The notes beneath the pieces are model-generated. The model saw only the letters and a list, made by a program, of their open reading frames with translations, did not search any database and was not told the origin of the DNA. From NCBI GenBank assembly GCA_006218045.1, contig VBWB01000010.1, positions 48,813-112,812 of the forward strand: a DNA stretch of 64,000 bases, read 5' to 3'. This DNA comes from Stygiobacter sp. (GTDB lineage: Bacteria; Pseudomonadota; Alphaproteobacteria; Rhodospirillales; Magnetospirillaceae). The position numbers were made by a program, and so were the translations under genes. The number at the start of each line of letters is the position of its first letter. Positions within the stretch are counted from its first letter, which is position 1. Positions 1-64,000 of the stretch are shown here, piece by piece.

Positions 1-2
1 AG

Positions 3-479
3 TCGCACAATCGCTGGCGATTGTTGACAGCACTGGCCGGGCGGTCGATCACCGTCTGTGGCCTGCTTGAGCCGCAATTTTTCGGGCAATTGCCCGCTGG
101 CGTCGATTATCGCGGCCTGACCGATGAGGAGGGGGTGATTGCCCTGATGCGGCGGGCGAAGGTGCTGCTGAATTCCGTTTCCGTCTTTCCCGCCGGCTCG
201 CACGAGCGGATCTGGTACGGCATGGCCCATGGGGCGGTGGTGTGCAGCGAACGGAGCCGCTTCGTCGAGGAGACCCTGCGCTTCGGCGATCATCTGTTGT
301 CGCTGGAGCAGGCCGTGGACAGCCGGGGGGCATCGCTGGATCCTTGGCTCGGCGATTCCTCGGCCCGCGCTGCCATGAGCGAGGCGGCCTCGGTCATTTA
401 TGCCGACAACCACACTTGGCGGCATCGCGCCGCCATCATCCACGAGGCGATGCGACGTTCGCCGGTTGCGTCGTCGTGA
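3..479 (+). CDS. Glycosyltransferase-like protein, C-terminal part (gene truncated by window start)
   Basis: Frame open from the window edge; C-terminal text ERIWYGMAHGAVVCSERSRFVEETLRFGDHLLSL resembles CgeB/glycosyltransferase-like C-termini. Confidence 0.5.
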   Translation, partial: SHNRWRLLTALAGRSITVCGLLEPQFFGQLPAGVDYRGLTDEEGVIALMRRAKVLLNSVSVFPAGSHERIWYGMAHGAVVCSERSRFVEETLRFGDHLLSLEQAVDSRGASLDPWLGDSSARAAMSEAASVIYADNHTWRHRAAIIHEAMRRSPVASS

Positions 480-513
480 ACTGCTCCCCCAACCCAATCC
501 CCTGCCGACAGAG

Positions 514-1665
514 ATGGAAGCCCGCGTGTTCAAAGCATTGACCAATATCAGCCCCTTCATGGTCATGGACGTGATGCGGGCAGCCAACGAGCGCGCCGCC
601 CAAGGCGGCGACGTCATCCATCTGGAGGTGGGGCAGCCGTCGGGCCAGGCCCCCGCCGGCGTGCTGGCGGCGGCCAAGGCAGGGTTAGTCGATGATGCCA
701 TCGGCTATACCGAGGCCTTGGGCTTGCCGCGTTTGCGCGAACGGATCGCCGATCATTACCGCCATACCCATGGGGTGACGGTGGAAACAGGGCGCATCGC
801 CATCACCACCGGCTCTTCGGCGGGGTTTTTACTGTCGTTCCTGGCCGCCTTCAAGGCGGGTGACCGGGTGGCGGTGGCGGCGCCCGGCTATCCGGCCTAT
901 CGCAACATCCTGACCGCCTTGGGCATGGAATGCGTGCTGGTGCCGGTGGGGCCGGAAAGCCGCTGGCAATTGAGCGTCGCCGCCCTGGCCAAGGTCGAGG
1001 GCGGGCTTGACGGCGTGGTGGTGGCCTCGCCCTCCAACCCCACCGGCTCCATGCTGTCGGCGGTGGAGGTGGCCGAATTGGCCGCCTGGTGCGAAGTTCA
1101 GGGCATCCGGCTGATTTCCGACGAAATCTATCACGGCATCGTCTATGGCGCCGCCGCCGGCTCGGCCATCGGCGCCGGTCCGCATGCGGTGATCATCAAC
1201 AGCTTTTCCAAATATTACGCCATGACCGGTTGGCGTCTGGGCTGGATGGTGCTGCCCGAGGATCTGCTCCGTCCGGTGGAATGCTTGCAGCAGAACCTGT
1301 TCATTTCCGCTCCCACTCTCAGCCAGATCGCCGCCTGCGCCGTGTTCGACTGCATCGATGAACTGGACGCGCGGGTGGCGGCCTATCGACGCAACCGCGA
1401 TATCTTGCTGAACGAATTGCCATCCGCCGGTTTCACCCGGCTGGCACCGTCGGATGGGGCGTTCTATCTTTATGCGGATATCGCCGATCTGACCAATGAC
1501 AGCGCCGATTTCTGCCGCCGCATGCTGGCCGAAACCGGGGTGGCGGCGACGCCGGGCATCGATTTCGATCCGCTGGAGGGGACGCGCACCATGCGCTTTT
1601 CCTTCGCCGGCTCCGCCGAGGACATGGCGCTGGCGGCCAAACGCCTCAAGGCTTGGCGGAAATAG
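514..1665 (+). CDS. Pyridoxal-phosphate aminotransferase, class I/II (aspartate aminotransferase-like)
   Basis: HLEVGQPS, SPSNPTGS, SDEIYHGI and NSFSKYYAMTGWRLGW (PLP lysine) motifs; start chosen at ATG 514 (MEARVFKALTNISPF). Confidence 0.9.
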   Translation: MEARVFKALTNISPFMVMDVMRAANERAAQGGDVIHLEVGQPSGQAPAGVLAAAKAGLVDDAIGYTEALGLPRLRERIADHYRHTHGVTVETGRIAITTGSSAGFLLSFLAAFKAGDRVAVAAPGYPAYRNILTALGMECVLVPVGPESRWQLSVAALAKVEGGLDGVVVASPSNPTGSMLSAVEVAELAAWCEVQGIRLISDEIYHGIVYGAAAGSAIGAGPHAVIINSFSKYYAMTGWRLGWMVLPEDLLRPVECLQQNLFISAPTLSQIAACAVFDCIDELDARVAAYRRNRDILLNELPSAGFTRLAPSDGAFYLYADIADLTNDSADFCRRMLAETGVAATPGIDFDPLEGTRTMRFSFAGSAEDMALAAKRLKAWRK

Positions 1666-3097
1666 GCAGGTCAAGGACCTGCTCGGCGTGATCGGCCAAA
1701 AGCGTCGCCAGCGAGGTGGCGCCGAAATAGCTGCAATCGATCAGGCAGGAATCGCCGGCGGTGATGATGGCGCGGCCTTCCTCGGGCTCCAGCGCCTTCA
1801 GCATGTCGCCGACGGTACTCACCGGGATGACCGCGCCCTGGGCGAAGACCAGGGCGGCATCCACGTCGTCGGGCAGCGCCGCCAGACCGGCGGCGAAGGG
1901 GTTGGAATCCTCGCGCAGCAAGCGGATGTCGCAGGGCGGCAGGTTTTCCTCGACCGCTTCGCTGGTGGTCGAGGCCACCACCACCAACGGCTCCAGTCCC
2001 GCCGCCAGGGCGGTTTCCACCGCCTGCAAACCGTCGCCGTCGCCGGCCAGGACGATGGCCGCCGCCCGCGGCAGCACGGTCGGCGTGGTAATGCCCGGCC
2101 ACGCCGCCCCGGCCTGTCCGCCTAAATCCTTCAACAGGCCACCGGCGCCCATGCGCATGATGTCGGCGGGCTTCAGCGCCACCCCGGCGGCCAGCCGGGC
2201 CAGCACCCAATCCAGGCCGTTGGGCTTGGGCGAGCGGGCGCAGCCGGGCAGGGTGACCACCGGCACGGCGCCCACATGGCCGAGCAGCAGCAGATTGCCG
2301 GGGTCCACCGGCATGCCGAAATGGTCGATGACGCCGCCGGCTTTTTGCAGGGCGGCGGGGGCGACGTCGCGGCGGTCGACGGTGGCCGAGGCGCCGATGA
2401 TCAGCACCAGATCATGGCCGGCGGCCAGGGATTTGCTCAAGCAGCGTTCCAACTGGCCGATATCGTGCGGGCAGCGGTATTCGGCGGTGATGACCCCGCC
2501 CAGCCCCTCGGCCCGGGCCCGGGTGACGGCGGCGGCGGCATTCAGGGTCTTGTCGCGGATGCCGGGCAAGGTGGTCAGGATCAGCGCCGCCTTGAACGGC
2601 TTGAGGGGACGGACGCTGATCAGCGGCCCACCGGTCGAGGCATAGGCGGCGCAGGCGTCCACGGTGTGGCGACTGACGCCGAAGGGGATGATCTTGATGG
2701 TGGCGATCATCTGGCGCGGGCGGGCGATGACGAAGGGCGGCACGGTGGCCACGGTAACCGCTTCGTCCACCAGATTGAGCCGATCCAGGCGGTCGCGGTC
2801 GATGACCACGACGCCGCCTTGGGTGGCGAACAGGTTGCAGCGCCCGGCAAAGGCGCCGTTGGTCTGCACGCCGGGGCCGGTCAGGGCATTGGCCACCGCC
2901 TGGGCGGCGTCGTTTTCGCCCAGATCGCCCGGCTCGAGCCGGGCGCCGGTGACGAAGTTCAGGCCCGCCTGTTTCAACAGCGTGATATCGCCAGCCGACA
3001 GCAGGCGGCCCTTCTTCAGCATGGCGGTGGGCAGGCGAAGGGAATGGGCCAAAATCAGCCCCTCGGCCTCGTCGATCCGTACTTCCCCGAACTGCAT
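1646..3097 (-). CDS. Molybdopterin-binding / molybdenum cofactor enzyme-like protein (MoeA/MobA-type domains)
   Basis: 483 aa; LVLIIGASATVDRRDVAPAAL and LPGCARSPKPNGLDWVLARLAAG are typical of molybdopterin-binding proteins. 3' end overlaps the convergent aminotransferase by 20 nt. Confidence 0.75.
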   Translation of the reverse strand: MQFGEVRIDEAEGLILAHSLRLPTAMLKKGRLLSAGDITLLKQAGLNFVTGARLEPGDLGENDAAQAVANALTGPGVQTNGAFAGRCNLFATQGGVVVIDRDRLDRLNLVDEAVTVATVPPFVIARPRQMIATIKIIPFGVSRHTVDACAAYASTGGPLISVRPLKPFKAALILTTLPGIRDKTLNAAAAVTRARAEGLGGVITAEYRCPHDIGQLERCLSKSLAAGHDLVLIIGASATVDRRDVAPAALQKAGGVIDHFGMPVDPGNLLLLGHVGAVPVVTLPGCARSPKPNGLDWVLARLAAGVALKPADIMRMGAGGLLKDLGGQAGAAWPGITTPTVLPRAAAIVLAGDGDGLQAVETALAAGLEPLVVVASTTSEAVEENLPPCDIRLLREDSNPFAAGLAALPDDVDAALVFAQGAVIPVSTVGDMLKALEPEEGRAIITAGDSCLIDCSYFGATSLATLLADHAEQVLDLPISAKP

Positions 3098-3197
3098 GCC
3101 GCATCCTTTCCTGAACCGGGATGATTGTAATCGAGCACGCGGACTTTGCCACCGGCAAAGCCAAGGGTATGATCACCTCGGAGCAAAGGAGAAGGGC

Positions 3198-3770
3198 ATG
3201 CCGTTCGCGGTCAAATCCTGTTTCGACGTGGTGCTGTGGTTCAGCGACAAGGCGTTGAACGACAACGAATATATCCAGCCGCAAAAGCTGCACCGGTTGA
3301 TTTTTCTGGCCCAGGCGTATTTTTCCGTCGCCTATCCGGGGCGCAAGCTGATGCCGGCCACCTTCGTCACCGACAGCTTCGGCCCGGTCGAGCCGACAAT
3401 ATTCCATGCCCTGGCCTATGGTCGTCCGCCCATGCTCGACCCCAATCCGGTGCCCGATCAGGTCGCCCATTTCCTGGAAGGCATTTGGCGCCGCTTCGGC
3501 GCCCAAACCGCCGACCAGCTGACCCGCAAGCTCAACGAGCATCCGGCGGTGGCGGCAGCCATGAACAAGGGCCTGAACGAGGAAATCCCGCTGGTCGCCA
3601 TGGTCAAATATTACGTGGATCTGGCCAAGGCGGCCCAGGGCGGCGACGGGCCGGCGGCGGCGGCGGACATCGCCAAGGTGGTCAAGCCCAGGCTGATGCG
3701 CTCGCAAGGCGGCAAGGCGGTGGCGGTGACCGCCTGGGCGCCCAAGGCGTTGGGGAAGAAGCCGGAATAG
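3198..3770 (+). CDS. SocA/Panacea (DUF4065)-like protein
   Basis: NEYIQPQKLHRLIFLAQAYFSVAYPGRKLMPATFVTDSFGPVEPTIFHAL resembles the KLQKLLYYAQ...GPV signature of SocA/GepA-like (Panacea) domains; start at ATG 3198. Confidence 0.55.
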   Translation: MPFAVKSCFDVVLWFSDKALNDNEYIQPQKLHRLIFLAQAYFSVAYPGRKLMPATFVTDSFGPVEPTIFHALAYGRPPMLDPNPVPDQVAHFLEGIWRRFGAQTADQLTRKLNEHPAVAAAMNKGLNEEIPLVAMVKYYVDLAKAAQGGDGPAAAADIAKVVKPRLMRSQGGKAVAVTAWAPKALGKKPE

Positions 3771-3780
3771 GACGGCGCCT

Positions 3781-4578
3781 TTAAAATCCCTTGAACCGGT
3801 AAGTCAGGCCCACCATCACCGCGTGCGTGTCGAGCTCTGCCTTGTGGGCCAGGCTACCACCCGAGTCATTGGTCGACGTGGTCTCGGACATCGACTTCAG
3901 GGCGCCGAAATTGGTGTAGAGATATTCGCCCCGAAGCGCCCATCCCCCGCTCAGCGCGTATTCAGTGCCAAGGCCCAGGCTCCATCCAGTTCTGATTTTC
4001 GTGTCCGAGCTTTTGGAATAGCCGCTAAAGGCATTGTCAACGAACAAGGTATCCAGTTTCAACTGGGTTACGGAAAGTCCGCCGGTGACATAGCCCAGCC
4101 AATTGTCTTCCGCCCAACCCAACCGGGGGCGTAACGTCGCCATCCAATCGGCCCGGACCGATTGCCTGAGAATGAAACGCGAGGCGGGGGTCGAGACGTA
4201 ATTTTCGCTCACCGTGCGCTCATCGTTCAGGTAAATGCTGTTGGCGCTGGCCTCGAGCCCGAGCAGGACGTGGCCGAACTGCTTGCCATAACCACCCACC
4301 AAACCGACCGACGGCTGCCATTGGGCCAGATCGCTGTCGCCGGCCCGGGCCATTTGTCCGGCATCGGTCGCGTTCAGGTATTTCTGGTATCCAACGGTCG
4401 TCTTCGCTTGTGTTTGGCTGTTGGTTGCGCCCACAAGGCCGCCGACGTAGAAGCCCGACCAATCGACCGTCGGCGCCGACTGCGCCAAGGCGGTTCCGCA
4501 GCTCATCCATCCAACAAAGCCACCAACCAGAGCCGCTTTATGTCCCCGCATTTCAACCCCCATTCGCGTTGACATCAA
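3781..4578 (-). CDS. Outer-membrane beta-barrel protein (porin-family/OmpA-like barrel)
   Basis: Signal peptide (GGFVGWMSCGTALAQSA), WSGFYVGGLVGA start, alternating hydrophobic strands, C-terminal MVGLTYRFKGF. Confidence 0.8.
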   Translation of the reverse strand: MMSTRMGVEMRGHKAALVGGFVGWMSCGTALAQSAPTVDWSGFYVGGLVGATNSQTQAKTTVGYQKYLNATDAGQMARAGDSDLAQWQPSVGLVGGYGKQFGHVLLGLEASANSIYLNDERTVSENYVSTPASRFILRQSVRADWMATLRPRLGWAEDNWLGYVTGGLSVTQLKLDTLFVDNAFSGYSKSSDTKIRTGWSLGLGTEYALSGGWALRGEYLYTNFGALKSMSETTSTNDSGGSLAHKAELDTHAVMVGLTYRFKGF

Positions 4579-4708
4579 TCATCCGGTCGGTGATATCAAC
4601 TATGTGTAGGTTGCAAATGTTACATGCAGATTTGACTGTGTACCAGTATTGTCAAAGGGTGGGGTGATATATACTGTGGCCATATCTCCTATTCGTCGTG
4701 AAGAGAAA

Positions 4709-5548
4709 TTACAACGTTAGTACGCTGCTTTTGTTGTTCGCGTCCCGGCGCTCGGGTGTCTTGGCCAGTTCCTCGTACCAGTCCTGGTCGAACCCGGCTT
4801 GGGCGCGGGCCGGGTGGTTGAACGGCGCCTTCAGGCCGCCGGGGAAGCGTTCGGCCATCAGCCGCTGATATTCGGTCTTGCCGTCCACCCCGCGTTTGAG
4901 GCTGAGGTGCTTGAACCAGCGCACGCCCGCCGCCACGTGGCGGATTTCGTCGTGATAGATGACGTCGAGCGCCGGCGGCGTGATGGTGTCGCCGTTACGG
5001 GCCAGGCGCTCCATGGTTGCCGGCGTGGTATCCAGGCCGCGGGCCTCCAGCGTCATCGGCACCACCACCAGGCGGGCGGCCAGATCGTCGGCGGTCTTCT
5101 CCGCCGCCTGCCACAGCCCGTCATGGGCGGGCAAATCGCCGTAGGCGGCACCCAGATTGACCAGCAGCTTGTCCAGCATCTCGAAATGCAGGGCCTCGTC
5201 CACCGCCACCTGAATCCAGTCGTCGTAGAAGCCCTTGGGCATGTCTTCATGCGGGAAACGGCTGACGATATCCCAGGCCAGATCGATGGCGTTCAGTTCG
5301 ATATGGGCGAGGGCGTGCAGCAAACCGATACGACCGCGATCACCCTTATAGGCGCGTTTGGGCATCTCTTTCGGCGGCAGTAATTGCGGCTGCGCCGGTC
5401 GGGCCGGGCGGTCGGGGGGGAGGGTGTGACCAGGGCCGGATAGTCGGCCCGCCGCCCAATCGGCGGCGGCGATCCGGGTCAGACGGCACTTATCCACTGG
5501 GAGAGCGGCGGTCAGGATGGCGATGGCGGCATCGGACAAGGTTTTCAT
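4709..5548 (-). CDS. DUF455-family ferritin-like protein
   Basis: HALAHIELNAIDLAWDIVSRFP, DEALHFEMLDKLL and YHDEIRHVAAGVRWF di-iron ferritin-like motifs; start MKTLSDAAIAIL. Confidence 0.85.
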   Translation of the reverse strand: MKTLSDAAIAILTAALPVDKCRLTRIAAADWAAGRLSGPGHTLPPDRPARPAQPQLLPPKEMPKRAYKGDRGRIGLLHALAHIELNAIDLAWDIVSRFPHEDMPKGFYDDWIQVAVDEALHFEMLDKLLVNLGAAYGDLPAHDGLWQAAEKTADDLAARLVVVPMTLEARGLDTTPATMERLARNGDTITPPALDVIYHDEIRHVAAGVRWFKHLSLKRGVDGKTEYQRLMAERFPGGLKAPFNHPARAQAGFDQDWYEELAKTPERRDANNKSSVLTL

Positions 5549-5594
5549 GGCCCGCCCGTTTAGCAGATGCCGCGCCGCCACGCCATTGGAAGTG

Positions 5595-6056
5595 TTACAG
5601 TTCGTGCAGGACGTGCAAAATTTCCGCCACATGATCGGCGACCTTGACCTTGCGCCAGACGGCACGGATCACCCCTTCCTCGTCGATCAGGAAGGTGGAG
5701 CGCTCGATGCCCATATGCTTCTTGCCGTACATGCTTTTTTCCTTCCACACGCCGAAAGCCTCGCACAGGGTGCCGTCGGGGTCGGAAATCAGCGGGAAGG
5801 GCAGGTTGTGCTTGGCCCGGAATTTGGTGTGGCTGGCCACCGAATCCTTGGACACCCCCAGGATTTCCGCTTTGTTGATGGTGAAGCGCAAGAACTCGTC
5901 TCGGAAGTGCTGGGCCTCGGTAGTACAACCGGAGGTGTCATCCTTTGGGTAAAAATAAAGCACAAGTCGCTTACCAGCGTAATCGGACAGGCTGCGCGGG
6001 CCTTCATCGGTGACGGCGGAAAAGTCGGGGGCTTTCTGGCCGATGGTCACGCTCAT
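5595..6056 (-). CDS. bcp: Peroxiredoxin (bacterioferritin comigratory protein family)
   Basis: LVLYFYPKDDTSGCTTEAQHFRD, GVSKDS, STFLIDEEGVIRAVWRKVKV. Confidence 0.93.
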   Translation of the reverse strand: MSVTIGQKAPDFSAVTDEGPRSLSDYAGKRLVLYFYPKDDTSGCTTEAQHFRDEFLRFTINKAEILGVSKDSVASHTKFRAKHNLPFPLISDPDGTLCEAFGVWKEKSMYGKKHMGIERSTFLIDEEGVIRAVWRKVKVADHVAEILHVLHEL

Positions 6057-6133
6057 GGCTTGCTCTTTCTTGCTTCACGGGTTCGGTACGGATGATTCCA
6101 TAGATTTGTATAAGTCCGCCACCAACAATCAAG

Positions 6134-9097
6134 TTACGGTTTTTCGGTTCGGCCCGGCCCGGCGATCAGGCGGTCGAACACCTCAACCGACGCGGCGGCG
6201 CAATCATCCATGCGATCGACCATGGTCTTGAAATCGGTCAGGCCGGTGGCGCGCACCATCACTTCCTTCAGGCCCGGCGGCGCGGTGGTTTCGTCGAAGG
6301 CGCCGGCCAATGTCTGGCGCAGTACCAGTTGTACCGCCGACCACAGCCGCCACGCCTCGATCAGCGAATCGTGGTCGCCGCGCGACAACAGGTCAGCCTC
6401 ACAGGCCCGGTCCAGTACGTCGCGGGTGTTGGTGGCCAGCACCTCGGGGTGTTCGGCGCCGAAGCGCAATTGCAGCCACTGGGCGGTGAACTCGATATCC
6501 ACCAGACCGCCGCGCAGATGCTTGACTTCCCAGCGGTTCGCGGCCTTGTGTTCGCGCGCCATCAGCTCGCGCATTTCGGCCACGTCGTGGATCAGCTTGG
6601 CCGCGTCGCGCGGCGCGGTCAGGGTGCGGCGGATGATGGCCTCGACCTTGGCCGCCAGGGGGACGCTGCCGCAGGCGACGCGGGCGCGGGTCAGGGCCAT
6701 GTGCTCCCAAGTCCAGGCCGATTCCTGCTGATAGCGGTCGAAGGATTGCAGGCTGGTGGCGATGGGGCCGGAATTGCCCGAGGGCCTGAGGCGCATGTCC
6801 ACTTCGTAAAGCGTGCCCTCGGCGGTTTTGGCGGTCAGCGCGTTGACGATGCGTTGGGCCAGCCGGGCGAACCATGCCGACGCCGCCAACGGTCGCCCGC
6901 CCACCGATTCGGCGGCCGTATCGGGGATGTCGTAGATCAGGATCAAATCCATGTCCGAGGTGGCGGTCATTTCATGCCCGCCCATCTTGCCCATGGCCAG
7001 GATGCACCATTGGCCGCCCTCGACCCGGCCATTGGCGCGGGCCAACTCGTCCTCCACCTTGGGGCACAGGCAGTTCAGCACCGCGTCGGCGATGTCGGCG
7101 AAGGCGCGCGCCGCCCGGTCGGGCTCCAGCATGTTGCGAAGCGTCTGCACGCCGACCTGGAACTTGCGTTCGGCGGTCCAGCGGCGGCTGATGTCCAGCA
7201 CTTCCTGGAAGTCGCCGGCCTCGGCCAGGGCTTTGTTGAGGTCATCGATCAGCCGCTCGGTGGGCGGCGGCGGCTCGAAGAAGCTGGGTGCCACCACCGC
7301 GTCCAGCTGGGTGGTGTGCCGGGCCAGATGCTCGGCCAGCTTGGGGGCGTTGCCCATCAGCTCGGCCACCAGTTCCAACAGCGACGGGTTGGAATAGAAC
7401 AACGAGAACACCGGCACCCCCGCCGGCAGCCGCGACAAGAACTCGTCCAGACGCATGAAGGCGTCGTCGGGGCAGGAGGTGGCGGCCAGGGCCTGCAACA
7501 GCGACGGGGTCAGTTCGGTCAGCAATTCCCGCGCCCGGGTCGAGCGGGTGGCGCGGATACGGCCATGGTGCCAGCCGCGAATGGTGGCGCAGACGGTGTC
7601 GGCGTTGGTGAAGCCCATGGCGCCGATGGTATTGACGGTCTCGGGGTCGTTTTCACCGCCGGTGAACACCAGATTGCCGCCGCTGGACAAAGCGGGGGCG
7701 TCCTCGAACAGGCCGGCGTAATGGGATTCCACTATTTGCAGGCGGCTGACCAGCGCCGCCGAGAAAGCATCGATGCCGTCAAAGCCCATGAAGGCGGCGA
7801 TTCCCGCCAGACGTTGCGGCTGGTCGGGCAGGGTCTGGGTCTGCTTGTCGTCGATCATCTGCAAGCGGTGTTCAAGCCGGCGCAGAAAGCGATAGGCCTC
7901 GTCCAGTTCGTCTACCGCTTTGTCGGCCACCTGACCCATCCGGGCCAGGGCGCGGATGGCGTCAAGGGTGCGGCAACAGCGCACCTCGGGGATGCGCCCG
8001 CCCCAGATCAATTGCTGGGTCTGGGCGAAGAACTCGATCTCGCGGATGCCGCCGCGGCCCAATTTGACGTTGTGGCCGGCCACCGCGATGGAGCGCCCGC
8101 CGCGATGGGCGTTGATCTGGCGCTTGATGGAATGGATGTCCTGGATGGCGGCGAAATCCAGTGATTTGCGCCAGATGAACGGCTTCAGGAATTTTAGGAA
8201 ATAGTCGCCGGCCGCGGTATCGCCGGCCACCTGCCGCGCCTTGATCATGGCGGCGCGTTCCCAGTTCTGGCCGAAGCCTTCGTAATAGATTTCCGCCGCC
8301 GCCAGGGAAATGGCCACCGGGGTCGAGCCGGGATCGGGGCGCAGGCGCAGATCGGTGCGAAAGACATAGCCGTGGGCGGTACGCTCGTCCAAGATCTTCA
8401 CCAGATCGCGGGTGATGGCGATCATGCATTCGGCCAGGGTCTTGCGGCCCTTGTATTCCAGCTTTTCATGGTCGAAGAAGACGATGATGTCGATGTCGCT
8501 GGAATAATTGAGCTCACGCGCGCCGAACTTGCCCATGCCCAGGATGATGACGCCGGAATCCCTTTCCGGGTCATGGGGGGCGGGCAGCACCAGATCGCCC
8601 TTGGCCGCTTCGCGCCGCAGCAAAAAGCGCAAGGCATGGCGGGTGGCGGCTTGGGCGAAATCGGCCAAGGCGCCGGTTACCTGTTCCAATCCCCAAACGT
8701 TGCCGATATCGGCCAGGGCGGTCAGCAGGGCGACGCGACGTTTGGCGATGCGCAACGATTTCATCAAGGCGGCCATGTCGGTTTGGCCATCCACTTCCTC
8801 GGCCAGTTCGCTCAACAGGGCGGCGAAGCCGGCATCGGCGCCGTGGTCCAGCAGGCGGCGCAGGAAGCCGGGCTCGAACAGGCAGCACTGGGTCAGGAAC
8901 GGGGAATTGCCGAACACCGAGGACAGCAGCTTATTTGCCATCAAATCGCCAGGAAGCCGGCGCATGAAGGTGGCAAGATCGCTGTCGTCGAGGCTGGCGG
9001 CCACCTCGGCCCAGCGCTCGAACCCCCGTTCCATCAACGCGGAATCAGCGATCTTGGGTAGCAGGTGCTCATCTAGTGGAAAGTTCACCTTGTGCAT
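6134..9097 (-). CDS. glnE: Bifunctional [glutamine synthetase] adenylyltransferase/deadenylase
   Basis: Two nucleotidyltransferase domains (GMGKFGARELNYSSDIDIIVFFD; AMGKMGGHEMTATSDMDLILIYD). The annotated 2034-aa ORF over-extends upstream; the real start is probably MHKVNFPLDEHLLPK at 9097. Confidence 0.95.
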   Translation of the reverse strand: MHKVNFPLDEHLLPKIADSALMERGFERWAEVAASLDDSDLATFMRRLPGDLMANKLLSSVFGNSPFLTQCCLFEPGFLRRLLDHGADAGFAALLSELAEEVDGQTDMAALMKSLRIAKRRVALLTALADIGNVWGLEQVTGALADFAQAATRHALRFLLRREAAKGDLVLPAPHDPERDSGVIILGMGKFGARELNYSSDIDIIVFFDHEKLEYKGRKTLAECMIAITRDLVKILDERTAHGYVFRTDLRLRPDPGSTPVAISLAAAEIYYEGFGQNWERAAMIKARQVAGDTAAGDYFLKFLKPFIWRKSLDFAAIQDIHSIKRQINAHRGGRSIAVAGHNVKLGRGGIREIEFFAQTQQLIWGGRIPEVRCCRTLDAIRALARMGQVADKAVDELDEAYRFLRRLEHRLQMIDDKQTQTLPDQPQRLAGIAAFMGFDGIDAFSAALVSRLQIVESHYAGLFEDAPALSSGGNLVFTGGENDPETVNTIGAMGFTNADTVCATIRGWHHGRIRATRSTRARELLTELTPSLLQALAATSCPDDAFMRLDEFLSRLPAGVPVFSLFYSNPSLLELVAELMGNAPKLAEHLARHTTQLDAVVAPSFFEPPPPTERLIDDLNKALAEAGDFQEVLDISRRWTAERKFQVGVQTLRNMLEPDRAARAFADIADAVLNCLCPKVEDELARANGRVEGGQWCILAMGKMGGHEMTATSDMDLILIYDIPDTAAESVGGRPLAASAWFARLAQRIVNALTAKTAEGTLYEVDMRLRPSGNSGPIATSLQSFDRYQQESAWTWEHMALTRARVACGSVPLAAKVEAIIRRTLTAPRDAAKLIHDVAEMRELMAREHKAANRWEVKHLRGGLVDIEFTAQWLQLRFGAEHPEVLATNTRDVLDRACEADLLSRGDHDSLIEAWRLWSAVQLVLRQTLAGAFDETTAPPGLKEVMVRATGLTDFKTMVDRMDDCAAASVEVFDRLIAGPGRTEKP

Positions 9098-9112
9098 TCC
9101 CAGATGTTGTGA

Positions 9113-12100
9113 TTGCTTCACACTGGTCAAACCTGGGCTGTGGGTCAAGTCGATGATGGGGGAAGGCGCGTAGTGGTTCATGGTGCGGTCAGAAGCTTGT
9201 TTCAGCTTCTGGGAGTTCTCGTCGTCGGTTTGCTGGTGATCGTGCCGGTGCTGCTGTGGCGTTTGTCCAGCGGTCCCGTTGTGCTGGATTTCCTGACACC
9301 GTATATCGAGGAAATCTTGGCCGCCCCGGATGGCGGCGTTTCCGTGCGCCTGGACACCACCGTTCTGGCCCTGGGCGCCAATAGCCGCACCTTGGAAATC
9401 CGGGCGCTGGGGGTCAACGCTTATGTGGGCGACAGCGCCCGGCCCATCGCCTCGGTGCCGGAAATCGCCCTGACCCTGTCGGGTCAGGCGCTGCTGAACG
9501 GCCAGTTGGCGCCGAAATCCATCACCTTGCTGCGCCCGCGTCTGCATCTGGTGCGCTCTGCCGACGGGCGTCTTCAGATGGATATCGGCGCCATTGAGGC
9601 CGAGACATCGGCACCGCCGACGGCCAATGCCGTCGACGCCTTGCTGGCGGCCCTGGTGGGCGAGCCCGATCCGTCCAAGCCGGGGCGGTCGTTGCAGCGC
9701 GCCGCCATCATCGACGCCGATTTGACGGTTGACGATCTTTATCTGAACACCACCTGGCAGGCCAAGGATGCCGATGTCGAGCTGCACCGGGTCGAAGGTG
9801 GTCTGGACGGCAGCGCCCATCTGGAATTCGACCTGGGCGGCGAAACCGGTATCGCCGACGGCAAGATAAGCTACCGCAAGGATGGCGACACGCTGGCGGC
9901 GGAAATCGAGGTGTCCGGCATTCGCCCGGCGGTCCTGGCTCGCCTGGGCGGGCCGCTGACCCAATTGCAGGCGCTGGATTTGCCGCTGGCCGGCATGGTC
10001 CGGGCCAAGGGCGATATCCGCGGCAAGGTGGACGAGGTGGCGTTTGAACTGGCTGGCGGTGCCGGCCTGTTCAGGCTGCCCGATCCGGTCAATATGCAGC
10101 GCAAGGTGGAGAGCGTCTCGCTGAAGGGGCGGGCCTTCGACGGCCTGAGCAAGGCACGGCTGGAGGAATTGCTGATCGATTTCGGCGGCCCGCGCCTGCG
10201 TCTGGCCGCCGAGGCCGAGGGGCTGGGCGGCGCCTCGACCCTGTTCCTGGAAGCCAGCCTGAACGATGTCCCCTTCGATGAATTGCCCGGCCTGTGGCCG
10301 GCCATCGCCGCGCCCAATCCGCGCGCATGGGTGGTCAGCAACCTGTCCAAGGGCATGGTCCGCGAGGCCCGCGCCACCTTGGCGGCGCGTTCGGCCTCGG
10401 GCCGCTTCGACGATCTGGTGGTCGACAGCCTGTCGGGGGAATTGCAGGGCGACGGCGTCCAGGTGGATTACCTGCACCCCATGCCGGTGGTGAAGAATGC
10501 CGCCGCCCGCGCTACGTTCGACACCTCGGCCTTCCGTCTCGACGTCCGGGGCGGCGAGGTCTACGGCCTGTCGCTGAAGGCCGGCCATATCGTGCTGTCG
10601 GGGCTTGATGCCGCCGATCAGTTCGCCGATATCGATCTGACCATCGCCGGTCCGGCCCGCGACGCCTTGATCCTGATCGACAACAAGCCGTTGCGCTATG
10701 CCACCGCCTTGGGCATCGATCCCAGTACGGTCGCCGGCGAGGGCGTCACCCGTCTGCGGCTGAAATTCCCACTGCTGAAGAATCTGCGCCTGGACGATTT
10801 GGAGGTGAAGGTCCATTCCTCGGTCAAGAAGGTGTTCCTGCCCAAGGTGGTGATGGGGCTGGACCTGACCCAGGGCGACCTGGAAATCGATGTCGACGCC
10901 AAGGGATTGGACGCCACCGGCCCCATCGTCCTGGGTTCCATTGCCGGCGATCTGAAATGGCGCGAGAATTTTTCCACCAAGGGCGTCGCCTTCCGCTCGC
11001 GCTACGAGGTCAAGGCTGCGTCCATCAGCGAGGACCAGCGCAAGCTGTTGCGGCTGGAAGGTCCGCCCTTCGTCGCGCCCTTCATGACCGGACCGGTGGC
11101 GGCCAACGTGGTGGCGACGCTTTATGGCGGCGGCAGGGGCGATATCGAGGCCAAGGTCGATCTGTCGCCCGCCTTCATGCGCCTGCCCGGATTGGGCTGG
11201 TACAAGCGCGACGGCACCACCGGCGGTGCCGACGTCTCGGTGCGGCTGGTCAATAACGAAATCGCCGCCATCCCACGTTTCTCGGTGGTTGCCGGTGATT
11301 TGCAGACCCGGGGCGCGGTGGCGTTCAGCGACGGCAGGCCGCGACGGGTGGAATTCGAGCGCCTGCGTTACGGTGGTCGCACCGATGTGGCCGGCACCCT
11401 GACCCTGCGGCCCAATGGCGGGCTGGATATCGTCGCCCGCGGCGACCAGTTCAACGCCGAACCGGTGGTGGGCGAGGAAGCCCCCATTCCCGGCGATCCG
11501 CCGTTGCCCGCCGGCCTTGACAAGCACCGCAAAAAGGCCGATCTGCCGCCCATGACCATTCAAGGCAGCGTCAAGACCGCCTGGCTGTCCAAGGACGGCA
11601 AACTTGCCGACGCCAGCGCCCATTTGCAGCGCGATTCCCAGGAATGGCGGCAGATGCAGGTCAAGGGCAAGGTCGGTGACGGCAAGACCTTTGACTTCGA
11701 CCTGCGCCAAAGCGGCCCCAATCGTCGGGCGGTCAAGGTGACGTCGGACGATGCCGGGGCGGTGCTGAAGGCTTTCGACAGCTACCAGCATATGGTATCG
11801 GGCAAGCTCGAGGTGAACGCCGCCTATGAAGACGACAAGGACGGTCAGCCTTTGGTCGGCACCATCAAGGTGGCCGATTACTACATCGTCAATGCCCCGG
11901 CCTTGGCCCGGCTGCTGACGGTGGCGGCGCTGTCGGGGATTTTGGATGTATTGCAGGATCAAGGCGTCGGGTTTTCCACCCTGGACGCCCCCTTTGTCCT
12001 GAAAGACGGTCTGTTGACCTTGAATGAGGCCCGTGCCTATGGCGCCGCCCTGGGCCTGACCGCCAAGGGCGAGCTGGATCTGGATGCCGGCCGCATGGCC

Positions 12101-12409
12101 CTGGAGGGCACGGTGGTGCCGGCCTATGCGCTTAATTCGGTGCTGGGCAATATCCCGGTGCTGGGCTGGCTGGTGACCGGCGGCGAAAAGGGCGGCGGGC
12201 TGGTGGCGTTCAATTATTCCATGCGCGGGCCGACGCAAGACCCCGACGTCATGGTCAACCCGCTATCGGCGCTGACGCCGGGCTTTTTGCGTAATCTGTT
12301 CAACATCTTCGATGACGGCTCGGAAACCGAGGCGCGCAAGCGGGCGCCGGAAAAACCGGTGGAAAAACCGGCGGAAAAACCAGTCGAAGCACCGCCGTTG
12401 CGGCAATGA
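9113..12409 (+). CDS. AsmA-like / DUF3971 (YhdP-type) large envelope protein
   Basis: About 1,080 aa, N-terminal TM (LLGVLVVGLLVIVPVLLWRL), repetitive beta-rich body, AsmA-like C-terminus (VLGNIPVLGWLVTGGEKGGGLVAFNYSMRGPTQDPDVMVNPLSALTPGFLRNLF). Real start may be GTG near 9173. Confidence 0.85.
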   Translation: MLHTGQTWAVGQVDDGGRRVVVHGAVRSLFQLLGVLVVGLLVIVPVLLWRLSSGPVVLDFLTPYIEEILAAPDGGVSVRLDTTVLALGANSRTLEIRALGVNAYVGDSARPIASVPEIALTLSGQALLNGQLAPKSITLLRPRLHLVRSADGRLQMDIGAIEAETSAPPTANAVDALLAALVGEPDPSKPGRSLQRAAIIDADLTVDDLYLNTTWQAKDADVELHRVEGGLDGSAHLEFDLGGETGIADGKISYRKDGDTLAAEIEVSGIRPAVLARLGGPLTQLQALDLPLAGMVRAKGDIRGKVDEVAFELAGGAGLFRLPDPVNMQRKVESVSLKGRAFDGLSKARLEELLIDFGGPRLRLAAEAEGLGGASTLFLEASLNDVPFDELPGLWPAIAAPNPRAWVVSNLSKGMVREARATLAARSASGRFDDLVVDSLSGELQGDGVQVDYLHPMPVVKNAAARATFDTSAFRLDVRGGEVYGLSLKAGHIVLSGLDAADQFADIDLTIAGPARDALILIDNKPLRYATALGIDPSTVAGEGVTRLRLKFPLLKNLRLDDLEVKVHSSVKKVFLPKVVMGLDLTQGDLEIDVDAKGLDATGPIVLGSIAGDLKWRENFSTKGVAFRSRYEVKAASISEDQRKLLRLEGPPFVAPFMTGPVAANVVATLYGGGRGDIEAKVDLSPAFMRLPGLGWYKRDGTTGGADVSVRLVNNEIAAIPRFSVVAGDLQTRGAVAFSDGRPRRVEFERLRYGGRTDVAGTLTLRPNGGLDIVARGDQFNAEPVVGEEAPIPGDPPLPAGLDKHRKKADLPPMTIQGSVKTAWLSKDGKLADASAHLQRDSQEWRQMQVKGKVGDGKTFDFDLRQSGPNRRAVKVTSDDAGAVLKAFDSYQHMVSGKLEVNAAYEDDKDGQPLVGTIKVADYYIVNAPALARLLTVAALSGILDVLQDQGVGFSTLDAPFVLKDGLLTLNEARAYGAALGLTAKGELDLDAGRMALEGTVVPAYALNSVLGNIPVLGWLVTGGEKGGGLVAFNYSMRGPTQDPDVMVNPLSALTPGFLRNLFNIFDDGSETEARKRAPEKPVEKPAEKPVEAPPLRQ

Positions 12410-12435
12410 AAAAGGCGCCGTTTCCGGCGCCTTTT
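12410..12435. terminator. Bidirectional intrinsic terminator
   Basis: AAAAGGCGCCG TTTC CGGCGCCTTTT between two converging genes (asmA-like and tyrS). Confidence 0.85.
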
Positions 12436-13701
12436 CTATTCCGGCTTGACCAGAACGTTGCGCTTTTTACCCGCCGTCAGCTTGATGACGCCATCCTTCA
12501 GCGCCTCGGCACCGATCAGCGCCGCCGGGTCGGTGAGCTGGGCATCGTTGACGCGGCCGCCGCCTTGTTGCAGCAGGCGGCGGGCCTCGCCGTTGGAGGT
12601 GGACAGGCCGGCACGCACGAACAGGGCGAAGGCGGGGATGCCGGCATTCAGGTCCGCCGCCGGGATGGCAATGGTCGGCAGGGTGTCGGCCAGCGCCCCT
12701 TCCTCGAAGGTCTTGCGCGCGGTTTCCGCCGCTTCGCGGGCGGCATCCTCGCCATGACACAGGCGGGTGACCTCACCCGCCAGCACCTTCTTGGCTTCGT
12801 TGATCTCGGCCCCTTGCAGAGCTTCCAGCCGGGTAATTTCTTCCAGCGGCAATTCAGTGTAGAGCTTGAGGAAGCGGCCCACATCGGCGTCTTCGGTGTT
12901 GCGCCAGTATTGCCAGAATTCCCACGCCGACAGCATGGCAGCATTCAGCCACACGGCGCCGCCCACGGTCTTGCCCATCTTGGCGCCCGAGCTGGTGGTC
13001 AAAAGCGGGCTGGTCAGGCCGAAAAGTTCGGCCTGATGCACGCGCCGGCCCAATTCGACGCCGTTGATGATGTTGCCCCACTGGTCGGATCCGCCCATCT
13101 GCAACACGCATTTGTGGCGGCTCCACAACTCGGCGAAGTCGTAGCCTTGCAGGATCATGTAGTTGAATTCCAGGAAGGTCAGCGGCTGTTCGCGTTCCAG
13201 CCGCAGCTTGACCGAATCGAAGGTCAGCATGCGGTTGATGGTGAAATGCTTGCCGTAATCGCGCAGGAAGGCGATGTAATTGAGCTGGTCCAGCCAGTCG
13301 GCGTTGTTGACCATCATGGCGTCGGTGGCGCCGTCGCCGAAAGTCAGGTATTTGGCGAAAACCTGCTTGATGCCGGCCATGTTGCGCGCGATGGCCGCGT
13401 CGTCCAGCATCTTGCGGGCTTCATCCTTGCCGGTGGGGTCGCCGATGCGGGTGGTGCCGCCGCCCATCAGCACGATGGGCTTGTTGCCGGTCTTCTGCCA
13501 CCACCTGAGCAGCATGATCTGCATCAGGCCGCCCACATGCAGCGATTCGGCGGTGCAGTCGAAGCCGATATATGCCGCCGCCGGACCTTGGGCCAAGCGC
13601 TTGTCCAGCGCCTCCAGATCGGTGCATTGATGCATGTAGCCGCGTTCGGCGACGACGCGCAGGAATTCGGAGCGGGCGGTGGTCATGGCGGTATCGATCA
13701 T
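12436..13701 (-). CDS. tyrS: Tyrosyl-tRNA synthetase
   Basis: [20 protein letters not shown] (class I signature), [17 protein letters not shown]-terminal S4 domain. Confidence 0.97.
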
Positions 13702-13776
13702 TCGGTTGCTTGAACAAAGAGAGCCCGTTTAGCACAATCGCTGCCGGGCAACAATCGGCGCAAAGGCGCATCCTTC

Positions 13777-14850
13777 ATGCACATGCTGGCTCTGGGTCTG
13801 ATGAGCGGTACCTCGCTCGACGGTATTGACGCTGCCCTGGTGGAAACCGATGGCGAGAGGGTGAGGGCCACCGGCGCGGCCCTGACCGTTCCCTATGACG
13901 ACGATCTGCGCCGGGATTTGCGGTCTGTGCTGGGCGGCACCGGTCCGGTGGCCGAGGTGGAACGGCGTTTGACCCTGGCCCATGCCCAGGCGGTCGACCG
14001 CCTGTTGGACCAAGCCGGCATCGATGCCGGGCGGGTTGGCGTGATCGGCTTTCACGGCCATACCATCCTGCACCGGCCCGAGCAGCGCCGCACCTGGCAG
14101 ATCGGCGATGGGGCCTTGCTGGCGCGGCTGACCGCTATCCGCGTCGTCAACGATTTCCGCAGTGATGATGTGGCGGCGGGCGGGCAGGGGGCGCCGCTGG
14201 TGCCGGTCTATCATGCCGCCCTGGCGCAAGGGCTGAGCGCACCCTTGGCGGTGCTCAATCTGGGCGGCGTCGGCAATGTCACCTGGATCGGCGCGGACGG
14301 AACCTTGCTGGCCTTCGACACCGGGCCGGGCAATGCCCTGATCGATGATTGGGCGTTGACCCATACCGGGCGCCCGGTGGATGCGGGCGGCGCCCTGGCT
14401 GCCGCCGGCATCGTCGATGGGGCGGCGGTGGATCGCTTCGCCCGCCATGATTATTTTTCGGCCATCCCGCCCAAATCCCTGGACCGTGACGATTTCCAGG
14501 CCGTGGCGGCGCAATTGGTGGCGGGCAAGGGAACAGCGGACGGCGCCGCTACCCTGACCGCCTTCACAATCCGCGCCGTGGCGGCGGCGGCTCAGCATTT
14601 CCCCGCCCCGGTGTCGCGCTGGCTGGTCTGCGGCGGCGGGCGGCATAATCCGGTGCTGATGCGCATGCTGGCCGCCCAATTGGCGGCCCCGGTCGCCCCG
14701 GTCGAGGCGGTGGGCTGGGACGGCGATGCCCTGGAGGCCCAGGCCTTCGCCTTTCTGGCGGTGCGCTCGTTGCGTGGCTTGCCCTTGACGTTTCCCGGCA
14801 CCACCGGGGTGCCGCACCCCCTGACCGGCGGGCGGGTAACCGTTTTCTAA
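13777..14850 (+). CDS. anmK: Anhydro-N-acetylmuramic acid kinase
   Basis: LGLMSGTSLDGIDAALVETDG, GFHGHTILHRPEQRRTWQIGDGALLA, NLGGVGNVTWIG, CGGGRHNPVLM. Confidence 0.95.
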   Translation: MHMLALGLMSGTSLDGIDAALVETDGERVRATGAALTVPYDDDLRRDLRSVLGGTGPVAEVERRLTLAHAQAVDRLLDQAGIDAGRVGVIGFHGHTILHRPEQRRTWQIGDGALLARLTAIRVVNDFRSDDVAAGGQGAPLVPVYHAALAQGLSAPLAVLNLGGVGNVTWIGADGTLLAFDTGPGNALIDDWALTHTGRPVDAGGALAAAGIVDGAAVDRFARHDYFSAIPPKSLDRDDFQAVAAQLVAGKGTADGAATLTAFTIRAVAAAAQHFPAPVSRWLVCGGGRHNPVLMRMLAAQLAAPVAPVEAVGWDGDALEAQAFAFLAVRSLRGLPLTFPGTTGVPHPLTGGRVTVF

Positions 14851-14892
14851 CCGGAATCGGGTTAGATGAGGGCGGTATCAAGGAGATTGGTC

Positions 14893-15210
14893 ATGAAGCG
14901 CATCTTGTTCGCCACAGCGATGATGATGATGGCGGTAGCGGCACCGGCCCGGGCCGATCAGGTCAGCGCCATCGCGGCGGCGCGCCAGCAGCCGCGGGTG
15001 GTCGATGTCAGTGTCGACACCCAGGGCAACATGTATGTGTTGGTCAAGGCCGAGACTCTGTCCTGGCCGCAATATGCCGCCTTCATGTGCAAGGTGGTGG
15101 CCCCGCACAAGGCCCGCATCTTCCGTGTCCGCGTCATCGAATTGACCAAGGCGGCGCGAACCCAGCCGGCGGCTAAATGGGACCGGCTGGGCGAAGCCTC
15201 ATGCGGGTGA
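14893..15210 (+). CDS. Hypothetical secreted protein
   Basis: Signal peptide MKRILFATAMMMMAVAAPARA; RBS AAGGAG upstream of ATG 14893. Confidence 0.65.
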   Translation: MKRILFATAMMMMAVAAPARADQVSAIAAARQQPRVVDVSVDTQGNMYVLVKAETLSWPQYAAFMCKVVAPHKARIFRVRVIELTKAARTQPAAKWDRLGEASCG

Positions 15211-15921
15211 GGAGCCATCCTCGAAGGACGAGGTGTCGCGCTTGGGCCGCTGGCCGCCCAGCGCCCGCCCGGTAGAGATGAAATAGGTCATCTCGGCGAT
15301 GTTGGTGGCGTGGTCGCCGACCCGTTCGATGTTCTTGGCGATGAACATCAGATGCGAGCAGGCGGTGATGGTGCGCGGGTCTTCCATCATATAGGTCAGG
15401 ATCTCGCGGAACAGGCTGGAATACAGATCGTCCACTTCCTGGTCCCGCGACCGTACCGCCAAGGCGCGCTCGGCGTCGTGGGCCAAGAAGGCGTCCAGAA
15501 CTTCGTTCAGCAATTCCGCCACCAGTCGGCCCATGCGCACCAGCGACCGCATGGGGGCGACCGGGGGCATCTGGTTGAGCACCAGCGACCGTTTGGCGGC
15601 GTTGGCGGCGTGGTCGGCGATGCGTTCGATGTCGCCGGCGGCCTTCAACGTTGAAATCACCATGCGCAGGTCGTCGGCGACGGGAGCCCGCAGCGCCAGC
15701 AGGCGCACGGTCTGCTCATTGATGAAATGCTCGCATTCATCCACCTTGGGGTCTTCGTTCATCACCTTGGTGGCGATGTCGGAATCGCGCTTGTCCAAGG
15801 CTTCGATCGCGGCGGCCAACTGTACTTCGGTCAGTCCGGCCATGCGGGCCAGGGCGTCGTGCAGAAGCTTCAGTTCGTCGTCATAGGATTTGACGATGTG
15901 CTGGTCGCCGATGGTGGGCAT
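15199..15921 (-). CDS. phoU: Phosphate transport system regulator PhoU
   Basis: KSYDDELKLLHDALARMAGLTEVQL, ERIADHAANAAKRS, NIERVGDHATNIAEMTYFI. Confidence 0.95.
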   Translation of the reverse strand: MPTIGDQHIVKSYDDELKLLHDALARMAGLTEVQLAAAIEALDKRDSDIATKVMNEDPKVDECEHFINEQTVRLLALRAPVADDLRMVISTLKAAGDIERIADHAANAAKRSLVLNQMPPVAPMRSLVRMGRLVAELLNEVLDAFLAHDAERALAVRSRDQEVDDLYSSLFREILTYMMEDPRTITACSHLMFIAKNIERVGDHATNIAEMTYFISTGRALGGQRPKRDTSSFEDGSSPA

Positions 15922-15934
15922 GGGTGTTCTCCGA

Positions 15935-16735
<801 letters not shown>

Positions 16736-16801
16736 CCGTGTCAGTCAAAGGCAGGGCTGGTATAGCGGCAGCAAGGCCCAAGGCAATGTGAAAGTTCAGT
16801 G

Positions 16802-19800
16802 TCAGTTGTCCAGCAGAGCATGCACCGAATTGCGCCGGGGTTGCCACAACCCTCTTTCGATGGCTTCGCGCAGGCGGGCGCGGATTTCCTGCAAGGCGGC
16901 GGGATTGTTGCGCTGCAAGAAATCGCGCACCTCGTCGTCGCCCAGATAGGCGTCGGCGATCAGGTCGAAATGGTGATTCTTGACCGCGTCGGTGGTGGCG
17001 GCGAAGGCGAACAGATAATCCACCGTGGCGGCCATCTCGAAGGCGCCCTTGTAGCCGTGGCGCATCACCCCTTTGATCCATTTGGGATTGACGGCGCGGG
17101 CGCGCACCACGCGGGCGATTTCTTCGCCCAAACTGCGGATGCGCGGCGATTCGGGGCGCGAATGGTCGGGGTGATAGATGGCGGGGGCCTTGCCCGAGGC
17201 GTGCTTGACCGCCGCCGCCATACCACCCTCGAACTGATAATAATCGTCCGAATCCAGCAGATCGTGTTCGCGGTTGTCCTGGTTCTGCACCACCGCTTCC
17301 ACCTGCGACAGCCGTTCGTGGAACAGGTCGCGGGCGTCGCTGCCCTCGGCGCCGTTGCCATAGGCCCAGCCGCCCCAGGCCAGGTAAGCCTGTGCCAGAT
17401 CGCCTTCGTCGGTCCAGCCGCCTTCGTCGATCAGCGCTTGCAAGCCGGCGCCGTAGGCCCCGGGCTTGGAGCCGAACACCCGGGCCGCCGCCTGGATGCC
17501 CAGGCGCGGGGTGTCGGCGCGGACGCGGGCGGCCAGCGGGTTGACGCCGTCGTCCTCGTCCAGGGCGGCGACGGCGCGCACGGCGGAATCGAACAGGTTG
17601 ATCAGATCGGGGAAGGCATCGCGGAAAAAGCCAGACACCCTGAGCGTCACATCCACGCGCGGGCGATCCAGCACGGTCTGCGGCAGGATTTCAAAGCCGG
17701 TGACCCGGCGTGAGGCGGCATCCCAGGTCGGGCGTGCCCCCAGCAGGGCCAGTCCCTGGGCGATGTCGTCGCCGCCGGTGCGCATATTGCTGGTGCCCCA
17801 GGCGGTCACCGCCATGGCCCGCGGCCAATCGCCGTTGTCCTGCAAATAGCGCTCGACCAGCAATTGCGCCGATTTCCACCCCAGCAGCCACGCCGCCGGC
17901 GTCGGCACCACGCGGGTATCGACGGAATAGAAATTGCGCCCGGTGGGCAGCACGTCGGGCCGGCCCCTGGTCGGCGCCCCCGATGGGCCGGGGGCGACGA
18001 AACGGCCATCGAGACCGCGCAGCAGGCCGTTGATTTCGGCATCACCGCAACCGTCGACGGCGGGGGCCAGACGGGTGTGGATATAGTCCAGCACCGCCCG
18101 GGTTTGCGTCCAGCCGGCATCGGGGGCTTGCCCGGCCACCAGGGCGCGGGCCAAGTTCTCCAGCCGCTCCACCGTGTCGCCGTTGCTGCGCCAGATGTCG
18201 CCAGCCAGGATGTCCGGACGCGGGCCGGACCACGGATCGCCCAGCACGCAATCGAGCGGGTCGAAGCCCAGGGCCAAATCGGCGGCCAGGGCGCGCAGCA
18301 ATGATTGCTGACCCGGCTGCGCCCCATGCCCGAGGCGGGCCAGGGCGACCAGCAGGTCGATGCGCTGGTCACCCTGGGGGCTGACGCCGAAGACGTGCAG
18401 GCCGTCGCGGATCTGCAATTCCTTCAGTTCGCACAGATGGTTGTCCAACTTGGCCAGGGCATCGTCGGCATCGTCACCGGGTTTGATCCCCAGATCGGCA
18501 TCCAGGCCGGCACTGGCGGTCAGGCTCAGGATGTCCTTGCGCAGAATGGCCAGGCGGCGCGGATCGACGCCCGCCGCCTCGTAATATTCGTCCACCAGCC
18601 GTTCAAGCTCGGCCAGCGGGCCATAGCTTTCCGCCCGCGTCAACGGCGGCGTCAGATGGTCGATGATCACCGCCGCCGCCCGGCGCTTGGCCTGGGTGCC
18701 TTCGCCCGGATCGTTGACGATGAACGGGTAGAGATTGGGCAGCGGCCCCAGGCAGGCCTCGGGGTAGCAGTTGGACGACAGGGCCAGCGACTTGCCCGGC
18801 AGCCATTCCAGATTGCCGTGCTTGCCCATGTGGATGACGGCGTCGGCGCGGAAGTGTTCGCGCATCCAGGCGTGGAAGGCCAGATAATTGTGCGGCGGCA
18901 CCAGATCGGGGTCGTGATAGGACTTGGCCGGATCGATGTTGTAGCCGCGTGCCGGCTGGATACCCACCGCCACCTTGCCCAACACCAGGACGGGCAGCAG
19001 GAACTTGCCGCAGCTCAGTTCCCCCGCGCGGAAGAACGGGTCGCTTTCCGGCGCCCCCCAACGCTCGCCCACCGCCTGTTGCACCGGCGTGGGCAGGGAA
19101 TGGAAAAACGCCAGATAATCGGGCAGGGCGAGGCTTTCGCGCTGTTGCCGGTCATCCAGCCGCCGCCAATCGTTGGTCGCACCTTGTTGCAGCAGGTCCA
19201 GCAGATGATTGCCGTCGGCGGGCAGGGTGTCGATGCCATAGCCGGCTTCGTCCATGGCCCGCAGCACCTGGATGGTGCCCGCCGGGGTGTCCAGGCCGAC
19301 GCCGTTGCCCAGGCGTCCGTCGCGGTTGGGGTAATTGGCCAGAACCACCATCACCCGCCGCTGGGGCGGGGTTTTGCGCCGCAATCTGGCCCAATTGGCG
19401 GCCAGGGCGGCGGCAAAGGCGACGCGGTCGGCCTCCGGCTGATGGCGGGCGAGATCGCATTGGGTGAGGTCGTCGCGGCTGGCCGCCTTGAACGATACGG
19501 CGCGGGCGAGGATGCGGCCATCCACCTCGGGCAGGGCCACGTTCATGGCGATGTCCTTCGGCCCCAGGCCGGTATTGCCGTTTTGCCAGGTCTGGCGGTC
19601 GCAGCCGGCCAGCACCACCTGCAATACCGGGCAATCGGCGGCGGCCAGCGGTGAATCCTCGGGCTTGCCGGGGGTGGCGACGGCGAAACCGGTGGCGTTG
19701 ACGATGATGTCGGGGCGCATGCGCCCCAACAACCCTTCGACCATCGCCGCCGAGGCAGTATCCTTCAGCGATTGCACATGGATGGCCGCCGCGTTCAGGC

Positions 19801-20452
19801 CGCGCTCGCGCAAACCGGCCAGCAGCGCATCGACGGGGGCGGTGTCGCCGGCCAGCACCTGGGCGCGGTAGAAGACGATGACGGCGCTGGGCTTGGCCTG
19901 GTCCCAATCCTGCTGCCAATCCAGCGACGGATAGGGGCCGGCGGCGGGTAGCGGCTTGGGCTCCAGCCAGTCATCCCGGTTGTCGGCCCACCGGATCAGG
20001 CTGTCCATGTTGGCGGGACCGCCCTGGATCAGCCAGCGCCATACCCGGTCGAGATCGCGACGGTCCAAGGTGGACAGCGCCATCAAATCCGGGTCGGGTT
20101 TGTCGTCGCCGGGCAACAGCGCCAGAACGATGCCCTTGCGCCGGCAGGTGGCCGCGATCTGCTCGATACCATAAGGCCAATAGGATCGACCGCCCAGCAG
20201 GCGGATGATCACCAGCCGGGCATGGGCAATCACCTGATCGACGTAAAGGTCCACCGACATGTGGTGGTCGAGGCGCAGCAGATTGGCCAGCCGCAGGGCG
20301 AACGGCGCCCCCCGCTGTCCGTGGGCGGCGGCGATGGCCGACAATTCGGTGTCGGCGGCGGACAGCATCACCACCGCGCCGGGACTTTGCCCCAGATCGA
20401 CGGCTTCGGCGCCGTCGGTGATGCTGCCGGGCTGGGCGGCCAGAAGGTGCAT
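16802..20452 (-). CDS. cobN: Cobaltochelatase subunit CobN
   Basis: 1216 aa; IHMGKHGNLEWLPGKSLALSSNCYPE, PTGRNFYSVDTRVVPT, VTAWGTSNMRTGGDDIAQGLALLG. Confidence 0.96.
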   Translation of the reverse strand: MHLLAAQPGSITDGAEAVDLGQSPGAVVMLSAADTELSAIAAAHGQRGAPFALRLANLLRLDHHMSVDLYVDQVIAHARLVIIRLLGGRSYWPYGIEQIAATCRRKGIVLALLPGDDKPDPDLMALSTLDRRDLDRVWRWLIQGGPANMDSLIRWADNRDDWLEPKPLPAAGPYPSLDWQQDWDQAKPSAVIVFYRAQVLAGDTAPVDALLAGLRERGLNAAAIHVQSLKDTASAAMVEGLLGRMRPDIIVNATGFAVATPGKPEDSPLAAADCPVLQVVLAGCDRQTWQNGNTGLGPKDIAMNVALPEVDGRILARAVSFKAASRDDLTQCDLARHQPEADRVAFAAALAANWARLRRKTPPQRRVMVVLANYPNRDGRLGNGVGLDTPAGTIQVLRAMDEAGYGIDTLPADGNHLLDLLQQGATNDWRRLDDRQQRESLALPDYLAFFHSLPTPVQQAVGERWGAPESDPFFRAGELSCGKFLLPVLVLGKVAVGIQPARGYNIDPAKSYHDPDLVPPHNYLAFHAWMREHFRADAVIHMGKHGNLEWLPGKSLALSSNCYPEACLGPLPNLYPFIVNDPGEGTQAKRRAAAVIIDHLTPPLTRAESYGPLAELERLVDEYYEAAGVDPRRLAILRKDILSLTASAGLDADLGIKPGDDADDALAKLDNHLCELKELQIRDGLHVFGVSPQGDQRIDLLVALARLGHGAQPGQQSLLRALAADLALGFDPLDCVLGDPWSGPRPDILAGDIWRSNGDTVERLENLARALVAGQAPDAGWTQTRAVLDYIHTRLAPAVDGCGDAEINGLLRGLDGRFVAPGPSGAPTRGRPDVLPTGRNFYSVDTRVVPTPAAWLLGWKSAQLLVERYLQDNGDWPRAMAVTAWGTSNMRTGGDDIAQGLALLGARPTWDAASRRVTGFEILPQTVLDRPRVDVTLRVSGFFRDAFPDLINLFDSAVRAVAALDEDDGVNPLAARVRADTPRLGIQAAARVFGSKPGAYGAGLQALIDEGGWTDEGDLAQAYLAWGGWAYGNGAEGSDARDLFHERLSQVEAVVQNQDNREHDLLDSDDYYQFEGGMAAAVKHASGKAPAIYHPDHSRPESPRIRSLGEEIARVVRARAVNPKWIKGVMRHGYKGAFEMAATVDYLFAFAATTDAVKNHHFDLIADAYLGDDEVRDFLQRNNPAALQEIRARLREAIERGLWQPRRNSVHALLDN

Positions 20453-20457
20453 TCAGG

Positions 20458-21462
20458 TCAGGCCAGCAACGCCGCTTCGATGGCGGCGCGGTCCAGGCCC
20501 CTCTCTCCGATCACCACCAAGCGGCTGATACGGTCTTCGTCCGCCCGCCATGGGCGGTCGAACCAACGTTCGATGCGGGTGCCCACCGCCTGCACCACAT
20601 GGCGGGCCGGCTTGCCCGACACCGCCAGGAAGCCTTTCAGGCGCAGGATGTCGTGCAGGGCGATGATTTGGGTCAAGCGGTCTTCCAGTGCCGCCGGGTC
20701 GGCCACCTCGGCCAAGGTGACGGCGAAGCTTTCAAAATCGTCGTGGTCGTGGCCGTCCTCGGTGTCGTGATGGCTGGGCCGTGCCGCCAGATCGTCTTCC
20801 GCCGCCGCCGACAGGCCCAGGGCGATCAGCGGGTCGATGGCGCTGCGGCTGGCGCGGATCACCCGCACGCCGGGACGCAGCTTGGCCGTCAGTTCGCTAT
20901 GGGTATTGTCGAGCTGGGCCGCGTCCAGCAGATCGGTCTTGTTCAACAGCACCATGTCGGCGCAGGCCAATTGGTCCTCGAACACTTCCTCGAGGGGATT
21001 GTCGTGGTCGGGCTGGGCCATCTGCTCGGGGGTATCGGCGAAACGACCGGCGGCGAGTGCGGCGGCATCGACCACCGCCAACACGCCGTCGACGGTGACG
21101 CGCGAGCGGATCTCCGGCCAGTGGAAGGCCTTGACCAAAGGCTTGGGCAGGGCCAGACCCGAGGTCTCGATCAGGATGTGATCGGGCGGATTGGGGCGAT
21201 CCAGCAGCGCCTGCATGGTCGGCAGGAACTCGTCGGCGACGGTGCAGCACAGGCAGCCATTGGCCAGCTCGATGATATCATCGTCTGCGCAGCCCTGGAT
21301 GCCGCACGAGGCCAGCAGGTCGCCGTCGACGCCCACGTCGCCGAATTCGTTGACGATCAGGGCGATGCGTCGGCCCTGGTTGTTTTCCATCAGGTGGCGG
21401 ACCAAGGTGGTCTTGCCGGCGCCAAGAAAGCCGGTGATGATGGTGGTGGGCACTTTACGCAT
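20458..21462 (-). CDS. cobW: Cobalamin biosynthesis GTPase CobW
   Basis: TIITGFLGAGKTTLVRHLM, ELANGCLCCTVADEFLPTM, His-rich linker HHDTEDGHDHDD. Confidence 0.93.
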   Translation of the reverse strand: MRKVPTTIITGFLGAGKTTLVRHLMENNQGRRIALIVNEFGDVGVDGDLLASCGIQGCADDDIIELANGCLCCTVADEFLPTMQALLDRPNPPDHILIETSGLALPKPLVKAFHWPEIRSRVTVDGVLAVVDAAALAAGRFADTPEQMAQPDHDNPLEEVFEDQLACADMVLLNKTDLLDAAQLDNTHSELTAKLRPGVRVIRASRSAIDPLIALGLSAAAEDDLAARPSHHDTEDGHDHDDFESFAVTLAEVADPAALEDRLTQIIALHDILRLKGFLAVSGKPARHVVQAVGTRIERWFDRPWRADEDRISRLVVIGERGLDRAAIEAALLA

Positions 21463-21469
21463 GAACGGC

Positions 21470-21976
21470 TTATCCTTTTAAAATGAGCGGCAGGCCGGCG
21501 GCGACGAACACCACCTTGCGGCAGGCTTGGGCCATGCGTTGGTTGACGCGGCCCTGATGATCGCGGAAATCGCGGCCCAGCCGGGTTTCCGGCACCAGAC
21601 CCAACCCCACTTCGCTGGACACCAGCACCACATCGCCGCGCGCGCTGGCCACCACCTCGGCCAGGGCCTCGGTCTCGGCGGTCACGTCGCGGCCCGCATG
21701 CATCAGGTTGCTGATCCACAGGGTCAGACAATCGACCAGGATGGGCCGGGTCGGGTCGAGGTGACGGTCGAGCATGGCTGGCAGGTCCAGCGGCTCCTCG
21801 ATGGTGCTCCAGGTGGGACCGCGGCGGTCCATATGCAAGCGGATACGTTCGGCCATCTCGTCGTCGAAGGGCTGGCCGGTGGCCAGATACAAGGCCGGCG
21901 CCCCGGCCAGCAGGCCTTCCGCATAGACGCTTTTGCCCGAGCGGGCGCCGCCAAGTACCAAGGTGGTGTGGGTCAT
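21470..21976 (-). CDS. cobU: Bifunctional adenosylcobinamide kinase/adenosylcobinamide-phosphate guanylyltransferase
   Basis: TTLVLGGARSGKSVYAEGL, LYLATGQPFDDEMAERIRLHMDRR, VDCLTLWISNL. Confidence 0.94.
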   Translation of the reverse strand: MTHTTLVLGGARSGKSVYAEGLLAGAPALYLATGQPFDDEMAERIRLHMDRRGPTWSTIEEPLDLPAMLDRHLDPTRPILVDCLTLWISNLMHAGRDVTAETEALAEVVASARGDVVLVSSEVGLGLVPETRLGRDFRDHQGRVNQRMAQACRKVVFVAAGLPLILKG

Positions 21977-22000
21977 AAGGTGACCATCTACCATATCTTG

Positions 22001-23167
22001 CTAGGCGGCGGCCAGTACCCGTTTGACCATGGCGGTGTCGATATCCTTATGTTCGCCCAAGGGCGCCTGATTGCGGGCCTCCAGGCGGGCGGCGACCTGA
22101 TCGGCGATGTCGGCGGGCAGATCGTAGGCGACCAGTCCCGACGGCACGCCCACCGAGTCGAAGAAGGCGCGGGTCTGGGCGATGGCGGCGCGGGCCTTGT
22201 CGTCCACCGATCCCTCGCGCACGTTCCATACCCGCTCGGCATATTGGGCCAGTTTGACCTTTTTCGCCTCGAACTTCACCGCCATGACGCCGGGCCAGAT
22301 TGCGGCCAGGGTGCGGGCGTGGTCGATGCCGGCGATGGCGGTCAATTCATGGCCGATGTAATGGGTGGCCCAATCCTGCGGCACGCCGGCCCCCACCAGA
22401 CCGTTCAACGCCATGGCGGCGCACCACATCAGAGAGGCGCGGGCCTGATAATCGGGCGGATTGCTCATGGCGGCGGGGGCGATTTCCACCAAGGTGGACA
22501 AGATGGCCTCGGCCATGCGGTCGCTCAGCGGCGCCTGGGCCGGATAGGTCAGATATTGCTCGACGACGTGGACGAAGGCATCGACGATGCCGTTGCCGAT
22601 CTGGCGCGGCGGCAAGGTATAGGTGCTTTCCGGGTCGAGGACCGAGAATTTCGGCCATACCGCCGGGCTGCCGAAGGACAGCTTCTCCTGGGTTTCGTCG
22701 CGGCTGACCACGGCGAAGCAATTCATCTCCGATCCGGTCGCCGGCAGGGTGAGGACGATGCCCAAGGGCGTCGCGGTGCTGACGCGGGCCCGCTTGTTCA
22801 GGATATCCCAGGGCTCGCCATCGAAGGGGATGGCGGCGGCGATGAACTTGCAGCCGTCGGCGACCGAACCGCCGCCCACCGCCAGGACGAAATCCAGCTT
22901 TTCCGATCGCGCCAGATGCACGGCCTTCATCAGGGTTTCGTAGCGGGGATTGGGTTCGATGCCGGAAAATTCCAGCCAGAACAGGCCGGCCGCCTGCAAC
23001 GCCACCACCACCTGGGCATGAACGCCGTTGGTCTTGATGGAGCCGCCGCCAAAGGCGAACAGCACCCGGGCATCGGCGGGGATTTCCTTGGCGATCTGGG
23101 CGATCTGGCCGGCGCCGAAAATCAGCCGGACCGGATTGTGGAAGGTGAAATTGTCCATGGCGCGCAC
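22001..23167 (-). CDS. yqhD: Iron-containing alcohol dehydrogenase, YqhD-like
   Basis: FTFHNPVRLIFGAGQ, AVGGGSVADGCKFIA, PATGSEMNCFAVVS, GIDHARTLAAIWP. Confidence 0.85.
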   Translation of the reverse strand: MRAMDNFTFHNPVRLIFGAGQIAQIAKEIPADARVLFAFGGGSIKTNGVHAQVVVALQAAGLFWLEFSGIEPNPRYETLMKAVHLARSEKLDFVLAVGGGSVADGCKFIAAAIPFDGEPWDILNKRARVSTATPLGIVLTLPATGSEMNCFAVVSRDETQEKLSFGSPAVWPKFSVLDPESTYTLPPRQIGNGIVDAFVHVVEQYLTYPAQAPLSDRMAEAILSTLVEIAPAAMSNPPDYQARASLMWCAAMALNGLVGAGVPQDWATHYIGHELTAIAGIDHARTLAAIWPGVMAVKFEAKKVKLAQYAERVWNVREGSVDDKARAAIAQTRAFFDSVGVPSGLVAYDLPADIADQVAARLEARNQAPLGEHKDIDTAMVKRVLAAA

Positions 23168-23230
23168 CCTTTGATCAAGAAGCCGGGGGCGGATTGGGCC
23201 ATGGTCCGGGCCATCGGGTCAAGGATGCTG

Positions 23231-23335
23231 GCATTTTCACGCGAAGCGTGGACATGCGATAAGCCTGAGCGGCCCGTCACGGGCCACTTTTGAAATTTAG
23301 ACCAGTTTCCGCTTTAGCTGAAACTGGTCTAAAAG
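23231..23335. repeat. Dispersed intergenic multi-hairpin repeat, copy 1
   Basis: GCATTTTCACGCGAAGCGTGGACATGCGATAAGCC...CGGCCCGTCACGGGCCACTTTTGAAATTTAGACCAGTTTCCGCTTTAGCTGAAACTGGTCTAAAAG; near-identical copies at 29374 and 56459. Confidence 0.9.
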
Positions 23336-24072
23336 ATGTCGAAGGGCACGTAGGCGCGGACGATGGTTCCCAGACTGCCGTCGCGGCTGGCCTCTTCCAG
23401 CGCCTTGTCCAATCGTTGCTGCAAATCGGGGCGGTCCTTGCTGACGACGATATGCACCGGCCAGCCCGAATCGATGGGGACGGAGATGAAGCCGAAATCG
23501 GCACCGTCGGCACTGATCAGAAACGGATGCACCGTCATCATCGGTGCCAGGATCAGGTGGGCCTGCTGCAAGGGCAAGGTGGCGATGACGTCGAAAATGG
23601 TCGGGCGCAGCACCGGGATATAGCTGCCGCCATAGGTGTCGGCCAGCCATTTGGCTTGGCGCGAGCCCTCCTGCACCGCCACCTTGCGGCCCCGCACCAG
23701 ATCACTCATGGAGAGTCCGGCCAGATCGCGATGACCGACGAAAACCGAGGTGGAACGCCAATAGGGCCGCGAAAACAGCATGTCCTTTTCGCGTTCCGGA
23801 TTTTTGGTCAGATTGCCGAAGCCGATCTGCGCCTTGCCATCACGCACATGGACGACCAGGGCGGCCAGCGGCATCAATTGAAAGCGGCAGCGCAGATCCA
23901 GGCGTTGGCACATCAGCCGGGCCAGATCCATGTTGATGCCGGTGATGCTGCCGTCCGGCTGGTGCATGCTGAAATTGGGGGTCGAATCGGTGAGGGCGAC
24001 GGTTACGTCCTCGGCTGCCGTCGGCACAGCCGAAAACAGCCATAGAATGGCTGCGAGCCTAAGCTTTCGCAT
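23329..24072 (-). CDS. Periplasmic solute-binding protein (SBP_bac_3-like)
   Basis: Signal peptide, VTVALTDSTPNFSMHQPDGSITGINMDLARLMCQRLDLRCRF, GNLTKNPEREKDMLFSRPYWRST; start MRKLRLAAILW. Confidence 0.8.
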   Translation of the reverse strand: MRKLRLAAILWLFSAVPTAAEDVTVALTDSTPNFSMHQPDGSITGINMDLARLMCQRLDLRCRFQLMPLAALVVHVRDGKAQIGFGNLTKNPEREKDMLFSRPYWRSTSVFVGHRDLAGLSMSDLVRGRKVAVQEGSRQAKWLADTYGGSYIPVLRPTIFDVIATLPLQQAHLILAPMMTVHPFLISADGADFGFISVPIDSGWPVHIVVSKDRPDLQQRLDKALEEASRDGSLGTIVRAYVPFDIF

Positions 24073-24131
24073 CGACGCCCCTCCCATACCCCACTCGAAA
24101 GTATGAAGATTGTGCGTGAGCTTGGCAAGGC

Positions 24132-26183
<2,052 letters not shown>

Positions 26184-26187
26184 ACAT

Positions 26188-26916
26188 ATGAGGACGGCGC
26201 TGGTCACCCGCCCGCGCGAGGACGCGCAAGGTCTGGCCGACGAGTTGGCCGGGCGCGGTCTGGCGGTGGTGATCGAGCCGTTGCTGGATATCGTCCCGGT
26301 GGAGGGGGCGGATATTCCCACCCACGGCGTCCAGGGCATCCTGGCCACCTCGGCCAATGGCGTGCGCGCCTTGGCCCGGCGCTTGTCCGACCGGTCCTTG
26401 CCGGTATGGGCGGTGGGCGACGCCTCGGCCCGAGAGGCGCGGCGGATGGGCTACACCTCGGTGGAAAGCGCTGGCGGCGACGTCGATGATCTGGCGGCCC
26501 TGGTCACCGGGCGGTGCCGGCCCGAGGACGGCTGTTTCCTCCATGCCGCCGGCACCGAGGTGGCCGGCGATCTGGCCGGCCTGCTGGGGCGCCAGGGCTT
26601 TGACGTGCGCCGGCTGGTGCTGTATCAGGCCCGCACCGCCAGCGCCTTGTCGGGTCATCTGCTTCAGGCCCTGGCGGCCGGGGAAATCGACGCCGCCTTG
26701 TTTTTCTCTCCCCGCACGGCGGCAACCTTTGTTACCTTGGCGCGGGATGCCGGCGCGGGGGAAAAGACCGCCGGAATCGTCGCCTATGCCCTCAGCCCCG
26801 CCGTCGCGCGGGCGCTGTCCGCCTTGCCCTGGTCCGCCCTGCGGGTGGCCGAGGCTCCCACGCAAGCGGCGCTGCTGGCAGCGCTGGATACGGATTTGAA
26901 GCGGGGATATCCATGA
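26188..26916 (+). CDS. hemD: Uroporphyrinogen-III synthase
   Basis: Immediately after hemC; TRPREDAQGLADELAGRGLAVVIEPLL, GILATSANGVRALARR, DAALFFSPRTAATFVTL. Confidence 0.9.
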   Translation: MRTALVTRPREDAQGLADELAGRGLAVVIEPLLDIVPVEGADIPTHGVQGILATSANGVRALARRLSDRSLPVWAVGDASAREARRMGYTSVESAGGDVDDLAALVTGRCRPEDGCFLHAAGTEVAGDLAGLLGRQGFDVRRLVLYQARTASALSGHLLQALAAGEIDAALFFSPRTAATFVTLARDAGAGEKTAGIVAYALSPAVARALSALPWSALRVAEAPTQAALLAALDTDLKRGYP

Positions 26917-28070
26917 CCGAGAGTGAAAAGCCGGAACCGACCGAGGGCAACACCGTCGCCGCCGAAATCCCGACCCAATCCATCGATGCTGGGGTCACCG
27001 ATGCTGGGGTCACCGATGTTGGGGCCACCGATGTTGGGGCCACCGATAACGCTCCGGCCAAATCCAAGTCCGCCCCCTGGCTGGCGCTGGGGGCCTCGGC
27101 CTCGCTGATCGCCGTGGTGGTGGCCGGGGTGGCGTCCTTCGATCACTGGAAGGATCTGGTGTTGCCGGCGCGGACCCAGGCGCCGGTGCCGATGGTGGCC
27201 TCGAGCCCGGTGAACACGGCGCCGGCCCCGACCTTCCGCCCTGCCTCGGAAGCCGACGGCCTGCGGGTGGAGCTCAATGCCCTGCGCGACCGTCTGGGCC
27301 AGGTGGAAAGCCGTGCGACCAGCGCTGACCTTGCCCCCCGCCTGGGCAAGGCCGAAGCGGCCATCCAGGCCTTGCAGGCGCTGCCCCAGGTGCCGCCGAC
27401 CTTGGTGGCCGAGGTGGGGGAGCTCTCCAGGCAGGTGGTCGAGCTCAGGCGCACCAGCGCCGATGCGGCGGCCGTCCTGCGTCTGGCCGACCGGGTGGAA
27501 AAGGCCGAGGCGGAAATGCGCGAGCTTCAGGCCAAGCGATCCTCCGCCGTCGCCCAGTTGCTGGCGGTGGGCCAATTGCGCGAGGCGCTGGCCCGCGCCA
27601 TGCCCTATGACAATGAATTGCGGGCGCTGTTGGCCCTGGCCGGCGCGGACCCGGAAGTGGTCAGCGTCACCCAGCCGCTGAAGGCCCGCGCCATCACCGG
27701 CATTCCCACCGCGCCGACGTTGATTGGCCGCTTTCACCGTCTGGCCCCCGATCTGGTCCGCGCCCAGGTGCTGCCGGCGGAACAAAGCTGGTGGCGGCAG
27801 ACCTTGGACCGCCTCACCTCGTTGGTGACCGTAAGGCGCGAGGACGGCGAGGCCGCCGGCGACAGTGCCGCCGCCATCGTCGCCCGCGTCGAGGCCCGGT
27901 TGGCCGAGGACGATCTGGAACACGCCGCCGCCGAAGCGGTCGGCCTCAAGGATGCCGCCGCCGAGATCGCCGCTCCCTGGCTGGCCGATGTTCAGGCCCG
28001 GCTGGCCGCCGACAAGGCGGCCTCCGCCTTGACCGCCCATGTGGTGGCCCAGGTGGGGGCACGGCAATGA
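26913..28070 (+). CDS. Mitofilin/Mic60 homologue (COG4223-type inner-membrane protein)
   Basis: Position between hemD and hemY; single TM, coiled-coil (LRVELNALRDRLGQVESRATSADLAPRLGKAEAAIQALQ), C-terminal mitofilin-like PYDNELRALLALAGADPEVVSVTQPLKARAITGIPTAPTLIGRF. Confidence 0.85.
   Translation: MTESEKPEPTEGNTVAAEIPTQSIDAGVTDAGVTDVGATDVGATDNAPAKSKSAPWLALGASASLIAVVVAGVASFDHWKDLVLPARTQAPVPMVASSPVNTAPAPTFRPASEADGLRVELNALRDRLGQVESRATSADLAPRLGKAEAAIQALQALPQVPPTLVAEVGELSRQVVELRRTSADAAAVLRLADRVEKAEAEMRELQAKRSSAVAQLLAVGQLREALARAMPYDNELRALLALAGADPEVVSVTQPLKARAITGIPTAPTLIGRFHRLAPDLVRAQVLPAEQSWWRQTLDRLTSLVTVRREDGEAAGDSAAAIVARVEARLAEDDLEHAAAEAVGLKDAAAEIAAPWLADVQARLAADKAASALTAHVVAQVGARQ
26985..27044 (+). 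repeat. Four tandem 15-bp coding repeats in the mic60-like gene
   Basis: GATGCTGGGGTCACC x2 then GATGTTGGGGCCACC x2, encoding (D-A/V-G-V/A-T)x4. Confidence 0.95.
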
Positions 28071-29377
28071 TGGCCCGCCGTCTGTTCCTGTTCGCCCTGC
28101 TGGTCGCGGCCCTGGTGGCTGCGTCGGTATGGCTGGCCGAACGTCCCGGTCAGGTGACCGTGCATTGGCAGGGCTGGCGCGTCGATACCAGCGTGCCGGT
28201 GCTGCTGGTCGTCCTGCTGGCCTTCATGGCGGTGGTCGCTGTGCTGGTCCGTTTTGTCGGTGCCGTGGTGGCGGCCCCCGCTCGCTTTTTTGCCCGTCGG
28301 CGGGAAAGGCGGCGTCGGCGTGGCTATGCCGCCTTGTCCGATGGTCTGGCGGCGGTGGCCATCGGTGACCGCAAGGCCGCCGGCAAGCTGGCCCGGCAGG
28401 CCGACAGGCTGCTGGCCGATCCGCAATTGACCGGATTGCTGACCGCCCAGGCGGCGGAATTGACGGGCGACGAGGCCGAGTCGGAGCGACGTCTCAAGAC
28501 CATGGTCGAGCGCCCACAGACGGCATTGTTGGGATTGAAGGGGCTGCTGGCCCTGGCCCAGCGCCGTGGCGATCACGCCGCCGCTTTGGATTATGCCCGC
28601 CGCGCCTGGGCCATGGGGGTTCCGGCCCAGGATCTGGCCGAGACGCTGTTCCGCTTGCAGGCCGGTGCCGGCCAGTGGGTCGAGGCCGAAATCACCTTGG
28701 ACGAAGCGCGCAAGCGCCGGGCGATGAAGCCCGAGGACATCCGCCATCTGTCCGCCCTGGTGCAGTTGGAGCGGTCATTGCAGGTGGAACGCGACGGCGA
28801 TCCCGCCGCCGCCCTGCCGCTGGCCTTGAAGGCCCATCAGGCCGATCTCACCCTGGTCGAGGCGGCGGCGCGGGCCGCCCGCCTGCTGCATCGCGCCGGC
28901 AAGGACCGCAAGGCCCTGGCCACCATCGTCGCCACCTGGCAGGTGGCGCCCCATCCGTACTTGGTCGAGGCCTGCATCGCCCTGGCCCCGGCGGAAACAC
29001 CGTTGCAGCGGGTCAAGCGGCTGGAAAAGCTGGTCAGGGCCAACCCCGACGCCGCCGACGGCCATGTAGCCCTGGCCGAGGCGGCGCTGGCGGCGAAATT
29101 GTGGGGGCAGGGGCGCAACCACCTGGAGCAGGCTACCCGGCTGCGGCCCAGTGCCGGTACCTTCTTCCTGCTGGCCCGGTTGGAGCGCGAGGAACGCCAG
29201 GACGAGGCGGCGGCGCAGGCCTGGATGCTCAAGGCCACCACCGCCCCGGCGGAACCGGCTTGGCACTGCCGTGCCTGTGGCAAGCCCGCCGATAGCTGGG
29301 CCTCGGCCTGTCCGGCCTGCGGCGCCTTCGATGCCTTGGGCTGGCGTCAGCCGGCGGTGGCGCTACTACCGGCTTAG
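28067..29377 (+). CDS. hemY: HemY-like TPR membrane protein
   Basis: ATGA overlap with the upstream gene; two N-terminal TMs with QVTVHWQGWRVDTSVPVLL, TPR region, C-terminal zinc-ribbon-like CRACGKPADSWASACPACGAF. Confidence 0.88.
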   Translation: MMARRLFLFALLVAALVAASVWLAERPGQVTVHWQGWRVDTSVPVLLVVLLAFMAVVAVLVRFVGAVVAAPARFFARRRERRRRRGYAALSDGLAAVAIGDRKAAGKLARQADRLLADPQLTGLLTAQAAELTGDEAESERRLKTMVERPQTALLGLKGLLALAQRRGDHAAALDYARRAWAMGVPAQDLAETLFRLQAGAGQWVEAEITLDEARKRRAMKPEDIRHLSALVQLERSLQVERDGDPAAALPLALKAHQADLTLVEAAARAARLLHRAGKDRKALATIVATWQVAPHPYLVEACIALAPAETPLQRVKRLEKLVRANPDAADGHVALAEAALAAKLWGQGRNHLEQATRLRPSAGTFFLLARLEREERQDEAAAQAWMLKATTAPAEPAWHCRACGKPADSWASACPACGAFDALGWRQPAVALLPA

Positions 29378-29520
29378 AGCATTTTCACGCAAAGCGTGGA
29401 TATGCGATAAGCCCGGAGTCGCAGACGTGTGCTCCGCACACAGCGGCGCCTGAGCGGCCCGTCACGGGCCATTTTTGAAACTTAGACCTGTTTCCGCTTT
29501 AGCTGAAACTGGTCTAAAAG
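29374..29520. repeat. Dispersed intergenic multi-hairpin repeat, copy 2 (with extra hairpin module)
   Basis: Same family as 23231; starts inside the hemY stop region (TTAGAGCATTTTCACGC) and carries an extra block containing GTGTGC TCC GCACAC. Confidence 0.9.
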
Positions 29521-29840
29521 GCCAGCGTTACGCCGAACTTGGCGTTCAGTTCCGCCGCCAGAACCGCCGGCAACGCCTTGGATTGGTCGCGGGTGGACAG
29601 CCATTGCCCGTCGGCGAAATCGTAATGGCTGGCGCCGCTGACCGGTGACGACATCCAGATCTGGCGATTGGGCGCGTGCTTGTTGATGACGTACTGGCCG
29701 CCGGCCTCCAGCGCCAGGGTCAGGATGCCGCCTTGCAATTCGGCGTCGATGTCGTCGCCCAGGGCATCATCGATCATGTCGGCGACGCGGCTCAAGAATT
29801 CATCGGCGGCGGCGGTGAAACTGCTTTCCTCAACGCTCAT
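29514..29840 (-). CDS. cyaY: Iron donor protein CyaY (frataxin)
   Basis: DEFLSRVADMIDDALGDDIDAELQGGILTLALEAGGQYVINKHAPNRQIWMSSPVSGASHYDF. Confidence 0.93.
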   Translation of the reverse strand: MSVEESSFTAAADEFLSRVADMIDDALGDDIDAELQGGILTLALEAGGQYVINKHAPNRQIWMSSPVSGASHYDFADGQWLSTRDQSKALPAVLAAELNAKFGVTLAF

Positions 29841-29990
29841 GATCATTCCTTTCATGCTCGCGGCGGATGGTACCCAAGCCGGCGGATCGGGTCACCACCT
29901 GATTCCCATTGCAAGCATTTCAATTGCCGGGCGATACTACCTTCAATGCAGGAGCCACGACAGAGGGCCCGCAGGCAAAGGGAGACATCC

Positions 29991-30317
29991 ATGAAACGCA
30001 TCATGGTCATCGAGACCGAGGCGCGCGCCCGTCAGGCTTTGAAGGCGATTTTGGAAACCGCCGGTTATGAGGTGGTGGTGGCCATTGATGGCGGTGACGC
30101 CCAATCAAGGCACGATGCCCGTCCCGCCGATCTGGTCATCGCCGACGGCATCGACGATCCGCCGGTTGGCGCCCGGATTCTGGCGGTTCCCGGCGGCACC
30201 GACCAGCGCCGGGCCATGCTGTCGGAACGCCTGCGGCTGTCGGGGGCGCAGACCTTTCTGCCCAAGCCGTTCCGCCGTGACGACCTGTTGGACGCGGTCC
30301 GTCTGTCGCTGGCGTGA
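29991..30317 (+). CDS. Response-regulator receiver-like protein
   Basis: MKRIMVIETEARARQALKAILETAGYEVVVAIDGGDA, DLVIADGIDDPP, FLPKPFRRDDLLDAVRLSL; acidic pocket only partly kept. Confidence 0.75.
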   Translation: MKRIMVIETEARARQALKAILETAGYEVVVAIDGGDAQSRHDARPADLVIADGIDDPPVGARILAVPGGTDQRRAMLSERLRLSGAQTFLPKPFRRDDLLDAVRLSLA

Positions 30318-30356
30318 ACAAAAACGCGGGTCGCGTGAAAAACTTGTTTCCCGCCC

Positions 30357-30385
30357 TTGCACAGTCCTTATGTTTTCTGTATAGA
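30357..30385 (+). promoter_or_regulatory. Sigma-70-like promoter upstream of rpmE
   Basis: TTGCAC (30357-30362), 17-bp spacer, TATAGA (30380-30385). Confidence 0.65.
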
Positions 30386-30416
30386 GGGCGCCTTCGATTT
30401 GCAAAGCAGGACGGCC

Positions 30417-30641
30417 ATGAAGAACGACATTCATCCCGACTACCATGAGATCAACGTGGTGATGACGGACGGCACCGAATTCAAGACCCGTTCGACCATG
30501 GGCAAGGCCGGCGACACTCTGCGTCTGGATATCGATCCCAAGTCCCATCCGGCTTGGACCGGTGTGCACCGCATGGTGGACTCGGGCGGTCAGATCGCCA
30601 AGTTCAACAAGCGTTTCGCCAGCTTCGGCATCAAGTCGTAA
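30417..30641 (+). CDS. rpmE: 50S ribosomal protein L31
   Basis: [49 protein letters not shown]...FNKRFASF. Confidence 0.96.
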
Positions 30642-30684
30642 GGCTTTACCGCTTGCGGTTTTCCACCGCGCGATGGTTGAAAAG

Positions 30685-30719
30685 AATGCCGTCGGATCCT
30701 TGATCCGGCGGCATTTTTT
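30685..30719 (+). terminator. Intrinsic terminator after rpmE
   Basis: AATGCCGTCGGATC CTT GATCCGGCGGCATT followed by T-run. Confidence 0.9.
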
Positions 30720-30810
30720 CTGCTTTATGGTGGACTTCGCAGCGCGAAGACGGTAGAGCAAGGCGGGGTAGGAAAGGCTCTCGAGCCGATTAGGCGGACG
30801 CGCGTTAACC

Positions 30811-32598
30811 ATGATCATCGTCCACTACGAGGTGTATGTCCTCGAAGGCCGCGGATGGATGCTGCATGCGCGTTTTCCACGCATGGAGAGAGAGGGCGCC
30901 TTGGCCGAAGCCAAGGAGTTGGAAAATACCCTGAAGATCAAGGTCAGGGTGGTCCGTGAGACCTATTACACCGATAACAACGCCTTTGAAGAAGCCGAGA
31001 TCTATATCACCGGCGGCAAACTGCCCGACCGCAATCCTTCCCCCCCAGCCGGCGGCGGCAAATCCGGTGGTGGTGGCGGCCACGGCAACGGCGCCGCGGC
31101 GCGTAAGCCGGCCGGCACGGCCAAGGCGACCGCCGCCGTGGCCACCCTGCGCAAGACCGGAGCGGCCAAGGCGCGGCCTAAGCCCAAGGGCAGCGATGAG
31201 GAGATCGCCCGCGCCCGCCAATTGATCGGCCGGCTGCTGGCCATCGTCGCCTTTGCCCTGGCGGCGGCGTTGCTGGCCATCAAGATCACTCCCAACGTCA
31301 TTCTGATGCTGTGGAAGATGGGGTTCGGCATCAAGGTCGATGCCAATACCTATAGCCAACTGCTATTGCTGGTCTTCGCCCTGACTTTTTTGATGGTGGC
31401 CGTGCCCTTGGGCATGAAGTTCCTGCCGCGCAAGACCGCTATGCCCAAGTTCCGTGCCCCCAGCCTGGCTTTGGCCGGGGCGGGGGAGGGGGGGGGGGCG
31501 GCCCGGCCGGCGATCAGTCGGGAGATGAAGAAGTCCTTGGACAAGCTGGCCAAGGAAGCGGCGCAAGAAGGGGTGTCGGTCAAGGGCGATGACGACGACT
31601 TACCGCCTTTGGATTTGGGTTTGGACGCCGACAAACCGAGCGCCGCCGAGCCGGAAAAGGGCGTGGAGACATCAGAGGACAAAGCCGCGTCCGGACAAAG
31701 CGTCGAAGCCCAGATGCCCAAGGTTTCCCGCTTTCTCGACGGGGCCATGGAGCAATGCCGGCAAGAACGCATCACCATGGACAATTACAACAAGTTCGCC
31801 CTGCATCTGTATATGGCCGGTGCGGTCGAGGCCCTGGCCGAGTTCCGTAAACTGGGCGGCAAGGCGGTCGAACCGTTGATGAAGGATGCGCTCGACGTCT
31901 TGGGCACCAGGGCCGACAGCGCCAAGTCCTTCCATGAGAAATTGCCCGAATACCGGCGTGAGGCCCGCTACAAGGCGGTGATCGAGGCCGGGCACAACGC
32001 CATGGGCAATTATCTGCTGGGCGACGAGATGGGCGCGCATATCTCGTTGCGCGACGTCTTCCGCGAATGGAACCGCAAGGTCGACCACAAGCAGGGGCAG
32101 ATGATGACCGTGCTGTTCACCGACATGGTCGATTCCACCAACATGACCCAGATCCGGGGCGATGCCGCCGCCCAGGAAATCGTCCGCCGGCACAATCTGA
32201 TCGTGCGCAACGCCCTGTCGAAATTCGGCGGCCACGAGGTCAAGCATACCGGTGACGGCATCATGGCGTCGTTCCTGTCGGCGGCGGGGGCCATCGACGC
32301 CATGATCCAGGTGCAGCGCCAAGTGGCCGAGCACAATGACCGCATGCCCAACCAGACCCTGCATCTGCGTATCGGCCTCAATGCCGGTGAACCGATCCAG
32401 GAAGAAGACGATCTGTTCGGTTCCACCGTCCAGCTTGCCGCCCGCGTCTGCGCCGCCACCGGCACCGACGAAATCTATTGCACCGCCTCGGTGATGGAAT
32501 TGTCGGGCAAGCCCAATTCCATGTTCCGCTCGGTCGGCGCCAAGGCGGTCAAGGGCTTCCGCGATCCCATCACCATGTACGACATCGTCTGGCGGTAG
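30811..32598 (+). CDS. Membrane-anchored class III adenylate/guanylate cyclase
   Basis: Two TMs, then MMTVLFTDMVDSTNMTQIRGD...VKHTGDGIMASF (both metal-binding Asp) and LRIGLNAGEPIQEEDDLFGSTVQLAARVC. Confidence 0.92.
   Translation: MIIVHYEVYVLEGRGWMLHARFPRMEREGALAEAKELENTLKIKVRVVRETYYTDNNAFEEAEIYITGGKLPDRNPSPPAGGGKSGGGGGHGNGAAARKPAGTAKATAAVATLRKTGAAKARPKPKGSDEEIARARQLIGRLLAIVAFALAAALLAIKITPNVILMLWKMGFGIKVDANTYSQLLLLVFALTFLMVAVPLGMKFLPRKTAMPKFRAPSLALAGAGEGGGAARPAISREMKKSLDKLAKEAAQEGVSVKGDDDDLPPLDLGLDADKPSAAEPEKGVETSEDKAASGQSVEAQMPKVSRFLDGAMEQCRQERITMDNYNKFALHLYMAGAVEALAEFRKLGGKAVEPLMKDALDVLGTRADSAKSFHEKLPEYRREARYKAVIEAGHNAMGNYLLGDEMGAHISLRDVFREWNRKVDHKQGQMMTVLFTDMVDSTNMTQIRGDAAAQEIVRRHNLIVRNALSKFGGHEVKHTGDGIMASFLSAAGAIDAMIQVQRQVAEHNDRMPNQTLHLRIGLNAGEPIQEEDDLFGSTVQLAARVCAATGTDEIYCTASVMELSGKPNSMFRSVGAKAVKGFRDPITMYDIVWR
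31488..31498 (+). repeat. G11 homopolymer inside cyclase CDS
   Basis: ...GGGGCGGGGGAGGGGGGGGGGGCGGCC..., in the linker between the TM region and the cyclase domain. Confidence 0.9.
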
Positions 32599-32783
32599 AG
32601 CGGTAGAGGCTTGGGGCTTATACCAAATCCCGGTGAGGGGGCCTCGGCGGGATTAGGCTTAAATGCGACGCATCCATACCTTTCATACCAAAGCGGCCAA
32701 TGAATTGACCGGTTGTATCGCCCATCGCCGAGCGTGGCCATCCGGCCGCTTGGCCGCCGCCGCATGGGCGCCGGGACATGGTA

Positions 32784-33416
32784 TTACGCGTTCTGCCCCT
32801 GGGCGAAGAAGGCGGCTTGGTTTTTGCCGGCCCTTTTGGCGGCATACAAAGCCTGATCGGCCTGCTTCATCATATCGTCAAGGGATCGCGGCCCGGTCTC
32901 GGCGCTGTGGGCGATGCCGGTGCTGGAACCAACCTTCAGGATCACTCCGGATTCCTCCAAGACGACGTCCTGGCTCAGAGTTTCGAGTACCCGCAGACCG
33001 ACACTCAACGCCTGCTCCGCGGTTTTACATCCTGTCAGGATGATCAGGAATTCGTCCCCACCCATGCGACCGGCAAGGTCATTGTGGCGGTTGACGGCCT
33101 GTAGCCGTTGGCCAACGGCGCGCAGAACGGCATCCCCGGCATCATGGCCGTAGGTATCATTGATTGACTTGAATCCATCAAGATCAAGGGCGATGACGGC
33201 AAAGGGAATGTTCAGGTCCTGCCATTCCGTCCAGGCGGCACCCAACGCCTCGTTGAGGCTGGTTCGGTTTGGCAGGTCGGTCAGCATGTCTTTGAAGGCA
33301 AGGCGATGCAGGGTCTGTTCGGCACGGCGCCTTTGCGTCTTCACAGCTGGGACGCAAAACGATGCCCGCGAGAGTGGGGATTTAGAGCTCATGTTGTTCC
33401 GGCACTTGCGCGGCAT
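32784..33416 (-). CDS. GGDEF-domain diguanylate cyclase
   Basis: DMLTDLPNRTSLNEAL, DLDGFKSINDTYGHDAGDAVL, LAGRMGGDEFLIIL; no recognisable N-terminal sensor. Confidence 0.9.
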   Translation of the reverse strand: MPRKCRNNMSSKSPLSRASFCVPAVKTQRRRAEQTLHRLAFKDMLTDLPNRTSLNEALGAAWTEWQDLNIPFAVIALDLDGFKSINDTYGHDAGDAVLRAVGQRLQAVNRHNDLAGRMGGDEFLIILTGCKTAEQALSVGLRVLETLSQDVVLEESGVILKVGSSTGIAHSAETGPRSLDDMMKQADQALYAAKRAGKNQAAFFAQGQNA

Positions 33417-33481
33417 TTGATGATCGGGTATAAATCTATTGCCTCCTTTAACTGCCCGTAGGGCTATCTGGAGGCGAGATA

Positions 33482-33628
33482 ATGGTTAAAGCCATCCTTT
33501 TGGTTGCCGTTACGGGTTTGACCCTGGCCGTTGTCTTCCTCGGCCTTTCCCTGACTGGAGTCCATGGGACTGTCAGGGGTTCTTTCAAGAACATTCAAAT
33601 TGAGTTGCGGACTCTACCTCAGCCGTGA
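33482..33628 (+). CDS. Small single-TM protein (48 aa; not in supplied ORF track)
   Basis: MVKAILLVAVTGLTLAVVFLGLSLTGVHGTVRGSFKNIQIELRTLPQP with GGAGGCGAGATA upstream. Confidence 0.5.
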   Translation: MVKAILLVAVTGLTLAVVFLGLSLTGVHGTVRGSFKNIQIELRTLPQP

Positions 33629-33646
33629 GTAGCTCCGCGCCGATCG

Positions 33647-34501
33647 TCAGAGCGGGAGTTCCGGCTCAAGCGGTAGGGGGAGTTGTGCGCAAATGCGCCG
33701 GATTTGCTGGGTTCCTTGGCACTGAAAAAAGCTGTTTTCCGACAAAAGTTCTCGGAATCTATTCCCGTACTCATTTCTATAATGCTTGTAAGATGGGTGT
33801 GGGTTTGCGCAGTATTGTCCCATTATTTTGCCGGCGAGAAAGCATATCCAGTCGGCGATTTGTATGCCTTGAGACCATTTGCTGTCGGAAAATGAAGGGT
33901 ATTTCCTTACATATTTGTGATATTTATTGTCTGATATAATTGAGCTGATAACATCAGTTCTTTTATTTTCTTTGTCGAGCTGGTGTCTGTCAAAAAAAAT
34001 AACTATTTCATCTTTAAGTTTCTTGGCGTCGCTATGGATGTGTTTGATGAGTGGATCAAGTGTGTCCAGCATGAGGTTCGGCTTTGCGCCGTCAGTTTTA
34101 AAGAATTTCTTCTCGTAGCCGTGTAAAAATATTTTTCCGCCTGACGATTCTATGAGATTGAATAGGCGATTTGTCGTTCTGTGTGCTTGTTTTTTTCTGA
34201 AATTAGAGCTGCCAGACTCGAGTTCTCTATTATATAGCACGGTTCTTGACTTGCGTTCATATATGATTTTTAGAGTCTCTGCTCGGCCGAGTTTGTTGAG
34301 ATTAAAGGTCCCCTTTGGTGCGGGGCCCTGATAGTTATCAGAGATGAGGTTGGCTTTGACGAGAAGGAAATTGCGGGAGAGTTCATCGAACTGTGATGCT
34401 TTAATGAGCAATCCGGCATATCCAAAGGCCGGATGAAATGAATTTGAGGTGGGGTTTAAAAAGCCTTGGTTTCCGAATTCATCCAGGAATGCCAGCCACA
34501 T
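33647..34501 (-). CDS. DUF3800-family protein
   Basis: N-terminal MWLAFLDEFGNQGF, central IVIFFDRHQLDKEN, C-terminal FSDSKWSQGIQIADWICFLAGK: the acidic and SK-GIQ-AD pattern of DUF3800. Markedly AT-rich gene. Confidence 0.8.
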   Translation of the reverse strand: MWLAFLDEFGNQGFLNPTSNSFHPAFGYAGLLIKASQFDELSRNFLLVKANLISDNYQGPAPKGTFNLNKLGRAETLKIIYERKSRTVLYNRELESGSSNFRKKQAHRTTNRLFNLIESSGGKIFLHGYEKKFFKTDGAKPNLMLDTLDPLIKHIHSDAKKLKDEIVIFFDRHQLDKENKRTDVISSIISDNKYHKYVRKYPSFSDSKWSQGIQIADWICFLAGKIMGQYCANPHPSYKHYRNEYGNRFRELLSENSFFQCQGTQQIRRICAQLPLPLEPELPL

Positions 34502-34573
34502 GTGCGTAGACCCTCTATTCTTCTCTTATAGAGAGTGGCACTTTCTCGAAATGTGTCAAACCTAAAAAAGCCA

Positions 34574-34609
34574 AACCCGCACACAGCTTTTAATCGCTTT
34601 GTGCGGGTT
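34574..34609. terminator. Stem-loop terminator-like structure
   Basis: AACCCGCACA ... TGTGCGGGTT. Confidence 0.6.
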
Positions 34610-34737
34610 GGGTCTCAGTGCTCGACGAAGGGATCGGATTTAGCTTGAGAGTTTGATCCTGACCTTCTGCCAGCAACAGGCATTCCCTTGATGGGGCACT
34701 ATTTGTACCGCCATTGAATTAGCGGGTCAAATTAATT

Positions 34738-35364
34738 CTAGCCGTTGGCGGCCAACGCCTGCTGGCTGGCCCGTGCCGCCGCCCGACCCAACGAAAACGC
34801 CTTTTGGTTGACCTCGACCATGGCCGGCTTCCTGACGCGGAAGCGTCCGACGATCTGTTCTTCCAGGTCGTCCGCCGGAAAGGGCAGGTAATCGGCGATG
34901 GCGCCCAGCATGATGGTGTTGACCAGCCGCAAATCACCCAACGCGCGGGCGATGGCGCCGCCGTCGAAATCATACACGGTGACACCGGCGGCGCGCATCT
35001 GCGCCACCGGATCGTCCGGGTATTTGAACAGGCCCACCGACACCACCGGCGGGGTCAGGCGGATGGTGTTGACCATGGCGACACCGCCGGGGCGCAGCAT
35101 GTCGGTCCAGCGCGACCCTTCCGCCACCTCGAAACCGACCAGGATATCGGCGGTGCCCGGGGTGATCACCGGCGACCACACCTTTTTGCCGAAGCGGACA
35201 TGGCTGGTGACGACGCCGCCGCGCTGGGCCATGCCGGCCACTTCCGATTTCTTGACGTCGAAGCCCTTGGCGATGGCGGTCTGGGCCAGAATCTCGGCGG
35301 CGGTCATCACGCCTTGGCCGCCAATGCCGCAGACCAGGATGTTGGTGATGATGGTGTCGCTCAT
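34738..35364 (-). CDS. iorB: Indolepyruvate oxidoreductase subunit beta
   Basis: ILVCGIGGQGVMTAAEILAQTAIAKGFDVKKSEVAGMAQRGGVVTSHVR. Confidence 0.94.
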   Translation of the reverse strand: MSDTIITNILVCGIGGQGVMTAAEILAQTAIAKGFDVKKSEVAGMAQRGGVVTSHVRFGKKVWSPVITPGTADILVGFEVAEGSRWTDMLRPGGVAMVNTIRLTPPVVSVGLFKYPDDPVAQMRAAGVTVYDFDGGAIARALGDLRLVNTIMLGAIADYLPFPADDLEEQIVGRFRVRKPAMVEVNQKAFSLGRAAARASQQALAANG

Positions 35365-37226
35365 TGCGCCGCCTCCTTCAGCGAGTGCAGGGGGACGATG
35401 GCCTTGGGGCCGCAGGAATCGACGCACATATGGCAGCCGGTGCACATGGCGGTGTCGATGGTGGTGAATTTCAGCTCGACGTCGGGCATGTTGGGGCGTT
35501 GGCGAACACCGGTGCGGCTGACGGTGATGGCCGGGCAGCCGACGTTCAGGCAGTTGCTGCAGCCGTTGCAATCGTCGTCGATCACCGCATAGGGCTTGAA
35601 GCCGTCATAGAATTCCGACAGCACGCACGGGCGGTCGGTGATGATCACCGACGGTTCTTTTACCTCGATCTCGTCCTTGATGGCCTTGAACAGTACCGGC
35701 AGCTTGTAGGGGTCGACCTTCTTGATGCGCTCGGGCTTGACCCCCAGGGCCTCGCACAATTTGGCGAAGTCGACGCGCGGCGCGTCCTCGCCGTGCAGAT
35801 CCTTGCCGGTGCCGGCATGGTTCTGGCCGCCGGTCATGCCGGTGGAGCGGTTGTCGAGCAAAAGCGTGGTGACGTTGCCGCGATTATAGACGATGTCCAG
35901 CAGGCCTTGCATGCCCATGTGCAGGAAGGTGGAATCGCCGATGACCGAGACCACCGCCTTGTCCTTGGTCTCTTCGCCGCGCGCCTTGTCCATGCCGAGC
36001 GCGATGCCCATGGAGGCGCCCATGGAAATGGTGGTGTCGAGCGCGTTCCACGGATGGCCGGCGCCCAGGGTGTAACAGCCGATATCGCCGGAAATCTGCA
36101 CCCGCTTCCTCAGCCGCGAAAGCGTGTAATAGACGCCCATATGCGGGCAGGCCGGGCACATGGTCGGCGGCCGCGGGAAGGGCTCGATCTTGGCATAGGC
36201 GGAAGGCGGCGGCGGTTCCTGGCCCAGCAGCTTGGCGATGGCCGGCAGCAGGACGTTGGGGGTCAACTCACCCAGACGCGGCAAGGTGTCCTTGCCGTGG
36301 ATGTCGTAAAGACCGGCGGCCTTCAATTCGTTTTCGATCAGGGGCTCGGTTTCTTCCACCACCACCAGCACGTCCACCTGGGCGCGGAAAGCCTTGATCG
36401 CCTCCACCGGCAACGGATAGGTGAAGCCCAGCTTGAGCACGGGGGCGTCGGGGAAGCTGTCGCGCACATGCATGAAGGCGGGGCCCGAGGTGACGAAGCC
36501 GATGCGGCGGTCGGAACCGGGATCGATCAGGTTCAAGGGCGATTTTTCCGCCTGGGCTCGCAATGCGTCCTCGCGGGCGATCTGCTTGGGCAGGGCGACT
36601 TTGGCGTTGGCCGGGGTCAGCACCCAGCGCTTGGCGTCGAGCTTGAAACCGGTGATGGCGCGGTCGTCGCGCTCGCCCACGGTGACCATGGCCTTGACGT
36701 GGCAGATGCGGGTGGTCAGGCGCAGGATGACCGGGGTGTTGAATTCCTCCGACAGGTCAAAGGCGATTTTGACCATCTCATAGGCTTCCTGGCTGTCCGC
36801 CGGCTCCAGGATCGGGACGTGGGCGAAGCGGCCCCAAAAGCGCGAATCCTGCTCGTTTTGCGACGACGACAGGCCGACATCGTCGGCCACCGCCACCACC
36901 ATGCCGCCGACCACGCCGGCCAGGGTCAGGGTCATGAAGGCATCCGAGGCGACGTTCATGCCCACATGCTTCATGGCGCAGAACGAGCGGGCGCCCGACA
37001 TGGAGGCGCCGATGGCTACTTCCATGGATACTTTCTCGTTCACCGACCATTCGGCGTAAAGGTCAGGGTATTGGGCGATGTTTTCCAGGATTTCCGTCGA
37101 CGGCGTGCCGGGATAGGCGGCGGCGACCTTGCAACCGGCCTCCCACACGCCGCGGGCAATGGCTTCGTTACCGGAAAGCAGCAAACGCGAGGCGGCCTTG
37201 GCCTGAACGGCAGCGGACATGGACAC
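35361..37226 (-). CDS. iorA: Indolepyruvate ferredoxin oxidoreductase subunit alpha
   Basis: LLSGNEAIARGVWEAGCKVAAAYPGTPSTEILE, GDIGCYTLGAGHPWNALDT, C-terminal ferredoxin Cys motifs; ATG/TGA-type overlap with iorB. Confidence 0.96.
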   Translation of the reverse strand: MSMSAAVQAKAASRLLLSGNEAIARGVWEAGCKVAAAYPGTPSTEILENIAQYPDLYAEWSVNEKVSMEVAIGASMSGARSFCAMKHVGMNVASDAFMTLTLAGVVGGMVVAVADDVGLSSSQNEQDSRFWGRFAHVPILEPADSQEAYEMVKIAFDLSEEFNTPVILRLTTRICHVKAMVTVGERDDRAITGFKLDAKRWVLTPANAKVALPKQIAREDALRAQAEKSPLNLIDPGSDRRIGFVTSGPAFMHVRDSFPDAPVLKLGFTYPLPVEAIKAFRAQVDVLVVVEETEPLIENELKAAGLYDIHGKDTLPRLGELTPNVLLPAIAKLLGQEPPPPSAYAKIEPFPRPPTMCPACPHMGVYYTLSRLRKRVQISGDIGCYTLGAGHPWNALDTTISMGASMGIALGMDKARGEETKDKAVVSVIGDSTFLHMGMQGLLDIVYNRGNVTTLLLDNRSTGMTGGQNHAGTGKDLHGEDAPRVDFAKLCEALGVKPERIKKVDPYKLPVLFKAIKDEIEVKEPSVIITDRPCVLSEFYDGFKPYAVIDDDCNGCSNCLNVGCPAITVSRTGVRQRPNMPDVELKFTTIDTAMCTGCHMCVDSCGPKAIVPLHSLKEAAQ

Positions 37227-37313
37227 TCCTTACACCCTGACCTGTCATTGTTTCATCGCCGGTGGCGGGAAGGGCAAGACCCTAGCATTATTCCGGTCAA
37301 TTCTGAACTATCT

Positions 37314-37847
37314 TCAAACGGCTTGTGTATCGCTTTCCTTGAGCTTGGTCAGGCGGCGGCACAGATACAGATTGCCGCTGCCGTAGCTGTCGAGACGGCG
37401 CTGCAATTCGCCGTCACAGGGGCGGAAATCCTGGAATCCCTTGCCGCGCCAATAGCTATCCTTGCCGGCGATGGCGATCAGGCTCAGCCTGTCGATGCTG
37501 TCGGCCAGGGCCAGCGCCTGAAGATGATCCAGATACACATCCACCCGCCCGGCCCCTTGCGCCTGCGGCATAAGGGCGACGTCGTGCAGGTGCAGGCAAT
37601 CGACCGGGCCGGGCAGGGCGCCCAAGGGGGCGTCGAGCAACGGTGGCCGGCCCAGGCTCCACACATGGGCGAAGGCGTAGCCGGCGATGGTGTCGTCATC
37701 CTCGACCAGCACCCGGCAGCCGTCAGCATAAAAGGCCAGCTTGTCGGCGAAGATTTCGAGCCGTTCCGGATAGCCGGGATGCAGGTGGGCGGCGATGGCC
37801 ATGACCCGGGGCAGATCATCGGCCCGCATGGGGCGCCAGTGCATCAT
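37314..37847 (-). CDS. GNAT-family N-acetyltransferase
   Basis: MMHWRPMRADDLPRVMAIAAHLHPGYPE, HDVALMPQAQGAGRVDVYLDHLQALA. Confidence 0.85.
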   Translation of the reverse strand: MMHWRPMRADDLPRVMAIAAHLHPGYPERLEIFADKLAFYADGCRVLVEDDDTIAGYAFAHVWSLGRPPLLDAPLGALPGPVDCLHLHDVALMPQAQGAGRVDVYLDHLQALALADSIDRLSLIAIAGKDSYWRGKGFQDFRPCDGELQRRLDSYGSGNLYLCRRLTKLKESDTQAV

Positions 37848-39163
37848 GCCTTGCGCATGTCCCTGACCCGCACTGCCTTGCCCTGACTGCGCGGCAATTC
37901 GCCCGGCGCGCGGACCAATACCTCGCAGGTGACGCCGACCATGGATTTCAGGTGGTGACGGACCTGATGGGCCAGCAGCTTGCGAGAATCCTCGTCGCGG
38001 TCGGTATCGGCTTCGGCCTCGACGGTCAGGTGATCCATGCGGCCCTGACGGGTGACCACCAATTGATAATGTGGGGCGATGCCGGGGAAGCCGACCAGCA
38101 CCGCTTCGATCTGGCTGGGGTAAAGGTTGACGCCCCTGATGATCAGCATGTCGTCGTTGCGCCCGGTCACCCGCATGATGCGCACATGGGTGCGGCCACA
38201 GGCGCAAGGCTCGTCCACCAGCCGGGTGATGTCGCGGGTGCGGTAGCGCACCATGGGCAGGGCCTGCTTGGAGAGCGTGGTGATGACCAATTCGCCCGGC
38301 TCGCCCCTGGGCACCGGCTCCATGGTGTCGGGATCGACCACCTCGAAGACGAACTGGTCTTCCCAGCCGTGCAGGCCCAGGCGATAGCCGCATTCCATCG
38401 CCACCCCCGGCCCCATGATTTCCGACAGGCCATAGGTGTCGCAGGCGCGGATGCCCAGGCGGCGGTCCAACTCGCCGCGCATGGTTTCCGACCACGGTTC
38501 GGCGCCGAAGGTGCCGATGCGCAACGGGCCGTTGGCCAGATCGACGCCCATCTGCTCGGCCACTTCCACCAGATTGAGGGCATAGGATGGTGTCGCCGCC
38601 AGCACGGTGGCGCCGAAATCCATCATCAGGGCGATCTGGCGTTCGGTCTGGCCGCCGGAAATCGGGGTCACCGTGCATTTCAGTCGCTCGGCTCCGGCAT
38701 GAAAGCCCAAACCGCCGGTGAACAGGCCATAGCCATAGGCATTGTGCATGCAATCGCCCGGACGCACGCCGGCGCAGGCGAGCGAACGGGCCATCAGATC
38801 GGCCCACATATCAAGGTCCGCCTCGGTATAGCCGACCACGGTGGGCTTGCCGGTGGTCCCCGAACTGGCATGCAGGCGGATCACCTGTTCCCTGGGCACC
38901 GCGAACAGGCCGAAGGGGTAATTGTCGCGCAGATCGGTTTTGACGGTGAAGGGGAAGCGGGCCAGATCCTCAAGGCTCTCCAGATCGTCGGGGTGCACGC
39001 CCTTGACGTCGAAGGTACGGCGATAATGCGGCACCTTGGCATAAGCGTGGGCCAGGCTGTGGCGCAGGCGATCCAGTTGCAGCCGGGCCAGGGAGGCGCG
39101 GTCCATGCGCTCGATCTCGGGGGCGAACATGAAGCCACTGGCGGCCGGGACGGTCATTTTCAC
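37844..39163 (-). CDS. paaK: Phenylacetate-CoA ligase family
   Basis: RLHASSGTTGKPTVVGYTEADLDMWADLMARS, TYGLSEIMGPGVAMEC, GRNDDMLIIRGVNLYPSQIEAVL. Confidence 0.93.
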   Translation of the reverse strand: MKMTVPAASGFMFAPEIERMDRASLARLQLDRLRHSLAHAYAKVPHYRRTFDVKGVHPDDLESLEDLARFPFTVKTDLRDNYPFGLFAVPREQVIRLHASSGTTGKPTVVGYTEADLDMWADLMARSLACAGVRPGDCMHNAYGYGLFTGGLGFHAGAERLKCTVTPISGGQTERQIALMMDFGATVLAATPSYALNLVEVAEQMGVDLANGPLRIGTFGAEPWSETMRGELDRRLGIRACDTYGLSEIMGPGVAMECGYRLGLHGWEDQFVFEVVDPDTMEPVPRGEPGELVITTLSKQALPMVRYRTRDITRLVDEPCACGRTHVRIMRVTGRNDDMLIIRGVNLYPSQIEAVLVGFPGIAPHYQLVVTRQGRMDHLTVEAEADTDRDEDSRKLLAHQVRHHLKSMVGVTCEVLVRAPGELPRSQGKAVRVRDMRKA

Positions 39164-39258
39164 TTCCTCGTAAACTTCCGTCCGGGCGGTTTACGCCGTT
39201 GGCCGCGCCGACGCAATATTCGGCACGGCTTTATTTGAAGATCATAATTGTTCTGAGT

Positions 39259-39972
39259 TTAAGGTGCGATCAGCCCTTCGGCGATGGCCTTGTGCACCGC
39301 CTGGGCGGTGGTGGCGGCGCCCAGTTTATCCCGCGCGCTGCGTAAACTGGAGGTGACGTCGGATTCCGGTCGGTGCAGCAGGCCGGATATCTCCCACAAC
39401 GACCGCCCGCCGGCCAAAAAGGTCAGGCATTGCCGTTCCATGGCCGACAATTCGTCGTCGGGGATTTCCACTTCCAGCAGCCGTTCGATGGCGGTGTGGT
39501 AGTAAAGCGCCAACAGCTTCAGGCGCGGCTGCATATTGGCGAAATGCTCCATCTCGGCGCGCGAGCGGAAGGCGAAGGACATGGCGGCGATGCAGCCGTT
39601 ATCACTGTGGAACGGGATGGTGAAGCCGTCGCGGATGCCGTATTTGGCCGCCTCGGCGAACAGCAATTTCTGTTCCGGGCCCATGGCGCCGGGACGGTTG
39701 AGCAGGAAACGCCAGGCGAAGGGCAGGTGGCTGCGCTGCGCCTCCAACACGACCGGGTCGATGAACTGGTAGCGGTTGGCGAAATAATGCTCCATCCATT
39801 CGGCCGGATAGGTGGCGTCCCAATAGGGATTTTCCAGGCCTGGACGGCTGTTGCCATAGGCGAAAAAATCGACGTTGGCCAGTTTGGCCAAGCGTCGCAA
39901 GGAATCCTGGGCCGAGGAAATGTCCTCGACCCACAGCAATTCCTCGGTCATTTCGCTGATCCAGGAATCCAT
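39259..39972 (-). CDS. LuxR-type regulator with autoinducer-binding-like domain (solo)
   Basis: N-terminal AHL-binding-like fold text (WMEHYFANRYQFIDPVVLEAQRSHLPFAW), C-terminal HTH (LSAMERQCLTFLAGGRSLWEISGLLHRPESDVTSSLRSARDKLGAATTAQAV). Confidence 0.85.
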   Translation of the reverse strand: MDSWISEMTEELLWVEDISSAQDSLRRLAKLANVDFFAYGNSRPGLENPYWDATYPAEWMEHYFANRYQFIDPVVLEAQRSHLPFAWRFLLNRPGAMGPEQKLLFAEAAKYGIRDGFTIPFHSDNGCIAAMSFAFRSRAEMEHFANMQPRLKLLALYYHTAIERLLEVEIPDDELSAMERQCLTFLAGGRSLWEISGLLHRPESDVTSSLRSARDKLGAATTAQAVHKAIAEGLIAP

Positions 39973-40046
39973 CGGCTCCTCCCATTCCCCTCGGGAAGGT
40001 TAGATCAATTCCTAAAAAATATCCAGCAAAGGTTGTGTTTTGGGCC

Positions 40047-41528
40047 TCAGCCCAACCCTCCCATGCACAGGTATTTGATCTCAAGGAAATCGTCCATGCC
40101 GTACTTGCTGCCCTCGCGCCCGATGCCCGATTCCTTGACGCCGCCAAAGGGGGCGACCTCGGTCGAGATGATGCCTTCGTTGATGCCGACGATGCCGTAT
40201 TCCAAGGCTGACGACACCCGCCAGCAGCGCCCGATATCGCGGGAATAGAAATAGGCGGCCAGACCGAACTCGGTATCGTTGGCCATCCGCACCGCCTGTT
40301 CCTCGCTGTCGAAGCGGAACAGCGGCGCCACCGGGCCGAAGGTTTCCTCGCGTGCCACCAGCATGGAGGGGGTGATGCCGGTCAGGATGGTGGGCTGGAA
40401 GAAGGTGCCGCCCAGATCATGGCGCTGGCCGCCGGTGAGCACCGTGGCGCCTTTGGCGATAGCGTCGGCGATGTGACGCTCAACCTTTTCCACCGCTTGC
40501 TCGTTGATCAGCGGGCCTTGATGGGTTTCGCCCAGCAGGCCGGGGCCGACCACCAGCTTGGCCACCGCCTCGGCCAGCTTGGCGGCGAAGGCATCATAGA
40601 CCGACGATTGCACCAAGATGCGGTTGGCGCAGACGCAGGTCTGGCCGGTGTTGCGGTATTTCGACGCCATGGCGCCGGCCACCGCCGCATCCAGGTCGGC
40701 ATCGTCGAAGACGATGAACGGGGCGTTGCCGCCCAGCTCGAAGCTGACCTTCTTCATGGTGTCGGCGCATTGGCGCATCAGATGCTTGCCCACCTCGGTC
40801 GAGCCGGTGAAACTGAGTTTGCGCACCAGCGGATTGCGGGTCATCTCATCGCCCACCGGCACCGGGTCGGCGCAGGGCAAAACGTTGAACACGCCGGCCG
40901 GGATGCCGGCGCGCTTGGCCAGTTCGGCCAGGGCCAGGGCGGAAAGCGGCGTGTCTTCCGCCGGCTTGACCACCACGGTGCAGCCGGCGGCCAAAGCCGG
41001 CGCGCATTTACGGGTGATCATGGCGTTGGGGAAGTTCCAAGGGGTGATGGCGGCGACCACACCGATGGGCTCCTTGGTGACGACGATACGGCGACCGGAT
41101 GCGTTTTCCGGGATGACGTCGCCGTAAACGCGCTTGGCTTCCTCGGCGAACCATTCGACGAACGAGGCGCCGTAAACCACCTCGCCCTTGGATTCGGCCA
41201 AGGGCTTGCCCTGTTCGGCGGTCATCAGCTTGGCCAGATCGTCGGCATTGGCCAGGATCAGCTCGAACCATTCGCGCAGGATACCGGCGCGTTCCTTGGC
41301 CGTCTTCGCCCGCCAGGCGGGCAGGGCGCGGGCGGCGGCGTCGATGGCGCGGGCGGTTTCCGCCTGGCCCATGGACGCCACCTGCGCGATGATCGTGCCA
41401 TCGGCGGGGTTGGTGACGGCGAAGACCGCCCCCGAATCCGCGTGGATCCATTTGCCATCCACATGGCCGTGATTGCGCAGCAAGGTGAAATCGGCAAGGT
41501 CCAGCATTTTCGTCTTCCTGACAGACAA
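40047..41528 (-). CDS. gabD: Succinate-semialdehyde dehydrogenase family (NAD(P)-dependent)
   Basis: TPWNFPNAMITRKCAPALAAGCTVVVKPAEDTPLSALALAELA, FTGSTEVGKHLM, ELGGNAPFIVFDDADLDAAVAGAMASKYRNTGQTCVCANR. Confidence 0.93.
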   Translation of the reverse strand: MSVRKTKMLDLADFTLLRNHGHVDGKWIHADSGAVFAVTNPADGTIIAQVASMGQAETARAIDAAARALPAWRAKTAKERAGILREWFELILANADDLAKLMTAEQGKPLAESKGEVVYGASFVEWFAEEAKRVYGDVIPENASGRRIVVTKEPIGVVAAITPWNFPNAMITRKCAPALAAGCTVVVKPAEDTPLSALALAELAKRAGIPAGVFNVLPCADPVPVGDEMTRNPLVRKLSFTGSTEVGKHLMRQCADTMKKVSFELGGNAPFIVFDDADLDAAVAGAMASKYRNTGQTCVCANRILVQSSVYDAFAAKLAEAVAKLVVGPGLLGETHQGPLINEQAVEKVERHIADAIAKGATVLTGGQRHDLGGTFFQPTILTGITPSMLVAREETFGPVAPLFRFDSEEQAVRMANDTEFGLAAYFYSRDIGRCWRVSSALEYGIVGINEGIISTEVAPFGGVKESGIGREGSKYGMDDFLEIKYLCMGGLG

Positions 41529-41582
41529 GGATCAGCAAACAGATATACTCGCGCCGGATCGAAAACACCAAGGGGCCATCCC

Positions 41583-42422
41583 ATGTCCGCCAGAACGTCG
41601 CTTTATCTGTCCGTCGCCGGTCATGAAATCCATGTCAGTGAATGGGGCGACAAAGCCGCCCCCGCTTTGGTCATGTGGCACGGACTGGCCCGCACCGGCC
41701 GTGATTTCGACATCGCCGCCGCCTATTTCGCTACGCGTTACCGGGTCATCTGCCCCGATACCATCGGGCGCGGTTTGTCCAGTTGGTCGGGCAATCCCGA
41801 CACCGATTATACCGTGCCGGTCTATTGCGCCATCGCCCTGGGTCTGTTGGACCAATTGGGCGTGCAAAACTGCGCTTGGGTCGGCACCTCCATGGGCGGG
41901 TTGATCGGCATGGCTCTGGCCGGCAGCGACATGGGGCGCGACCGCATCGGCAAGCTGGTGGTCAACGATATCGGCCCGGTGTTGAATGCCGAGGCGATCC
42001 ACCGCATCAAGGCCTATGTCAGCATGGTGCCGGAATTCGCCACCATGGCGGAATTCGAGGCCTTCCTGCGCGTGGTCTATGCCCCTTTCGGCCAACTGAG
42101 CGATAGCGAATGGCGGTCCATGGCGGAAACGTCGGTGCGCCGCCGCGACAACGGCAAGCTGTCGTCGCATTTCGACCCGGCGGTGATGCGGGTGTTCTGC
42201 GATCAGTTCGACGGCTCCGATGCCTGGGACTTGTGGGATGCCATCACCTGTCCGACCTTGGCTTTGCGCGGCGAATCCTCGGATCTGATCCTGGCGGAAA
42301 CGGCAGAGGAGATGACCCGGCGCGGCCCCAAACCCAAATTGATCACCGTGCCCGGATGCGGCCACGCGCCCATGCTGAACGTGCCGGAGCAATTGCGATA
42401 TCTGGAGGCGTTTTTGGGGTGA
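41583..42422 (+). CDS. Alpha/beta hydrolase
   Basis: VMWHGLARTGRDFD, WVGTSMGGLIGMALAG (nucleophile elbow), VPGCGHAPML. Confidence 0.92.
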   Translation: MSARTSLYLSVAGHEIHVSEWGDKAAPALVMWHGLARTGRDFDIAAAYFATRYRVICPDTIGRGLSSWSGNPDTDYTVPVYCAIALGLLDQLGVQNCAWVGTSMGGLIGMALAGSDMGRDRIGKLVVNDIGPVLNAEAIHRIKAYVSMVPEFATMAEFEAFLRVVYAPFGQLSDSEWRSMAETSVRRRDNGKLSSHFDPAVMRVFCDQFDGSDAWDLWDAITCPTLALRGESSDLILAETAEEMTRRGPKPKLITVPGCGHAPMLNVPEQLRYLEAFLG

Positions 42423-42424
42423 TA

Positions 42425-42456
42425 CCGGTCGGCGTATCATTTGATACGCCGACCGG
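42425..42456. terminator. Near-perfect 32-nt palindrome between convergent genes
   Basis: CCGGTCGGCGTATCA TT TGATACGCCGACCGG; no U-tract. Confidence 0.6.
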
Positions 42457-42461
42457 GTCGG

Positions 42462-44759
42462 TTAAGTCCCCGGCCAGTGCAGGGTTTCGCCGTCGGCCTG
42501 ACTGATGACGTCGTGGGCGGTGGGCTTCTTGCTCTTGCGGCCGCCCTTGCGCTTGGGCGTTTCGGTTTCCGAGCGTTCCATCATGCGGGCCACGGTTTCC
42601 AGCACCGTCCCCACCGAACTGGCCGGGGTTTCGGTGATGCCGCTGTTGTCGGCGGCGTCCAGCACCGCCGGAATCACGGCTTCCATGGCCGCCGGCATGG
42701 CGTTTTCGCCAATACTGCGGCGGCGCAGGTGGTAGACGGTCTGCTTGCCGAAATCCTTGGCCAGCGACAGCACGCCCACATATTCGGAAATGTACTTATC
42801 CTCGAAGGGGGCGCCGTTATTGACCGCCTCGGTGCGCAGGGCCGATTGCTCGGCGGTGAGCACGGCGACGAATTGCTGGGTGGCGTAGACGTGGCCGATC
42901 ACCGTCACCGGCTCCAGCCGGGCGGCGCGGTTGATGTGGCTGCCGTAGAAGTTCTTGTTGTTGCGGATGGGGTCGATGGCCTCGAACACCGGACCGGCAT
43001 GCAAGGAAATGCGCAAGGTCAGCGGATTGGTCAGCCGGTCCTTCATCTCGACACCCAGCCGCGCCACCACTTCTTGCATGGTCAGCGCGTATTCGGCCAT
43101 GGGGGTGGCCTTGTCCATGACGACGAAGATGGCGTCGCCCCAGGTGTTGATGGCTTTGGGCTCGATCCCCGACGCCGCCAGGCCGTCCTTCAAGCGTGAC
43201 AGGAATTCCAGGAAGTCGGGGATATGCTCTTCCTTGAGCTTGGAATAGCCGGCGATGTCGCAAAACAGCATGGAGCGGATGACCCGGCCCTGGCCTTCCT
43301 CGTCATCGTCGGCGGCACCGCCGAAATCCAGGTTGGGCATGGCCGGACCATCGGGACACAGTTCCGGGTTCTGGGTCAGCAGGCTGTCCAGATCGATGAT
43401 GCGCAGGCGCGAAATGTCTTCCCACTGGTCGATGAAGTCGCCGGCACCGCCGACCAGCGATCCGGGCATCATGTCCCACACCGCCAGCAGATAGGGGCTG
43501 GTGCGCAGAAAGCCCGAGCGCAAGGTCGCCAGCCCGTGCAGGCACTGATTGGCGAAACGGTACAGCATCTCGTGGCCCAAGAAGCGTTCCTCGGTGGCAT
43601 AGGTCACCGACGCCGCCAGCTTGAGCGCGTTCTTGAACCGCATCTCCCAGCGCGGGCCGCCATAGCGCACGTCCTCGGCGATGAAATCGTCGATGGCGAA
43701 GGGCATGACCACGTTGACCTCGGCCCCGCGTTCCAGCATGGCCTCGATGAACAAAAGATCGGCGCCGCAAGCGGCGGTGGAATAGCCGATCTGGGCGTTG
43801 AGTTCGTCGAGCTGCTTGGCGATTTCGGCGCGGACCACCGCTTCCAGGGCGGGGGGAAAGTGCGGACCTTCGCCCGGACGGTCGAGCGCATGGCCGGTGA
43901 ACACCACCACGGTGGGCGGCTGGACCACGGCGGCCAGTTCGTCGGGGACGGGAACGCCGCCTTGCTTCAGCAATTCGATCTGCTTCAAGGCCGAGACGAC
44001 GCGGCCATAATGCACGCCTTCCAGGGCGTGGGCCCATTGGAAGGTGCCGATGGCGGCCTCGGTATCCCCCAGCAGCAATTGCGCCTGTCCCAAGGTGGCC
44101 ATCATGCGATAGCGGATATCGGCGGTCAGGGTGGGGTCGATCTCGCCATGGGCCAGCAGGTCGTTGACGCGGGCGGCCAGGGTCTTGGCCTGGGGCATGT
44201 CGCCCAGCATCACCGACATGATGGCGGCGTCGATGCCGTCGCGGGCATTGCCGCCGACGGCGAAGGCGCGCAGGAACAATTGCCGGCAATGTTCCAGGTC
44301 CGAGCGTGCCCCCGAAGCCAACCAAGCCTCGCGGAAGACACGGGCCAGGGCGTTATAGGTCTCGGCGTCGGCATCGGCCTCGAGCTTCTTGCCGCGGACC
44401 ATTTCCATGGCCTCGGCCAGTTCGGCCATGGCGGCCAGGGCGTCGTCGGAATGGCTTTGGTCCAGCGCCATCACCGCCCGCTTCAACGATGATTGCAGGC
44501 GGCGGAACGGGCCTTCGTCGATGAGGATGGCGTCGAGCACCGGCGCCAGCAGCTTGCGCGCCTCGTCCACCGCGCCGGTCTGCGACAGGGCGATGGCGCC
44601 GAAGATGGCCAGTTTGAAGCTGTTGGGGAAAAAACGCAGGCCGTCGCGGCAGACGTCGTGGGCCAGGAAGTTCTGGCCGTCGTCCAGCAATGCCCTGGCG
44701 GCGCGTTCCCATTCGTCCTGATTTCTCGGCATCCCCGTCATCGCAGCGGATTCGGCCAT
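42462..44759 (-). CDS. TPR - SLOG-like Rossmann - class III nucleotidyl cyclase fusion
   Basis: N-terminal helical/TPR repeats; TVVVFTGHALDRPG...GYSTAACGADLLFIEAMLERGAEVNVVMPFAIDDF; C-terminal RSMLFCDIAGYSKLKEEHIPDFLEFL...AINTWGDAIFVV...LRISLHAGPV. Confidence 0.85.
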   Translation of the reverse strand: MAESAAMTGMPRNQDEWERAARALLDDGQNFLAHDVCRDGLRFFPNSFKLAIFGAIALSQTGAVDEARKLLAPVLDAILIDEGPFRRLQSSLKRAVMALDQSHSDDALAAMAELAEAMEMVRGKKLEADADAETYNALARVFREAWLASGARSDLEHCRQLFLRAFAVGGNARDGIDAAIMSVMLGDMPQAKTLAARVNDLLAHGEIDPTLTADIRYRMMATLGQAQLLLGDTEAAIGTFQWAHALEGVHYGRVVSALKQIELLKQGGVPVPDELAAVVQPPTVVVFTGHALDRPGEGPHFPPALEAVVRAEIAKQLDELNAQIGYSTAACGADLLFIEAMLERGAEVNVVMPFAIDDFIAEDVRYGGPRWEMRFKNALKLAASVTYATEERFLGHEMLYRFANQCLHGLATLRSGFLRTSPYLLAVWDMMPGSLVGGAGDFIDQWEDISRLRIIDLDSLLTQNPELCPDGPAMPNLDFGGAADDDEEGQGRVIRSMLFCDIAGYSKLKEEHIPDFLEFLSRLKDGLAASGIEPKAINTWGDAIFVVMDKATPMAEYALTMQEVVARLGVEMKDRLTNPLTLRISLHAGPVFEAIDPIRNNKNFYGSHINRAARLEPVTVIGHVYATQQFVAVLTAEQSALRTEAVNNGAPFEDKYISEYVGVLSLAKDFGKQTVYHLRRRSIGENAMPAAMEAVIPAVLDAADNSGITETPASSVGTVLETVARMMERSETETPKRKGGRKSKKPTAHDVISQADGETLHWPGT

Positions 44760-44830
44760 GATCGCGCCCTACAGCCTTTGATTTCCCCGATGGTCAAGGT
44801 TTAACACGCGGGGCGACCGCGGGCGAGCCT

Positions 44831-46543
44831 TTATGCCGCGCGCGCTCTATCCAACAAGTCGGGGTTGCGCATCTGGGCGACGAAGTGATCCACCGCCTGT
44901 TGCAGGCGGTTGGCGCCCTGGGCCAGGCCGGCGGCGGTATCCAGCACCTGGGCCGAGGCGGTGCCGGCTTGGTCGGCGGCCTGGGCCAACTGGCCGACGC
45001 CCTGGGACACCACCATGGTGCCTTGGGCCGCCTGATCGACGTTGCGGGCGATTTCGTCGGTGGCCGCCTCTTGCTGGCGCACCGATTGGGCGACGGTTTC
45101 GGAAATGGTGCTGAGGCGTTCGACGATGCTGGACACATGGCCGATGGACTGCACCGCGCGGCTGGTTTCCGTTTGCACGGCCTCGATATGGCTGGAAATC
45201 TCGGCGGTGGCCTGCGCGGTCTGGGTGGCCAGATTCTTTACTTCGTGCGCCACCACGGCAAAGCCTTTTCCCGCCTCACCGGCGCGGGCCGCCTCGATGG
45301 TGGCGTTCAGCGCCAACAGGTTGGTTTGCCGGGCGATGGTTTCGATCAAGATGACGATTTGGCCGATGCGGGCGGTCGCCCCCGACAGGTCGGTGATGAT
45401 GGCATTGCTGCTGGCGGCTTCGGCGGCGGCAAGGGCGGCAATACGGTTGCTTTCCGCCACCTGCTCGGCGATGGCGGCGATGGAGGCGGACAATTCCTCG
45501 GTGGCGGCGGCGACGCGGGCGGCATTGCCCGAGGCGTCCTGGGCGGCCCGGTCGACCCCTTGTGCATTCTGCCCGGCCTGGTTGGACACCGTCGACAGCG
45601 AGCGCGCAGCCTGCTCCAGGCTGGAGGCGCCATCGGTCACCGCGTTCAACACGTCGCGGACGCCGTCGTCGAATTCCTCGGCCATGCGGATGCGGGCCTG
45701 ACGGCGTTCGGCGCTGGCCGCGTTGGCCTGTTCCATCTGCTGGGCGCGCAAGCTCTCGCGCTCGATGGCGTTATCCTTGAAAGTGGAGACGGCGCGGGCG
45801 ATGTCGCCGATTTCGTCGACGCGCTCGGTGCCGGTGACGACGACCGAGGTATCGCCACGGGCCAGCGTGCGCATGGTGGCGATGGTGGCGGCGATGGGGG
45901 TGGTGATGGAGCGGCCGATGACCAGGGTGACCAGGGCCAGCGCCACCAGCCCGGCAACGGTGACCAGTCCGGCGGTCAGGCTGGCCCGGTTCCAGGCGTT
46001 CATGGCGCCGTTGAATTGCACGCGGGCCAGGCCGATCTGCATGTCGGTCAGCTTGCGCAAGGATTCCGCCGCCGCTTCATAGGTTTGTGCATCGGCTTCG
46101 CCCAGGTTTTCCCGGGCGCCGAAGGCATCGCCCTGGGCCAGCATGCCCAGGGTCTGGCCATAGGCTTGGCGCCACTGGGCCAGTTCGGTCTGGAATCGGT
46201 CGCCCAACCGGGTTTCCTCGGCATCGTGGGGCAATTGGCGGTATTGCCCCCAGAGCTCATCCATGGTCTTGCTGCTGGCGCTGATATCGATGGACAGCCG
46301 GTCCAAGGTCAGCCGGCTTTCACTTTGCACGATGTGGACGACGTGGCCGCGCACATGGTGCACGCTGTCGAGGATGCGGGCCAACTGGCCCATGGCCACC
46401 ACCCGTTGGGCATGCACCGCCTCGGCCCCCTCGGCCAGTTCGCGTCCGCCCAGCATGGCGGTCAGGCCGACAACCGCCAATAGAATGATCGCTGAAATCA
46501 GCAGGATCAGCAGGCGATGAGCGAATTTAATGCGGTGCAGCAT
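44831..46543 (-). CDS. Methyl-accepting chemotaxis protein
   Basis: TM-4HB sensor-TM-HAMP-signalling hairpin ([33 protein letters not shown]). Confidence 0.93.
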
Positions 46544-46668
46544 GTTCTGGCTCTCCAGGCGCACTATAGACTCTGTGCACAGGGAGGCGGTTTTACATTT
46601 CCGGTATGATCATGCGCAATTGCGGAAATCCACAGCGGCTTTCGATACTTTCTATCCAAAAGTTTAAT

Positions 46669-47439
46669 TCAGTCTTCGCTGTTGTGACTCTTGCCCTTGC
46701 GGTGCCGATAGGTCACCAGTTCATGGACGATGCCGTGCAGGGTCTGAACTTCCTGGCCGGTCAGATGGGCGCGCTGGAACAGGTTGCGGATATTGCGTAC
46801 CATCACCGGGCGCTTGTCGGGAATGCGCAGAAAGCCGCATTCGTCCAGTTCGCGCTCCAGGTGGTCGAAGAAATGTTGCAGCTTTTCCTTGGTGGCCGGC
46901 GGCTCGGCCCCCTTGGTCATGTGCCGCTCGGGCAGGGTGGGGGCGGCGGCCTGATACCATTCATAGGCCACCAGCAACACGCATTGCGCCAGATTCAGCG
47001 ACGAATAATCCGGGTTCAGGGGCACGGTGACGACGGTATCGGCCAGGGCGACGTCGTCGTTTTCCAACCCCGTCCGTTCGGGGCCGAACATGACGCCGAA
47101 TTTCTGGCCGTCGGCATCCAGGGCGCGCATGGCCAGGGCGGCACTCTTTGGCGTATCCACCGGCTTGACCATGAAGCGGTTGCGTGCGGTGGTCGCCCAC
47201 ACCCGGTTGAGATCGGCCACCGCCTCGGCGGTGGTGTCGAAGATCCTGGCCCCCAGCACCACCCGATCGGCGCCCGAGGCGGCGGCGATGGCGCGATCGG
47301 ACAGCCAATCGGGGCGGGGGGCCACCAGACGCAAATCGGTCAGACCGTTGTTGAGCATGGCCCGGGCGGCGGTGCCGATGTTTTCGGATAATTGCGGCCG
47401 CACCAGGATGATGGCGGGGCCGGAAACGGCTTCGGTCAA
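46669..47439 (-). CDS. trmJ: tRNA (cytidine/uridine-2'-O-)-methyltransferase TrmJ
   Basis: AIILVRPQLSENIGTAARAMLNNGLTDLRLVAPR, GVMFGPERTGLENDDVALADTVVTVPLNPDYSSLNLAQCVLL; probable TTG start. Confidence 0.92.
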   Translation of the reverse strand: MTEAVSGPAIILVRPQLSENIGTAARAMLNNGLTDLRLVAPRPDWLSDRAIAAASGADRVVLGARIFDTTAEAVADLNRVWATTARNRFMVKPVDTPKSAALAMRALDADGQKFGVMFGPERTGLENDDVALADTVVTVPLNPDYSSLNLAQCVLLVAYEWYQAAAPTLPERHMTKGAEPPATKEKLQHFFDHLERELDECGFLRIPDKRPVMVRNIRNLFQRAHLTGQEVQTLHGIVHELVTYRHRKGKSHNSED

Positions 47440-48119
47440 TGCAGGACACCCATGATATAGCCGATGAAGACGCCAAGCACGGTCATCAACGGCAGGCCGA
47501 AACCGGCCAGCATCTTGCGGACCTTGGCGTCCTTCTTGGTGGTGAAGACGAAATGGCGTTGCATGGAGCGCACCACCACCTCGACGGCGGCGGCGCCGGC
47601 GAAATCGGTGAACACCCCGGTCACCGCCCACGGTCCGCAGGCGCCGTCCTCGAAAGTGTTGACCACGGCGCGGCTGGACTTGTCGTTTTCGTCCAGAAAG
47701 GTTTCCCAGCAGGCCTTGACCTTGCGGCCCTGCACCTTGTCCATTTGCGGCTCGATGCGCTGGAAGGTGTAGGTGGTGTCGATGACGCGGACGATGCGCG
47801 AATTGGGTTCCGGCTTGGGCGGCGGCGGCGGTGCCGGCGGCTTTTCCTCGGGCGGCGGGCCGCCGCCCATCACCGCGTGGATGGGATGGTCGGCGGGGGC
47901 CAGCATCTGCCAACGCTTGATCGCCTCGCGCGCCACGTCCAGATGCCCCTTGGCCACCAGCAACTCGGCCACCGCCTGCCAGTAATCGGCGGGGCCGGGC
48001 GGGTCGCCGTTTTCGGCCCGGGCGTTGTTGAGGGCGGCCAACAACTCGGTGCGTAGGGGCGGGGGGCCATAGATCGCCACCCAATCCTGCATCTGCGCCA
48101 GAAGATCCGCCTGAGCCAT
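47436..48119 (-). CDS. Hypothetical protein with proline-rich linker and C-terminal TM
   Basis: GGGPPPEEKPPAPPPPPKPEPN linker and LPLMTVLGVFIGYIMGVLH C-terminal hydrophobic segment. Confidence 0.6.
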   Translation of the reverse strand: MAQADLLAQMQDWVAIYGPPPLRTELLAALNNARAENGDPPGPADYWQAVAELLVAKGHLDVAREAIKRWQMLAPADHPIHAVMGGGPPPEEKPPAPPPPPKPEPNSRIVRVIDTTYTFQRIEPQMDKVQGRKVKACWETFLDENDKSSRAVVNTFEDGACGPWAVTGVFTDFAGAAAVEVVVRSMQRHFVFTTKKDAKVRKMLAGFGLPLMTVLGVFIGYIMGVLH

Positions 48120-48122
48120 GGC

Positions 48123-49766
48123 CTAGGCCTTGTCCGCGAAGCGATAGAGCATATAGGCGATGGAATCCTGCAAGGCCTCCAGCGACGCTTCCAGCACGTT
48201 GGAGTGCACCCCCACCGTGGTCCAGCGATGGCCCTGACCGTCGGTGCTTTCGATGGTGACGCGGGTCCGGGCGGCGGTGCCGGCGGTGCTTTCGACGATA
48301 CGCACGCGGTAATCGGCCAGTTCGAGGGCTTCCAATTGCGGGAAGGGGCCGGTCAGCACCTGCCTGAGCGCGGTGTCGAAGGCATGGACCGGGCCGTCAC
48401 CTTCACCCACCTGGATGTATTCGCGTCCGCCCACTTCCACCTTGACGGTGGCTTCCGACAGGGTGACCCAATGGCCGACGGCGTTGCGGCGGCGTTCGTC
48501 GATGACGCGATAGCGTTCCAGGCGGAAATAATCGGGCACCTGGCCCAGCGCCCGGCGCACCAGCAATTCAAAGCTGGCGGCGGCGGTGTCGTAGGCATAG
48601 CCCTCGTGCTCGAGGCGTTTGATCAGATCGACCAGATCGGCCACCTCGCGCGGGTCGAAATCGACCTGCATCTGCTCGACCACGTTGATCAGCGCGTCTT
48701 TCTTGACGCTGGCGATGTCGATGCCCAGATCGGCCATGCGGGCGACGATGTTGGAGCGTCCGGCCTGATCGGAAACCACGATCTGACGCACATTGCCGAC
48801 CATGGCCGGGTCGACGTGTTCGTAGCAGCTGGGGTCCTTGGCCACCGCCGACACATGCAGCCCGCCCTTATGGGCGAAAGCCGAACTGCCGACATAGGGC
48901 TGCGAGCGGTTGGGCTTCCTGTCCAGCACCTCGTCCAGCGCCCGGCTGACGCGCACCAGATTCTTCAGGTTGTCCAGGCTGATTCCGGTCTCGAAACCCA
49001 TCTTCAGCATCAGGTTGGGGATGATGCTGACCAGATTGGCGTTGCCGCAGCGTTCGCCCAGGCCGTTGATGGTGCCCTGCACCTGCCGCACCCCGGCCTT
49101 GACCGCCGCCAGAGAATTGGCCACCGCCGCTTCGGTGTCGTTGTGGCAATGGATGCCCAGATGCGAGCCGGGGATGCCGGCGGCAATGACCTCGCCGACG
49201 ATGCGTTCGATGTCGTACGGCAGCGAGCCGCCATTGGTGTCGCACAGCACCATCCAGCGGGCGCCGTTGTCATGGGCGGCTTTCAGGGCTTGCAGGGCAT
49301 AGCCCGGATTGGCCTTGTAGCCGTCGAAGAAATGCTCGGCGTCGTACAGCACCTCGGGCACCTTCTTGCCCAGTTGGGCGATGGATTCGCCGATCATGCG
49401 CAGGTTTTCGTCCAACTCGATGCCCAAGGCCACGGTGACCTGAAAGTCCCACGACTTGCCGACCATGGTCACCGCGCCGACCGGATGCTGGGTCAGGGCG
49501 CTAAGGCCGGGGTCGTTGTCGGCGGAGCGACCGGCGCGCCGGGTCATGCCGAAAGCGCACAGCTTGGATTGGCTGAACTTGGGCGGCGCGGCGAAAAAGG
49601 CATCGTCGGTGGGGTTGGCACCGGGCCAGCCGCCCTCGATATAGTCGATACCCAGCGAATCCAGCTCCCGAGCAATCTTGGCCTTGTCCGCGGCCGAGAA
49701 ATCGACGCCCTGGGTCTGGGCGCCATCGCGCAAGGTGGTATCGTAGATATAGACGCGGTTGCTCAT
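48123..49766 (-). CDS. cimA: Citramalate synthase
   Basis: VYIYDTTLRDGAQTQGVDFS, GIHCHNDTEAAVANSLAAVKAGVRQVQGTINGLGERCGNANL, C-terminal LeuA regulatory domain. Confidence 0.95.
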   Translation of the reverse strand: MSNRVYIYDTTLRDGAQTQGVDFSAADKAKIARELDSLGIDYIEGGWPGANPTDDAFFAAPPKFSQSKLCAFGMTRRAGRSADNDPGLSALTQHPVGAVTMVGKSWDFQVTVALGIELDENLRMIGESIAQLGKKVPEVLYDAEHFFDGYKANPGYALQALKAAHDNGARWMVLCDTNGGSLPYDIERIVGEVIAAGIPGSHLGIHCHNDTEAAVANSLAAVKAGVRQVQGTINGLGERCGNANLVSIIPNLMLKMGFETGISLDNLKNLVRVSRALDEVLDRKPNRSQPYVGSSAFAHKGGLHVSAVAKDPSCYEHVDPAMVGNVRQIVVSDQAGRSNIVARMADLGIDIASVKKDALINVVEQMQVDFDPREVADLVDLIKRLEHEGYAYDTAAASFELLVRRALGQVPDYFRLERYRVIDERRRNAVGHWVTLSEATVKVEVGGREYIQVGEGDGPVHAFDTALRQVLTGPFPQLEALELADYRVRIVESTAGTAARTRVTIESTDGQGHRWTTVGVHSNVLEASLEALQDSIAYMLYRFADKA

Positions 49767-49836
49767 GTTCGCCTTGGTTCCGGCTTTGGAAAGAAGAGGG
49801 GAAATGTGCCCCATGCCGGCTGCCGGGGCAAGACTA

Positions 49837-50340
49837 TTAGGGTTTTTCCACCGCCAACCGGTACAGCGTCTTCATCATCGCCGGGATTTCGCGCAGATGC
49901 GCCATCAGCCATTCGGCGCTGACACTCTCGGGCCGTGCCCCCGACAACGCCACCGTCAGGCCATGGCGGGCGAAGATCAGCCGGGCACGGGGCAGATGGA
50001 AAGTGTCGGTGACCAGTAAAAGCCGGGTCCAGCCGTGGGCGGCGATGATGGGGGCGCAATATCGGGCGTTGCCGATGGTGTTGCGCGAGCGGTCCTCGAT
50101 GACGATGCGATCGGCGGCGATACCGGCGGCCATGGCGAGGTTGCGCATGACCTGGGCTTCGGGGGTGGGGTGGTTGACGGCACCGCCGCTCATCAGCAGA
50201 TGCGCCACCCGCCCGCCCTGGGCCAAGGCAGCGGCATGGGCGACGCGGCGGGCCAAAGCGGGCGAAGGGCTGCCGTCCGCCATCACCTTGGCGCCCAGGA
50301 CGATGGCGCAATGGAACTCGACATCCATCAGATTTTTCAT
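49837..50340 (-). CDS. YdcF/ElyC/SanA-family (DUF218) protein
   Basis: IVLGAKVMADGSPSPALARRVAHAAAL, LLMSGGAVNHPTPEAQVMRNLAMAAGIAADRIVIEDRSRNTIGNARY. Confidence 0.9.
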   Translation of the reverse strand: MKNLMDVEFHCAIVLGAKVMADGSPSPALARRVAHAAALAQGGRVAHLLMSGGAVNHPTPEAQVMRNLAMAAGIAADRIVIEDRSRNTIGNARYCAPIIAAHGWTRLLLVTDTFHLPRARLIFARHGLTVALSGARPESVSAEWLMAHLREIPAMMKTLYRLAVEKP

Positions 50341-50375
50341 ATATGCATCTTGTGGTCTGAAAAAAGGAAACCGTC

Positions 50376-51053
50376 ATGCAGCGCCGCCGCAATTCCGATG
50401 TGATTGTCGAGACCCTGGAGTTGGAAGGCAAGCGCGTCGTCGACGTCGGCTGCGGCGACGGCCATTTGTCGCGGCTGCTGGCCAAGAATGGCGCCCATGT
50501 GCTGGGGGTGGAGTGTTCGCCGCGTCAATTGGCCAAGGCCCGCGCTGCCCTGCCCATGGCGGGGGTCGAGATCGTCGATGGGGTCGGCCAGAACCTGCCG
50601 GCGGATGATGAAAGCGCCGACATCGTGGTGTTCTTCAATTCCCTGCACCACGTGCCGGCGGATTTCATGCAAGCCGCCCTGGCCGAGGCCCGCCGGGTGC
50701 TGAAGCCGGGCGGATCGGTCTATGTGTCGGAACCCATCGCCGAAGGCTTGTTCTTCGAGACCTGCAAGCCGGTGGATGACGAAACCCGGGTGCGTGCTTT
50801 GGCCCAAGAGGCGGTGCGAGGGGCGCCGGGATTGGATGTGGTTGACGAAATCACCTATCTGCACACCATCAGCATGGGTGACTACGACGCCTTTCGCGAC
50901 CGCATCATTTCCGCCAATTCCGAGCGCGAGGCCAAATTCGCTGCCATCGACGGCGACATGCGCGCCCTGTTCGCCGCCAATGGCCGCCCCAACGCCGAGG
51001 GCGGCATGGATTTCGACCAGCCCATGCGGGTCAACATCTTGCGGAAAGCCTGA
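50376..51053 (+). CDS. Class I SAM-dependent methyltransferase
   Basis: RVVDVGCGDGHLSRLLAKNGAHVLGVECS, IVVFFNSLHHVPADFMQAALAEARRVLKPGGSVYVSEP. Confidence 0.93.
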   Translation: MQRRRNSDVIVETLELEGKRVVDVGCGDGHLSRLLAKNGAHVLGVECSPRQLAKARAALPMAGVEIVDGVGQNLPADDESADIVVFFNSLHHVPADFMQAALAEARRVLKPGGSVYVSEPIAEGLFFETCKPVDDETRVRALAQEAVRGAPGLDVVDEITYLHTISMGDYDAFRDRIISANSEREAKFAAIDGDMRALFAANGRPNAEGGMDFDQPMRVNILRKA

Positions 51054-51103
51054 CAACCGGGGTACATCAGGCTCGGCCCGAACCCGAGGAACCTCTTGCC
51101 GCC

Positions 51104-51766
51104 ATGATGCTGACTCCCGTCGACCACGGTACCTTGTTGCCGCTGCTGCCTGAATTTTCCGCCGCCCTGGCAGGAACCCCCCTGGCGCGCAAGGTGTTCG
51201 AGCGGGTCACCGCCATCATTCCCGACAGCGATCTGATGACTTTGTCCACCGATGAAACCCACCACGCCCAGGGGGTGGAACTGTGCCGGCAATTCGGCTT
51301 CGGCATCCTCGACGTCGATCCCAAAAGCCATTGGACCTGGGATGGCGAAAACGTCGCCATCCGCATGGAGCCCAGCGTGCTGATCCACGAGGTGGCCCAT
51401 TATCAATGCGCCGCCCCGGCGCGGCGCGCGGTGATCGATTTCGGCTTGGGCTGCGGCCCGGAAAGCGGCAAGCGGGAACCGGCCGACAGGGTGCAGACCC
51501 TGTTCTGCCCGGAGCGCGACGTGGAAGAGGCGCTGTGTTCGCTGCTGGGCATCCTGTGGGAGGCGGAACTGGGCCAGCCGGCGGTGTTGGCCTTTCTCGA
51601 GCAGAACTGGATGGAAGGCGGCGCATCCTTGCACAACGTCGCCCATTTCACCAAGATCGTGCGCTGGCTGCGGGACATGGGGCTGATCGACGATGATGGC
51701 CGGCCCACCCGGGCCCTGCGGCACGAAGGCGACGACACCTTCTTCGCCCGCTGGTTCGCCGAGTGA
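51104..51766 (+). CDS. HExxH-containing protein, possible EpmC (EF-P hydroxylase)-like
   Basis: VLIHEVAHYQCAAPARRAVIDFGLGCGPESGKREPADRVQTLFCPERDVEEALCSLLGI. Confidence 0.5.
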   Translation: MMLTPVDHGTLLPLLPEFSAALAGTPLARKVFERVTAIIPDSDLMTLSTDETHHAQGVELCRQFGFGILDVDPKSHWTWDGENVAIRMEPSVLIHEVAHYQCAAPARRAVIDFGLGCGPESGKREPADRVQTLFCPERDVEEALCSLLGILWEAELGQPAVLAFLEQNWMEGGASLHNVAHFTKIVRWLRDMGLIDDDGRPTRALRHEGDDTFFARWFAE

Positions 51767-52227
51767 TGAAAGCCCTGGTCGTCGGCATCGGCCATCCGTT
51801 TCGCCGCGATGACGGCATCGGGCCGCTGGTGGCTGAACGGTTGGCGGCCATGGCCGTGGACGGTGTCGACGTGCTGATCCACCACGGCGAGGGCACCGAT
51901 CTGATGACCCGCTGGCGCGGCTATGATCTGGTCGTGCTGGTGGACGCCACGGTTTCCGGCGCGGCGGCCGGGACGGTGCGCAGCTGGGACGGGGCGGCGC
52001 CGTTGCCGACATCCTGTTTCGCCAAGACCAGTCACGTCTTCGGTCTGGCCGAGGCGGTGGAAATGGCCCGCCTGCTGGGCGAGCTGCCGTCTGCCTTACG
52101 CATCATCGGTATCGAGGGCGCGGATTTTTCCCCCGGCCAGACCATCACCGCTCCCGTTCTGGCCAGCCTGGACCAAGCCGTCATGATGGTTGTGGCTTTC
52201 ATTCAGGCCTCCGCCCATGATAAGTGA
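51766..52227 (+). CDS. Hydrogenase maturation protease (HyaD/HycI-type)
   Basis: MKALVVGIGHPFRRDDGIGPLVAERLA, LVVLVDATVSGAAAGTVRSWD, SSHxFG-like TSHVFGLAEAVEMARLLGELP. Confidence 0.85.
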   Translation: MKALVVGIGHPFRRDDGIGPLVAERLAAMAVDGVDVLIHHGEGTDLMTRWRGYDLVVLVDATVSGAAAGTVRSWDGAAPLPTSCFAKTSHVFGLAEAVEMARLLGELPSALRIIGIEGADFSPGQTITAPVLASLDQAVMMVVAFIQASAHDK

Positions 52228-52251
52228 ACAAATATCTCTGGGGATGGGGGG

Positions 52252-52695
52252 ATGATGTATCGTTTCGTTTTAGCGACAGCGCTTTTGCTGGCCGGCCCGT
52301 CGGCCATGGCCGCCGAGGCCGCCGGTCAGGTCAAGACCCTGGACGGCACGGCCACTGTGGTGCGCGACGGTGTGACGACTTCCTTGCAGGCCGGGGCCGA
52401 TATCTTTGCCGCCGACGAGATCATCACCGCCGCCAAGTCGCGGCTGGGGCTGATTTTGCGCGATGACACCACCTTGTCCATGGGGCCGTCCAGCCGCATG
52501 GTGGTCGAACGGCTGGAATTCGAGCCCGCCGCCGACAAGCTGGGACAAGGCCTTGCCTTCACTGCCGGCACCTTTTCCGTTCAGGCCGGACAGATCGCCA
52601 AGTTGGCGCCCGACCGCACCGATATCCGCACCCCGCAGATGACTATCGGCATTCGCGGCACCTCTTTCCTGGTCAAGGTCGACGGCAATGATTAA
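52252..52695 (+). CDS. FecR-domain periplasmic protein
   Basis: Signal peptide; GQVKTLDGTATVVRDGVTTSLQAGADIFAADEIITAAKSRLGLILRDDTTLSMGPSS...TPQMTIGIRGTSFLVKV. Confidence 0.88.
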   Translation: MMYRFVLATALLLAGPSAMAAEAAGQVKTLDGTATVVRDGVTTSLQAGADIFAADEIITAAKSRLGLILRDDTTLSMGPSSRMVVERLEFEPAADKLGQGLAFTAGTFSVQAGQIAKLAPDRTDIRTPQMTIGIRGTSFLVKVDGND

Positions 52696-53278
52696 GCGCA
52701 TTTTCGCCCTGGCCCTGCTGGCGGCCACCGCCGCCTGTGCGCCGCAAAGCACCGTGGTGCTGGTCGCCGATGCCGACGGCCATGTGGGCCGCATCCAGGT
52801 GGAAGGCGCCGGCGGCGCCGTGCTGCTGGACCAGCCCAACACCGCCAGCGTCGCCAGTGCCGGCGAAAGACCGTCGCCGGCCAAGGCGCTGGACGAGGCC
52901 AGGATCAAGCGGACCTGGGCCGACGCTCTGGCCGCCATGCCTGATCGTCCGCTGACTTTTCAGTTGTACTTTTCCAGCGGCACCGCCGATTTGCTGCCCG
53001 AAGCCAAGGATCTGGTGCTCCAAGCGGTGGGGTTGGCCAAGACGCGGCCTCACGTCTTCATCATGATCGCCGGCCACGCCGATGCGGTGGGCTCGGACGA
53101 GGTCAATGACCGCATTTCCCGTCGCCGGGCCGAGGTGGTGCGCAACCTCGTGATTGAACAGGGATTGCCGCCCCGGGCCATCGCCGCGTCGTCGCACGGC
53201 AAGCGCAACCCACTGGTTCCCACCAAGGATGGCGTCGCTGAACCGCGCAATCGCAGAGTGACCTTAATCCTTCAATGA
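52688..53278 (+). CDS. OmpA-family lipoprotein-like protein
   Basis: Lipobox-like LLAATAACAP; TFQLYFSSGTADLLPEAKDLVLQAVGLAKTRPHVFIMIAGHADAVGSDEVNDRISRRRAEVVRNLV; 8-nt overlap with the FecR gene. Confidence 0.88.
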   Translation: MIKRIFALALLAATAACAPQSTVVLVADADGHVGRIQVEGAGGAVLLDQPNTASVASAGERPSPAKALDEARIKRTWADALAAMPDRPLTFQLYFSSGTADLLPEAKDLVLQAVGLAKTRPHVFIMIAGHADAVGSDEVNDRISRRRAEVVRNLVIEQGLPPRAIAASSHGKRNPLVPTKDGVAEPRNRRVTLILQ

Positions 53279-53430
53279 TTAGTGATTTTTATCAATTTGC
53301 CCCCCATGGGCTGTGGTGACGTTTTTGTGACCTAAGACAAAAGTTTGTGTTCGTTGCAACAAGAGGTTGCCTTTCTCAGCGAAAGTGTTGAGAATGCGTA
53401 GGTGGGGCATAGCCACAGGAAATTGCACAG

Positions 53431-53916
53431 ATGATCTCTACTGCCAACAATGACGTGAAAAGTCCGGGTCGCCGCGTCTCCAGCCGCGGTCGCACTCCTT
53501 CCGGGAAGCCCAACCCTATTGATGTCCATGTGGGCGCCCGGGTTCGCTTGCGCCGTACCCTTATGGGTATGAGCCAGGAAAAGCTGGGCGAGGCCTTGGG
53601 TCTGACCTTCCAGCAGGTGCAGAAGTACGAACGCGGCGCCAACCGCGTCGGCGCCTCGCGCCTGTTCGATCTGTCGCGTGTGCTTGACGTGCCGGTCAGC
53701 TTTTTCTTCGACGACATGTCGGAAGAAGTCGAAGCGCTGTCGCCGCGGCTGATTTCCGGCTTGGCCGAGGAGCCCGCTGCGTTCGAGACGGACCCCATGA
53801 CCAAGCGCGAGACCTTGGAGTTGGTGCGGGCCTATTACCGCATTACCGACCCACATGTGCGCAAGCGTGTGCTGGATCTGGCCAAGGCCTTGGGGGCGGT
53901 CGCCGATATCGGCTGA
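53431..53916 (+). CDS. XRE-family transcriptional regulator
   Basis: HVGARVRLRRTLMGMSQEKLGEALGLTFQQVQKYERGANRVGASRLFDLSRVLDVPVSFFFDDM. Confidence 0.92.
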   Translation: MISTANNDVKSPGRRVSSRGRTPSGKPNPIDVHVGARVRLRRTLMGMSQEKLGEALGLTFQQVQKYERGANRVGASRLFDLSRVLDVPVSFFFDDMSEEVEALSPRLISGLAEEPAAFETDPMTKRETLELVRAYYRITDPHVRKRVLDLAKALGAVADIG

Positions 53917-53965
53917 TGATCCAATCCTTTCCGGCGGCGGCCTCGTGCCGCCGCATGGATTGGTC

Positions 53966-54409
53966 CTATTCCGCTAACGGGTTTTCCGACAGCTTTCGCG
54001 CCAGTTGGTGGACCATCTGGCGTTTTTTTTCGTCCGAAATGGCAAGATAGGCGCGGACAAGTTCCAGCGCCTCACGCATGTCGTCGCCAACCGGGCCGCA
54101 ATCGTCGAATGGCGTGCCGGGAAAGCCCGCGTCCAGTTCGCGCGGCATGGCGTCGAAGAAGTAGCCGAAGGGCACGTCCAGAACCACGGTCAGGCGGTGC
54201 AGCAATTGTGGGCCGACACGTTCGCGCCCGCTTTCCATGGCCGACAGGGTTTCCGCCGGCACAGCCATTGCTCGGGCCAGATCCTCGAGGGGTAGCCCAA
54301 TGGCGTTACGTCTGGCGCGGATGCGCTTGCCCAGATGGCTATCCAGCGGGGTCGGGCGAATTTCTGCGGGAATGGGGTCCGTCACGGCACACGCAAGATT
54401 GATTGACAT
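53966..54409 (-). CDS. XRE-family transcriptional regulator (second paralogue)
   Basis: HLGKRIRARRNAIGLPLEDLARAMAVPAETLSAMESGRERVGPQLLHRLTVVLDVPFGYFFDAM; divergent from luxR. Confidence 0.9.
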   Translation of the reverse strand: MSINLACAVTDPIPAEIRPTPLDSHLGKRIRARRNAIGLPLEDLARAMAVPAETLSAMESGRERVGPQLLHRLTVVLDVPFGYFFDAMPRELDAGFPGTPFDDCGPVGDDMREALELVRAYLAISDEKKRQMVHQLARKLSENPLAE

Positions 54410-54468
54410 TGCCGCTCTGTATACCATGCGCGTTCAAGCTGTAAAACCAAGCCTTGGTGCGAGGTAAC

Positions 54469-55197
54469 ATGGTCGGTGATAATTTTCGCCTGGGCGACTT
54501 CATTGAACGGACGCTGCGGGCCGATACCGCACCGGTCTTGATGAGCGAGTTGAAATCCGCTCTGGTCCATTGGGGCTTTCCCCACATGGCCTGCGGCGCC
54601 TTCGGCGAGCCCGAGCGCCCGCTGGATGACATGTCGGTTCCTGCCGTGGTGGTGGATTACCCGGAAGAATGGCAGAAATATTACTTCGAGAAAAATTACG
54701 TCACCATTGACCCGGTGGTCACCCGGGCTTGCCAGGCCTATGTTCCTTATCGCTGGGACCAGTTGCGCGATTTGACCAATCCGCAAAAGCGGATGTTCAG
54801 GGAAGCGACCGAGGTGGGGCTGTTGCACGGTATCACCGTGCCGGTTCACGGCCCCAATGGCAGCGTTTTTGTCGCCAGTGTCGCCAGTCCCCATGCCGAT
54901 ATCGACCAGTTGCGCAGCCTGTCGGTGGCCAATATCCTGGTCACTCAAGTCTATTCGGTGTTGGTGGGAATGAGGCATCCGGGGGCGCCAAGCGCCCCGG
55001 TGTCGCTGACGGCGCGGGAACGCGAGTGCCTGATCTGGAGTGCCCGGGGCAAATCGTCGTGGGATATCGGGGTGATTTTGAACATCTCGGACAACACGGT
55101 GAATTTTCATCTCAAGAACGCCATGGGCAAATTAAAGGCTTCGACCCGCGTCTTAGCCATTGTGAAAGCTATTCGCATGGGTTTGATCGTTCCGTAA
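54469..55197 (+). CDS. LuxR-family quorum-sensing regulator
   Basis: AHL-binding-like N-domain (VVDYPEEWQKYYFEKNYVTIDPVVTRACQAYVPYRWDQL) and HTH (SLTARERECLIWSARGKSSWDIGVILNISDNTVNFHLKNAMGKLKA); next gene is luxI. Confidence 0.93.
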   Translation: MVGDNFRLGDFIERTLRADTAPVLMSELKSALVHWGFPHMACGAFGEPERPLDDMSVPAVVVDYPEEWQKYYFEKNYVTIDPVVTRACQAYVPYRWDQLRDLTNPQKRMFREATEVGLLHGITVPVHGPNGSVFVASVASPHADIDQLRSLSVANILVTQVYSVLVGMRHPGAPSAPVSLTARERECLIWSARGKSSWDIGVILNISDNTVNFHLKNAMGKLKASTRVLAIVKAIRMGLIVP

Positions 55198-55243
55198 ACC
55201 CCTCAACCTTGGCAGGATGTAATAATACTAAATTCGTCTTCTT

Positions 55244-55269
55244 CTAGCGCGTAGACATTCCAGCGCTAG
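55244..55269. promoter_or_regulatory. Perfect inverted repeat immediately 5' of luxI
   Basis: CTAGCGC-N12-GCGCTAG; right arm overlaps the start of the AGGAGGAG ribosome-binding region. Confidence 0.65.
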
Positions 55270-55278
55270 GAGGAGTTG

Positions 55279-55902
55279 ATGATTGAAGTTGTAAATTGGG
55301 GCAACTCACACGCATTCGGCGACTCACTTGCCGCTCATCATCGGTTGCGTCATAAATGTTTCGTCGAACGTAATGGTTGGTCAGTTCCCAGCCATGACGG
55401 CATGGAATACGATCAGTTCGACACGCCGGCCGCCACCTATCTGATCCATCGCCAGGGAAATGGTCCGGTTCGCGGCGTCGCCCGCCTGATCCCGACCACC
55501 CGTCCCTACATGCTCAAGGAATTGTGGCCCGATCTGCTGGGCGGCGACGTTCCGGCCAGTACCCAGGTTTGGGAAGCCACCCGCTTCGGCATCGATGACG
55601 ACCTGGAGCCGGCGGCCAAGCGCCGGGTGGCGGCGGAAATCGTGCTGGGCTGTCTGGAGTTCGGCATGTCCATGGGCATCGACCGCTATCTGGTGCTGAT
55701 GCCGCACCTGATCATCCGCCGCACCATCGGCGGGGCCGGTTGCAATTTCCGTTTCCTCGGTGAAACCCGCGCCCTGGCCGATTATCCGGTGGCGGCGGCG
55801 GAAATCGAGGTCAACGCCCAGGCCTTGGCTTCGGCCCGGGCCAAGATCGGCTTTCATGGTTCGCTGCTGCGCCGGCACGACAAAGCGGCGGTGGCGGCGT
55901 GA
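55279..55902 (+). CDS. Acyl-homoserine-lactone synthase (LuxI family)
   Basis: HRLRHKCFVERNGWSVPSHDGMEYDQFDTPAATYLIHR, VRGVARLIPTTRPYMLKELWPDL, WEATRFGIDD. Confidence 0.95.
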   Translation: MIEVVNWGNSHAFGDSLAAHHRLRHKCFVERNGWSVPSHDGMEYDQFDTPAATYLIHRQGNGPVRGVARLIPTTRPYMLKELWPDLLGGDVPASTQVWEATRFGIDDDLEPAAKRRVAAEIVLGCLEFGMSMGIDRYLVLMPHLIIRRTIGGAGCNFRFLGETRALADYPVAAAEIEVNAQALASARAKIGFHGSLLRRHDKAAVAA

Positions 55903-56102
55903 TGGGCGCGCTGCCTTTCCCCCGCCATTGCGCCGGCGGCGTCCTGCCGCTGGCCGGCGATGCCGCCATCATTGGCAAGGCGCTGGAAGCCCTGGCCAGT
56001 CATGCCCGTGACGCCGGTCTGGCCGCGTTGGCCCAGGCCATCCTGGAACTGGGGCTGGAAGCCGCCGAGATCGCGCGGCATACCGGCAAGCTCAGTCACT
56101 GA
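55902..56102 (+). CDS. Small Ala/Leu-rich protein translationally coupled to luxI
   Basis: ATG overlaps the luxI stop; MGALPFPRHCAGGVLPLAGDAAIIGKALEALASHARDAGLAALAQAILELGLEAAEIARHTGKLSH. Confidence 0.65.
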   Translation: MGALPFPRHCAGGVLPLAGDAAIIGKALEALASHARDAGLAALAQAILELGLEAAEIARHTGKLSH

Positions 56103-56110
56103 ACACGAAA

Positions 56111-56137
56111 CCCCCGCCCGGCAGGACCGGGCGGGGG
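56111..56137. terminator. Strong GC stem-loop between convergent small genes
   Basis: CCCCCGCCCGG CAGGA CCGGGCGGGGG; no U-tract. Confidence 0.65.
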
Positions 56138-56161
56138 CTCGATGACGAGATCATTTATTAT

Positions 56162-56320
56162 TCAGTGCACGGTTTCGGTGGCGTCCTCGGCGGCCAAGCC
56201 GGCGACCTCGATCAACTCGGCCAGTTCGCGCAAATCCGATTCCCGCGCTTCACGGGCCAGATAATCCAGGCAATGCTTGATCGCCTTGGCGTTTTCGCTG
56301 CGGTTCTTGGCTTCGTTCAT
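56162..56320 (-). CDS. Small helical protein, similar to the luxI-coupled ORF
   Basis: MNEAKNRSENAKAIKHCLDYLAREARESDLRELAELIEVAGLAAEDATETVH with GGAGG RBS. Confidence 0.65.
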   Translation of the reverse strand: MNEAKNRSENAKAIKHCLDYLAREARESDLRELAELIEVAGLAAEDATETVH

Positions 56321-56458
56321 CTTGGATTCCTCCGTGGCATGGCAACGCTGAAGCCTAGGCATTCACCCGCACTTTTGGTACCTACCAGCTTTGGTGGGGA
56401 AAAACCCTACAAGGGCAGTTGTTGAGATGGATTCTAGATACGGCTATCGTGCCGGTCA

Positions 56459-56574
56459 TTAGAGCATTTTCACGCGAAGCGTGGACATGCGATATGCCGG
56501 AGCGGCGCCGGAGCGGCCCGCCACCGGCCACTTTTGACGCCAAGGCCAGTTTCCGCTTTCGCTGAGACTGGTTT
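56459..56574. repeat. Dispersed intergenic multi-hairpin repeat, copy 3 (diverged)
   Basis: TTAGAGCATTTTCACGCGAAGCGTGGACATGCGATATGCCGGAGCGGC...GGCCAGTTTCCGCTTTCGCTGAGACTGGTTT; cf. 23231 and 29374. Confidence 0.88.
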
Positions 56575-56602
56575 CCATCGGCAGCACCGAAGCGGGGTTT
56601 TG

Positions 56603-58312
56603 ATGAACCGGCAGGCCAATATCGCCATCTGTCCGTTTTCCTTTCCGGCTAGCCTGCCGTTGGGACCGTCCATCATCAAGGCATTCGCCGAGGAACATTC
56701 CGATTTCAAGGTCTCCTGCATCGACCTGAATGCCGAATGGTACAACACTTTCGTCGACGCGGCCCTGGCCGGCAAAAGTTTTGTCCAGTTCTCGCCCGAG
56801 GCCAAGGCGGATTTCGCCAAGGCGGCGAAAATGTTCCGCGACGGTGGCGACGTATTCTGGGACGAGGCGGAATACCAACGGCTGTCGCGCTTTTTTGAAA
56901 GCACCATCCGCAAGGTGGAAAACGTCTTCCTTGATGGGTTCGAGCGCGCCTGTGCCCACGGCGAATACGTGCCGCCGATCAAGGCCTATGCCGAGCACGC
57001 CGCCCGCAAGCTGATCGCCAATGACCCGTCGGTGGTCGGCTTTTCCCTGATGTTCCGCGAACAATATATGCCGTCTGTGCTGATCGCCTATTACGTCAAG
57101 GCGTTGAAACCGGACGTGACGATCGTCTTCGGCGGCGGCTATACCAGCGCCTGCCATCCATCCATCCTGTTCGCCAATCCGTTCATCGACTTCGTCGTCT
57201 TCAATGAAGGCGAGGGCGGTTTCCATGCCTTGCTGATGGCCTTGGACGAGGGACGGACCAGCTTTGACGGCATCGCCAACCTGATCTGGCGTAACCCGGA
57301 GGCGGAAGATGGCTGGGTGAAAAACGCCAAATCGCCGTCGGTGGATTTCAAGACCCAGCCTTACCCGGATTTCTCCGATTACCGGTTGGGCGCCTATTTC
57401 CAGCCCGAGCCGGTGTTCCCGATCATGAGTTCCAAGGGCTGCGCCTGGGACAAATGCACGTTCTGCACCCACCACCGGTCTTATTCTGGCGCGCATCGGG
57501 CCGCCGCCACCGACCGGGTGGTGGGGGAAATCGAGCACATGGTCAATACCTATGGCGTCAAGCGCTTCGCCTTCGTCGACGAGATGATCTCGCCCGGCCG
57601 CTTCCGCCGCATCTCCGAGGATCTGATCGAAAAGAACATCGACATCACCTGGTACGCCCTGGCCAAGCCCGACCTGATCTATACCGAGGAAATCCTGGAG
57701 ATCATGCACAAGGGCGGCTGTCGTTATCTTCTGTGGGGGGTGGAATCGGCCAATCAGCGCATCATCGACCTGATGGACAAGGGCACTACGCCCGATGGCG
57801 TCGCCGAAGTGCTGGCCCGCTCGACCCGCGCCGGCATCAAGAATCACCTGTTCATCATTGTCGGCTTCCCCTCGGAAACCGAGGCGGAATATCTGGAAAC
57901 CATGGAGTTTCTGTACAAGAACCGTGACAACGTTCACCGCATCCTGGCCTGTGGTTTCTCCCTGGATAACGGCTCGATCATCTTCAAGGAGCCGGAACGC
58001 TTCGGCATTTCGCGCATCTGGGATGTGTCCAATATCGCTACCGTCAGCGTCAAATACGACGTCGAGCGCGGGGTAGGGTGCTTCGACACGGAAAAGCACG
58101 CCTTGTTCTGGAAGAACAATTTCTTCGACCATTTCGAGGCATTCAGGGGCGATCTGGGGCTGTTCCGCAATCACGCCCTGCTGCATTATACCTATGCGGA
58201 CCGGATCAAGCCGGTCGGCGGTCGGCGGGTGACCAACCCACGCAAGCTGAAGCCGCCGCCCTATCACGCCGGGCCGGGGGTCAAGTCGGACCGCAAGGTG
58301 CTGACCAAGTAA
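56603..58312 (+). CDS. B12-binding-domain radical SAM protein
   Basis: N-terminal cobalamin-binding-like Rossmann (VVGFSLMFREQYMPSVLIAYYVKALKPDVTIVFGGGYTS), GCAWDKCTFCTHH (CX4CX2C) cluster motif, GGCRYLLWGVESANQRIIDLMDKG. Confidence 0.9.
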   Translation: MNRQANIAICPFSFPASLPLGPSIIKAFAEEHSDFKVSCIDLNAEWYNTFVDAALAGKSFVQFSPEAKADFAKAAKMFRDGGDVFWDEAEYQRLSRFFESTIRKVENVFLDGFERACAHGEYVPPIKAYAEHAARKLIANDPSVVGFSLMFREQYMPSVLIAYYVKALKPDVTIVFGGGYTSACHPSILFANPFIDFVVFNEGEGGFHALLMALDEGRTSFDGIANLIWRNPEAEDGWVKNAKSPSVDFKTQPYPDFSDYRLGAYFQPEPVFPIMSSKGCAWDKCTFCTHHRSYSGAHRAAATDRVVGEIEHMVNTYGVKRFAFVDEMISPGRFRRISEDLIEKNIDITWYALAKPDLIYTEEILEIMHKGGCRYLLWGVESANQRIIDLMDKGTTPDGVAEVLARSTRAGIKNHLFIIVGFPSETEAEYLETMEFLYKNRDNVHRILACGFSLDNGSIIFKEPERFGISRIWDVSNIATVSVKYDVERGVGCFDTEKHALFWKNNFFDHFEAFRGDLGLFRNHALLHYTYADRIKPVGGRRVTNPRKLKPPPYHAGPGVKSDRKVLTK

Positions 58313-58425
58313 GATGGGATAACGGCCCAAGCGGCGCTTCAATCTGTTGAAGCCGCCGTCCTTGGATCGGGCCGAGAAAATTCCACGTTCCGAGCCCCTT
58401 GGTTCCAGGGGAGGGGGATTACCCC

Positions 58426-58731
58426 CTACTTGCCGAAAATCACCACCTCGTCGCTGCGGCCCATGTTCAGCATGGCGCGGGCGCGTTCTTCCAGCATGTC
58501 GGGGTCCAGATGGTCGGGGCGCAGCAGCAGCACCCGGTGTTCCAGCGCCTGGCGTTCGGTCGAGACTGTGGCTAATTGCATCTCGGCGGTCAGGATTTCC
58601 TTGTCGAGCCGCACCCAAGCCAGCACCCCGCGATCACCTTCCACCGTGTGGTAGGCGAAATAAGCCAAGGCACCGACACCGATCAACGGGCCCATGACAT
58701 GGCGCAGATAGCGGTTGAGTTCTTTCAACAT
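58426..58731 (-). CDS. ftsB: FtsB/DivIC-like septum formation initiator
   Basis: Single TM then coiled-coil LDKEILTAEMQLATVSTERQALEHRVLLLRPDHLDPDMLEERARAMLNMGRSDEVVIF. Confidence 0.85.
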   Translation of the reverse strand: MLKELNRYLRHVMGPLIGVGALAYFAYHTVEGDRGVLAWVRLDKEILTAEMQLATVSTERQALEHRVLLLRPDHLDPDMLEERARAMLNMGRSDEVVIFGK

Positions 58732-59075
58732 GGAAGCGATGGGATCACAGCAAGATTCGTGACGTCAACAAGATGTGAATGGCTTGATTCATTTTCTTGA
58801 ACGAAACGTCACTTCTGTGACGAAAAAGACTCACTTTGTCACCGACAAATGAGAACATCACGCGAATCTAGCATGGGCTGGTTAACTTGACGTTAGTATG
58901 TGGGGTTTGCTTAAAATTTTATTCAAATAGTTTATAGGCTGGGTAATGCCCCAGGCACTAAGGGGCGCGGAACGTAAGATTTTCGCGGCAAGCGGAGCGA
59001 GGAGATTTGGATGAAGAAGAGTCGTTTTCACCAGCACGGATTCGGTGCAAAAGCGGGACTGAAAATCAGGCCACC

Positions 59076-59291
59076 GGCCGATCACGCGGCAGCCTGACGA
59101 CCAAAATCGTCGTAATGGTCGATGCGCTGGCGGTCATCCCGCCAAAAGCAGATCGCGCCGCCGAAGTCCCCTGCGACTTCGCCGCGTATCGCTGGCGCCG
59201 CTGGAGCGAAAACTTCTTCTGCACTCTCAAAGAGTCGTGCCGCGTCGCTACCCGCGATGCCAAAACGGATTGCCGCTTCAAAGCGGCAATC
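59076..59291 (+). pseudogene. Internally deleted IS5-family transposase remnant
   Basis: In-frame ATGRSRGSLTTKIVVMVDAL joined to AVIPPKADRAAEVPCDFAAYRWRRWSENFFCTLKESCRVATRDAKTDCRFKAAI, matching the GRSRGGLTTKIHALVDAL and VIPPxxNR...RxxxExFFxxLKxxRRIATRYDK blocks of IS5 transposases. Confidence 0.85.
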
Positions 59292-59327
59292 CAACCCCGT
59301 CGGCGCGTTCTTGGTTCTCAAGTGGCT

Positions 59328-60146
59328 CTAATACCCGTCCAACGACAATCCCTTGGCCCGGCGTACCTCGACCATACGGGCGCGGCGCATCTGGTATTCG
59401 GACAGACGGGCCTGACGATAGGCGGCGGCAATGATCCGGGCTTCATCCTGAACGGTGGATTGTTGATCGCGCCAAGCTTTGCGCTGCTCCTCGATGCGGG
59501 CGTTGGACGGTGGCACCGGCCCCGGTCCCTTGCCCGGCTTGATCGACGGTATCTGCGGCCGCTGGCGGGTGGCCAGGGCGGCCATCTGGGTGCCGGGACC
59601 GTCCCATACCTTCATCAACCGCTCGCGATAGGCGGCGGCCAGATGTGGGGTCTGGCTGTGGTAATAGGATGCCGCCGTCACCCAATTGTCGGTGGCGCCG
59701 AACAATCCCGTCAAGAAGCGGGCGGCATAGCCCACATTGGCCACCGGCTCGAACGCCTCGTCCAGCGAGGCGAAGGCGGTGGGGTGATACATCAGATTGA
59801 TCTGCATACAGCCGACATCGATACTTTTGACGCCCTTGCCTTGCAGGCGTCGGACTTCGGCAATGGCTTCCGCCTTGGTGGGGAAATATTTGCCCTGCCC
59901 CTGCGACGTCACCGTCCACGGCCAGGCAAGGGTTGCCTTGTAGTCGCGGTCGTACCGCCCCGATTCGACCACCGAGATGGAATTGAGCAGACGGGCGGGA
60001 ATGCTGTACAGCCGCTCGTTTTTGCCGGCCTCCTCGGCGCATTGGGCCTCGGGCGGCAGGGACGGCGCAGCCTGGGCGGCCTGGGACAGCACGCATGCGG
60101 CCAGCATCGCCCCCCCAATCGCCATCATCCGCGGATTTACGCCCAT
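59328..60146 (-). CDS. Lytic transglycosylase (SLT domain)
   Basis: Signal peptide; LLNSISVVESGRYDRDYKATLAWPWTVTSQGQGKYFPTK...SIDVGCMQINLMYHPTAF...ARFLTGLFGATDNWVTAASYYHS. Confidence 0.9.
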   Translation of the reverse strand: MGVNPRMMAIGGAMLAACVLSQAAQAAPSLPPEAQCAEEAGKNERLYSIPARLLNSISVVESGRYDRDYKATLAWPWTVTSQGQGKYFPTKAEAIAEVRRLQGKGVKSIDVGCMQINLMYHPTAFASLDEAFEPVANVGYAARFLTGLFGATDNWVTAASYYHSQTPHLAAAYRERLMKVWDGPGTQMAALATRQRPQIPSIKPGKGPGPVPPSNARIEEQRKAWRDQQSTVQDEARIIAAAYRQARLSEYQMRRARMVEVRRAKGLSLDGY

Positions 60147-60400
60147 TTCATCGACCCTGGGGAATTGCCAAATACCCAAATCCAAATGCATGCGCCATGC
60201 CACTTATGGAAATATTGCAATCGAAAGAACGACATGCCTGGAATGCGTTGATGCAAAATCAAGCAATTCCGTACCTTTAACACCTTTTTGCCGATTCTGG
60301 ACGCATTTTCCGCTTGCGTGAAGGCGCCGAACCCCTTAATTATTGCACTGCAACAAACGGAAAGTCTCCTGACCTATTCCCTTGTTGCCTTTCTTGGACG

Positions 60401-60419
60401 TTTCCTCCCTAAACTTGAG
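60401..60419 (+). repeat. 19-bp direct repeat, left copy (putative att core)
   Basis: TTTCCTCCCTAAACTTGAG; identical to 63658-63676. Confidence 0.85.
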
Positions 60420-60448
60420 CCGCTGGTGCAAACCAGCGGCCTTTTTTT
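60419..60448 (+). terminator. Intrinsic terminator
   Basis: GCCGCTGGT GCAA ACCAGCGGC followed by CTTTTTTT. Confidence 0.9.
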
Positions 60449-60500
60449 GCTTATTTTACAATACGTTAGCGGAATCTGTCGAAGTGCCCCACAGTGCCAT

Positions 60501-60524
60501 TGTGGTACACTTTGTGGTACAGGT
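60501..60524 (+). repeat. Two tandem 12-bp iterons
   Basis: TGTGGTACACTT TGTGGTACAGGT. Confidence 0.85.
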
Positions 60525-60853
60525 CTTGGCGCAAATTGTGGGGCGTTATCCGCGCACCGCAATATCCTGGCGTTTGACGAGTTTGACAGGCGAACGGAAA
60601 CCGGCAGCAACAACCATGCCCTTGGCCCAGGACACGCTACAGTTCAAGAAGGTGCTGAACAACCAGTCCCTGGGGAGCGCGAGCCGATCATTGGCTGAGT
60701 GGGCAACTTCCTGAAACTTCACAACAAACTTTCGGCACGTCCGCGCCCGACAAGTTCGGTTATCCTCGCGGCGGCCGACAATACTCAGTATCGCGCTGGC
60801 TACCTTGCATGTCGCCATCATCTTCCGCGGTGTGCGTCCGCCGACAAGGTCGG

Positions 60854-61636
60854 CTAACCCAAGCGATTGAGCCACAGACTCATCAGTCCGGTGCGGCCCC
60901 TAACGCCATATTTGTGATAGATCGACTTGGCGTATTGGTGGACCGTGTTGGCCGATAGACCCAGGCGGGCTGCAATCTCCTTCTCGGAGGCATCGGTCAG
61001 CAATTCCGTCAGCGTCCTGCGCTCGGCGGGCGAGAGCGGTGTAGAGGCCACCAACAGGTGATGTTCCAACATCAGACGGCGGTGGAACCATTTCATGCCG
61101 CGCACGATCTGCGCCACCAAGGCCGTATCCTCGGCCGTAAAAGCACCGCGCCGGGATGACGCCTGGACGGAGAAAACACATTCGGCGTCTTTAGACAGTG
61201 GAAAAAGAGCGAAGATGCAGTCGTATACGTCGCGGCTTTCGAAGAGGGTCTTGTAATAGCTCTGCTCGAACCAATCGGACGGCATGGTCTGGCGGATGCT
61301 GAGGGTACGAAATTGATTTCCCGCTCCCTCCAAAGTGCGGAGAGACAAGGGGTCGACCTCGCGCTTCGCCCAGCGCCGTCTTAGCTCTTCGATGCCGACG
61401 GCGTTCAGCGGATCATCGACCAGATATTTTATCTGAGCGATGCGCCAGCCGCGCAACGGGTCGCAGGGATCGTCTGCCGTGCGCACCGCTCCGATCCAGC
61501 CGACATTCTTGGCCGCCAGCATGTCGGCAAGTCGGGTCATCAGGTAGAGGCAAGCATCATCTGTCTTCACTGCGTCGAAGTCAGCCAGTTTATCCCACAA
61601 CTGGATGACGGCGTCGTTTTGCACCCTGCAATCCAT
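60854..61636 (-). CDS. LuxR-family HTH regulator
   Basis: C-terminal LSPAERRTLTELLTDASEKEIAARLGLSANTVHQYAKSIYHKYGVRGRTGLMSL. Confidence 0.9.
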   Translation of the reverse strand: MDCRVQNDAVIQLWDKLADFDAVKTDDACLYLMTRLADMLAAKNVGWIGAVRTADDPCDPLRGWRIAQIKYLVDDPLNAVGIEELRRRWAKREVDPLSLRTLEGAGNQFRTLSIRQTMPSDWFEQSYYKTLFESRDVYDCIFALFPLSKDAECVFSVQASSRRGAFTAEDTALVAQIVRGMKWFHRRLMLEHHLLVASTPLSPAERRTLTELLTDASEKEIAARLGLSANTVHQYAKSIYHKYGVRGRTGLMSLWLNRLG

Positions 61637-61739
61637 CTACTCTCCGTCGCCCCCCGACGGCTCCTATTTAGGGGAATAGCCATGACTTGCGCAATGGTAT
61701 ATCCGCATGATGTCTGTGCTTTTGGGGTAAAGCCGGTAG

Positions 61740-63353
61740 ATGAAAACATATTGGTTGGCGGCGTTGGCCGCATTCGGGACGTTGGCGGCCGGTGGGGCGG
61801 CGGCTGGAGAGGACAAGTGGGGCGCCCATCTCGATTTGGAAGGCAAGGCCGGCACCAAGCGCAATCTGGGCGAGGCCGACCTGTTCCTGCCAGTGGCGCA
61901 GGACGACCGGACCTTGCTGTTTGCCGATCTGCGCACCCGCCTGGACGATGAAGGCAGCCGTGAAGGCAATTTCGGCCTGGGCATCAGACGGATGCTGGAG
62001 AGTGGTTGGAATCTTGGCGGTTATGGTTTTCTCGACCGCCGTCGCAGTACATACTCCAATTACTTCAACCAGATGACTGTGGGTGCCGAAGCGCTGTCGC
62101 TGGACTGGGATTTCCGTGTCAACGGCTATGTGCCGGTGGGGCGGACCTCCTACCAGGAGGACAGCCTCAGCACCGCCGAAATTTCCGGAGCCGGCGTGAT
62201 CTTCCGGGGCGGCGAGGAACGCAGCCTGGGCGGTTTCGACGCCGAGATCGGCTGGCGAATTCCGATCTTCGCGGACGACGCGGACCGGCAAGTGCGCGTC
62301 TATGCCGGCGGCTACCGCTTTGCCGACGAGGGCATCCCCATGGTCGCCGGCCCGCGCGGCCGCGCCGAGATGGTGTTCGACGAAGTGCCCGGCCTATGGG
62401 AGGGCTCGCGCCTAGCGCTGGGGGCGGAACTCCAGAACGACGACCCGCGCGGCACCCAGGGCTTCCTGTCGGCCCGGCTGCGCATCCCGTTGCAGGCCGG
62501 GGCCAAGCCGTCGCGGCTGACGCCCATGGAACGCCGCATGGCCGACCCCATCGTCCGCGACATCGACGTGGTGGCGCAGGCGGGCGCCTTCGGCGCGGCG
62601 GAGACGGCGACGACGACCGGCGGCAATGCCATCTCGGTGGTCAGCAGCGCCACCACCACCGGCGCCGACCTGCCCGCCGCCATCACCGCTGCGGGAGCCA
62701 ACTCGACGGTGATCCTGTCGGGCAGCTTCAGCCCCACCGCCACCACCACCTTGCAGACGGGCCAAACGGTGATGGGCGGAGGCTCGCTCACCGTGCGCAG
62801 CCCTTCGGGTCGCACCGCAACCCTGACCCTGTCATCGGCCACCGTTTCCACCACCATTGCAGCTGCCGGTGCCGCCACCACCACCCCGGGCTTCATGATG
62901 GCCACCGACAGCACGCTCACCGGCCTGACCATCAGCTTCAGCCGTAGTGCGGGAAATGGTGCCTATGGCGTCTATGCCACCAACATCAGCGGCGCCACGA
63001 TTTCCAACAACACCATCACCGGAACCGAAACCGGAGCCAACACAGGCGCCGGCGTGGTCATCGGCGACGGAAGCTCCAATATCACGGTCAGCAACAACAC
63101 CATCACCGGAACCACCGGCGCCGGAGCCAACGCGTTTGCGCTCGGCGTCGTCAACGCTGGCGGCGGCGCGGCGGCGACGGTGACGGGAAACACCCTCAGC
63201 GCCTCCGGCGGTTCGACCAACAACTATTTCCTCTTCAGCAACAACGGCACGTTCAACACCGGCTCGACCGGCAACGTCAAGGGCAGCGGGACTTGTTCCA
63301 GTGCCGGGACCACCGGCAACGCCTCTTTCACCGACGGATCGACTTGTCCGTAA
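61740..63353 (+). CDS. Inverse autotransporter: N-terminal beta-barrel plus C-terminal parallel beta-helix passenger
   Basis: KWGAHLDLEGKAGTKRNLGEADLFLPVAQDDRTLLFADLRTRLDDEGSREGNFGLGIRRML...GWNLGGYGFLDRRRS is typical inverse-autotransporter barrel text; passenger has GATISNNTITGTETG / NITVSNNTITGTTG beta-helix coils. Confidence 0.88.
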   Translation: MKTYWLAALAAFGTLAAGGAAAGEDKWGAHLDLEGKAGTKRNLGEADLFLPVAQDDRTLLFADLRTRLDDEGSREGNFGLGIRRMLESGWNLGGYGFLDRRRSTYSNYFNQMTVGAEALSLDWDFRVNGYVPVGRTSYQEDSLSTAEISGAGVIFRGGEERSLGGFDAEIGWRIPIFADDADRQVRVYAGGYRFADEGIPMVAGPRGRAEMVFDEVPGLWEGSRLALGAELQNDDPRGTQGFLSARLRIPLQAGAKPSRLTPMERRMADPIVRDIDVVAQAGAFGAAETATTTGGNAISVVSSATTTGADLPAAITAAGANSTVILSGSFSPTATTTLQTGQTVMGGGSLTVRSPSGRTATLTLSSATVSTTIAAAGAATTTPGFMMATDSTLTGLTISFSRSAGNGAYGVYATNISGATISNNTITGTETGANTGAGVVIGDGSSNITVSNNTITGTTGAGANAFALGVVNAGGGAAATVTGNTLSASGGSTNNYFLFSNNGTFNTGSTGNVKGSGTCSSAGTTGNASFTDGSTCP

Positions 63354-63567
63354 CGAACCCCGCCATGCCTGGAATTACGGTGACGGTGCGCCCGACTCCC
63401 GGAATCCAGGCAGCCTAACGCGCTGATCTTTAACAAGAGAAGATTCGCCGCCAGCCCCCTTCCCTCCGCCATTTACCTTGCGAATCAGTTTCTTGTTTCT
63501 CGGTGGACGCCAGGGAGAAAGAACTCAATCTCTGACCGGAAACAATCAGGGGAACAGGTCACCTCGC

Positions 63568-63603
63568 GTATCACAGTTTGTATCACGGTTTGTATCACAG
63601 CGG
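63568..63603 (+). repeat. Three tandem 12-bp iterons
   Basis: GTATCACAGTTT GTATCACGGTTT GTATCACAGCGG. Confidence 0.88.
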
Positions 63604-63657
63604 AGTTGGAAAAGTGGCGGAAACCAAGCGTTCCGCGGCCTCCGTCAACAGAATGCA

Positions 63658-63676
63658 TTTCCTCCCTAAACTTGAG
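63658..63676 (+). repeat. 19-bp direct repeat, right copy (putative att core)
   Basis: TTTCCTCCCTAAACTTGAG; identical to 60401-60419. Confidence 0.85.
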
Positions 63677-63702
63677 TCTGCACTTCGGGGCAGGCTTTTT
63701 TT
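63675..63702 (+). terminator. Intrinsic terminator
   Basis: AGTCTGC ACTTCGGG GCAGGCT TTTTTT. Confidence 0.75.
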
Positions 63703-63761
63703 GGCTGAAATCAAGGTGTTGGCTTATATATAAGCGGCATGGAATTTAGAGCATCGCGCCT

Positions 63762-63980
63762 TTAATCTGAGACATATCCGGCATGCTTGAGGTAGTTCCA
63801 GCATTCGTCGGCCGTATAGAGATCGCAGATGCTGCCGACGGCCTCCCATAGGGCGCTGATCGTGCGCGCGCCAACACGTGCGTGAATTTGTGCCTGGAGG
63901 GCGCAAAGGCAAGCGGGGGCCTCGTAGTGACGCGCGTCGGCTTTTTGATGCGATCTTGTGGTTGGCGCGTTCAGGGGCAC
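63762..63980 (-). pseudogene. IS630-family transposase C-terminal remnant
   Basis: QIHARVGARTISALWEAVGSICDLYTADECWNYLKHAGYVSD matches the IS630 C-terminal RTxxALWxAIxxxLDxFTPxECxNYxxHAGY pattern; upstream part looks degenerate and may continue beyond the window. Confidence 0.65.
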
Positions 63981-64000
63981 GTTGGCGCGATTTGCCCGAG

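Follow-up and report, generated by a model that had tools for sequence, protein, structure and literature searches.

The described proteins closest to those reported here are CinS and MmaP, two small proteins whose genes directly follow AHL synthase genes. CinS of R. leguminosarum is co-transcribed with cinI, binds PraR, a regulator of the XRE type, and keeps it from binding DNA, for which an analogy with SinI-SinR has been drawn (PMC4149787), and MmaP of Methylobacterium fujisawaense, a 59-aa protein whose gene directly follows mmaI, bound PraR in a pull-down and controls swarming (PMC10790750). CinS was long regarded as a one-off in R. leguminosarum, to which MmaP was added in 2023, and a Caulobacter study of the same year, in which BLAST was used to look for CinS, found none (PMC10688885).

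The window analysed here, i.e., the whole stretch of 64,000 nucleotides, comes from a Magnetospirillum genome that carries one luxI only, and contains two CinS-like small proteins, ORF1 and ORF2, which, judged from sequence comparison, are probably anti-repressors that bind one or more PraR-like repressors. XRE1, XRE2 (antisense), luxR, luxI, ORF1, ORF2 (antisense) and a radical SAM gene form a block that is syntenic in six Magnetospirillum genomes. The luxR gene (54469-55197, + strand; Autoind_bind 1.2e-27, GerE 6.3e-18) and the AHL synthase gene luxI (55279-55902, + strand; Autoind_synth 1.7e-24) make up the complete pair that an earlier, sequence-only reading of this DNA had recognized, and that reading also described the small genes next to them correctly: the ATG of ORF1 (66 aa; 55902-56102, + strand) shares bases with the luxI TGA (TGATG), ORF2 (52 aa; 56162-56320, - strand) lies on the opposite strand with its own GGAGG upstream, and a GC stem-loop is found between the two at 56111-56137 (fold z = -4.2 and -5.1 on the two strands). 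ORF1 is probably translationally coupled to luxI. The stem-loop is likely to be a two-way terminator, given its place between convergent genes; in all six syntenic genomes its position is occupied by a stem whose sequence has changed, and a stem that is kept in position while its sequence is lineage-specific is what would be expected of a terminator between convergent genes.

By their substitution patterns, ORF1 and ORF2 are real genes under purifying selection, with pairwise dN/dS values against the window copies of 0.09-0.42 for ORF1 and 0.09-0.16 for ORF2, compared with 0.05-0.14 for luxI. ORF2 is 83-94% identical in the five other genomes, and its ribosome-binding sequence is conserved among all six; conservation of the ORFs beside luxI in relatives, on which the sequence-only reading had made its proposal depend, is therefore found. 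That reading had considered the two proteins apparently paralogous, with 12 identities in 32 aligned residues, a count that is correct, and had cautioned that the identity might be compositional. Profile comparisons support the paralogy and not the caution. Pairwise BLASTP of ORF1 against ORF2 gave no match, and hhalign of the two ortholog groups gave E = 2e-7 (prob 93.6), with a score of 25.0 from the ORF1 and ORF2 orthologs alone against a best of 9.1 among 100 column shuffles. In the profile search that had been called for, the ORF1-group profile recovered ORF2 as the sole other match in its own genome (E = 0.0012), and a family profile built without ORF2 matches ORF2 in hhalign at E = 1e-12. 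Because the profile score is far above those of the column shuffles and ORF2 alone is matched genome-wide, the likeness is not compositional, and by these comparisons ORF1 and ORF2 belong to one small-protein family. The view that they are chance ORFs made alike by their Ala/Leu composition could appeal to the empty BLASTP comparison and to the Ala/Leu-rich helices of both proteins, but it is refuted by the purifying selection on both ORFs, the shuffle controls and the positional enrichment of the family after luxI described below, and its probability is negligible.

Both proteins are predicted to fold as helix hairpins, with helices at residues 16-37 and 41-64 after a disordered start in ORF1 (pLDDT 79) and at residues 3-27 and 31-51 in ORF2 (pLDDT 89). 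PDB sequence and fold searches returned generic hairpins only, such as Rop and rubrerythrin, none of them significant; the Pfam matches of the small ORFs (HTH_IclR, DUF1722 and TraD) were weak and all below cut-off, the phage records searched held no ORF2 relative, and an Rfam search gave no match at the locus. The hairpin model resembles Rop with a TM of about 0.85 and an E-value that is not significant. Rop-like hairpins normally dimerise, and two proteins of the same fold encoded at the same locus on opposite strands might do so with each other, in which case ORF2 would form a four-helix bundle with ORF1 and titrate it, and thereby oppose or fine-tune the anti-repressor. We consider such a partnership unlikely, since genes of the ORF1 type occur without ORF2 at 8 other Magnetospirillum loci and the conservation of ORF2 matches that of luxI, in keeping with a separate target for ORF2.

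A profile of ORF2 and its distant relatives has matches in 32 of 385 alphaproteobacterial genomes, and at ten loci a match to the profile of ORF2-relatives or to that of ORF1 lies directly 3' of a luxR-luxI pair. The survey of luxI neighbourhoods for linked small ORFs that the sequence-only reading had proposed was run on Alphaproteobacteria: luxI was collected from 372 genomes, which gave 69 matches in 55 genomes, and 67 neighbourhoods were retrieved. They were searched with a non-circular test profile, for which only family members not adjoining luxI were used and ORF1 and ORF2 were left out. This profile has 15 matches at E < 0.05 and 16 after iteration. Every one of them (15 of 15 and 16 of 16) falls immediately 3' of luxI on the same strand, with none at any other position; this slot is touched by 4.7% of frames. 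Further, more diverged small ORFs occupy the same slot at other loci. Within Magnetospirillum, luxI is found in 13 of 13 genomes, and each of the 15 luxI units has a family ORF right after luxI. ORF1 occupies this strict position, which CinS and MmaP share, whereas ORF2 lies downstream of luxI on the opposite strand and falls outside it. From the A2-profile and single-query searches, weak matches that fall within long frames of no relation to the family (L014-L018 and several of L049-L058) were discarded as chance. At one locus (L177), two different small ORFs of 63 and 65 aa stand in tandem after luxI, with a clear family match for the second only.

No Pfam or NCBIfam model matches ORF1, ORF2 or 20 family members, which agrees with the earlier remark that the pair is unlike TraM and QteE in sequence. 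Many family members (L005, L007, L020, L023, L024, L027 and L028) lack a luxR or luxI neighbour, and that of L007 adjoins a PraR-like gene. A role of ORF1 and ORF2 as quorum-sensing modulators is very likely, and in being small modulators of this kind they resemble TraM, QteE and QslA. Were they LuxR anti-activators, they would act by binding LuxR, so that induction would come later or be weaker, as with those three proteins; the tight linkage to luxR-luxI and the coupling to luxI, a negative-feedback layout, would suit such a function. However, the occurrence of family members away from luxR and luxI, one of them beside a PraR-like gene, speaks against LuxR being the principal target, and the partner of the characterised relatives is an XRE repressor, PraR, rather than LuxR (PMC4149787; PMC10790750), so that we regard anti-activation of LuxR as improbable. 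Of the earlier idea of a small family of modulators, the family and its tie to luxI are upheld by the profiles, and the anti-activator role is not, as the nearest described proteins, CinS and MmaP, bind PraR.

The connection to CinS and MmaP was traced through the R. leguminosarum locus itself. A CinI sequence, used as a probe only, served to find cinR-cinI in that species and gave a 98.6% match on R. leguminosarum plasmid pSK03 (L255). The locus contains a 67-aa ORF, annotated as a hypothetical protein, whose ATG overlaps the cinI stop as that of ORF1 overlaps the luxI stop, and which by its position and length we take to be CinS. ORF1 is thus like CinS in being a small helical protein encoded straight after an AHL synthase gene with overlapping stop and start, and like MmaP in directly following the synthase gene. 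Nevertheless, there is no direct sequence match to CinS, and a direct comparison of the profile of CinS and MmaP-position proteins with that of the family is not significant; the sequence link, to MmaP as well, runs through bridges only. The MmaP-position proteins group with CinS (phmmer 2e-4). CinS together with 16 Methylobacterium MmaP-position proteins matches a bridge group of post-luxI small ORFs from other genomes at E = 0.0012, and for this group against the family the match has E = 4.5e-8, each with 0 of 40 column shuffles and over 43-46 columns of the hairpin. Homology of the ORF1/ORF2 family to CinS and MmaP is graded as probable, because the members of the bridge group were hand-picked by position and appearance. 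As a single-sequence query, CinS recovered itself alone among plasmids and, in 190 genomes, nothing convincing as a homolog, which fits rapid divergence. In Methylobacterium, a different type of small ORF, e.g., FFRTYADTVMPLHEALVRACCAE, follows luxI at L305, L306, L309 and L313 and is unconnected to CinS at the thresholds used.

The known partner of CinS is a PraR-type XRE regulator, and PraR-type genes are present in the genome of the window too; two of them, which the sequence-only reading had left out of account, lie within 1.5 kb upstream of luxR. XRE1 (161 aa; 53431-53916, + strand; HTH_3 1.6e-12) is a PraR-like HTH repressor that is 89-98% identical across the six syntenic genomes. XRE2 (153 aa; 53966-54427, - strand; HTH_31 2.5e-9) is a diverged paralog transcribed divergently from luxR, with 41% identity to XRE1 and 43-87% among its fast-evolving orthologs. 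In total, nine PraR-like XRE genes are found in this genome, one of which is linked to metK and a TrmB-like gene; a nine-gene set in one Magnetospirillum genome resembles the radiation reported for Caulobacter. Orthologs of PraR are reported to be followed directly by metK and tRNA-methyltransferase (TrmB-like) genes (PMC10790750). At the window locus it is XRE1 itself that adjoins luxR, and the metK/tRNA-methyltransferase synteny belongs to its own-genome paralog G000:C6 (L299), to which XRE1 is 81% identical. This makes XRE1 a close paralog of PraR rather than its positional ortholog.

Upstream of XRE1, a candidate PraR-type operator, TTGCAACAAGAGGTTGC (53354-53370), contains TTGCAA, the PraR consensus in R. 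leguminosarum (PMC4149787), within an inverted repeat, GCAAC-N5-GTTGC, that is found in exact form nowhere else in the window. The sequence TGCAACAAGAGGTTGC is invariant in the six Magnetospirillum genomes, and this invariant inverted repeat suggests that XRE1 may be autoregulated through the candidate operator, as PraR is in R. leguminosarum.

A PraR-like XRE gene lies within 5 kb in 14 of the 15 Magnetospirillum luxI units, and outside Magnetospirillum one is found within 3 kb at 5 of 29 luxI loci with the small ORF compared with 2 of 38 without it, an enrichment that is no more than mild. XRE2 and ORF2 occur together at 6 of 6 Magnetospirillum loci and neither is found at the others (8 of 8), a co-occurrence that is a lead rather than a test because the six genomes form one clade. 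In R. leguminosarum, by contrast, there is one cinS, and cinR-cinI (L255) has no adjacent XRE gene, and in Methylobacterium praR is metK-linked, away from the quorum-sensing locus, with the sign of the output reversed, whereas at the window locus two PraR-like and two CinS-like genes flank luxR-luxI. The anti-repressor reading also recalls SinI-SinR of Bacillus subtilis, in which a small helical anti-repressor disarms an XRE-family repressor. This likeness is an analogy: comparison of the family with the C-terminal hairpin of PraR-like proteins by hhalign gave no signal over shuffles, and the idea that the small proteins mimic that hairpin was rejected.

Genes for AHL synthases are normally autoinduced. 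As ORF1 overlaps luxI, LuxR-AHL would be expected to drive the two together, so that transcription of luxI-ORF1 would rise at high density. ORF1 and/or ORF2 would then bind XRE1, perhaps XRE2, or the metK-linked PraR and remove the repressor from DNA, and the XRE-repressed genes would be released as quorum is reached, a course of events reported for the CinS-PraR pair of R. leguminosarum. A candidate lux-box-like site in the luxI promoter, CCCCTCAACCTTGGCAGG (55199-55216), falls in a block, CTCAACCTTGGCAGGATGTAATAATA, that is conserved in the six genomes. A second candidate, a lux-box-like dyad at 56381-56398, lies between ORF2 and the divergent radical SAM gene and has the form GTACCTACCAG..TTGGTGGGG, invariant in six genomes except for two central bases; through it AHL-LuxR would probably drive ORF2 and also the radical SAM gene, a step that is weakly supported, as the lux-box-like pattern was defined post hoc and is no more frequent in the window than chance would give. 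Between the luxI promoter site and luxI, an RNA hairpin (55238-55275, + strand; fold z = -3.3) would bury the luxI Shine-Dalgarno sequence, GGAGG, by pairing it with CUUCUUC upstream. Its pairing is kept in 97% of cells over the six genomes whereas its loop varies, which may point to control of luxI at translation, or to an RNA thermometer; as covariation, one two-sided change only is seen.

The adjacent gene (56603-58312, + strand) encodes a B12-binding radical SAM enzyme (Radical_SAM 9.1e-16, B12-binding 3.3e-11) that is 89-98% identical in the six syntenic genomes and is possibly a quorum-controlled output gene, given the conserved dyad that separates it from ORF2. Its top NCBIfam match, which is below the cut-off of the model, is a C-methyltransferase of RiPP maturation. 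Together with its synteny and its divergent orientation to ORF2, this match could mean that one or both small proteins are RiPP precursors modified by the enzyme. Such a role is very unlikely, as the family lacks a leader/core layout, the predicted fold of each protein is a helix hairpin throughout, and radical SAM genes of the window type are absent from the other Magnetospirillum loci with family members.

Relative to CinS and MmaP, the new features are a complete circuit in linkage, a second copy in antisense orientation and how widely the family is distributed. Among the luxI genes of Alphaproteobacteria, a sizeable fraction (16 of 67 by the strict count, and more with diverged members) appears to be followed by a member of this fast-evolving CinS-like family, which also occurs without luxI and which Pfam and NCBIfam models leave uncovered. 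If the predicted binding is true, AHL quorum sensing in Alphaproteobacteria would have, as a second and general output, the anti-repression of PraR-like regulators. We tentatively suggest, as one possibility among others, that the locus holds two dedicated pairs, ORF1-XRE1 and ORF2-XRE2, in a self-contained switch, and that the family may be a general alphaproteobacterial adaptor that connects AHL, or other inputs away from luxI, to individual PraR-like XREs. The Magnetospirillum locus would allow the repressor, signal synthase, receptor and anti-repressors to be tested together in compact form.

Other arrangements of these genes were also observed. In one Magnetospirillum MAG (L287, G535), two luxR-luxI pairs, three CinS-like ORFs and two PraR-like genes lie within about 5 kb. 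At three loci (L023, L024 and L026, the last a relative of the L034 family), whose hosts may, by inference, belong to the Azospirillaceae, a CinS-like ORF without luxI stands beside a gene that resembles dnaK read antisense. In a sister genus (L011, L012 and L013), an ORF1-like gene follows genes for a GNAT acyltransferase, which is not LuxI, and an RHH_4 protein, and at the first of these loci (also retrieved as L248) a PraR-like gene with 78% identity to XRE1 is found about 2 kb from the ORF1-like gene. These GNAT-linked loci may represent the same output module under another signal.
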